Part shown: piece by piece, positions 1 through 32,044 of the stretch
How positions within the stretch are numbered: the stretch's first letter is position 1
How the letters are laid out: each line of letters starts with the position of its first letter
Virus record (IMG/VR): IMGVR_UViG_3300032224_001167
Span: 1-32,044 of that record
Source: a virus
Direction: 5' to 3' (one strand)
Length of the DNA: 32,044 nt
Program-made: the position numbers and the translations under genes
Notes under the pieces: model-generated
Told to the model about the DNA's origin: nothing
Database searches by the model: none
The model's input: the letters and a program-made list of their open reading frames with translations, nothing else

Positions 1-1
1 A

Positions 2-874
2 ACAAGTAATATTTCAAATGAAGAAAAAGAAATTTTATCTTATATAAAAACAATTTATGATGGTGAAATTATAGAAAATGATAGAAATACATTAAGTGGA
101 CAAGAAATTGATATTTTAATACCAAGATTAAATTTGGGTATAGAATATAACGGAATATACTGGCATAGTGAACTTGTTGGTGGCAAAGACAAACACTATC
201 ATTTACATAAAACTAAGTTGTCACTTGATAAAAATATTCAATTGATGCATATATGGGATTGGGAATGGCAATGTAAACAAGATATAATAAAAAGCATTTT
301 ATTAAGTAAAATTGGTAAGTCCAAAAGAATATTTGCACGTAAATGTGAAATAAAACCAGTGATTAATGATGAAAAATCTGCATTTTTGAATGATAACCAT
401 ATACAGAGAAATGATACATCATCTATAAGATTAGGATTATATCATAATAATGTTTTGGTATCACTGATGACTTTTGTTAAATCTAGATATGATAAAAAAT
501 ATCAATATGAGTTATCTAGATATTGTAATATATTAAATACAAATGTAATAGGAGGTGCTTCTAAATTATTCAATCATTTTATAAAAAATTATGATGTAAA
601 TTCTATTGTAACATATAGTGATAAAAGATTATTTACAGGTAATTTATATAAACAAATTGGTATGTCATTTGTAGATGACACTTTACCTGGTTATCATTAT
701 TTTCATAAAAACAAAGGAGTACCAATTGAAAGAACTCATTTTCAAAAACATAAATTAAAAGAAAAGATTGAAAAATTTGATATTAATTTGAGTGAATGGC
801 AAAATATGCAGATTAATGGATATGATAGAATTTGGGATTGTGGACATTTTAAGTTTGAATGGAATCGTAAATAG
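2..874 (+). CDS. Homing endonuclease, PD-(D/E)XK/Vsr-like, C-terminal part (5' end outside window)
   Basis: The frame is open from base 2, so the gene starts upstream of the window and only its last 290 residues are seen. An internal TTG at 134 is not the true start, because the catalytic region lies across it. The nuclease core reads ExDI, a short loop, then IEYNGIYWHSE (E35, D37 and E48 of the fragment), the acidic arrangement expected of a PD-(D/E)XK or Vsr-like nuclease. The remainder (FARKCEIK, NHIQ, GASKLFNHF, TYSDKR, NGYDRIWDCG) matches the C-terminal half of the protein at 11992-13683 almost block for block. It is a free-standing mobile nuclease, presumably cutting phage DNA to spread itself. 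The family is inferred from motifs; the target is unknown. The next gene starts 19 bases downstream with its own promoter-like box. Confidence 0.75.
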   Translation, partial: TSNISNEEKEILSYIKTIYDGEIIENDRNTLSGQEIDILIPRLNLGIEYNGIYWHSELVGGKDKHYHLHKTKLSLDKNIQLMHIWDWEWQCKQDIIKSILLSKIGKSKRIFARKCEIKPVINDEKSAFLNDNHIQRNDTSSIRLGLYHNNVLVSLMTFVKSRYDKKYQYELSRYCNILNTNVIGGASKLFNHFIKNYDVNSIVTYSDKRLFTGNLYKQIGMSFVDDTLPGYHYFHKNKGVPIERTHFQKHKLKEKIEKFDINLSEWQNMQINGYDRIWDCGHFKFEWNRK

Positions 875-878
875 TTAC

Positions 879-886
879 TATTTATA
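879..886 (+). promoter_or_regulatory. Late-promoter-like box TATTTATA
   Basis: An exact TATTTATA lies 7 bases before the ATG at 894. The same octamer precedes most transcription units in the window. If it is a -10 element, transcripts would begin at or very near the start codon. Confidence 0.5.
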
Positions 887-893
887 TTATACG

Positions 894-1676
894 ATGATTA
901 AGTTAACTGACTTATTATTAGAGGCACAATTGCCTTCTAGTGAACAAGATATGGATTTTTATGCTAAAAAGTATAAGAAAACCATTGATTATTTAAGACA
1001 AAAGAATAAAGTATTGTTGTTGACAACCAGTAATAGATGGTCACAACATAAAGAAGATGTTCCTAAGAGCAGTCAATTGGCTATAAAAATTCAAGATTTA
1101 TTAGGTAAAGAAAAAGTCACGTTAATTGATACTACAAAACTTAATATAGTTCCGTGTGAAGGTAATGTAAGTAGTAACAGAGAATTTGATGGCAATCATT
1201 GTGGAACTGTAAAATCGTTATTAAAAGATAAAGAAAAAAATCCAAGTGGGTATCATCGTTGTTGGGCTAGTATAAATAATAAAAGTGATGAATTATGGAA
1301 AATAAGTAAAGAATTATTTGAAAGTGATACAGTTTTATTTTTTGCTAGTGTTAGATGGGGACAAGCTAATGGGTATTATCAAAAATTAATTGAAAGATTA
1401 ACTTGGATTGAAAATAGACATTCTACATTAGGAGAAAAAAATATAGTAAAAAATATTGACGCAGGATTTATTGCGACTGGACAAAACTGGAACGGAAAGT
1501 ATGTCACTAAAACACAAAAAGAAGTGCTTCAATTTTTTGGATTCAATACACCCGATGAATTATTTTGGAACTGGCAATTCACGGATAATACTCTTGATGA
1601 AACAAATCGTTCCTACAATAAAGCCATTACAACATTTGACAATACATTTTTAAAACCATATGATAAAGCTGAATAA
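894..1676 (+). CDS. Flavodoxin-like NAD(P)H/FMN oxidoreductase with a capsid-targeting-like leader
   Basis: 260 residues from the ATG at 894. An in-frame ATG at 792 lies inside the previous gene and would put the promoter box inside the coding region, so 894 is preferred. A first beta strand (KVLLLTT, residues 39-45) is followed by a phosphate-binding-type loop TTSNRWS (44-50). Later ESDTVLFFASVRWGQANG and KLIERLTW (143-171) match the second flavin-side strand and helix of NADPH-dependent FMN reductases. Substrate is unknown. The N-terminus MIKLTDLLLE|AQ has the [L/I]xE|A form cut by T4-type prohead proteases, and resembles the leader of the next protein. I infer that this enzyme may be packaged in the head. 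It overlaps the next gene by 17 bases. The fold is fairly clear; packaging is a hypothesis. Confidence 0.7.
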   Translation: MIKLTDLLLEAQLPSSEQDMDFYAKKYKKTIDYLRQKNKVLLLTTSNRWSQHKEDVPKSSQLAIKIQDLLGKEKVTLIDTTKLNIVPCEGNVSSNREFDGNHCGTVKSLLKDKEKNPSGYHRCWASINNKSDELWKISKELFESDTVLFFASVRWGQANGYYQKLIERLTWIENRHSTLGEKNIVKNIDAGFIATGQNWNGKYVTKTQKEVLQFFGFNTPDELFWNWQFTDNTLDETNRSYNKAITTFDNTFLKPYDKAE

Positions 1677-4632
1677 TTTAGAACATTTTTTGGTATCTAA
1701 TATATTACTTAACGAAGCTGCTCGCATAGACCATGCGGAAGATTTGATATTTTGGGAAGGTTCCAAAGGAGCCATTCGTTCAATCAAAAGTTTCATCGAA
1801 TTAGAAAAAGAAGGATATAAAAATGTTACATTAAAATGGGATGGTTCTCCGGCAGTTGTTTTTGGTAGAAATGATGAAGGAAAATTTGTATTAACCGATA
1901 AAAGCGGATTTGTTGCCAAAGGATATAATGGCAGACCAACGTCACCAGAAGAATTGGAACAAATGTTTTTGAATAGAGGTAAAAGCGTAAAAACAGACGA
2001 ATATGGATTGTTTGTTCAAGAAATGAAACGTGTATTTTCTATATTTGAATCTGCGGTTCCAACAACATTTAGAGGTTATTTCAAAGGCGATTTGTTATAT
2101 TTTAATACACCATTGATTGAAAATGGAAGATATGTTTTTAAACCAAATATTGTTACATATACAGTAGATGTTAATTCTGAATTGGGAAGAAAAATTGCAC
2201 AAAGTAAAGCTGCGGTTGTAGTACATAGAGAAGTAGACAGTTTTGGAAATGAAACTGCGATTACAAATTACAATGTATTTCAAGGCAATCAATTATTAGT
2301 AATACCACCAATATCTGTACATAATCCGCCTGATGTAAATGAAAAGAGGTTGAAAGATATTGTACTTTATATTAATAAATATGCTAGAAATATAGATGAT
2401 TTTATTAATCCATCTAAATTGACAAGTATGAAAATGACTAATTTTCCAGATATATTATATAAATATTTGAATAGTAAAGTAGATACCGGATTAGTAAATA
2501 TTGGCGATGATTTTCTACAATGGATTAGTCAGAGTAATCTTACAGATACGATGAAAAAGAAAATTACTGATTATGTTAATAGTAATCGTGCCGGATTTGA
2601 ATCTTTATGGAAAGTTGTTGTGGAAATAATGACGGTTAAAGATGAAATTATTAATCAAATAGACAATCAAGATAGTGAAATTAAATCATATATAGGCAAT
2701 GAACCAGGAGGTGAGGGTTATGTATTCTCTCATCCAGAAGGTGATATTAAGTATGTTTCCCGTTCCAAATTCAGCGCAGCAAATAGAGCTGCGCATAAAC
2801 AACCAATTGATGAAGGTGGATGGTTAAAACCAGAACTTACATCCAAGACAGTTTTGTCACCAGATACAATTGAAAAAGCAACTGAAAAGTTTAAAGTTTT
2901 TTTGGCTGATTTGAATATGTTTTTAAGCGACATACCAATGACTCCAATTAAAGATTATCAAATATTAGGTTCGGCAGGATATTATAGACAAGACCAACAC
3001 GATAAAAAACAAGTAACTTATGGTGATATTGATGTAATGGTTGTTATACCAATTGAAACCGGTGAAAACGGCAGTGACATAAAAAAAGAATATATCAAAA
3101 ATGTAATTCAATTTATTGAAAAAGGAGGACAAAATTACATTGATATTGAAAGTGCAAAAAGATCGGATGGTAAACAGATTATAATCAAACTCGATGATGA
3201 TAGTTGGGTTCAATTGGATTTATTATATACTACAAAAATATATAAAGATTGGTTTGCGGCTAGATTTACACCTGAAAGAGGTATAAAAGGATTTACAATG
3301 GGAGGAATGTATGCTGCATTAGCAGAAATTTTAAATATTAGAATTGGCGATACCGGCGTAAGAGCTAAATTTAAGGATGGTAAGATTGTATCTCCAATGT
3401 TAAGAAAAGATGTTGTAGACAAATTGATATCTAATAGCCCCCGTACATTTTTAAGAGATTTGGCAGACTTTTTGGCCGAATTATTTAGTAAAAAGATTAC
3501 TGTTGTTGACCCAAATTTATCTACACACAGTGGCGTAAATCCATATAATGTTAAATTAAAAGATTTAACTACAGGTGTTCTTGGATTTGCAAGAACTCTT
3601 GATAAAAATGGTATTCTTTCTGATTTGGGATTTGATTATACATCATTTATTAAAACAATAAAAGACAAATATGCAGAAAAGATGATTGAACAATATTCAA
3701 AGAAAGAAAAGAAAGCAACTACACCAGAAACTCAAGCATCTATAGATAAGATTAAGAAACACGCTGATTTGGGAAATAAAATCGTTAATGATATATTGAA
3801 AGAATTTTTAATTACCGAAAGTGGTAATGCTGTTGCTGCAAATAGTGGTTTACCAAAACAATATTTAGATTCCACAATAAAAAATGGATTAAAAATATGG
3901 AATCTTGATTCATTAAATTATGAAATTATTGGAAACAAATCCAAACCAGTTCTGGGTGATATTGATGTCGCAGTATCCACTCAACAATTGAATCAATTAT
4001 TTGGTGTAGATTATGATTATGATAAAAAAATGTTTTATGATAAATTAAAACAACATATGGAAGCAAATAAACCTGCGACTGTTCCTACACCATCATTTAA
4101 AATAAATACGGGATTAGACCAATTACATTTAAATGTACCTATAATTGATGAAAATGGTAATCCTGTTAAATCAACCGAAATACCAAATGAAGATGGTTAT
4201 GTACAAATAGATTTGATGATTGGAGATTTAAATTTTATGATTAAATCTTTATCTGGTGCACCTGATTCTAAGTATAAGGCGGCATTAAGAAATATTCTAT
4301 TAATGAATATTATGTCTAATAGTTATGAACCTACTGAAGATCCAAACAAGATGAAAAGATATCAAATGAATTGGAAAAAAGGACTTCAAAGTGCAGATGT
4401 TATAACAAATGAAAAAGGTAAACAAGAAAAACAAAATATAAAAACTGTTTATACGGATATGGATGACGTTGCTAAATTTTTATTTGGCAATAATGTAACA
4501 TTTAATGACATTAACACTTTAGAAAAACTAATTAAATTAGTGAAAGGTAATACTTTTCGTTATAAAAACAAAAGAACTGAAATCTTAGATGATTTCAAAA
4601 AGGAATTGGAAAGATTAAAAGTAAAGTTATGA
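1660..4632 (+). CDS. Three-domain nucleotidyltransferase-like protein (ligase-like plus two Pol beta-like domains)
   Basis: 990 residues. Domain 1 (about 20-385) has the pattern of covalent nucleotidyltransferases (DNA/RNA ligases): KWDG at 59-62 (motif I, candidate nucleotide-accepting Lys59), GDLLY at 143-147, EGYVF at 352-356 (motif IV) and Lys364/Lys370 in a motif V-like stretch. Domain 2 has LGSAGYYR then GDIDVMVVI (Asp456, Asp458) and VQLDLLY (Asp520), the three-carboxylate pattern of Pol beta-type nucleotidyltransferases. Domain 3 repeats it: IGNKSKPVLGDIDVAV (Asp767, Asp769) and VQIDLMI (Asp851). The leader ends LLNE|AA at 19/20, a prohead-protease-type site. Further [L/I]xE|[AGS] sites fall at 385 and 720, between domains, and one at 130 inside domain 1. 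Its stop overlaps an ATG (ATGA) at 4629. Motifs are seen directly; activities and partners are inferred. Confidence 0.65.
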   Translation: MIKLNNLEHFLVSNILLNEAARIDHAEDLIFWEGSKGAIRSIKSFIELEKEGYKNVTLKWDGSPAVVFGRNDEGKFVLTDKSGFVAKGYNGRPTSPEELEQMFLNRGKSVKTDEYGLFVQEMKRVFSIFESAVPTTFRGYFKGDLLYFNTPLIENGRYVFKPNIVTYTVDVNSELGRKIAQSKAAVVVHREVDSFGNETAITNYNVFQGNQLLVIPPISVHNPPDVNEKRLKDIVLYINKYARNIDDFINPSKLTSMKMTNFPDILYKYLNSKVDTGLVNIGDDFLQWISQSNLTDTMKKKITDYVNSNRAGFESLWKVVVEIMTVKDEIINQIDNQDSEIKSYIGNEPGGEGYVFSHPEGDIKYVSRSKFSAANRAAHKQPIDEGGWLKPELTSKTVLSPDTIEKATEKFKVFLADLNMFLSDIPMTPIKDYQILGSAGYYRQDQHDKKQVTYGDIDVMVVIPIETGENGSDIKKEYIKNVIQFIEKGGQNYIDIESAKRSDGKQIIIKLDDDSWVQLDLLYTTKIYKDWFAARFTPERGIKGFTMGGMYAALAEILNIRIGDTGVRAKFKDGKIVSPMLRKDVVDKLISNSPRTFLRDLADFLAELFSKKITVVDPNLSTHSGVNPYNVKLKDLTTGVLGFARTLDKNGILSDLGFDYTSFIKTIKDKYAEKMIEQYSKKEKKATTPETQASIDKIKKHADLGNKIVNDILKEFLITESGNAVAANSGLPKQYLDSTIKNGLKIWNLDSLNYEIIGNKSKPVLGDIDVAVSTQQLNQLFGVDYDYDKKMFYDKLKQHMEANKPATVPTPSFKINTGLDQLHLNVPIIDENGNPVKSTEIPNEDGYVQIDLMIGDLNFMIKSLSGAPDSKYKAALRNILLMNIMSNSYEPTEDPNKMKRYQMNWKKGLQSADVITNEKGKQEKQNIKTVYTDMDDVAKFLFGNNVTFNDINTLEKLIKLVKGNTFRYKNKRTEILDDFKKELERLKVKL

Positions 4633-4652
4633 AAAGAGCAACAGGAAAGTAA
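4629..4652 (+). pseudogene. Remnant start of the downstream gene, cut off by the endonuclease insertion
   Basis: ATGA overlaps the stop of the 990-residue gene, as expected for a coupled next gene, but the frame ends after MKRATGK. The real downstream gene at 5477 begins MRSNTGK, and the DNA around both starts is alike: AAGTTATGA is identical at 4624-4632 and 5472-5480, with scattered matches after it. This looks like the original start, left behind when the GIY-YIG gene inserted. Probably not a functional product. Confidence 0.45.
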
Positions 4653-4671
4653 TTTTTACTTTTTTTAATCA

Positions 4672-4679
4672 TATTTATT
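4672..4679 (+). promoter_or_regulatory. Late-promoter-like box TATTTATT
   Basis: One-base variant of the TATTTATA box, 4 bases before the ATG at 4684 and 19 bases before the in-frame ATG at 4699. It would drive the endonuclease and the two terminase-region genes behind it. Confidence 0.4.
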
Positions 4680-4683
4680 CTAT

Positions 4684-5487
4684 ATGAATGAACGGTCTAT
4701 GTCTAATACTGGAATATATAAAATAAGAAATATCATCAATGATGACTGTTATATTGGAAGTGCATCATATACTTTCAATAAACGATGGAATACACATAAA
4801 CACCAATTAAAAAATAATAAACATCATTCTATCATTCTTCAAAGAGCGTGGAATAAATACGGAGAAAACAATTTTAAATTTGAAATTATAGAATGTTGTG
4901 AACCATCTGAATGTTTAATAAAAGAACAACATTATTTGGATAATTTAAAACCAAAATATAATATAAATCCAAATACTGAAAGTCCACTTGGCAGAAAACT
5001 TAAACCAGAAGACTGTAAAAAAATATCAGATAGAACAAGTGGTATAAAAAATCCATTTTTTGGAAAACATCACACAGAAGAAACTAAAAAATTACTTTCT
5101 GAAAAATTAAAAGGAAAAAATAAAGGAAAATTTTTGGCAGAAAAAAATCCAATGTATAAAAAAACACATTCTGATGAAAATAAAAAAATAATGTCTTTAT
5201 CTAGTAATCAATTTTGGAATAGTGAAATGGGAATAAAATTGAAAGAAATTAAATCAAAAGAAAAATTAGGAAAAACGAATCAATTTGCAAAAAAAGGATC
5301 TGAACATCCTAATTTTATTTCTACAACATACCATTTTGTTAATAAACAATTAAATGAAGAATTTGTAGGAACTATGTTTGATTTTAGAAAAAAATATAAA
5401 TTATGTTCAGATGTTTACTATCTATTAGATGGTAAAAAGAAAAAATATCAACAATATAAAGGATGGACTATAAGTTATGAGAAGTAA
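4684..5487 (+). CDS. GIY-YIG homing endonuclease with NUMOD3-type repeats
   Basis: 267 residues from 4684, or 262 from the ATG at 4699 (MSNTG), which may be the real start. The GIY-YIG domain begins at TGIYKIRN, with CYIGSA about 14 residues on, KRWNTHKHQL carrying the conserved Arg, and LIKEQHYLD carrying the catalytic-type Glu. Two NUMOD3-like DNA-binding repeats follow (NPFFGKHHTEETKK and NPMYKKTHSDENKK). It is a T4 Seg-like mobile nuclease sitting between the nucleotidyltransferase gene and the putative small terminase. The last 11 bases overlap the next gene, and its end SYEK is encoded by the duplicated AAGTTATGA sequence that supplies the next gene with a new start. The family call is strong; the target site is inferred to lie at the start of the downstream gene. 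Confidence 0.9.
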   Translation: MNERSMSNTGIYKIRNIINDDCYIGSASYTFNKRWNTHKHQLKNNKHHSIILQRAWNKYGENNFKFEIIECCEPSECLIKEQHYLDNLKPKYNINPNTESPLGRKLKPEDCKKISDRTSGIKNPFFGKHHTEETKKLLSEKLKGKNKGKFLAEKNPMYKKTHSDENKKIMSLSSNQFWNSEMGIKLKEIKSKEKLGKTNQFAKKGSEHPNFISTTYHFVNKQLNEEFVGTMFDFRKKYKLCSDVYYLLDGKKKKYQQYKGWTISYEK

Positions 5488-6169
5488 TACTGGCAAAAAT
5501 ATAAAATTAAAGACAGGAAAATCTAATTTAGATATAGTAAGAAGTTATTTAAATGGTGAAAGAGCATTTATTCAAGTTGGTTATGATCCTAATTTGAATA
5601 ATAGTAAAAGAAAAGAAGGAGAAGAATGGGAAGATGGACAAGGTAATAAATGGATTTGGAAAAACGGAAGCAAGAGAAAAGTATCTAAACTTGGACAAAT
5701 TAAAATTGATCAAAGATGTAGTATCTGTAATGCAGATATGAAATTTGGCAATTATCTTGATGATAGATTTTTTCCTAAAACAGGTAAATGTTATGATTGC
5801 ACTATTTCATTTGATAGCAAATTAAAAACATTAGGCGTATATGCGGATTATGAAAGATATAAAATCTATAATAGTATGCTTTCTGAAATGAATGATTTTA
5901 AGAAAAATATTACTGATAGCATTGAATATTTAGAAAAAAATCCAGATGAAAAATTACAATTTTTTAATGATGATGGTAGCCAAGAATTCTGGACGGATGA
6001 TACAAATCAAATGCAAAAAGTTTTATCTGATTTGAAAAAAGATTTAAAAGAAGTCGATGAAAATATTGTAAAAGCTACTGAAGAATTGTTGAAATTAAAT
6101 TATAATCCAGAAATTGAAAAGAAAGCTAAACAAATGGTTTTAGATAAATTGAATTCGGTTGATCAATGA
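5477..6169 (+). CDS. Zinc-ribbon protein in the small-terminase position (gp16-like by position)
   Basis: 230 residues, ending 4 bases into the terminase gene (ATGA overlap). I do not recognise the family from sequence. Residues 47-64 hold a Trp/Gly motif (KEGEEWEDGQGNKWIWKNG). CSIC at 81-84 and CYDC at 105-108 make a likely four-Cys zinc ribbon. The C-terminal half (about 125-225) is charged and helical with heptad-like spacing, plausible for a coiled coil. In T4, gp16 sits directly before gp17, so position, size and coiled-coil character suggest a small terminase subunit that recognises DNA and regulates packaging. That is inference: T4 gp16 has no such zinc ribbon to my knowledge. The start was apparently rebuilt by the upstream endonuclease insertion. 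Confidence 0.5.
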   Translation: MRSNTGKNIKLKTGKSNLDIVRSYLNGERAFIQVGYDPNLNNSKRKEGEEWEDGQGNKWIWKNGSKRKVSKLGQIKIDQRCSICNADMKFGNYLDDRFFPKTGKCYDCTISFDSKLKTLGVYADYERYKIYNSMLSEMNDFKKNITDSIEYLEKNPDEKLQFFNDDGSQEFWTDDTNQMQKVLSDLKKDLKEVDENIVKATEELLKLNYNPEIEKKAKQMVLDKLNSVDQ

Positions 6170-7761
6170 GTACACCCAAAACACTTAAAGAAGTAATTAA
6201 AGAGGAATATAAGAAATGTCTTGTAGATCCGATTTATTTCATGAAAAAGTATGTTAAAATTCAACATCCTATTCGTGGAACCGTAAACTTTGATTTGTAT
6301 GAATTTCAAGAAAAGACTTTAACTGATTTAGTAGATCATGATTTTAATATTATATTAAAGTCTAGACAGATGGGTATTAGTACATTAACTGCAGCATATA
6401 GTTTGTGGTTAATGGTATTTCATAAAGATAAAAATGTTCTGTGTATTAGTATCAATCAAGAAACATCTAAAGAAATTGTTACCCGTGTTAGATTTGCTAA
6501 CGATAATCTTCCATCTTGGTTGAAAGTAAAAGAACAAGAAGATAATAGATTAAGTTTAAGATTGACAAACGGTTCACAGATTAAAGCCGTATCATCTGCT
6601 GGTACATCAGGTCGTTCTTCTGCATTGTCATTGTTGATTATCGATGAAGCTGCATTTATTGATAACATTGAAGAAATTTGGTTGTCTGCACAATATACAT
6701 TAAGTACTGGTGGTAGAGCTATCATGTTAAGTACACCAAATGGTGTTGGTAATTTCTTTCATCAAACATGGATAAAAGCAGAAGCTAAAGAAAATAAATT
6801 CAATACAATTAGACTTCCTTGGCATTTGCATCCAGAACGTGATCAAACTTGGAGAGATAAACAAACAGAATTATCTGGTGTTAAAGGTGCGGCCCAAGAA
6901 TGCGACTGTGATTTTTCCACTACAGGTAACGGAATTGTTGATGCAGCTACTATTGATTTTTACAAACAAAGTAAAGTAAAAGAACCAATAGAAATGAGAG
7001 GAATGGATCATGGATATTGGATATGGGAATATCCCGATTATAGTAGAAATTATATAGTTAGTGCTGACGTTGCTAGAGGTGACGGAGCGGATTATAGTGC
7101 ATTTCAAGTTCTTGATGTAGAATCATTGACGCAAGTTGCCGAATATAAAGGACAAATTGGTACTAAAGATTATGGTAATATGTTGGTAAGTGTGGCTACA
7201 GAATATAATAATGCTTTACTTATAGTTGAAAATGCAAATATTGGTTGGGCAGTTTTACAACAAATAATAGATAGACAATATCCAAATACGTTCTATAGTA
7301 GTGCAGACCTACAATATGTTGACGTTGAAAGACAATTGACTAATAAAGTTAATAGAGATGAAAAGAAAATGATTCCTGGCTTTACTAATAGTCAAAAGAC
7401 TAGACCATTATTGATTTCAAAATTGGAAACATATTTTAGGGAAAGATCTGTAGAAGTAAGATCGCTTAGATTTTTAGATGAATTATCTGTATTTATTTGG
7501 GATGGCAATAAAGTCGCTGCGATGAAAGGTTATAATGACGATTTAGTTATGGCAATGAGTATTGGTTTATGGGTTAGAGATACAGCGTTAAAACTAAGAC
7601 AACAAAGTATGGATTTAAATAGATCAATGTTGGGTGGAATTACCAGAATAGGCGGATCACAAAATATTTATAAAGCGCAATCAGCGAGTAGTCAAGAAGC
7701 ATGGCAAATGACAACCGGAAAAACTACAGATAAAAAAGAAAACCTAACTTGGTTACTATAA
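6166..7761 (+). CDS. Terminase large subunit, DNA-packaging ATPase/nuclease (gp17-like)
   Basis: 531 residues. It pumps DNA into the prohead through the portal and cuts the concatemer. The ATPase domain has a Walker A-type loop KSRQMGIST (65-73), Walker B LLIIDEAAF (Asp160, Glu161) and an STPNG coupling motif at 189-193. The RNase H-like nuclease domain has SADVARGDGADYSAF (Asp301), LLIVENANIG (Glu355) and GYNDDLVMAM (Asp458/459), matching the three acidic residues of this family. T4 gp17 has SRQLGKT in its loop; here Ile replaces that Lys, and a Lys sits at the loop's start as in lambda-type terminases. It is shorter than T4 gp17 (610). The gene overlaps its upstream neighbour by 4 bases and lies 21 bases before the portal gene. 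Confidence 0.95.
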   Translation: MSTPKTLKEVIKEEYKKCLVDPIYFMKKYVKIQHPIRGTVNFDLYEFQEKTLTDLVDHDFNIILKSRQMGISTLTAAYSLWLMVFHKDKNVLCISINQETSKEIVTRVRFANDNLPSWLKVKEQEDNRLSLRLTNGSQIKAVSSAGTSGRSSALSLLIIDEAAFIDNIEEIWLSAQYTLSTGGRAIMLSTPNGVGNFFHQTWIKAEAKENKFNTIRLPWHLHPERDQTWRDKQTELSGVKGAAQECDCDFSTTGNGIVDAATIDFYKQSKVKEPIEMRGMDHGYWIWEYPDYSRNYIVSADVARGDGADYSAFQVLDVESLTQVAEYKGQIGTKDYGNMLVSVATEYNNALLIVENANIGWAVLQQIIDRQYPNTFYSSADLQYVDVERQLTNKVNRDEKKMIPGFTNSQKTRPLLISKLETYFRERSVEVRSLRFLDELSVFIWDGNKVAAMKGYNDDLVMAMSIGLWVRDTALKLRQQSMDLNRSMLGGITRIGGSQNIYKAQSASSQEAWQMTTGKTTDKKENLTWLL

Positions 7762-7763
7762 CA

Positions 7764-7771
7764 TATTTATA
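7764..7771 (+). promoter_or_regulatory. Late-promoter-like box TATTTATA
   Basis: Exact octamer in the 21-base gap between the terminase stop and the portal ATG, 11 bases before the start codon. Confidence 0.5.
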
Positions 7772-7782
7772 TATATAAAACT

Positions 7783-9699
7783 ATGGCAAACGAAGAATTT
7801 CAAATATTAAAACAAAGATCTTTATATTCAAAATTAAAGAGACTTTTTTCCACCGATGCAGTAATTCGTAATATTGGCGGTAAGAAATTAAAAGTGGTAG
7901 ATACAGATGAAGTAATGTATGCTACAGATCGTAATACACTTAGAGATCGTTTTAATAGAATTAGAACATCTTCATATAATCAATACAGTAGAGATTTTAC
8001 TTTAAGTTATCAAGCTGCTCGTATTGAATTATTCCGTGATTATGATACAATGGATATGGACCCTATCATTAGTTCTGCATTGGATATTTACGCAGATGAA
8101 TGTGTAACTAAGAATGAACTGGGAGAAATTCTAATAATTCATTCAACCAACGATAACATCAAACAAATTCTTTATAATTTGTTTTATGACATTCTTAATA
8201 TTGAATTTAATATGTGGAGTTGGACTAGAAATCTTGTAAAGTATGGTGATTTCTATTTAAAAATGTATATTAGTCCAGAATATGGTGTTTACATGGTGGA
8301 ACCTATTAGTGCATATAATGTTACCCGTGTAGAAAATAGCGATTTAACAAACAAGAATTATGTTAAATTCCAAATTAATTTACCTGAAGGTGGTAGATTG
8401 GAAGAATTGGAAAATTATCAAATTGCGCATTTTAGAATGTTGAGTGATAGCAATTTTATTCCATATGGTAAGAGTATTATTGAAGGTGGTAGAAGAGTAT
8501 GGAAACAGTTATCATTGATGGAAGACGCAATGTTAATTCACCGTGTAATGCGTGCTCCAGAAAAGAGAATTTTCAAGGTTGACGTTGGTAATATTCCTCC
8601 TGCGGAAGTGGACCAATATATGCAAAGATTGATGGATAAGATGAAAAAAGTCCCATATATTGACGAAAGAACAGGTGATTATAATCTTCGTTTCAATCTT
8701 CAAAATATGGTAGAAGATTTCTATTTACCAGTTCGTGGTAGTGATAGTGGTACTAGTATTGAACCTTTGAGTGGTATGGAATTCAATGGTATTGATGACA
8801 TTGAATATCTTCGTAATAAGATGTTAGCTGCATTAAAGATTCCCAAGGCATTTTTGGGTTATGAAGAAGATTTGAGTGGTAAAGCAACACTTGCAAGTGA
8901 AGACGTAAGATTTGCCAAGACTGTAAACAGAGTACAAAGAATTTTGATTAGTGAATTGAACAAAATTGCAATGGTACATTTGTATGCTCAAGGATATAAA
9001 GATGCATCATTGGTTGATTTTACATTGGAATTAACAAATCCTTCAGTAATTTTTGAAAAAGAAAAAATTGCTATTTGGCAAGATAAAGTAAATCTTTCCA
9101 AAGATATGATGGAAACCAAATTATTTAGTAAGAAATGGATATATGAAAATGTATTTAAGATTTCCGATGAAGACGTAGATATTCAAAAGAATGACTTAGT
9201 TGAAGATGCTAAACAATCTTACAGATTTAAACAAATTGAAGATGAAGGTATTGATCCAGCTAAACCATTCAATAAAATTAAACCTGAAGACGGTTCTGGC
9301 GGAGAAACTGGTGGTGGTGATATTGGTGCTGACGCCGGCGGAGAAACTGGTGCAACTCCAGAAGCCGGAAGTGAAACAGGTGGCGAACCCGGTGGTGGAG
9401 AAACTAGTGGTGAAACTCCTGCATTAACTGAAAAATCACTTAGAACATATAAAAGACCTTCACAAAAAGGTTCTCATAAAAAAAGAAAAGATAATACATT
9501 TGGATATGACCCATTGGGAAGTAAAGAAAATGTATCACAATCTCAAACAGACCCATTAAGACAAGGTTCCAAAACCAAATCTCCATTGAGTTTAGAGGGT
9601 TTAAATGACTTTTTAAAAACAACATCTCAAATAAAAACTGAACTATTAAACGAAACAAAAAGTCTATCAATGTTAGACGAAAAAAATATTATTGAATAA
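7783..9699 (+). CDS. Portal vertex protein (gp20-like)
   Basis: 638 residues. It forms the ring at one capsid vertex through which DNA enters and leaves, and where the terminase and neck dock. Sequence typical of T4-type portals includes DYDTMDMDPIISSALDIYADE (residues 86-106), WSWTRNLVKYGDFYLKMY, RAPEKRIFKVDVGNIPP, and IPKAFLGYEEDLSGKATLASEDVRFAKTVNRVQ. It is longer than T4 gp20 (524). The extra length is mostly at the C-terminus, where residues about 503-550 are a Gly/Glu/Thr-rich low-complexity linker followed by a Lys-rich stretch. Only 21 bases separate it from the terminase; the sheath and tube genes that lie between terminase and portal in T4 are absent here. Confidence 0.93.
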   Translation: MANEEFQILKQRSLYSKLKRLFSTDAVIRNIGGKKLKVVDTDEVMYATDRNTLRDRFNRIRTSSYNQYSRDFTLSYQAARIELFRDYDTMDMDPIISSALDIYADECVTKNELGEILIIHSTNDNIKQILYNLFYDILNIEFNMWSWTRNLVKYGDFYLKMYISPEYGVYMVEPISAYNVTRVENSDLTNKNYVKFQINLPEGGRLEELENYQIAHFRMLSDSNFIPYGKSIIEGGRRVWKQLSLMEDAMLIHRVMRAPEKRIFKVDVGNIPPAEVDQYMQRLMDKMKKVPYIDERTGDYNLRFNLQNMVEDFYLPVRGSDSGTSIEPLSGMEFNGIDDIEYLRNKMLAALKIPKAFLGYEEDLSGKATLASEDVRFAKTVNRVQRILISELNKIAMVHLYAQGYKDASLVDFTLELTNPSVIFEKEKIAIWQDKVNLSKDMMETKLFSKKWIYENVFKISDEDVDIQKNDLVEDAKQSYRFKQIEDEGIDPAKPFNKIKPEDGSGGETGGGDIGADAGGETGATPEAGSETGGEPGGGETSGETPALTEKSLRTYKRPSQKGSHKKRKDNTFGYDPLGSKENVSQSQTDPLRQGSKTKSPLSLEGLNDFLKTTSQIKTELLNETKSLSMLDEKNIIE

Positions 9700-9746
9700 T
9701 CCGTGTAAATAGTATATTAAAAATGATTTTTACTATAAATTTACTA

Positions 9747-9754
9747 TATTTATA
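9747..9754 (+). promoter_or_regulatory. Late-promoter-like box TATTTATA
   Basis: Exact octamer 21 bases before the ATG at 9776, so this unit would have a short leader. Just upstream, 9706-9745 contains an AT-rich inverted repeat (GTAAAT-AGTA against TACT-ATTTAC around AAAAATGATTTTT) that could be a weak terminator for the portal gene. Confidence 0.45.
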
Positions 9755-9775
9755 AAATAACGAAGATTAAATTAT

Positions 9776-10642
9776 ATGCACAAAGCTAAGCATTCAAAGT
9801 TTAGAAATACAGGAATATTGTTTGAATTGCTCACTCGACAAGTGACATCAGATATTTTGTCTGGAAAAGACGAATCTTTTGCCAAGAATATTCTATTTAA
9901 ATATTTTTCTGAAAATAAAGAATTAGGCAAAGAGTTACAATTGTATAACTTTTTAGTTAATGAAGTTGCGAAAGACGAAACACAAGCAGAAAAATACATT
10001 GAAATTGTATTAAAACAAAGAGATAAACTAAATCAAAAGACATTAACGTCCGAAAAATACAATTTAATTAAAGAAATCAAGGATGTTTATCCAATCAATG
10101 ATTTATTTAAGTCTAGTATTAAGAATTATAAAGTATTGGCTTCAATATATAAAATTTTTGAAAATCATAGTGATAAAAATTCAAAGTTTGATGTAAAAGA
10201 AATTGTTTCTTCTAGAACCAGTATAGTTGAAAATTTATGTGGTTCTAAAAAAGTAGTTAAAGAAACTGAAGATGAAATGATTAATGTTTATAAACAACAA
10301 AATGAAGAAGTTCGTCTTTTAAGTTATAAGATATTAGTAGAATCTCTAAATGAAAAGTATAAAGATTTGAATTCAAGTCAAAAAAATCTATTGAAAGAAT
10401 ATATCAATAGTATCAGTAATACAAATTCATTAAAGAAATTAATCGATTCTGAAGTAACAAATGTCAATAAACAATTGGCCGAATTAACATCTAAAATTTC
10501 TGATGATGTTATCAAGATTAAGATTAATGAAACTGTAAAACAACTTGATAATGTTAAAAAATTTAATCTCGTTAAAGATAATCAAATTATGGTTCTATTG
10601 TTATCATATGAATTGATAAAAGAAATCAAGAATCAACTTTAA
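9776..10642 (+). CDS. Conserved T4-type late protein between portal and protease, function unknown
   Basis: 288 residues, strongly helical and Lys/Glu/Asn-rich, with no Cys cluster, signal peptide or membrane segment. The N-terminus MHKAKHSKFRNTGILFELL looks like that of unassigned late proteins in other T4-like phages, as far as I recall; I cannot check this here. In T4 this slot holds the prohead-core genes 67 and 68, so a role in prohead assembly is a reasonable guess from position alone, though this protein is larger than either. The next gene starts 1 base after its stop, so the two are probably translated together. Confidence 0.6.
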   Translation: MHKAKHSKFRNTGILFELLTRQVTSDILSGKDESFAKNILFKYFSENKELGKELQLYNFLVNEVAKDETQAEKYIEIVLKQRDKLNQKTLTSEKYNLIKEIKDVYPINDLFKSSIKNYKVLASIYKIFENHSDKNSKFDVKEIVSSRTSIVENLCGSKKVVKETEDEMINVYKQQNEEVRLLSYKILVESLNEKYKDLNSSQKNLLKEYINSISNTNSLKKLIDSEVTNVNKQLAELTSKISDDVIKIKINETVKQLDNVKKFNLVKDNQIMVLLLSYELIKEIKNQL

Positions 10643-10643
10643 T

Positions 10644-11312
10644 ATGAACGAAACAAAAGAAATTATTAAATCAGATGAATCTTTGAAACAAAAAATCAAA
10701 GAATTAATTAAACAAGTAATGGATGAAATCACAACAACTGGTGCAGTTGGTGCTATTTCTGTTCCAAATTGGGTTTCCAAGAGTAAAAAAGGTAGACCGG
10801 ATGTAGCTACTGCTCTTGGATATACTCTAGCAAAACCTGTAAATGAAGCTGCTGAACCAGTATCTGAACCTAAACAAGATTCAAATCCACAACAAGGTCA
10901 AGAAGATCCAAATTTATATGATGCTAAATTTGATTTGACTGACTTTGAAAGTAGAGTGTCTCAATCTACATCACAAAACAAGACTAATTTTCAAAATAAA
11001 ATATTAAGCAAAATTGGAAATAAACAAGTTCAATTGAGAGCTTCAAAAGGATATGGACAACCAGAAAAAGACTATGTAGTAAATGTTTCTGGTGTAAGTA
11101 TTGATTTTTATTACGAAAAATACGTCATTGTAATTAAAGGAAGAGAACAAGGTAAACAAAAAGAAAGTGAATACTTTGTTAAACAACCATATCAAATCAA
11201 AATTTTAGGTAATGCAATTGTTACACCTTCTGTAAAGAAAAAACAACAACAAGCTCCTGCAACACCAGTTGCACCTGTTGTACCAACAAATACTGCAACA
11301 AAAGGAGTATAA
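10644..11312 (+). CDS. Late protein upstream of the prohead protease, function unknown
   Basis: 222 residues. It starts with a charged helix (to about residue 30). A Gly/Ala/Ser segment (TTTGAVGAISVPNWVSKSKKGRPD) follows, then a Pro/Gln/Glu-rich linker around 70-90. A compact beta-rich domain (about 105-190) contains YVVNVSGVSIDFYYEKYVIVIKG, and the tail is Gln/Pro/Ala-rich. Not recognised as a named family. Gene order (portal, unknown, this, protease) suggests a prohead-core or head-assembly role comparable to the T4 67/68 region, but nothing in the sequence proves it. Its last codons (ACAAAAGGAGTATAA) contain an AAAGGAG ribosome-binding site for the protease gene. Confidence 0.6.
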   Translation: MNETKEIIKSDESLKQKIKELIKQVMDEITTTGAVGAISVPNWVSKSKKGRPDVATALGYTLAKPVNEAAEPVSEPKQDSNPQQGQEDPNLYDAKFDLTDFESRVSQSTSQNKTNFQNKILSKIGNKQVQLRASKGYGQPEKDYVVNVSGVSIDFYYEKYVIVIKGREQGKQKESEYFVKQPYQIKILGNAIVTPSVKKKQQQAPATPVAPVVPTNTATKGV

Positions 11313-11317
11313 TAAAT

Positions 11318-11935
11318 ATGAATAAAAAATTATTAGTAGATTGCATAACATTTGATGTAGATAAATCAGTACTTAACGAAGCAATGGCAAAAGGTGGTCC
11401 ATTGGTTGTACAAGGTGTTCTACAAAGAGCCGAAGCTAAAAACCAAAACGGTAGAGTATACGGCAAAGAAATTTTAGAAAGAGAAGCTCATAAATATGAT
11501 GAAAATTTCATCAGAGAAAGAAGAGCACTCGGTGAATTGGATCATCCAGACAGTAGCGTTGTGAATTTAAAAAATGTAAGTCACAACGTAAAAAGAATGT
11601 ACTGGAATGGCAATGATTTAATGGGTGAAGTTGAAATTTTAACTACACCAAGTGGTAATATTTTAAAAGAATTACTAAATTGCGGTATTAAGTTGGGTAT
11701 TAGTTCAAGAGGAATGGGAAGTGTTAAAAAGAATGTACACGAAGGTACTGATGAAGTTCAGGACGATTTTGAATTGATTGCATTCGATTTTGTTAGTAAT
11801 CCATCAACTAAAGGTGCATTTATGTTTCCATCTGGCGAACAATCTTTACAAGAAGGAATTGTAAAAAATCCATTAACTAATAAGTGGGAAAAGGTAGAAG
11901 ATTTAATCAGAGACATTTTAGGCGAAATTAAATAA
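11318..11935 (+). CDS. Prohead protease and core protein (gp21-like)
   Basis: 205 residues. This serine protease matures the prohead by cutting capsid, scaffold and internal proteins after [L/I]xE. Typical features are NGRVYGKEIL, ALGELDHPDSS (catalytic-type His76), LGISSRGMGS (Ser129/130) and LIAFDFVSNPSTKGAFM, the expected layout of the herpesvirus-assemblin-like fold. VLNE|A at 21/22 and SLQE|G at 179/180 match the enzyme's own cut rule and probably mark N- and C-terminal self-processing. It is one of few genes here with a clear Shine-Dalgarno (AAAGGAG at 11301-11307, 10 bases before ATG). A perfect-stem terminator follows. Its substrates are likely encoded close by (scaffold 15287, capsid 16397). 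Confidence 0.93.
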   Translation: MNKKLLVDCITFDVDKSVLNEAMAKGGPLVVQGVLQRAEAKNQNGRVYGKEILEREAHKYDENFIRERRALGELDHPDSSVVNLKNVSHNVKRMYWNGNDLMGEVEILTTPSGNILKELLNCGIKLGISSRGMGSVKKNVHEGTDEVQDDFELIAFDFVSNPSTKGAFMFPSGEQSLQEGIVKNPLTNKWEKVEDLIRDILGEIK

Positions 11936-11943
11936 TTATATTA

Positions 11944-11975
11944 ATAAAACACATTTAATTTGTGTTTTATTTTTT
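11944..11975 (+). terminator. Rho-independent terminator after the prohead protease
   Basis: A 10-base perfect stem ATAAAACACA (11944-11953) pairs with TGTGTTTTAT (11961-11970) around a 7-base loop, then a T run. It closes the protease unit before the endonuclease. Confidence 0.75.
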
Positions 11976-11991
11976 GTATTTGTATGTAATT

Positions 11992-13683
11992 ATGTACAAA
12001 GACAAACGCTATATGATTAAAAACTGGATAGAGAATAATTTAATTTCAAATAAAAAACTTGTATCTAAAAGATGTAAAAAAGAATGGTTTATTAAAAATA
12101 ACTATATTGATGTGTATAATGAAATCTTATTAGAAACTAATTTTTTAAATGATTCAACATTTCCGCAAAAAATATGGCATATAGTAAATGAAAAATTTAG
12201 TTTGTATAAGTGTAATAATCCTAATTGTAACAATGTACCTAATTTTTTAACATATACAAGTGGATATTCAAGAACATGTAGTAATGTATGTGCTCAATTT
12301 GATCCACAAACTGTAAGCAAAATAAAACAGACCAATTATAAAAAATATGGTGTTGAATATGGATTGAGCAACAAAGATATAATTGAAAAACGAAAAGTTA
12401 CATGTGTTAAAAACTATGGTGTAGATAATCCTACTAAATCACAAATTATTTTGGATAAAATTGCAAGTTCAAATAAAGAAAAATATGGTGTTGAATGGAT
12501 TTTACAAAATCAGTCTAAAAAAGAATTGGCGATGATTAAAAAATACGGTGTTAAAAATATACAACAAAGTCAGGAAATAAAGTTAAAAACATCTGTTACA
12601 CGTAGATCTTTGTTTTATGATAGTTTATTTTCTACAGATAGATTGAAAAGTAAAGTTGTTCCTTTATTTTCAAAGGATGAATATGTTATTGATGGATATT
12701 ATTCAAACTTTAAATTTAAATGTTTAACTTGTAATACTGAATTTTTTGATTGTTTAGAAGACGGTGATGTTCCTAGATGTACAAAATGTTATAAACATTC
12801 TTCAATTTTTGAAGAAGAAGTATTTAATTTTATACAAAGTTTAGTTACAGTTGGTATCAAACGAAATGATAAAACAGTATTAAATACATTAGAATTAGAC
12901 ATTTATATATGTGACAAGAAGATTGCATTTGAATGTAATGGTTTGTATTGGCACGGTGAAATTAATGGTGGTAAGAATAAAAAATATCATTTGAATAAAA
13001 CTTTAGAATGTGAAAGTAAAGGAATACGATTAATTCACATCTTTGAAGATGAATGGTTATTTAAAAAAGATATTGTTAAAAGCCGAATTAAAAATCTGTT
13101 AAATAAAAATGAAAATAAAATTTTTGCAAGAAAATGTACAATAAAAGTAATAAAACCATCAGAATCAAATTATTTTTTAGAAAAGAATCATATTCAAGGA
13201 AAAGATAATTCATCTGTTAAACTGGGATTATTGTTAAATAATGAATTAGTATCTGTTATGACATTTGGTAAATTAAGAACCGCATTAGGAAATAAAAATA
13301 AGATTGATATATGGGAAATGTATAGATTTTGTAATAAAACCAATACTACAGTAATTGGTGCGGCTAGTAAATTACTAAAATATTTTATAAAAACATACTA
13401 TCCTAAAAAAATAATAACTTATTCGGATAAAAGATGGAATTCAGGTAATCTATATACAACACTAAATTTTATAAAAATTTCAAATGGTACTCCCAATTAT
13501 TGGTATTATGGAAAAGGTAATAGTTATAAAAGACATCATAGATTTAGTTTTGCCAAACACATATTATCCAAAAAAATAAAAACATTTGATATCAATTTAA
13601 CTGAATGGGAAAATATGAAAAATAATGGATATGACAGAATATGGGATTGTGGAAGTGACAAATTTGAATTCAATATAGTTTAA
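11992..13683 (+). CDS. Homing endonuclease with KYGV repeats and a PD-(D/E)XK/Vsr-like nuclease domain
   Basis: 563 residues from the ATG at 11992. A GTG at 11962 would start inside the terminator stem, so it is rejected. The N-terminal half has a CNNPNC...C...C zinc-binding-type segment, then repeats of the form KYGVE/N-x-S-x-I-x-K-x-T (near KKYGVEYG, KNYGVDNP, KEKYGVEW and KKYGVKN), typical of modular DNA-recognition regions in phage mobile nucleases. The nuclease core is LELDIYICDKKIAFECNGLYWHGE, with acidic residues spaced as in the fragment at 2-874. The rest matches that fragment along its length, down to NGYDRIWDCG. It lies between the protease terminator and the gene at 13737. A weak box TATTTGTA lies 7 bases before the start. 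Confidence 0.8.
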   Translation: MYKDKRYMIKNWIENNLISNKKLVSKRCKKEWFIKNNYIDVYNEILLETNFLNDSTFPQKIWHIVNEKFSLYKCNNPNCNNVPNFLTYTSGYSRTCSNVCAQFDPQTVSKIKQTNYKKYGVEYGLSNKDIIEKRKVTCVKNYGVDNPTKSQIILDKIASSNKEKYGVEWILQNQSKKELAMIKKYGVKNIQQSQEIKLKTSVTRRSLFYDSLFSTDRLKSKVVPLFSKDEYVIDGYYSNFKFKCLTCNTEFFDCLEDGDVPRCTKCYKHSSIFEEEVFNFIQSLVTVGIKRNDKTVLNTLELDIYICDKKIAFECNGLYWHGEINGGKNKKYHLNKTLECESKGIRLIHIFEDEWLFKKDIVKSRIKNLLNKNENKIFARKCTIKVIKPSESNYFLEKNHIQGKDNSSVKLGLLLNNELVSVMTFGKLRTALGNKNKIDIWEMYRFCNKTNTTVIGAASKLLKYFIKTYYPKKIITYSDKRWNSGNLYTTLNFIKISNGTPNYWYYGKGNSYKRHHRFSFAKHILSKKIKTFDINLTEWENMKNNGYDRIWDCGSDKFEFNIV

Positions 13684-13718
13684 AACTAAATATATTTTGT
13701 TTTTAATGCGCCGATTTA

Positions 13719-13732
13719 TATTTATATTTATA
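13719..13732 (+). promoter_or_regulatory. Two overlapping late-promoter-like boxes
   Basis: TATTTATATTTATA holds two copies of the octamer (13719-13726 and 13725-13732), 10 and 4 bases before the ATG at 13737. Confidence 0.5.
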
Positions 13733-13736
13733 TCAT

Positions 13737-14174
13737 ATGATTAAATTAGCCGAAATAGCAGAAACACTTGGTATTAAACAACAACCATCTGCACCACAAC
13801 AACCACAAGTTGCTAGTGAATCTCCTACAACAGTAAAGACACTTACCAAAGAAGAAAAGAAAGCTCTTTATGAATTGGTAAACAATTACAATGAATATGG
13901 TAAACTTCTTTATGAGTATCACCAATTGATGAAAGTTGCCGAAAACATTGATAAGATATCACAATATGCAGAAACCTATGCATTGAATGAATGTGGTGAT
14001 TGGATGCAAGAAAATACTGCAATTCGTCATTTCAAAGATTTAAAAAGAATGTCTGAAACATTTAAAAAGAATGCAGCTAAATGTCAACAACAAAATTCCG
14101 AAATGGTAAGTTTGTATGAAGATATGGGAAATATTCTTGAAAAGTATTTTGAAATAAAAGATGTAAACAAATAA
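13737..14174 (+). CDS. Small helical late protein, function unknown
   Basis: 145 residues. The N-terminus MIKLAEIAETLG resembles the MIKL leaders of the proteins at 894 and 1660, and IAE|T is a near-match to the prohead-protease rule, though Thr is not the usual next residue. A Gln/Pro-rich linker (about 13-30) is followed by a long, mostly helical region, probably coiled coil (YNEYGKLLYEYHQLMKVAEN and onward). A prohead-core or internal head protein is possible; I do not recognise a named family. It ends 20 bases before a strong bidirectional terminator shared with the convergent genes on the other strand. Confidence 0.6.
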   Translation: MIKLAEIAETLGIKQQPSAPQQPQVASESPTTVKTLTKEEKKALYELVNNYNEYGKLLYEYHQLMKVAENIDKISQYAETYALNECGDWMQENTAIRHFKDLKRMSETFKKNAAKCQQQNSEMVSLYEDMGNILEKYFEIKDVNK

Positions 14175-14193
14175 AAAATTATAAATAGAAACG

Positions 14194-14228
14194 AAAAACC
14201 CCACTTTTTACAGTGGGGTTTATTTTTT
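14194..14228. terminator. Bidirectional terminator between convergent genes
   Basis: Stem AAACCCCACT (14196-14205) pairs with AGTGGGGTTT (14212-14221) around a 6-base loop. A-rich sequence lies on the left and a T run on the right, so it can serve the plus gene ending at 14174 and the minus gene ending at 14228. Confidence 0.85.
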
Positions 14229-14536
14229 TAAATTTCTACAGAACCAAGTTCGTCTATTTTATTTAACATATCATTAAATGTTTTAAATAAATGTTTTCTA
14301 TCATCAATTAACAAAACATAATCATCATCCGTCTTGTATATTTTATATGTAATATCGTTCATTCCATCATAATGTCTTACTTTTAGAACCATTCTTGCAT
14401 CACCTTCGGGTTCAAAACCCATTCCAAGTAACATTTCTATTTCTTTCCATTCCCATCCATTCGGATGGTCCATATCATCCAATTTATATTCTTTTTCTCC
14501 GTTTTCTTTTGTAATAAATGATTTTAAATGTGTCAT
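14228..14536 (-). CDS. Small unknown protein, second gene of a minus-strand pair
   Basis: 102 residues, acidic. Contains MDHPNGWEWKEIEMLLGMGFEPEGDARMVLKVRHYDG, then alternating hydrophobic strands (ITYKIYKTDDDYVLLIDD) and a final helix (TFNDMLNKIDEL). Not recognised. It follows the minus gene at 14539-15129 by 2 bases and has no promoter box of its own, so the two are presumably one transcript. It ends at the bidirectional terminator. Confidence 0.6.
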   Translation of the reverse strand: MTHLKSFITKENGEKEYKLDDMDHPNGWEWKEIEMLLGMGFEPEGDARMVLKVRHYDGMNDITYKIYKTDDDYVLLIDDRKHLFKTFNDMLNKIDELGSVEI

Positions 14537-14538
14537 AA

Positions 14539-15129
14539 TTAATTATTAATTTTAATTGCGTCTTTAATAAAACTGTATAATTTATTTTTTACTTCACCTT
14601 CTCCGGTGTCATTCGTAATAGGATCGGATAACTTATAACGAATTTCAGCAGAGGGTTTATCAAAATCTTCTTCGTTTTGATATTCAGTATACCATACACC
14701 ATATTTGAAAGAATTCTTTGTATCATCTTCTTCATTTGTTAATTTCTTAATAACAAATTTAATTGTATTTTCATTAAATTCTTTATCAAAACTCAATTCC
14801 ATACCAGATCCAGCATTTTTATTATTGACAGGTCCAGTAACTTCTGCAATCTTTGAAACTTCAAATGGTTTAAAATCAAGTCCTTGGTTTTTATTCAATT
14901 CATCTCTAAACTTAACATTCTTTTTGTTAAGTTCAGCTGTTTCATTCATCATATTTGCAAATGATCTGCGAAAGATTTCTTTCAATTTTGTTCGTATTTC
15001 ATTCTTTTTTGCATCTGGTACATTTGCATACAATGCACGCAAATATCGTTGTACATCACCGTCAGTACATCCGATTTTTTTACCAGTTTCTTTGTTGTAA
15101 ATACATTTACCTTTGATTTTATATGGCAT
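14539..15129 (-). CDS. Unknown protein, first gene of a minus-strand pair
   Basis: 196 residues from the ATG at 15129 (MPYKIKGKCIYNKETGKK). An upstream in-frame ATG at 15165 would place the promoter box inside the gene, so the shorter start is chosen. The N-terminal segment CIYNKETGKKIGCTDGDVQRYLRAL resembles a small two-Cys module followed by a helix. The middle is helical and Lys/Asn-rich, and the C-terminal half (from about residue 75) alternates strands and ends in a helix (LYSFIKDAIKINN). No named family recognised. It is divergent from the scaffold gene. Confidence 0.6.
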   Translation of the reverse strand: MPYKIKGKCIYNKETGKKIGCTDGDVQRYLRALYANVPDAKKNEIRTKLKEIFRRSFANMMNETAELNKKNVKFRDELNKNQGLDFKPFEVSKIAEVTGPVNNKNAGSGMELSFDKEFNENTIKFVIKKLTNEEDDTKNSFKYGVWYTEYQNEEDFDKPSAEIRYKLSDPITNDTGEGEVKNKLYSFIKDAIKINN

Positions 15130-15134
15130 AATAG

Positions 15135-15142
15135 TATAAATA
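15135..15142 (-). promoter_or_regulatory. Late-promoter-like box on the minus strand
   Basis: The plus strand reads TATAAATA, so the minus strand reads TATTTATA, 5 bases before the minus-strand ATG at 15129. The box is inverted here exactly as the gene is. Confidence 0.5.
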
Positions 15143-15170
15143 TCAATAATTTTTATTACTTTCAATTTTT

Positions 15171-15184
15171 TATTTATATTTATT
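15171..15184 (+). promoter_or_regulatory. Double late-promoter-like box for scaffold and capsid genes
   Basis: TATTTATA (15171-15178) overlaps TATTTATT (15177-15184). The scaffold ATG is about 100 bases further on, so this unit has the longest leader in the window. Confidence 0.5.
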
Positions 15185-15286
15185 TAACAGTAATACGACA
15201 TTTCCTTTGTCGCAACATATAATTTAATTAATCTTCATTGAAGTTCAATATCCTCAATAACTTCACACAAATAAGGAAAAATAAAT
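15185..15286 (+). promoter_or_regulatory. Structured 5' leader of the scaffold/capsid transcript
   Basis: It contains a hairpin CGACA (15196-15200)/TGTCG (15208-15212). It also has two mutually exclusive pairings of one segment: CTTCA (15233-15237) with TGAAG (15239-15243), or TGAAGTT (15239-15245) with AACTTCA (15259-15265). A ribosome-binding site AAGGA (15273-15277) lies 9 bases before the ATG. Function unknown; the pairings are short and could be chance. Confidence 0.35.
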
Positions 15287-16357
15287 ATGTCAAATCTATT
15301 GAAAGAAGCTATTGCTGACGCTAAGGCTGTACGTGCTACAGCACTCGCAAATGCAAAAGCAGCGTTGGAAGAAGCATTCCAACCAAAACTAGAAGCTATG
15401 TTAGCTGAAAAACTAAAAAACGAAATCGCAGATTTAAGTTCTTCTGAAATTGCAAATCCAGATCCAACTGGTGCAAAGTCTGATATTTCTAAAGACTTTG
15501 GAGAACATCCATTAAGAATGAACAGATTCCCAGAAACACCTGTATCAGTTGATGAAGGTGATATGGAAATTACAGATGAAGAATTGAATGAAATTCTTGC
15601 TGAATTAGAAGGTGAATTGGATGAAGCAGGTCAAGTTGACCCAAATTCTCCAGTTGCACCAGCTCCTGCTCCAGTTGATCCAACCGCAGTTGCACCTGCT
15701 CCTGTAGCACCAACACCAGTTGATCCAACCGCAGTTGCACCTGCTCCTGCTCCAGTTGATCCAACCGCAGTTGCACCTGCTCCTGTAGCACCAACACCAG
15801 TTGCCGAAGAAACTGAAGGAGATGAAGTAGTTGATTTACAAGAACTTCTTGATTCTTTGAATGAAGAAGAAACCGAAAGTGAAGAAGAAGAAATCACCGA
15901 AGGTGAAGAAAAAGAAGAAGAAGAAGAAAAAGTTGATGAAAAGATTGAAGATGAAAAAGTTGACGAATCTCTTCAAACCGAATTGAACGAAGCTATGTCT
16001 ACTGTTCAATATCTACGTGATCAACTTAACGAAGTTAATTTGTTGAATGCTAAATTGCTATATACAAATAAACTATTTAACAGCTTTAACCTCGACCAAA
16101 AGCAAAAACTTAAGGTTGTGGAAACGTTCGACTTGGCTAAGTCCATCCGTGAAGTCAAGTTGAGTTATACTATTTTGTCCGAATCATATAGTTTAGGTGG
16201 ATCAGTTGTCAAGAAAACCAATACAACTGCAAAAACAATCACCGAAGGTTTGGCAAGTAAACCAGTTGCATCAACAGCTCCTGCAAAGGAATTGATTGTA
16301 GAAAACAGCAACGTGATGGCTTCAAGATTCCAAAAGCTCGCCGGAATTAAGAAGTAA
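15287..16357 (+). CDS. Prohead core scaffold protein (gp22-like)
   Basis: 356 residues. It forms the core around which the capsid shell assembles and is then degraded by the prohead protease. The N-terminus is Ala/Lys-rich and helical, starting MSNLLKE|AIADAKA, a likely cut site at 7/8. Other [L/I]xE sites include LDE|AG and LNE|AM. A Pro/Ala/Val low-complexity segment (about 120-170) is built from PVDPTAVAPAP units, then comes a very acidic stretch (about 175-230). The C-terminal part, LLYTNKLFNSFNLDQKQKLKVVETFDLAKSIREVKLSYTIL, is the conserved region of T4-type scaffolds. It sits directly before the capsid gene as in T4. The acidic and repeat regions make it longer than T4 gp22 (269). Confidence 0.88.
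   Translation: MSNLLKEAIADAKAVRATALANAKAALEEAFQPKLEAMLAEKLKNEIADLSSSEIANPDPTGAKSDISKDFGEHPLRMNRFPETPVSVDEGDMEITDEELNEILAELEGELDEAGQVDPNSPVAPAPAPVDPTAVAPAPVAPTPVDPTAVAPAPAPVDPTAVAPAPVAPTPVAEETEGDEVVDLQELLDSLNEEETESEEEEITEGEEKEEEEEKVDEKIEDEKVDESLQTELNEAMSTVQYLRDQLNEVNLLNAKLLYTNKLFNSFNLDQKQKLKVVETFDLAKSIREVKLSYTILSESYSLGGSVVKKTNTTAKTITEGLASKPVASTAPAKELIVENSNVMASRFQKLAGIKK
15671..15803 (+). repeat. In-frame tandem repeat in the scaffold gene
   Basis: A 52-base segment at 15671-15722 recurs exactly at 15752-15803 (offset 81 bases, 27 codons). The core also appears at 15716, giving three copies of the PVDPTAVAPAP unit. All spacings are multiples of three, so gain or loss keeps the frame. Confidence 0.9.
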
Positions 16358-16396
16358 AAGTTAAATTAAGGTGAGTAAAAACTAACTATAAAAAAT

Positions 16397-18076
16397 ATGA
16401 GTGATATTAAATCATTATTGACAAACAATATGAATCCACAGGCTAAGTTGATGACTGAAACCCGTGGATTGCAAAGCAAATGGGACAAGACTGGTCTTCT
16501 TGAAGGACTAGAAGGTGTTGATAAGGCACATATGTCCATCTTGCTTGAAAACCAAGCACAACAATTGTTGAACGAAGCTACCGCTACTGGTACTTCTGCA
16601 AACAGTGAACAATGGGCTGGCGTAGCTCTCCCACTAGTTCGTCGTGTATTCGCTGAAATCTCCGCTAAGGAATTCGTTTCAGTACAACCAATGAACCTAC
16701 CATCTGGTCTTATTTTCTATCTAGACTTCAAGTATGGTACTACCCGTGGTGGTCTTCCTGGCCAAAACGGTTACAATGGTCAATCATTGTTCGGTGGTAA
16801 CGGATTAAAGCTCGGTTCTACCGATGCAGCAGTAAACGGTCTATACGGTGTAGGTCGTTATGCATATACTGAAAACTTCACTTCTTCAGTATTGTCATTT
16901 ACTACAGGTTCAGTAAGCTTCAGTGATGTTGACTTGGATTCAACTTATGTTGCTACAGGTTCATACAGAAAACTTACTGTAAACGTCGGCGACAATACCA
17001 GCAACAGAATTGATTTGAATGCGGTAAGAAGCTTTGCTTTGAGCGGTTCATCAATTGATCCAACCCTACAAATCAATGAATTAACCAAGGTATATAACAC
17101 TGGTTCATTGGCATCTCCATATTACAGAATTCAATTCATTGTAACTGGTTCACAAGCACCAACTCCAGGTACTGCTACCTTGACATATACAGTACAACCT
17201 ACTGATAGTACCCGTGGTGACTTCGAAGATACAAATCCATTCAAAGGAACTGCAGGAGGTACTTCTGGTATTAACCAAGGTACTGATATCAACATTCCAG
17301 AAGTTAACTTGGAACTTAAGAGCGAACCTATCGTTGCTAAGACTCGTAAGTTAAAGGCAGTCTGGACCCCAGAATTGGCTCAAGACTTGAATGCTTACCA
17401 CAGCATTGATGCAGAAGCAGAATTGACTGCTCTCTTGAGTGAATACGTATCAATGGAAATTGATCTTGAAATTATGGACATGTTGATTAATGCAGCTCCT
17501 GCATTGACAACCGAAGCATGGTCCGCCGTAATTGGTAGAGATATCATTAAGGGTGCAAATGATGCAAATGGTATCCCAACATTTACCGTAAACAACGATT
17601 CAACCAATCGTACCGCTTACGTAAAGAGCACTTGGTTCCAAACTCTTGGAAACAAGATTCAAAAAGTATCCAACAGAATTCAACAATTGACTCTACGTGG
17701 TGGTGCAAACTTCCTAGTAGTTGGACCAGACGTAGCAACCATCTTGGAATCAATCCCAGGATATGTTGTTAACACTGACGGTGATTCTGCTAAGTTCGCA
17801 ATGGGTGTAAGTCGTGTTGGTAGCTTCGCAAGTCGCTTCCAAGTCTATAAGAACCCATATATGCAAGAAAACACCATCTTGATGGGCTTCCGTGGAAATA
17901 ACTTCCTAGAAACAGGTGCTGTATATTCCCCATACATCCCACTAGTACAAACTCCATTGGTATACGATCCAGTCAACTTCACACCACGTAGAGGTGTATT
18001 GACTCGTTATGCTAAGAAAGTAGTGCGCCCCGAATTCTACGGCAAGATATATGTTTCCGACTTAGATCAAATCTAA
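16397..18076 (+). CDS. Major capsid protein (gp23-like)
   Basis: 559 residues; T4 gp23 has 521. It forms the hexamers of the shell. The match to T4 gp23 is plain: a cleavable N-terminus ending LLNE|ATATG at 60/61 (T4 cuts at 65 after LTE), then VRRVFAEISAKEFVSVQPMNLPSGLIFYLDFKYG, SRQ-region counterpart VAKTRKLKAVWTPELAQDLNAYHSIDAEAEL, SMEIDLEIMDMLINAA, FLVVGPDVATILESIPGY, and the C-terminal FTPRRGVLTRYAKK. A Gly/Ser/Thr-rich insert near 155-270 may be a surface domain. Codons end in C or G far more often than in neighbouring genes (many AAC, TTC, ATC, ACC, AAG), as expected for the most highly expressed gene. It is co-transcribed with the scaffold (39-base gap, no promoter box) and ends at a strong terminator. 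Confidence 0.96.
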   Translation: MSDIKSLLTNNMNPQAKLMTETRGLQSKWDKTGLLEGLEGVDKAHMSILLENQAQQLLNEATATGTSANSEQWAGVALPLVRRVFAEISAKEFVSVQPMNLPSGLIFYLDFKYGTTRGGLPGQNGYNGQSLFGGNGLKLGSTDAAVNGLYGVGRYAYTENFTSSVLSFTTGSVSFSDVDLDSTYVATGSYRKLTVNVGDNTSNRIDLNAVRSFALSGSSIDPTLQINELTKVYNTGSLASPYYRIQFIVTGSQAPTPGTATLTYTVQPTDSTRGDFEDTNPFKGTAGGTSGINQGTDINIPEVNLELKSEPIVAKTRKLKAVWTPELAQDLNAYHSIDAEAELTALLSEYVSMEIDLEIMDMLINAAPALTTEAWSAVIGRDIIKGANDANGIPTFTVNNDSTNRTAYVKSTWFQTLGNKIQKVSNRIQQLTLRGGANFLVVGPDVATILESIPGYVVNTDGDSAKFAMGVSRVGSFASRFQVYKNPYMQENTILMGFRGNNFLETGAVYSPYIPLVQTPLVYDPVNFTPRRGVLTRYAKKVVRPEFYGKIYVSDLDQI

Positions 18077-18101
18077 TTCATATTAACATAGTTTAATCAA
18101 T

Positions 18102-18131
18102 AACCCTCACAGTAAAATGTGAGGGTTTTTT
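18102..18131 (+). terminator. Rho-independent terminator after the major capsid gene
   Basis: Stem AACCCTCACA (18102-18111) pairs with TGTGAGGGTT (18118-18127) around loop GTAAAA, overlapping a T run to 18131. Confidence 0.9.
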
Positions 18132-18156
18132 ATTGCGTTTTTATTAAAATTCAAGA

Positions 18157-18164
18157 TATTTATG
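18157..18164 (+). promoter_or_regulatory. Late-promoter-like box TATTTATG
   Basis: One-base variant of the octamer, 7 bases before the endonuclease ATG at 18172 and just past the capsid terminator. Confidence 0.4.
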
Positions 18165-18171
18165 GTAAGGT

Positions 18172-18921
18172 ATGAAAATAGGTATTTACAAAATTACAAA
18201 TTTAAAAAACGGAAAATTTTACATCGGTTCATCAAAAGATATAGACAGAAGATGGTGGGAACATATAAATGAATTAAATAAAAATATTCACATAAATAAA
18301 AAATTACAAAATTCATGGAATTTTTACGGCAAAGATAATTTTAAATTTGAAGTAATTGAAGAATTAAATGATGAACAAATATTATTGGAAAGAGAACAGT
18401 ATTATTTAGATACATTTCAACCTTATAGAAACAATATTGGTTATAATATTGCATTAAGTTCTTCAGGAGGAGATAATTTTACACATAATCCAAATAAAGA
18501 AACTATAAGACAACAATTATCTGAAATGTATTCGGGAGAAAATAATCCTATGTTTGGAAAAAAACATAATAATGATAGTATTATAATTCAAAAACAAAAA
18601 GCATTAGGTAGATTTACTTTAAATTGGTTTGTTGAAAAATATGGAATTGAAATTGGAACTATAAAATATGAAGAGAGAAGAAATAATTTATCTTCAAGAA
18701 AAATAAATTACTCTTATGATAATAATAAAACAGGTAAAAAACAAGGTCCAATGAATGAAAACAGAAAAACAAACATATCCGTTTCAAAAAATAATATTAA
18801 AAAAATAAAACATGAATTATATCAAGACATATTATCCAATCAATATACAATTAAAGAACTTTCAATTAAATATAATTTGAGTGGAACTACTATAAAATAT
18901 CACAAACGAAAGATAAAATAG
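18172..18921 (+). CDS. GIY-YIG homing endonuclease with NUMOD3 and a C-terminal helix-turn-helix
   Basis: 249 residues. GIYKITN begins at residue 4, FYIGSS follows about 13 residues later, DRRWWEHINEL carries the conserved Arg, and LEREQYYLDTF the catalytic-type Glu. A NUMOD3-like module (ENNPMFGKKHNND, about 122-134) and a C-terminal HTH-like segment (QYTIKELSIKYNLSGTTIKYHKRKIK) would read DNA. It lies between the capsid terminator and the operon starting at 18939, with only 17 bases before that start. A weak GGTAAGG stretch precedes the ATG. Codon use is strongly A/T-ending, in sharp contrast with the capsid gene beside it. The family call is secure. Confidence 0.92.
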   Translation: MKIGIYKITNLKNGKFYIGSSKDIDRRWWEHINELNKNIHINKKLQNSWNFYGKDNFKFEVIEELNDEQILLEREQYYLDTFQPYRNNIGYNIALSSSGGDNFTHNPNKETIRQQLSEMYSGENNPMFGKKHNNDSIIIQKQKALGRFTLNWFVEKYGIEIGTIKYEERRNNLSSRKINYSYDNNKTGKKQGPMNENRKTNISVSKNNIKKIKHELYQDILSNQYTIKELSIKYNLSGTTIKYHKRKIK

Positions 18922-18926
18922 TAGTA

Positions 18927-18934
18927 TATTTATA
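18927..18934 (+). promoter_or_regulatory. Late-promoter-like box TATTTATA
   Basis: Exact octamer 4 bases before the ATG at 18939. It probably drives the six-gene unit through 22207, whose genes are separated by only 1-12 bases. Confidence 0.5.
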
Positions 18935-18938
18935 TAGT

Positions 18939-19550
18939 ATGATAAATTTAAGTGATATAGTGGATGAAATTTTAGAAAAAAATGCACCAATGAAATTGGT
19001 TCAAGATACCGTAATTAGTTCCAATTTAAAGTATCACTTAGACAATAAATTAACATTGGAAGAAAATATCTTTAGAATTTATAGTGAAGGATATTTTAAA
19101 CTAGTAAATGAAGTTCGTGGTTTATACAATGATGACGCAATTGAATTAAATGATGATGATGTAGATATTATAGAAAGTGATTTAGGACTTAAAGCAATTT
19201 ATGAAGGTATAGAAGTTTATTTAGATGCGCCAATTGAATTGGATGAAGATGAATACATTAATGAAGTCAAACACAGAGGCAGAACTGTACATCTTAATAG
19301 ACCATTTAGAACTCCAGGAGGACCAAAGAAATTTGCAGTATATGTTAGAGGTAAAAACGGTAATATAAAGAAAGTAACATTTGGCGATCCTAAAATGAGA
19401 ATTAGAGCTAGCAGTAAAGCTCGTAGAAAGAGTTTTAGAGCAAGACACAAATGTAGTCAGAAGAAAGACCGTACAACTGCAGGTTATTGGAGTTGTAGAA
19501 GTCATAGGATCAAATCTTTAGGCACTAAGAGCAAAGGCAAATATTGGTAA
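18939..19550 (+). CDS. Conserved T4-type late protein with acidic N-terminus and basic C-terminus
   Basis: 203 residues in two parts. Residues 1-107 are acidic and helical (MINLSDIVDEILEKNAP, ELNDDDVDIIESDLG). From about 108 the chain is strongly basic: EVKHRGRTVHLNRPFRTPGGPKKFAVYVRG, then VTFGDPKMRIR, RRKSFRARHKCSQKKDRTTAGYWSCRSHR. This C-terminal domain, with two Cys and many Arg/Lys, looks like a conserved module I recall from other T4-like phages without an assigned function. Nucleic-acid binding is plausible from charge. The MINL start resembles the MIKL leaders elsewhere here, but the nearest [L/I]xE is followed by Lys. First gene of an operon; the mini-cupin follows after 3 bases. Confidence 0.65.
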   Translation: MINLSDIVDEILEKNAPMKLVQDTVISSNLKYHLDNKLTLEENIFRIYSEGYFKLVNEVRGLYNDDAIELNDDDVDIIESDLGLKAIYEGIEVYLDAPIELDEDEYINEVKHRGRTVHLNRPFRTPGGPKKFAVYVRGKNGNIKKVTFGDPKMRIRASSKARRKSFRARHKCSQKKDRTTAGYWSCRSHRIKSLGTKSKGKYW

Positions 19551-19553
19551 TAT

Positions 19554-19817
19554 ATGGAATTTCCTTTCAAAGAAACACATTTACAAGATAATTTGTATCT
19601 AAGAGAATTCGAAGAAAGTGTAGATACAGATGATTTGGAATGGCATAGAGATAGAGAAGATAGAATTGTAGAAATAATTGGTACAACCGATTGGCAATTA
19701 CAAATGGATAATGAATTGCCAAAAACTATGTCCGGCAAAATTTTTATACCAAAAGAAGTTTGGCATAGAGTTATAAAAGGAACAAATGAATTAAAAGTTA
19801 AAATAACAAAATTATAA
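19554..19817 (+). CDS. Mini-cupin-like protein
   Basis: 87 residues. LEWHRDREDRIVEIIG (29-44), WQLQMDNELP, and IFIPKEVWHRVIKG (63-76) follow a small cupin barrel: an early His (His31) with nearby acidic residues and a late His (His71) after the FIPKEVWH turn. Small cupin-like proteins of this type occur in T4-like phage genomes. Metal binding or an enzymatic role is possible but not shown. It is tightly packed in the operon, 3 bases after its upstream neighbour and 4 before the next. Confidence 0.6.
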   Translation: MEFPFKETHLQDNLYLREFEESVDTDDLEWHRDREDRIVEIIGTTDWQLQMDNELPKTMSGKIFIPKEVWHRVIKGTNELKVKITKL

Positions 19818-19821
19818 TTTT

Positions 19822-20508
19822 ATGGGATGTCAAGCAGGTCCAGCAGCGAATAATGGAGACGATTTAAAATTAAGGGTAAAATCTACTTCAAATGGGGTAG
19901 GTAATAATGGTTATGTAGGTATACGATTAGGCGGAGTTAATAATCCAGCTACAAAAGTATGGGCAGATATTAAAAATGATGCTAACTCTGCTTGGTTTTG
20001 TGTATTTACAGTATTTAGAGGAACCAGTCCATATATAAGTTCATCGGTTTCTGCAACAGCAGGTTCATTGCCAACTGAAAATGATACTGCAATGAATAAA
20101 TTTTCTGACGCAGATATTCGTTCATTTTTAAATTCAGGCACAAAAGAAACAAGAACTCAATGGTGGCATATATCTGAAGCAGATGGTAGTGTATGGGCAT
20201 CAGGATCTTTAAGTAATACGGATACAATGTATAATTTGTTTTTAGATCCACAATATTGGTCAAGTGATAATTTTACATATTCAAATGGTTATTTTAAAAG
20301 AAAATATGCAAACGACTCAAGTTATCCCGCAACTTGGATTACCAGTTCAACTGGAGGATGTAGTAGTTATGTAGGTGGTTGGAGCAATTATTATGAACAA
20401 AGTTGTGTAAGAAGTTGGTTTGCTGGTTGTGAAGGTGGACCTGCTTTAAATCACTGTTGTGCGTGTCCTGTAGATAGAGCAAATAAACTTATAGTTTGGG
20501 CTAAATAA
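19822..20508 (+). CDS. Cys-rich putative virion or adhesin protein
   Basis: 228 residues, not recognised. The body is beta-type, Gly/Ser/Asn/Trp-rich and looks like an exposed domain (YVGIRLGGVNNPATKVWADI, WWHISEADGSVWASGSL). There are 8 Cys, six in the last 52 residues (GGCSS, QSCVRSW, AGCEGG, NHCCACP). No signal peptide, no membrane segment. Its place in an operon with two LamG proteins suggests a surface decoration or receptor-binding protein, with the Cys cluster for metal binding or disulfides after lysis. That role is inference. Confidence 0.55.
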   Translation: MGCQAGPAANNGDDLKLRVKSTSNGVGNNGYVGIRLGGVNNPATKVWADIKNDANSAWFCVFTVFRGTSPYISSSVSATAGSLPTENDTAMNKFSDADIRSFLNSGTKETRTQWWHISEADGSVWASGSLSNTDTMYNLFLDPQYWSSDNFTYSNGYFKRKYANDSSYPATWITSSTGGCSSYVGGWSNYYEQSCVRSWFAGCEGGPALNHCCACPVDRANKLIVWAK

Positions 20509-20509
20509 T

Positions 20510-20728
20510 ATGTTTACTGAATTAATAATGATACGTGACCGAGACAATTTTTGGAGAGATGTTATGCATAGAAATTGGGATTGGCCACAATCTAATATAG
20601 ATACTCAAGTTGCAATTGATTATATAATAAACAATTATCCATCTGGAAGTATTACTGTTAATGAAAATAATACTGAATTATTTCTCACTACACAAGTGGA
20701 AATGCCATGTGCAAATTGTCCTCAATAA
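20510..20728 (+). CDS. Small protein ending in CxxC, unknown
   Basis: 72 residues, starting 1 base after the Cys-rich gene's stop. The middle is a helix (NIDTQVAIDYIINNYP), then a beta hairpin (GSITVNENNTELFLTTQVE), and the C-terminus is PCANCPQ. The tight coupling with a Cys-rich protein suggests the two act together, but there is no direct evidence. An internal ATG at 20528 (MIRDRDNFW) is an alternative start. Confidence 0.5.
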   Translation: MFTELIMIRDRDNFWRDVMHRNWDWPQSNIDTQVAIDYIINNYPSGSITVNENNTELFLTTQVEMPCANCPQ

Positions 20729-20740
20729 TATATATAATAT

Positions 20741-21433
20741 ATGGGAGTAAGATATTCACCAGCAATAGTTACATCAGGATTAGTACTATCTTTAGATGCG
20801 GCAAATAGAAAAAGTTATCCTGGCACAGGAACTACTTGGTCCAATTTAAGTGGTAATAATATAAATTTTACAACGTTTAATAGTCCAACTTTTAACAATA
20901 ACAATTGTGGGTATTTTACGTGGAACGGATCGAGCACATATGCAACTGCGCCTGAAAGTAGTTTGTTTAATACCGAAACATTTACAATTGAATGTTGGGC
21001 GAGAACATCAAATTTAAATCAAAATGGATTTTTATTTGAAAAAGGAAATGTAAATACACAATATGCTTTATTTTTTGAACAAAATAATAATTTAAAACTT
21101 AGAACAAATACGGTTACTTCTGGAATAGCCGATTTAAGTATAAATACTTCTACTTATTTAACATCGAATGTTTGGTTTCTTGTAACTGCAAGTTATAATT
21201 ATGGAATCAAACGAATATATTTTAATGGGTCTTATGTTTCTACTCAAACAGTTTCTGGAGGATTTACTACTAATGCAAATGGTATGTCTATCGGAGTTTA
21301 TGGTGGATATAACGGATCTAGAGGATATTATTATTCTGGAGACATCTCTAATTTAAAATTTTATAATAGAGTATTAACCGATGATGAAATTTTACAAAAT
21401 TATAGAGCAACAAAAAATAGATTTGGATTATAA
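20741..21433 (+). CDS. LamG/concanavalin A-like lectin-fold protein 1
   Basis: 230 residues. It starts GVRYSPAIVTSGLVLSLDAANRKSYPGTGTTWSNLSGN, then has the LamG core: FTIECWART, GFLFEKGN, WFLVTASYNYGIKRIYFNGSYV, and GDISNLKFYNRVLTDDEILQNY. These are the standard blocks of phage-encoded LamG/laminin-G-3 domains, used to bind glycans or decorate the particle. It is paralogous to the next gene over its whole length, including the C-terminal RFGL. Both lie in the operon downstream of the capsid genes. Capsid or neck decoration, or a fibre-tip lectin, fits best. Confidence 0.85.
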   Translation: MGVRYSPAIVTSGLVLSLDAANRKSYPGTGTTWSNLSGNNINFTTFNSPTFNNNNCGYFTWNGSSTYATAPESSLFNTETFTIECWARTSNLNQNGFLFEKGNVNTQYALFFEQNNNLKLRTNTVTSGIADLSINTSTYLTSNVWFLVTASYNYGIKRIYFNGSYVSTQTVSGGFTTNANGMSIGVYGGYNGSRGYYYSGDISNLKFYNRVLTDDEILQNYRATKNRFGL

Positions 21434-21436
21434 TAT

Positions 21437-22207
21437 ATGGGATTAACACATTCACCTAAAATAATTACAAACGGATTAGTATTAGCTTTAGATTCAGTTA
21501 ATACAAAAAGCTATACGAGTGGAAGTTCAACGTGGATTGATTTAAGTGGCAATAGTAATAGTTGTATAGTAAGTGGAAATCCTACATATTCAAATGGAGT
21601 TTTTACTTTTAATGCGATAGATCAATTTTTTTATGTAAATACATCAACTGGATTTTTTAACGTTTCAACCAATTCATTTTTCGCAGATAATACTACTTCA
21701 TGGTCTGTATCAGCATGGTTTAAATTTCCTGTATCGCCCCAATCTGTAAGAGATTCAACGGTAAACGCTGGAAACTGTTCTTATGCTATACTAGGAAAAT
21801 CTGGTGGAATAGGCGGAGGAGAAACAATAACATTATTTGTTAGTGCTAATAATAGTACGACTTCCGCCGGTTCTTTATATCCGTATTTATTATGTGTTGG
21901 CATTAGAGGAACAAAAACACAAATATCACCAGGTTCTGTAAACACTAACACTTGGAATAATGTTGTTGTTACTTGGGACGGTAGTGCAGGAAGATCGTAT
22001 TTTAATGGCGCAGATAGAGGGGCTTTAAATATTGGTGCAGTAGCAACTCAAACTGGTACATATTTATGTATAGGTTGTACGGCTAATCAACCTAGTAATC
22101 ATGGATTTGAAGGTAGCATATCTCAAGTTTCTGTTTACAGTAGATCATTAACCATAACTGAAGTGTCTCAAAATTACAATGCAACAAAAGCAAGATTTGG
22201 ATTATAA
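21437..22207 (+). CDS. LamG/concanavalin A-like lectin-fold protein 2
   Basis: 256 residues, starting 3 bases after the first LamG gene. The start GLTHSPKIITNGLVLALDSVNTKSYTSGSSTWIDLSGN aligns with the upstream copy, as do SWSVSAWFKFP, WNNVVVTWDGSAGRSYFNGADRG, GSISQVSVYSRSLTITEVSQNY and the final RFGL. The extra length lies in loops, mainly around PQSVRDSTVNAGNCSYAILGKSGGIGGGE. Tandem duplication and divergence most simply explain the pair, possibly giving two glycan specificities. No terminator-like stem is evident before the next endonuclease. Confidence 0.85.
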   Translation: MGLTHSPKIITNGLVLALDSVNTKSYTSGSSTWIDLSGNSNSCIVSGNPTYSNGVFTFNAIDQFFYVNTSTGFFNVSTNSFFADNTTSWSVSAWFKFPVSPQSVRDSTVNAGNCSYAILGKSGGIGGGETITLFVSANNSTTSAGSLYPYLLCVGIRGTKTQISPGSVNTNTWNNVVVTWDGSAGRSYFNGADRGALNIGAVATQTGTYLCIGCTANQPSNHGFEGSISQVSVYSRSLTITEVSQNYNATKARFGL

Positions 22208-22232
22208 ATCAAATTAAACTTAATTATTTTAA

Positions 22233-22240
22233 TATTTATA
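22233..22240 (+). promoter_or_regulatory. Late-promoter-like box TATTTATA
   Basis: Exact octamer 4 bases before the endonuclease ATG at 22245. The gp13-like gene behind it has no such box, so it probably depends on this one. Confidence 0.5.
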
Positions 22241-22244
22241 AACA

Positions 22245-23018
22245 ATGAGTGCTAATAAATATCTTTATTTAATGGTTAAAACCCATACTGTCACCGGATT
22301 GAAATATCTTTGTAAAAAAGTAACTACCAGTGATTCTAAAGCTATTTCATACTTAGGTTCTGGAACAAGATGGAATAATCATTTAAAAGTCCATGGGAAA
22401 CATATAAATACAGAAATAATTGTTAAGTATGAATTAGATAAAATTGAAGAATTTAGTAAACTATGCATTGAACATAGTAATAAATTTAATATAGTTAAAA
22501 GTAATGATTGGGCAAATTTAATTGAAGAAAATGGATTGATGGGAGCGGTTTGTGGTATAAATAACCAAATGTATAAAAAATCAACTATTGATAAATTAAA
22601 AAAAACAATAAATTCTCCTATACATAAACAAAAAATGATAAAAAATGCTATTGAAATCAATAGTAGACCGGATGTCAGGGAAAAAATACGACAATCTAAA
22701 TTAGGAGACAAAAATCCATCTAAAAGACCAGAAGTAATTCAAAAAATTAAAGATCATTTCAGAAAACCTGAAATTTTAGAATATTATAAAAAAATTAATT
22801 TAGGAGAAAAAAATCCAAACGCTGACTTATCTATTTATTCATTAAAAAACATTAAAACCGGAATTATTTTAATTGGAACAAAACATTATATTAGTAACCA
22901 AAGTGTTATTCTTAACAAACTTAATAATAACGTATCTATTTTAATTCCATCAAATATAACAAATTTCAACAGAAAAAATAGAAAAATTAAAAGTGTAAAA
23001 GGATGGATTAAACTATGA
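22245..23018 (+). CDS. Putative homing endonuclease, divergent GIY-YIG-like with NUMOD-type repeats
   Basis: 257 residues. KYLYLMVKTHTVTGLKYLCKK...SYLGSGTRWNNHLKVHG is a pattern seen in phage mobile nucleases related to the GIY-YIG group, although the canonical GIY and YIG triplets are replaced (YLM, YLC). LGDKNPSKRPEVIQKI and LGEKNPNADLSIYSLKN look like NUMOD3-type modules, and the C-terminal VKGWIKL resembles the ends of other such enzymes. It sits between the LamG and gp13-like genes. Its start ATGAGTGCTAAT echoes the downstream start ATGAGTAATGCTAAT, and its stop overlaps that start by 4 bases (ATGA). The mobile-nuclease call is likely; exact family less so. Confidence 0.7.
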   Translation: MSANKYLYLMVKTHTVTGLKYLCKKVTTSDSKAISYLGSGTRWNNHLKVHGKHINTEIIVKYELDKIEEFSKLCIEHSNKFNIVKSNDWANLIEENGLMGAVCGINNQMYKKSTIDKLKKTINSPIHKQKMIKNAIEINSRPDVREKIRQSKLGDKNPSKRPEVIQKIKDHFRKPEILEYYKKINLGEKNPNADLSIYSLKNIKTGIILIGTKHYISNQSVILNKLNNNVSILIPSNITNFNRKNRKIKSVKGWIKL

Positions 23019-24298
23019 GTAATGCTAATTTAGATCAAGACAGAGTTCGATTTCCAGGATCAGGAAGTGCAGTTACTTTGGCTAATATTCCGTTTGGGTT
23101 TTATTTGGCAGAACCTACACCTGTTAGTTTAACAGCAAGCGTTGGTTATTTTGAATATGATTGTGAAAAGAGTGCGGAATGGGCAGCAAAAAGAATGGGG
23201 TATCCAATCATTGATATTGAATTAATTGATGTAAATTTTTATGCTGCATTTGAAGAATCCGTCAATGAATATGGCGCTCAAGTAAATCAATTTAATATCA
23301 GAAATAATTTATTGAATTTACAAGGATTAAACACCGCCGATAATCCTAATATTACAGGAAAAAATGTTACTGGAACAGGATTACCATATATAATTCAATT
23401 AGCAAAAGGATATGGAAGTGAAGTTGGTGTAGGTGGATATGTTGATATCAAAAAAACACCTGTACAACTAAGTGCAAGTCAACAAACATATGATTTACAA
23501 ACAATAATAGGAACTAATATTGAAAGTGGTAGTAGAGTTGAAATTAGAAGAGTATTTCATGGTCCTCCACCAGCATTTGCACGTATTTATGATCCATTTA
23601 GTATGACAGGTATGAGTTACAGTAATGTACTAAATGAAATGGGATTTGCTGGTTATAGTCCTGCTACACAATTTTTGATGACTCCAATATTTGAAGATTT
23701 ATTGAGAGGTCAAGCAATTGAATTTAATGATATGGTTCGTAAAAGTGCATATAGTTTTGAAGTTGTAAACAATAAATTAAAGATATTCCCTATTCCAACA
23801 TATGATCACACAATTTATGTTGAATATGTTGTTGAAAAAAATAAATTAAATGGTGCAAACACATTTAGTAGTGGAAGTAATTATGATGTAGTCAGCGATT
23901 ATAGTAATGTACCATATCAAAATGTAACTTATTACAAATTAAATGCAGTTGGAAAACAATGGGTTAAGAAATATTTCTTGGCATTGTGTAAAGAAAATCT
24001 CGGTTTAATAAGACAAAAGTATAGTACTATTCCAATTCCTGGCGGTGAAGTTACATTAGATGGTTCTGAATTAAGAAGCGAAGCGTCATCTGAAAAAGAA
24101 ACATTGATTACACAATTGAGAGAAAATCTTGAAGCAACCAGTCGTAAAGCTCAAATGGAAGCTAAGGCAGATGAAACTGAAAAGATGACATCTATAATGA
24201 AGACTGTTCCACTATTAATTTATATTGGGGTTTTAGTATTTGGTTTTATATCAATATGGCACGATAAATTGGTGTCAACTTTGCAACATTTCATTTAA
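23015..24298 (+). CDS. Neck/head-completion protein (gp13-like by order)
   Basis: 427 residues. It probably closes the head and joins it to the tail. Support comes mainly from order: gp14-like then gp15-like genes follow, as 13-14-15 in T4. Recognisable late-protein sequence includes YFEYDCEKSAEWAAKRMGYPIIDIEL, LREN-type coiled coil (SEKETLITQLRENLEATSRKAQMEAKADE, about 350-378) and IPIPGGEVTLDGSEL. T4 gp13 is shorter (309). Odd points: the last 30 or so residues (VPLLIYIGVLVFGFISIW, then HDKL...) form a strong membrane-type segment, unexpected in a neck protein; and the start region is duplicated in the upstream endonuclease. Confidence 0.65.
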   Translation: MSNANLDQDRVRFPGSGSAVTLANIPFGFYLAEPTPVSLTASVGYFEYDCEKSAEWAAKRMGYPIIDIELIDVNFYAAFEESVNEYGAQVNQFNIRNNLLNLQGLNTADNPNITGKNVTGTGLPYIIQLAKGYGSEVGVGGYVDIKKTPVQLSASQQTYDLQTIIGTNIESGSRVEIRRVFHGPPPAFARIYDPFSMTGMSYSNVLNEMGFAGYSPATQFLMTPIFEDLLRGQAIEFNDMVRKSAYSFEVVNNKLKIFPIPTYDHTIYVEYVVEKNKLNGANTFSSGSNYDVVSDYSNVPYQNVTYYKLNAVGKQWVKKYFLALCKENLGLIRQKYSTIPIPGGEVTLDGSELRSEASSEKETLITQLRENLEATSRKAQMEAKADETEKMTSIMKTVPLLIYIGVLVFGFISIWHDKLVSTLQHFI

Positions 24299-24310
24299 TA
24301 ATAAAATAAT

Positions 24311-24784
24311 ATGGCATTATTTGGGAGATATTTTAGTCAACGAGACATTAATTTGGTAAACCAATTTAATGCGGAATTGATGCGTGATATTATTGAAACG
24401 TTAGTTGTTTTATTTAAAATTGCACCAAATGAAACCAATACAAACATTTATGGCGAAGCAGTTGCTGCTGAAGGAAAGAGTTTTTATTCTGGTGTAGAAT
24501 TGAGCAGTTTAATTGACCGTGGAGATATTACTACGGATGATGAAGGATTTGGTCCAGATAGAGATCAAAGTGTTGTATTTAAATTTAGAGAATTGGCATT
24601 AAAAGATGCTAGTTTTTATCCAGAAGTTGGTGATTTGATATTATTTAATGATCGTTATCATGAAGTTGATAATGTAGTGCAGGAGCAGCTGCTCGGAGGT
24701 CAAGCAAATAAATCACATAGTATTATTTGCAATACGCATTATAGCAAGTTGAGCAAAATTAATCTGGTTAACCGACAATACTAA
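24311..24784 (+). CDS. Neck protein (gp14-like)
   Basis: 157 residues; T4 gp14 has 256. The segment YPEVGDLILFNDRYHEVDNVV (about 115-135) parallels T4 gp14's EGDLIYFPMDNSLFEINWV, and GEAVAAEGKSFYSGVEL corresponds to the region around RGVECYYVPRE. It binds the neck with gp13 so that tails can attach. It overlaps the 3' end of the minus-strand endonuclease by 17 bases, so the endonuclease may have replaced the gene's original end; the protein still ends in a natural-looking KINLVNRQY. Identification rests on remembered T4 sequence and gene order. Confidence 0.65.
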   Translation: MALFGRYFSQRDINLVNQFNAELMRDIIETLVVLFKIAPNETNTNIYGEAVAAEGKSFYSGVELSSLIDRGDITTDDEGFGPDRDQSVVFKFRELALKDASFYPEVGDLILFNDRYHEVDNVVQEQLLGGQANKSHSIICNTHYSKLSKINLVNRQY

Positions 24785-25715
24785 ATTTTTTAATTGGAAA
24801 TGTTTTTATTTTTTTATTTAACCAATCATTCCAATCAGATTCCCATATATAATAAACGGTGTAATTTTTTGAAACTAACTTTTTAAATCTATCAAAAGTT
24901 TTTTTATACAAATTTTTATATTTAACTTTAGTAATTGGATGTATATCGTTAGAATTATATTTTTTAGGATTGCCGTGCCAAAAATCACCTAAAAATTCAA
25001 AAATTTTATTTTTGACAATACCGTCAACTTTTATTTTTCCCAATCCTAAATATTTTTGTCTATTTTCAGAATTATTTGGTATTTTTAAATAATTTAAGAA
25101 CTCTGATTCTGGTATTGATATTATTTTTGAACATTTAGGACATCCACTTCCATGTAAATGATGTTTTGGAATTTGATAGAAACATCCGTGTTTTTTGCAA
25201 ATTATTTTTATTTTTGATTTATTAGATTTATATACAGATTCCGAATAATCATATTTTGAATTATGTACATTATTTGCGTCTATAATAAAGTTGTTTATTC
25301 CTTTATTACATCTAATACTTGTTTTAACATCTTTACATTTAGTACATCCTTGTTTAAATAAATGTCCATTTGGATATTGACTAAATTTACCGTGAGTTTT
25401 ACATATTATATCAACTTTTATATTCCATTTTTTATAATTAACTAATGAATAATCATATATATCACCGTGTACTAATTTTGATTTTTCAATAAATGTTTTT
25501 GTATCTAATTGTTTACCTCTACTTGCGCACATATTGCATCCACATACATTTCTTAAATGGTCAATTGGTTTTTGTAAAAAATCACCGTGTATTTTACATG
25601 TAATTATTACGGATTTTGTTCTATCTTCATATATAGATTTTTCATAGGAAAATTTATCTCCAAAAATTAGTTTTGATTTATTGATAAAATCTTCAGCTGT
25701 TAATTTTTTTGGCAT
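24768..25715 (-). CDS. Minus-strand homing endonuclease with three zinc-binding repeats and a Vsr-like nuclease domain
   Basis: 315 residues. Three repeats of about 65 residues share F-x-x-KS-x-x-x-[H/F]G-D/x-x-YDYS...ICK-x-HG-x-F-x-Q-x-P-x-x-HL...GC-x-x-C (for example IICKTHGKFSQYPNGHLFKQGCTKC), each likely binding zinc and together reading DNA. The C-terminal nuclease core VDGIVKNKIFEFLGDFWHGNP has the same acidic-Gly-WHG pattern as the enzymes at 2-874 and 11992. It is inserted opposite to the late genes, between gp14-like and gp15-like genes, overlapping the former by 17 bases and the small minus gene upstream by 23. It is the only endonuclease here on the minus strand. Confidence 0.82.
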   Translation of the reverse strand: MPKKLTAEDFINKSKLIFGDKFSYEKSIYEDRTKSVIITCKIHGDFLQKPIDHLRNVCGCNMCASRGKQLDTKTFIEKSKLVHGDIYDYSLVNYKKWNIKVDIICKTHGKFSQYPNGHLFKQGCTKCKDVKTSIRCNKGINNFIIDANNVHNSKYDYSESVYKSNKSKIKIICKKHGCFYQIPKHHLHGSGCPKCSKIISIPESEFLNYLKIPNNSENRQKYLGLGKIKVDGIVKNKIFEFLGDFWHGNPKKYNSNDIHPITKVKYKNLYKKTFDRFKKLVSKNYTVYYIWESDWNDWLNKKIKTFPIKKFSIVG

Positions 25716-25836
25716 GGTATCTTTCTAAATTTATTTTTTTTATTTTATTTCTATTTTTCCAATAGAATCTCATATATTTTTCTCTATTAGATATCTTTTT
25801 TTCTTCTTCTGTTAGATATTTCTTTTTTCTTCCCAT
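25693..25836 (-). CDS. Small basic protein preceding the minus-strand endonuclease
   Basis: 47 residues from the ATG at 25836 (MGRKKKYLTEEEKK). A longer frame from 25881 is less likely because a promoter box sits 3 bases before 25836. The composition (15 Lys, 5 Arg) and the pattern KKYLTEEEKKISNREKYMRFYWKNRNKIKKINLERY match short helical DNA-binding modules seen beside or fused to phage and giant-virus mobile nucleases. It overlaps the endonuclease start by 23 bases, so it may be a detached DNA-recognition module. No function is proven. Confidence 0.5.
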   Translation of the reverse strand: MGRKKKYLTEEEKKISNREKYMRFYWKNRNKIKKINLERYHAKKINS

Positions 25837-25839
25837 ATT

Positions 25840-25847
25840 AATAAATA
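25840..25847 (-). promoter_or_regulatory. Late-promoter-like box on the minus strand
   Basis: The plus strand reads AATAAATA, minus TATTTATT, 3 bases before the minus-strand ATG at 25836. Confidence 0.45.
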
Positions 25848-25909
25848 GTATTAAAGTTAGAAAAAAGTTAGAAAATATCAATTAATATAAATATATTTTT
25901 TTTAATTGA

Positions 25910-25917
25910 TATTTATT
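25910..25917 (+). promoter_or_regulatory. Late-promoter-like box TATTTATT
   Basis: 3 bases before the ATG at 25921 and divergent from the minus-strand copy at 25840-25847. Confidence 0.45.
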
Positions 25918-25920
25918 ATT

Positions 25921-27093
25921 ATGTGGCAAGGAAATACGAACAATCCAGTACCAACAAATAACAATGTTGAAAAGAACAATCCTATTGTTTCTAATGTAAG
26001 AAACATTGCGTTGGATACTAGACGAGATGAAGATGCAAAGAAAAATTTTACAGTTAGTTTATTAGATATTGATACTGCGTTGATTAGTTATATACAAAAT
26101 ATTATCAATCCTACTGTAATTGACGCTGGCGAAAATATAAAAGTACCAATTATTTATGGTAATCCTGAAAAATGGTATGCAGCAAAAGCACAAGGTGCAT
26201 TAAGAGATCAACAAGGTAAGTTACAAATTCCGTTGATAATGGTCAAAAGAACATCATTTTCAAAAGATGAAGGTTATCAAACATTAAATCGTTATTTGAG
26301 TTATCCAGTAATGACTAAATTTAATGAAAAGAACAAATATGACAAATTTAATTTATTAAATAATACTGTTGCTCCTACAAATCAAATATTTGCAGTTACA
26401 ATGCCGGATCATATTAAAGCAGAATATGAATTTATTGTATGGACCGAATATGTTGAACAAAACAATGCAATATTAGAAAAAATTAACTTTGCAGAAGGAG
26501 ATTATTGGGGTGATAAACAAAGATTTAATTTTAGAGTTAAAATAGATAATTACACCAATACTATTGAATCGAGTGGTGAAAAAGATAGAATGGTAAGAAG
26601 CACATTTACTTTATCTACCAATGCTTATTTATTACCGGAATCATTTGAAGATAGAAAACAGACTGTTCAAAGAATGTTAACACCAAAACAAGTAAAATTA
26701 ACAGCAGAAATTGTTAGTGGTGCTCAAATGGATAAAGTTAATAAAAAAGTTAAGGAAAATACTTACAGTAACAAGGGTAATCCTTATTATAGTATCAATC
26801 CACTTGTCGAAAATGATAGTGAATGGAGATTTCCTAAAGCTACAATTTCAAACGAACAATCTACAACTGCTGCGGGTGAAGCAATTACTACAATTAGACA
26901 AAGTTATGCAGCATTGATTCAACAAACAATTAACGTCACTGTATCAGGATCCAATTCTAATATTTGGCACAATGTTCCAACAACTCCAACAGATTATGGT
27001 GAATCAGGATGGATGGCATTTGATGGTGATTATCATTATATTTATGTAAATGGAAGATGGTTAAGACAATCCATTTCAGAATGGACTGTATAA
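25921..27093 (+). CDS. Tail terminator / proximal tail sheath stabiliser (gp15-like) with C-terminal extension
   Basis: 390 residues from the ATG at 25921; a TTG at 25906 would overlap the promoter box and is rejected. The core matches T4 gp15 in order: IKVPIIYGNPEKW (T4 IRVPITYASKEHF), IKAEYEFIVWTEYVEQ (T4 IKMIYELSIFTRYED), RFNFRVKIDNY, and VRSTFTLSTNAYLLPES (T4 IEWSLTFEVNGWMYPP). gp15 caps the tail so that head and tail join. T4 gp15 is 272 residues; here about 100 more follow, ending WMAFDGDYHYIYVNGRWLRQSISEWTV. That ending resembles the end of the fibre protein at 27159 (FIYVYTGNIWKRVPISNWTP), so a fibre-type tip appears to be joined to the terminator. The match was made from memory of T4. 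Confidence 0.75.
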   Translation: MWQGNTNNPVPTNNNVEKNNPIVSNVRNIALDTRRDEDAKKNFTVSLLDIDTALISYIQNIINPTVIDAGENIKVPIIYGNPEKWYAAKAQGALRDQQGKLQIPLIMVKRTSFSKDEGYQTLNRYLSYPVMTKFNEKNKYDKFNLLNNTVAPTNQIFAVTMPDHIKAEYEFIVWTEYVEQNNAILEKINFAEGDYWGDKQRFNFRVKIDNYTNTIESSGEKDRMVRSTFTLSTNAYLLPESFEDRKQTVQRMLTPKQVKLTAEIVSGAQMDKVNKKVKENTYSNKGNPYYSINPLVENDSEWRFPKATISNEQSTTAAGEAITTIRQSYAALIQQTINVTVSGSNSNIWHNVPTTPTDYGESGWMAFDGDYHYIYVNGRWLRQSISEWTV

Positions 27094-27129
27094 ATGTTAT
27101 AAATTTATAATCATTATTTTTTTTTATTA

Positions 27130-27137
27130 TATTTATA
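27130..27137 (+). promoter_or_regulatory. Late-promoter-like box TATTTATA
   Basis: Exact octamer 21 bases before the ATG at 27159, the same spacing as at 9747. Confidence 0.5.
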
Positions 27138-27158
27138 GTTATAAAATAGAGTAAACAT

Positions 27159-28955
27159 ATGCCGTATCCAAATACTAACATTTTAAATATAGTAATTCCG
27201 CAAACATCTGCGTCTTTACAAGCAGGTCAAGCACCATTTGTTGAAAGAATCATCAGTGGTTCAAATCTTATTCTACAAACCGATAGTACAGGTACATTAA
27301 TTGGTTCGTCAGATCTTAATATGACAAATATAACCGCAAGCAATATTACTGCGAGTGGTTACATTAGTGCAAGTGCAATTTTTGATAGAGGTACATTAAC
27401 TGTATTGGGTAATAGTATATTATCAACTGTTACCGCTTCAAATATTAGTGCTAGTGCATATACTGGTTCTTCTGCTAACTTTACGAGTTTAATTGCTACA
27501 AACTTAACTGCAAGTAATATTAGTGCAAGTGGTAATATTAGTGCTAGTACATTAGTAATTACAGGTACTACTACATTTGGAAATTTAGTTATTGGTAATA
27601 TTACCGCTTCAAATATAAGTGCAAGTTCAATTACATCAAGTGTATTAATTCCAAGTGCATCATTTTTAACATTCATTGGCACCGGAAGTAGTACATATGC
27701 TAGTAGTAGTACACTTGGTTATTTTAGTAGCGGTAATTTTAATGATTTCTTAATACAATCCAATAACGTTCCTAGAGTCAGAATAGGTGGTACTACTGGT
27801 AACATAACATTTAATAATATTAACGGAAATAATATTTTAATATTAAATACAGACACTTCATCTTTATATTCCGGTAATGTCACTATAGACAGTAATGGTA
27901 ATATGGTATTAAATGGTGATCTTGCAGTAAACGGCGGTGATATTACAACTACTGCGGGTACTGCAACATTATTTAATACAAATGCAAATAACGTAAATAT
28001 TGGTGGCGGAGCAACTTCTCAAGTATTATTAGGAAATACAATTGGTATTGTAAAAACTGCCGGTAATTTCCAACTTGGTGTAAATAATATAATACAAGAT
28101 GCATCAGGAAATACTGGATTGACCGTAAGTTCATCATTAACTACAGTTGCTGGAAATTTACGTGTAGGCGGAAATAATATTCAAGATTCAGGCGGAACTA
28201 CTAATTTAACATTAAGCAGTACAAAAGTTACTGTTCCATTCACTACACAAGCTTCAGATTGGACTAATGGTGCGTTAACGGTTGCAGGTGGTGTTGGTAT
28301 TGGTAGGAATTTGCATGTAAGCGGATCAACATTCTTATATGGTGATTTAACAATATATGGATCAAGTTCAATTGTTAATATTAGTTCAAGTACTGTAATC
28401 ATTGGTGACAACAGAGTAGTATTAAATGCATTATCACCATTCCAAAGATATGCTGGTATTGATGTATTTGACAGTGGAAGTGTTAATGTTACTTCTTCAT
28501 TCTTGTGGGATGGTCAAGCAGATAATTGGATAACTGTTGATCAAAATCAAAGTGCAAGTAATGTTATTATTGGTCCAACTGCTTCATTTGGTAATGCAAT
28601 TCCAAATTTAACTGTTAATAGATTAACAAAAGCATATGAAGGTAACGCTATTACTGATTCTTCATTAAGTGATGATGGAACAACATTAAGATATACAGGC
28701 AATGTAATTAGTGCATCATCAATAACAGCAAGTTATGGTACAGTGACTTACATTACTGGCGCATTGGTAACTTATGTTACTGGTTCATTTAATATTCTTC
28801 AAGTATCTACAGGAAGTAGTCCTGGTACTGGTCAAGTTCCTTCATTACCAACAAATTCTGGATTCGTTGGACAAATAACAGTAGATAACAATTTCATTTA
28901 TGTTTATACTGGAAATATTTGGAAAAGAGTACCTATTTCAAATTGGACACCATAA
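27159..28955 (+). CDS. Repetitive fibre-type virion protein
   Basis: 598 residues, rich in Ser, Thr, Asn, Gly and Ile, almost without Cys or Trp until the end. The first third holds four copies of a TASNISAS-type repeat (near residues 57, 91, 116 and 147). A long beta-type region follows with GGDITTTAGTATLFNTNANNVNIGGGA and SDWTNGALTVAGGVGIGRNLHVSGSTFLYGDLTIYG, the phrase style of triple-beta-helix phage fibres. The last 30 residues (GFVGQITVDNNFIYVYTGNIWKRVPISNWTP) form a probable tip domain. It is likely a trimeric tail or neck fibre binding the host surface. Seven bases of its repeat DNA recur in the next gene. A perfect-stem hairpin follows. Confidence 0.75.
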   Translation: MPYPNTNILNIVIPQTSASLQAGQAPFVERIISGSNLILQTDSTGTLIGSSDLNMTNITASNITASGYISASAIFDRGTLTVLGNSILSTVTASNISASAYTGSSANFTSLIATNLTASNISASGNISASTLVITGTTTFGNLVIGNITASNISASSITSSVLIPSASFLTFIGTGSSTYASSSTLGYFSSGNFNDFLIQSNNVPRVRIGGTTGNITFNNINGNNILILNTDTSSLYSGNVTIDSNGNMVLNGDLAVNGGDITTTAGTATLFNTNANNVNIGGGATSQVLLGNTIGIVKTAGNFQLGVNNIIQDASGNTGLTVSSSLTTVAGNLRVGGNNIQDSGGTTNLTLSSTKVTVPFTTQASDWTNGALTVAGGVGIGRNLHVSGSTFLYGDLTIYGSSSIVNISSSTVIIGDNRVVLNALSPFQRYAGIDVFDSGSVNVTSSFLWDGQADNWITVDQNQSASNVIIGPTASFGNAIPNLTVNRLTKAYEGNAITDSSLSDDGTTLRYTGNVISASSITASYGTVTYITGALVTYVTGSFNILQVSTGSSPGTGQVPSLPTNSGFVGQITVDNNFIYVYTGNIWKRVPISNWTP

Positions 28956-28983
28956 AATAATAAATAAAAGTTTAAATTAAGTG

Positions 28984-29013
28984 ATAACCCAAGAAACTAA
29001 CCTCTTGGGTTAT
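28984..29013 (+). terminator. Hairpin after the first fibre gene, probable terminator
   Basis: 11-base perfect stem: ATAACCCAAGA (28984-28994) pairs with TCTTGGGTTAT (29003-29013), 8-base loop. Only a weak T-rich tail follows, so termination is probable rather than certain. Confidence 0.65.
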
Positions 29014-29015
29014 TA

Positions 29016-29049
29016 TATTTATATAAACATAAATAAAGTAATATTTATA
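29016..29049 (+). promoter_or_regulatory. Two late-promoter-like boxes before the long fibre gene
   Basis: TATTTATA occurs exactly at 29016-29023 and 29042-29049. The second ends 4 bases before the ATG at 29054. Confidence 0.5.
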
Positions 29050-29053
29050 CAAT

Positions 29054-32044
29054 ATGCCTATAGGAACAGGAATAGTTTATAATGTTGGTGATTTAATTCT
29101 TAGTCAAGTAAGTAGTTCAGGTACATCATTTTTAGAAACAAAAATAGCAGCAGCTACCAGTTCTATTATTTATTTTGATAGTAACGCTCGTATTAATAGC
29201 GCATCATTAAATAGTTTAACTTTAGGAACTGCAAGTTATGTAAGTGGAAGTACATCAATTATTACCAATCTTACCGCAAGCAATATCAGTGCAAGTGGTT
29301 ATGTTAGTGCAAGTATATTTTGGGGTACAACAGCAACATTTACAAATATTTCAAGTAGCGGTCCAATCGTTGTAAGTGGTAGTAACGCTTATATTCAATT
29401 GTTGCCTGTTGGTAATATCTCAATACCAACCAATACAACCGCAAGTTACATTTATTGTAGCGGTAGTACCAACGATTTATATTTCACACAATATCAAGGT
29501 CCATTTACAAATACAACTCGTTTGCGTTGGTTGGAAAGTAATATGTATACGGGTATATTATTCGGTGGACAAATTAGTAGTACTCCTGGTTCAACCACAT
29601 TTAATATTAAAAGTGGCAGTGGATTAATTGTTTCAATGAATGCTACAACTGGTAGCGATCCATATCCAACTATTAAACAAGTAGGTTGGCCAGATTATAC
29701 AAATGTACCTATAACTTATAGTGGTAGTGCTAAGATAACATATGTTGGTTTAGATAATACAGGTCAAATAGTACAACAAACAAATGCTTGGGGCAGTACA
29801 AATATTGATCAATGGGATACACAAATACATCTTGGTGTAGTATTGACATTGAGTGGTAGTGTAAGTACTGGTGTATTTAATAGTCCGCAGATTAGTTATG
29901 GATATCCACAAAAAACAGATGATTTTACCAGAGCATTTGGTCCATTGAAAATAAGTGGACATACATTACAAGCAAGTGGAAGTGGATTATCAATTCAAAA
30001 AACAGGCGGCGTATCTTTTCGTGAAGGTGCAAATTATTACATTAATCCAAACCATCCAAGTACTGTTGTTGAAAACGCAATAACAGCTAGTAAAATTTAC
30101 AGATATTATTTATCAGGATCAACTCCTATAATTGATACTGGTGTTGGTAATGCTGGTTACACAACATTGGATATTACCAAATACAATAATAATGGTGTGT
30201 TAACATCGTTAGGCGGTAGTTACAATAATCAATTTACGATTCAAAGAGTATTTTGGATACCTAACAGTCCAACCAATGCGTTTCTGGTATATTATGGTAA
30301 TGATGTATATACAACATTAATTGATGCTCAAAATGCTGTAAATACAGAAGCATTTACAGAAGCGCCTAATACTGCATTAAATGCTATTCAATTGGCAACT
30401 ATAGTAATAGAAGGTAATAGTACCAATTTGACTACGGCAAACAAGTGTACAATAGTTCAAGCTGGATTATTTAGAAGTGTAGGTGGTATTGGTAGTGGTG
30501 GAACAACGCCAGTAGTTACAAGTCTTGATAGTTTGAGTGATGTTGCTATAGCTAGTCCAACTCAGGGTGATTTATTAATATTTGGGAATGGTACGCAATG
30601 GAATAACAGTAAAGTATTAAGTGGCAGTTATAGTTTATCAGGCAGTTTAACAACAAATGGCGGATTAAATGTTGTATCAATTACTGCAAGCAATATTAGT
30701 GCAAGTTCAATTACTGGCAGTCATTTTGGTACAAGTAGTTGGGCTACAAACAGTTTGACAGCAAGTAGTTTAGTTGTAGGCAATAGTTATATAATTACTA
30801 ATTTAACTGCAAGCAATATTAGTGCAAGTTTGACAGGCAGTTTTGGTATAGTTGGTATTGGTACTACAAATCCTGCGTATAAATTGGATGTAAATGGAAA
30901 TGCAAATTTTACAAACGGATTTTATACAAATACGGATGCGTCAAGTACTTCTTATTTTGTAGGTGCAAATGGTACCCGTCCAATAATATTTCAAAACAAT
31001 ACTGCTACATCATATGATTTTGGATTTAAATTTACAGATTCCAATACTTTTACAATTGTAGGTGGCAATACATTAGCAAATCCAACAACAGATTTAGTTT
31101 CTTTTACATATGACGGAAAAGTTGGTATAGGAACAACTGTTCCTGGTTCATTATTGCAAGTTCATGCTGCTACAAACGGAAATAATTGGTCATGGTTTAA
31201 TGGTAATGTTGGAGCCAATTTACCAACAGGGTTTACTACGGGCGTATCAATTGGAAGAAATTATAGTAACGGTATAAACGAAGCAAATTTAATATGGGCA
31301 CAAGGCATATCTTCAACTCAATATTTTGCAATAGGAAAAGTTTCTGGAAGCACATCGTATTCAGAACAATTAAGAATTGATAGTAGTGGGAATGTCGGTA
31401 TTAGTACAACAGGACCAAATACAAAATTGCATGTTGTTGGTCAAACTTTTATAAACAATGTTGGTGCTTCTGCCGCAAATCAATTAACATTGAATTCAAA
31501 TGGTGCAAATTATGCACACTTTTATGATTTGGGTGCATCATTTAATTCTATTGCGATAGGTGCAGCTGCTACTCTTACTGCGACACCAACTACGCCTATT
31601 ATGACTTGGACATTGAGTACAGGAAATGTAGGTATAGGTACAACTACAATAAATGATAAATTAGTAGTAAATGGTAATATAGGATATTCAGGTGATTCAA
31701 ATAGATATCTTTTGTTGTCAGATGTCAATCAAGGAACCGGATCAATATACATGCAAGCAGGATTTGGTTCTGCTTTTGCAGGAGGTGCTGTAAAATTACA
31801 TGGACACAATGCAACAACTTATACGGGTGGTGATGTAGAAATTGGATTGAGCGGAAAAGGAAATTTTTTAGTTAATAGTTATATAGGAGGTACTCGTATT
31901 CTTACTATAACTGCGAGTGGAAATGTTGGTATAGGTACAACAATTCCCAGTACGTCATTGCATGTATTCAGTACTAATGCTACTCTTGCTACTTTTACAA
32001 GAGATCTTGCTACTGATGCATCATTTACAATTGGCGCTGACAAT
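29054..32044 (+). CDS. Long fibre-type virion protein, 3' end outside window
   Basis: ATG at 29054; the frame stays open for 997 codons to the last base. The composition is Ser/Thr/Asn/Gly-rich. Three TASNISAS-type repeats occur (near 29267, 30680, 30801). The middle (about 29400-30500) is non-repetitive beta-type with WPDYTNVPITYSGSAKITYVG and REGANYYINPNHPSTVVENAITASKIYRYYL. Then comes the fibre linker LDSLSDVAIASPTQGDLLIFGNGTQWNN, followed by five VGIGTT-type repeats (near 30850, 31117, 31390, 31625 and 31925), three of them with a following KLxVxG-type phrase. Such repeats usually lead to a C-terminal receptor-binding or self-cleaving chaperone domain, which would be beyond the window. 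Likely a long tail fibre; the partner genes are not visible. Confidence 0.8.
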   Translation, partial: MPIGTGIVYNVGDLILSQVSSSGTSFLETKIAAATSSIIYFDSNARINSASLNSLTLGTASYVSGSTSIITNLTASNISASGYVSASIFWGTTATFTNISSSGPIVVSGSNAYIQLLPVGNISIPTNTTASYIYCSGSTNDLYFTQYQGPFTNTTRLRWLESNMYTGILFGGQISSTPGSTTFNIKSGSGLIVSMNATTGSDPYPTIKQVGWPDYTNVPITYSGSAKITYVGLDNTGQIVQQTNAWGSTNIDQWDTQIHLGVVLTLSGSVSTGVFNSPQISYGYPQKTDDFTRAFGPLKISGHTLQASGSGLSIQKTGGVSFREGANYYINPNHPSTVVENAITASKIYRYYLSGSTPIIDTGVGNAGYTTLDITKYNNNGVLTSLGGSYNNQFTIQRVFWIPNSPTNAFLVYYGNDVYTTLIDAQNAVNTEAFTEAPNTALNAIQLATIVIEGNSTNLTTANKCTIVQAGLFRSVGGIGSGGTTPVVTSLDSLSDVAIASPTQGDLLIFGNGTQWNNSKVLSGSYSLSGSLTTNGGLNVVSITASNISASSITGSHFGTSSWATNSLTASSLVVGNSYIITNLTASNISASLTGSFGIVGIGTTNPAYKLDVNGNANFTNGFYTNTDASSTSYFVGANGTRPIIFQNNTATSYDFGFKFTDSNTFTIVGGNTLANPTTDLVSFTYDGKVGIGTTVPGSLLQVHAATNGNNWSWFNGNVGANLPTGFTTGVSIGRNYSNGINEANLIWAQGISSTQYFAIGKVSGSTSYSEQLRIDSSGNVGISTTGPNTKLHVVGQTFINNVGASAANQLTLNSNGANYAHFYDLGASFNSIAIGAAATLTATPTTPIMTWTLSTGNVGIGTTTINDKLVVNGNIGYSGDSNRYLLLSDVNQGTGSIYMQAGFGSAFAGGAVKLHGHNATTYTGGDVEIGLSGKGNFLVNSYIGGTRILTITASGNVGIGTTIPSTSLHVFSTNATLATFTRDLATDASFTIGADN

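Follow-up and report, generated by a model that had tools for sequence, protein, structure and literature searches.

In this study, we analysed a 32,044-nucleotide stretch of viral DNA (IMG/VR record IMGVR_UViG_3300032224_001167; hereafter the window) and found that one of its genes, P0001, joins a DUF6267 domain of ligase type (part A) to two Pol beta-like domains (parts B and C), with predicted prohead-protease motifs lying exactly at the limits of the three parts (Table 1). Our interpretation of the whole, offered tentatively and as slightly short of an even chance, is that P0001, the product of a T4-like aquatic phage, is a precursor that would be packaged into the prohead, cut there, injected and used to repair nucleic acid early in infection.

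Table 1. Coordinates of P0001, its parts and predicted sites, and related genes in the window
Feature	Position	Strand	Remarks
Gene upstream of P0001	894..1676	+	260 aa from ATG 894; T4-type capsid-targeting layout
P0001, DUF6267 + two Pol beta-like domains	1660..4632	+	990 aa precursor (predicted)
N-terminal propeptide MIKLNNLEHFLVSNILLNE, residues 1-19, candidate capsid-targeting sequence	1660..1716	+	ends L-N-E↓A
Part A, residues 20-385, probable covalent nucleotidyltransferase of ligase type (DUF6267)	1717..2814	+	
Prohead-protease site I-D-E↓G (predicted; cleavage behind residue 385)	2806..2817	+	
Part B, residues 386-720, Pol beta-like	2815..3819	+	hGS...GDID (456/458)...VQLD (520)
Prohead-protease site I-T-E↓S (predicted; cleavage behind residue 720)	3811..3822	+	
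Part C, residues 721-990, Pol beta palm + thumb fold	3820..4629	+	GDID (767/769)...VQID (851)
Peptidase_S77 prohead protease, T4 gp21 type	11318..11935	+	Pfam 2.6e-27, PHROG 207 2.8e-53
Major capsid protein gp23	16397..18076	+	3.8e-71; indicates T4-like head type

P0001 and its genomic context

The open reading frame of P0001 starts with ATG and runs without interruption for 990 residues, and it carries the KWDG, GDLLY and EGYVF motifs and the two DID...QxD triads that the first-pass annotation had placed in a single protein. About 40 IMG/VR contigs encode orthologues with 85-94% identity, and whole P0001 as query returned close kin and three distant loci, and nothing else. The gene is part of a T4-like head module comprising terminase (6166), portal (7783), the S77 protease (11318) and gp23 (16397), and this protease is the presumed processing enzyme of P0001. 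The upstream gene overlaps the start of P0001; its N-terminus, MIKLTDLLLE↓A, makes its product a candidate packaged protein as well, and by eye this product is flavodoxin/FMN-reductase-like.

Homing-endonuclease genes lie around the head module at 4684-5487, 11962-13683 and 18172-18921, with a further one at 2-874 recognised by eye only; the one at 4684 stands directly behind P0001 and is missing at that place in a relative (L028). Two adjoining laminin-G/concanavalin-like lectin genes (20741-21433 and 21437-22207) probably encode host-binding structural proteins.

Domain assignment of parts A, B and C

Residues 23-378 of part A match DUF6267 (PF19782) at 6.7e-32, with 111.7 bits against a cut-off of 27 and coverage of model positions 4-374 of 376. 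The order of its motifs, namely KxDG (KWDG at K59), acidic motif III (GDLLY at D144), EG motif IV (EGYVF at E352/G353) and lysine motif V, is that of covalent nucleotidyltransferases; motif III has D, where known ligases have E. In 32 sequences reaching down to 23% identity, and again in 58, K59, D61, G62, D144, E352, G353 and K364 were invariant, as were H25, E27, D28, F160, P162, H189 and R368 in the same alignments. Between motifs III and IV, the AlphaFold2 model of A (pLDDT 90) shows a helical insertion (~228-335); it stops one helix past motif V, so that an OB domain, by which DNA ligases are recognised, is missing; a DNA-ligase model was likewise absent from the Pfam matches listed for A. 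Structure searches of the PDB gave ligases in nearly all of the best 24 matches outside the family (best E 0.019, TM 0.13-0.2), the first being fungal Trl1 tRNA ligase, Palaeococcus RNA ligase (Rnl3), DNA ligases I and III, ASFV ligase and T4 Rnl2. After DUF6267 kin, the named matches in BFVD were mostly RNA ligases (best 1.4e-3, low TM-score). The weakness of the single ligase matches is perhaps due to the helical insertion seen in the model, and A is likely a divergent, RNA-ligase-like member of the covalent nucleotidyltransferase superfamily.

DUF6267 was present in 468 of 50,697 phage records and in at least 585 IMG/VR stretches, and is nearly absent from cellular genomes (3 loci), for which reason a host origin of the family was dropped. 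Cultivated phages that encode A include Methylophilales phage Melnitz and Stenotrophomonas phage DLP_6. The literature searched yielded no paper naming DUF6267 and none describing it as a ligase.

Part C is clearly Pol beta-like, its model being folded as the palm and thumb of a family-X DNA polymerase. The top 33 structure matches in the PDB were all Pol beta or TdT (best 1bpy, E 3.2e-5, prob 1.00), and the palm-thumb match to 3lqc had a TMt of 0.47. By sequence, C had no match in the PDB and was assigned no family in the PHROG search; the Pfam model DNA_pol_B_thumb was weakly matched (0.038) in 3 of 27 C members, and RlaP (PF10127) was not among the Pfam families matched by these 27. The family motif is LGSTGxKxTSGDLDV...VQTD, with GN for GS in P0001 itself, and D767, D769 and D851 were invariant across the 27 homologues.

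Part B carries LGS...GDID...VQLD with the acidic residues D456, D458 and D520, that is, an hG[GS]...DxD pattern followed by a third D. In the model of B and C together, C was well predicted and B poorly, and the alignment of B with C was weak (E 0.0022, low probability). No homologue of B was found outside the P0001 lineage, the only one in which it was seen. Searching the PDB with a sequence profile of each of the three parts gave nothing useful. Ligase-type and Pol beta-type folds, as anticipated by the first-pass annotation, were thus recovered unevenly: firmly for C, by a run of individually weak matches, mainly to ligases, for A, and by the motif with a poor model for B. We hold the assignments of A and C with high confidence.

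Genomic pairing of C with a ligase-type gene

A profile scan with C gave 67 loci outside the P0001 lineage, 65 of which had room downstream and were testable. DUF6267 followed C in every one of these 65 marine loci (fused to it in 9, adjoining it in 55 and 910 bases away in 1), and C lay upstream, fused or within 910 bases, in 68 of the best 68 DUF6267 loci. Gene order thus marks C and A as a widespread conserved phage gene module, mostly of two separate genes. As a rule, g1 (~92 aa) comes first and is followed by C, A, a 130-aa gene and g2 (~300 aa); among the fusions the order varies: C-A, C-A-HIGH (L046) and A-B-C (P0001). The small conserved g1 (MKKRTRSILEEL...) precedes C and the conserved g2 (EARMTR...LTYTDCCERLYL) follows A in most loci (L070, L077, L103, L117 and others); no known family was found for either. 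In one C-A-H relative (L045), an in-frame stop at 2943-2945 within DUF6267 leaves the gene in two pieces.

In rhizobial jumbo phages, C comes after a different, RNA-ligase-like gene, which replaces DUF6267 as its neighbour. The gene adjoining C in Atu_ph07 has 324 aa, and the BFVD matches of A include a 324-aa Atu_ph07 RNA ligase, which appears to be the same gene, matched by length and not by accession. With the ligase family swapped and C retained, it is the pairing of a Pol beta type with a ligase type that is conserved. Several paralogous genes after C in this Agrobacterium phage (L242, 6588-10360) are ADP-ribosyltransferase-like by eye. We had expected C beside A in cyanophages too; this was ruled out in the cyanophages examined, where A is followed by a HIGH-type cytidylyltransferase-like gene and adjoins replication genes. 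In lineages with this partner, the HIGH enzyme may even turn NMN, given off by a ligase that uses NAD+, back into NAD+. An NHEJ system of LigD-like or Ku type was also considered, and the searches run gave no Ku or phosphoesterase match.

These linkages bear on RNA repair as an alternative, in which A would be an RNA ligase, with C and B putting back the nucleotides that tRNAs lose on cleavage and opposing the anticodon nucleases of the host, as has been proposed for RlaP and RNA ligases. That A, without OB domain, is most similar to tRNA and RNA ligases and that the partner of C in Atu_ph07 is RNA-ligase-like would fit it, as would the cooperation of RlaP, a Pol beta nucleotidyltransferase, with neighbouring RNA ligases described in jumbo phages (PMC7824862). 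However, C gave no match to the RlaP model, and the palm and thumb of its fold recall family-X DNA polymerases; Atu_ph07 has an RlaP gene of its own, separately at 154923; and no single additional RNA-repair gene could be made out beside most C/A pairs, where most neighbours are without known family. In addition, RlaP is not known from that source as a prohead-processed precursor of the kind proposed here for P0001, whose ligase-type part is DUF6267. We consider RNA repair a minority possibility, though a serious one.

Predicted prohead-protease sites

The T4 protease gp21 cleaves after L/I-x-E, and the T4 internal proteins and Alt have N-terminal propeptides of this type and are ejected (PMC9026906). 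Four L/I-x-E↓A/G/S motifs occur in P0001, at residues 19, 130, 385 and 720, three of which coincide exactly with the domain limits; the divisions drawn by the first-pass annotation (20-385, 386-720 and 721-990) match the motifs to the residue. The IFES at residue 130 lies within A of some orthologues, which indicates that cutting at every motif is not required. With LNE↓A at residue 19 and a protease of gp21 type encoded by the same phage, P0001 has the layout of a T4-type processed internal head protein. Among the genes of the window, the motif falls within the first 45 residues only for P0001 and the gene upstream of it, for the protease, and for gp23 and the gene just ahead of it.

In fused relatives, the motif lies at most 15 residues before 66 of 67 domain starts, a count that is not independent for B, whose start was set by the motif. 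Ten representative fusions, scored for A, C and HIGH starts only, had it before 19 of 20 domain starts; swapping Glu for eight other residues as a control gave 0-2 of 20. Junction windows held 68 of the 84 motifs versus 4.2 expected, the significance being overstated because the sequences are related. An N-terminal motif was found in 67-81% of the module genes (A 56/83, C 63/78, g2 47/60) versus 12% of other genes (75/611), and it preceded 51 of 58 A cores versus 2% of background windows. A strict, ten-residue version of the T4 capsid-targeting pattern, which occurred in 12/85 A, 2/75 C and 29/696 other genes, was not decisive, and we therefore relied on the shorter published cleavage motif. 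The sampled cyanophage forms of A are without propeptide and rhizobial C begins at the mature GG end, also without propeptide; since both keep the core, the motif is dispensable for the fold. The position of the sites between the domains makes P0001 probably a precursor and not one working enzyme, and on this sequence pattern we judge its processing by the prohead protease to be probable.

Virion data from relatives

A putative cytidylyltransferase has been reported in virions of S-SM1 (PMC3037559) and S-CREM2 (PMC10665884), and an NMNAT-like enzyme in those of S-SCSM1 (PMC9602691); the HIGH-type partner of A is this enzyme. In S-CREM2, the N-terminus of gp154 is MKNFSSFLTE↓A, and the DUF6267 protein gp87 has no propeptide and is not among the 52 virion proteins (PMC10665884). 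The pattern of gp154 and gp87 is consistent with, and no proof of, packaging of the propeptide-bearing forms. Four auxiliary virion proteins of S-CREM2 (L246, L248), gp6, gp13, gp14 and gp154, share an MKxxxxFLxE start, and Cas9 (gp12), also detected in the virion, carries FMAE↓A close to its N-terminal end; such starts look like a capsid-targeting code in cyanophages. For the simple motif, the excess in S-CREM2 virion proteins (3/16) over others (6/93) was non-significant (p 0.13). For Atu_ph07, 29 virion proteins are reported among CDS 31-76 (PMC6102473); counting from gp70, the C gene seems to lie within this block, which was not used as packaging evidence.

P0001 might instead be neither packaged nor processed, an ordinary fused repair enzyme of the infected cell with L/I-x-E sites that are linkers or coincidence. 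The cyanophage A and rhizobial C forms without the motif and the cyanophage gene placed by replication genes would both suit this, but the motif at 19 of 20 domain starts, against 0-2 for the control residues, and the junction-window excess in these related sequences speak against it; we regard it as improbable. Quite improbable, too, is that the ejected enzymes modify host proteins or small molecules in an AMPylation-like manner, comparable to T4 Alt, and not nucleic acids: the constant pairing of ligase type and polymerase type, even with the ligase replaced, better suits nucleic-acid joining, although packaging is predicted, Pol beta-type domains are known in injected polyvalent proteins (PMC5512222) and genes that look ART-like by eye stand behind C in Atu_ph07.

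Proposed function and comparison with known systems

For the preferred reading, prohead packaging followed by repair, we infer cleavage, packaging, ejection, activity and substrate as follows. First, the N-terminus of P0001 would direct the precursor to the prohead core, where the S77 protease would cut after Glu19, Glu385 and Glu720, freeing A as a ligase-type adenylyltransferase and B and C as two Pol beta-like enzymes. Second, the released parts would be packaged with the genome and then ejected into the host. Third, at the start of infection, the polymerase would fill gaps or restore lost nucleotides and the ligase would seal the strand. Incoming phage DNA would be the most likely substrate, since the timing and the C fold tip the balance slightly towards DNA; RNA ends, to which the A fold and the RlaP precedent (PMC7824862) point, come a close second. 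End processing or repair, suggested on first pass, stays the favoured function, a putative role to which we give an even chance, whereas the idea of a single working enzyme gives way to that of a probable precursor. The most specific version, a self-packaged capsid polyprotein whose gap-filling polymerase and sealing ligase would be injected as three enzymes after protease cutting, is distinctly more doubtful. We know of no such virion-borne repair kit from phages.

The first-pass annotation knew of no named protein with this layout. The combination in P0001 indeed appears undescribed while its parts resemble known things, but a Pol beta-like core and a ligase already occur within one viral protein in PgVPolX, the DNA polymerase X of Phaeocystis globosa virus, for which gap filling and sealing have been shown (PMC5537341). 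PgVPolX differs from P0001 in that its ligase belongs to the NAD+ DNA ligases, a lyase activity is present, there is just one Pol beta domain and the parts stand in reversed order, and it comes from a eukaryotic giant virus and not from a T4-like phage. ASFV Pol X and ASFV DNA ligase are a minimal viral pair of this kind; unlike P0001, they are separate genes of a eukaryotic virus, and the ligase contains an OB domain. T4 Alt and IPI-III share with P0001 an N-terminal propeptide ending in L/I-x-E, and their prohead targeting and ejection into the host (PMC9026906) are for P0001 predicted from sequence; they are single enzymes or small proteins with no ligase or polymerase and no multi-enzyme precursor. 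Part A belongs with the DUF6267/PHROG 455 proteins of T4-like cyanophages, which often adjoin or are fused to the HIGH-type enzyme and, unlike P0001, have in the forms sampled no propeptide and no Pol beta partner in that position. The literature searched held no description of this Pol X-like family and no prohead-cut precursor of nucleotidyltransferases.

Significance

Our analysis proposes a role for DUF6267, an uncharacterised family that hundreds of marine T4-like phages carry, and for a Pol X-like family to which neither Pfam nor PHROG gives a name. Should cleavage be demonstrated, P0001 would represent the delivery of several enzymes in fixed ratio by a tailed phage, via a precursor cut in the capsid, of which, to our knowledge, there is no earlier case in tailed phages. 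It would also suggest that phages mend their genome, or RNA that has been cut, ahead of their own gene expression.

Follow-up and report, generated by a model that had tools for sequence, protein, structure and literature searches.

Phage T4 requires a small terminase, gp16, as part of its packaging motor. The Pfam family for gp16, PF11053, detected it in 8/10 T4-like records that lack the gene described here, over the cut-off in six (T4, P-SSM4, HTVC008M, phiM12, Aeh1 and KVP40) and below it in S-PM2 and Desulfovibrio phage 7757. The P-SSM4 gp16 gene (104849-105073 in NC_006884.2; over the PF11053 cut-off) precedes gp17, whose start is at 109004, by about 4 kb. A position directly before the large terminase (TerL) gene is therefore not required of gp16. 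In P-SSM4, HTVC008M and S-PM2, gp16 is found downstream of a gp15-like gene (gp15 identity by eye). PMC9611059 describes small terminases (TerS) as a DNA-binding domain joined to a helical-hairpin core, and states that the TerS of herpesviruses has been reported with zinc fingers, which sets a precedent for zinc in such a subunit.

Here we examine a gene, referred to as the zinc-site gene, that lies directly upstream of TerL in a 32,044-base stretch of DNA, the window, which is an entire virus record. An earlier sequence-only reading had suggested that its product could be a new type of small terminase that recognises DNA through zinc. To our knowledge, no phage small terminase that combines a Cys4 zinc domain with a helical hairpin has been described. 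We conclude that the zinc-site gene belongs to the core late genes of a T4-like phage clade, and tentatively that a packaging-accessory function is its most likely single role.

The locus and its altered start

The gene order in the window is DUF6267 gene, GIY-YIG homing endonuclease gene, zinc-site gene, TerL and portal gene. The features considered here are as follows.

1660-4632, + strand: DUF6267 gene, the upstream neighbour, 990 aa (Pfam PF19782, E 6.7e-32)
4629-4649, + strand: what is left of the ancestral zinc-site start, an ATG with six further codons and a TAA stop, from comparison with endonuclease-free relatives
4650-5512, + strand: 863-base insertion with a GIY-YIG homing endonuclease gene (4684-5487), mapped against relatives
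5477-6169, + strand: zinc-site gene, 230 aa, ATG start, without a named family
5513-5592, + strand: 3' flank of the insertion, a probable co-conversion tract, unlike close relatives and like the endonuclease-bearing locus L004
6166-7761, + strand: large terminase TerL, gp17-like (PF03237, 3.2e-11; phrog_2, 1e-46)
7783-9699, + strand: portal protein, T4-type, gp20-like (PF07230, 2.5e-69)
9776-10642, + strand: 288-aa gene after the portal gene, without a significant family match, used as a control and also a rival candidate
13737-14174, + strand: 145-aa gene, a further rival candidate for the small terminase, present in Mel-JY01, LR756508 and G001 and not found in immuto

The open reading frame at 5477-6169 and its 4-base overlap with TerL, both given in the sequence-only reading, were confirmed; the overlap is the ATGA at 6166-6169, which contains the TerL start. 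The product of the DUF6267 gene carries a KWDG ligase-like motif and GDIDV motifs (recognised by eye, with positions taken by regular expression in the relative L057), and its stop codon overlaps the original ATG of the zinc-site gene. In close relatives, the zinc-site gene begins MKRATGKSNLD, with the ATG overlapping the DUF6267 stop, and in 45/45 close loci (L004-L048) it ends in the ATGA of the TerL start, so that the gene shares bases with both of its neighbours.

The start of the gene is disrupted in the window, where a homing endonuclease gene separates the ancestral ATG from the rest of the coding sequence. An insertion of 863 bases follows codon 7, so that the frame from the old ATG at 4629 ends after seven codons, and the current start at 5477 is within the end of the endonuclease gene (PF01541, 8.5e-9; NUMOD3, 4.1e-13; phrog_314, 2.7e-34). 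The first 12 residues of the protein (MRSNTGKNIKLK) are derived from the insert and have been placed before TGKSNLD. This replacement N-terminus comes from the endonuclease end, and the first residues are therefore unfit for functional inference. Among 46 close loci, the whole endonuclease gene was found elsewhere only in L004. When compared with L005, the approximately 80 bases of the 3' flank have identities of 0.68 and 0.82 per 40-base step, after which identity is mostly 0.8-0.97, while the first two 40-base steps compared with L004 have identities of 0.95 and 0.88. This pattern probably reflects co-conversion after homing, which is described for T4 endonucleases in PMC2988022. The same new N-terminus is present in L073 and L074 (around 10001), where the endonuclease gene has been reduced to remnants and the zinc-site proteins are 57-58% identical to that of the window. 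A group I intron at the insertion was considered and dropped, as Rfam gave no match in the window at gathering thresholds. Further open reading frames that by eye resemble homing endonuclease types are at 11962-13683, 18172-18921, 22245-23018 and 24768-25715.

A conserved family with a putative metal site

The zinc-site family is large and has no name in Pfam or PHROGs. When the window protein was used to query these collections, nothing better than E 0.05 was returned, and the best match to the sequences of solved structures was at E 0.049. Three distant relatives and the L049 protein gave Pfam values down to E 0.0008 and PHROGs values down to 0.0013, none over the Pfam cut-off and none informative. 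A tblastn search of 50,697 phage records returned six matches in three lineages, namely Flavobacterium phage immuto (four records), Microcystis phage Mel-JY01 and the uncultured phage LR756508, and queries from LR756508 and immuto added only one doubtful match (E 0.8). In IMG/VR, there were 46 close relatives of the window gene, and alignment searches returned at least 507 and at least 577 relatives. The best 80 of each were taken, and the loci studied are thus not a random sample. By profile, the zinc-site gene was found in 191 loci, some of which share a contig and overlap, and these were reduced to 59 representatives at 85% with proteins of 160-246 aa. Genome contigs yielded a single relative, on a 5.3 kb contig in a Rickettsiaceae assembly that has an immuto-like neighbour and is probably phage DNA. 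In a viral structure library, the sole match with E <= 0.001 was A0A6J5LX10 (E 3.2e-10, 24% identity), an uncharacterised protein of an uncultured Caudovirales phage. It has no known function, and from the structure match it is probably a member of the family.

In an alignment of 56 zinc-site proteins, identity falls to 21% and mean column identity is 39%. G48, W51, W59, C81, C105, D107, C108, Y125, G167 and E170 are invariant, and C84 is kept in 90% or more. All 59 representatives have a first Cys cluster followed by CxDC. The spacing of the first cluster varies, and is CxxC in 26, CxxxxCxC in 24, CxC in seven, and CxxCxC and CxxxC in one each. Apart from the start altered by the endonuclease, nothing favours a chance reading frame or an artefact, and the occurrence in 191 loci, conservation down to 21% identity, the invariant Cys, Trp and Gly residues and the Cys pattern in 59/59 representatives make such an origin exceedingly improbable. 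The parts of the protein are as follows.

5618-5680, + strand: Trp/Gly beta-hairpin segment, residues 48-68 (G48, W51 and W59 invariant in 56 aligned proteins)
5717-5800, + strand: putative four-Cys metal site, residues 81-108 (the second pair, CYDC, starts a helix in the model)
5840-6163, + strand: helical C-terminal half, helices 122-154, 178-206 and 211-229, with a short beta tip (G167 and E170 invariant in 56 aligned proteins)

The four Cys previously listed at 81, 84, 105 and 108 are present in the translated protein, as are the residues of the Trp/Gly motif (W51, W59, G48, G56 and G64). The two conserved Cys pairs would be able to hold one metal ion and form a putative metal site. An AlphaFold2 model built from the 56-sequence alignment (mean pLDDT 83.1, pTM 0.58) has strands at 50-68 and a long helical hairpin, and bears out the helical C-terminal half that had been read from the sequence. 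In the model, the second Cys pair opens a helix in a treble-clef-like arrangement. The protein is thus predicted to resemble treble-clef and zinc-ribbon domains, such as the ClpX N-terminal region and those of ribosomal proteins, in having a Cys4 site in which a helix begins at the second CxxC, but the fold match is weak. When folded alone, the Cys/Trp part (pLDDT 76) had only weak zinc-domain matches, the best being a ClpX-ClpP model (9a5x; Z 3.7 over 46 residues, rmsd 3.5), and Foldseek returned no match to this part at E <= 0.001 (best 2.4). Fold searches with the whole model matched generic helical hairpins with Z up to 10.0. There was no small terminase among the 50 PDB matches listed, an absence that we do not count as evidence, and the viral library included one small terminase at E 0.59.

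Position relative to TerL and the search for gp16

TerL is downstream of the zinc-site gene on the same strand in 48/59 representatives, and in the remaining 11 no TerL was found in the locus DNA examined. In 11/48, TerL overlaps the zinc-site gene or is within 10 bases of it, and in the other 37 it is 345 bases to 8.8 kb away. Five annotated genes lie between the two in Mel-JY01 and ten in immuto. To lessen the bias of choosing loci by the zinc-site gene, loci were also selected by TerL. The best 80 of 597 relatives, 62-100% identical to the window TerL, were taken, and after 13 gene-selected loci had been left out 67 new loci (some on contigs already sampled) were examined. In 55 of the new loci, the sequence extends >900 bases upstream of TerL. 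The zinc-site gene was upstream in 50/55, and in 41 of these 50 the two aligned ends overlap or are no more than 10 bases apart. In the other five loci (L273-L277), a 123-aa gene adjoins TerL and glycosyltransferase-like cargo (named by eye) is found upstream. A search of the whole records located the zinc-site gene about 10 kb upstream of TerL in two of the five, while the contigs of the other three end 1.3-4.3 kb upstream of TerL. The zinc-site gene is near-constant in this TerL clade, yet is not welded to TerL.

Other genes are also found beside TerL. A gene of 123-134 aa is directly before TerL in L091-L103 and L273-L277, even where cargo separates off the zinc-site gene, and the 123-aa and 127-134-aa proteins were judged by eye to be one family. 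In L052 (15385-15759) and L053 (12862-13266), proteins of a signal-peptide, coiled-coil and membrane-anchor type (by eye) are encoded directly or closely upstream of TerL. One cluster of the signal-peptide and membrane-anchor type is the direct neighbour of TerL in 21/37 spaced lineages, and proteins of this type are possibly lysis proteins. The tblastn matches to TerL were broken up in L084-L088, L094 and L111 by gaps of about 1.2 to 4.6 kb, which suggests inteins, introns or insertions, and portal matches were interrupted by about 0.7-1 kb in L049, L073, L075 and L082.

In L043, the zinc-site protein is 86% and TerL 65% identical to those of the window, and movement of the zinc-site gene independently of TerL was considered. 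This was ruled out by a switch inside TerL, where identity to the window falls from about 0.85 to 0.65 near 6390-6470. L043 appears to be a recombinant or chimeric contig. As the switch is inside TerL, the zinc-site gene and the TerL N-terminus stay together there. T4 gp16 binds near the N-terminus of gp17, and this single contig is no test of that.

A separate gp16 homologue elsewhere in the genome had been named as the finding that would speak against a small terminase. Two gp16 profiles were used to look for one, and the idea was not refuted. PF11053 detected gp16 in 0/10 records bearing the zinc-site gene. A broader profile, built from seven gp16s, yielded no convincing match in 16 records, of which 15 carry the zinc-site gene, a result that a very diverged gp16 could escape; the best match (E 0.099, 9.3 bits) is inside a 1352-aa frame of Mel-JY01. 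The 15 gene-bearing records are Mel-JY01 and immuto (both labelled complete genomes), the LR756508 genome assembly and twelve from IMG/VR, including that of the window, which is a 32 kb fragment and limits the meaning of gp16 absence there. In leave-one-out trials, all seven training gp16s were recovered at E <= 1.8e-19, and phiM12 gp16 was found at 1.2e-18. Conversely, the zinc-site profile recovered all ten known carriers and detected nothing in T4, P-SSM4, RM378 or seven further T4-like records. In RM378 and the 75 kb record MT121964, profile searches found neither gp16 nor the zinc-site gene. The zinc-site protein and gp16 share no profile similarity (hhalign probability 0.1), and a Pfam scan of the protein did not return PF11053. 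In Mel-JY01, a 104-aa product encoded between the gp15-like and sheath genes was considered as a gp16 and dropped, as it is without a relative in any examined locus. In the window, there is a weak gp15-like match at 25906-27093 (E 0.044, 9.2 bits) near a frame that by eye resembles a tail fibre gene, and no gp16 profile match was found downstream.

Candidate roles and comparison with known systems

The analysis supports the sequence-only reading in what it observed, and its interpretation as a small terminase appears possible, not specific. In its favour, the gene is near-constant upstream of TerL and no convincing gp16 was found in 15 gene-bearing records; against it, the protein has no gp16 profile similarity, the gene is often apart from TerL, a ligase-like gene is nearer in many lineages, and the 288-aa gene shares its distribution. 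Our preferred account, a reasonable candidate that is still less likely than not, is that the zinc-site protein may assist the packaging motor as an accessory factor, doing the work of T4 gp16 without being its recognisable homologue. For such a role we count TerL downstream in 48/59 representatives, the gene upstream in 50/55 TerL-selected loci, the ATGA overlap in 45/45, the lack of a recognisable gp16 in the 15 records, the Cys pattern in 59/59 and the predicted helical hairpin, as in the TerS core (PMC9611059). Against it we count the lack of any relation to gp16, TerL adjacency in only 11/48, the 123-aa gene beside TerL in L273-L277, the distribution of the 288-aa gene, and RM378 and MT121964, which have neither gp16 nor the zinc-site gene. 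On this account, self-assembly and contact with TerL would fall to the helical half, and the holding of DNA or a partner to the metal-site half. The protein would thereby bring TerL to the phage DNA and restrain it until packaging. The broader proposal, in which an unrelated small terminase with a Cys4 zinc domain and a helical hairpin has taken the place of gp16 throughout a clade of T4-like phages, we regard as somewhat doubtful.

An explanation that is almost as good looks to the other side of the gene. The zinc-site protein could conceivably be a nucleic-acid-binding partner of the upstream nucleotidyltransferase or ligase-like protein (DUF6267 type), acting for instance where RNA or DNA ends are repaired or modified, with closeness to TerL reflecting only late-operon order; we consider this rather unlikely. 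A KxDG-bearing open reading frame of >300 aa is directly upstream in 26/58 representatives. Where at least 5 kb was available, a phmmer relative of the KxDG frames ends within 5 kb upstream in 30/37, and 23 of these 30 end within 100 bases of the zinc-site gene. Besides the overlap of its ATG with the DUF6267 stop in close relatives, GTTATGA is found near the start of the gene in 44/45 loci (in L004 the motif belongs to the endonuclease end), and Mel-JY01 and LR756508 keep the ligase-like pairing though TerL is 1.9-2.5 kb away. However, 7/37 representatives have no ligase-like gene within 5 kb, whereas TerL is downstream in 48/48 of those in which it was found, and in immuto a nucleotidase gene lies between the ligase-like and zinc-site genes. 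The upstream link is thus tighter but has exceptions, and the TerL link is looser but has none.

It is also possible, though doubtful, that the zinc-site protein acts in head assembly, late transcription or another DNA transaction, with its gene merely placed in the late block, and that the small terminase is another gene, such as 9776-10642 or 13737-14174, or has been dispensed with. The 288-aa gene is as clade-specific as the zinc-site gene, being present in 4/4 gene-bearing records tested and 0/9 others, and a distribution complementary to that of gp16 is consequently not specific to gp16 replacement. Its mean column identity is 52% (23 sequences) compared with 39% for the zinc-site protein (56 sequences), in samples that are not matched. 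The 145-aa gene was found in 33 loci examined and in 3/4 gene-bearing records tested, with weak partial matches in Aeh1 and KVP40 (E 0.003 and 0.011), but the family was not found in immuto. Zinc ribbons of jumbo phages have been proposed as transcription factors or structural DNA-binding proteins (PMC7824862), but the zinc-site protein matched no transcription or assembly factor over a curated cut-off.

If the protein is the small terminase, phages of a widespread clade have exchanged outright a motor part that is essential in T4, and they offer a natural experiment on what TerL needs from a partner. If the protein is not a small terminase, it is still the product of an unnamed core gene in most clade members examined. 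As a cultured Flavobacterium phage, immuto, carries the gene as KNV73_gp086, its function is open to testing. In a partial coverage of the literature, no title or abstract opening reports a zinc-bearing phage small terminase, and no paper on the zinc-site gene was among the matches listed for Mel-JY01 and immuto.

Compared with the T4 gp16 family (PF11053), the zinc-site protein is alike in being a small, partly helical protein encoded upstream of TerL, with a helical hairpin predicted. The reading frames of T4 genes 16 and 17 overlap, as do those of the zinc-site gene and TerL in close relatives of the window. Unlike gp16, to which it has no profile similarity, the zinc-site protein is 160-246 aa, is often encoded far from TerL, and has a Cys4 site and a Trp/Gly hairpin that are lacking in the seven aligned gp16s. 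Herpesvirus pUL28/pUL56, likened here by description, are TerS-like packaging subunits with reported zinc fingers and are much larger, with residues cited up to 775 in PMC9611059.
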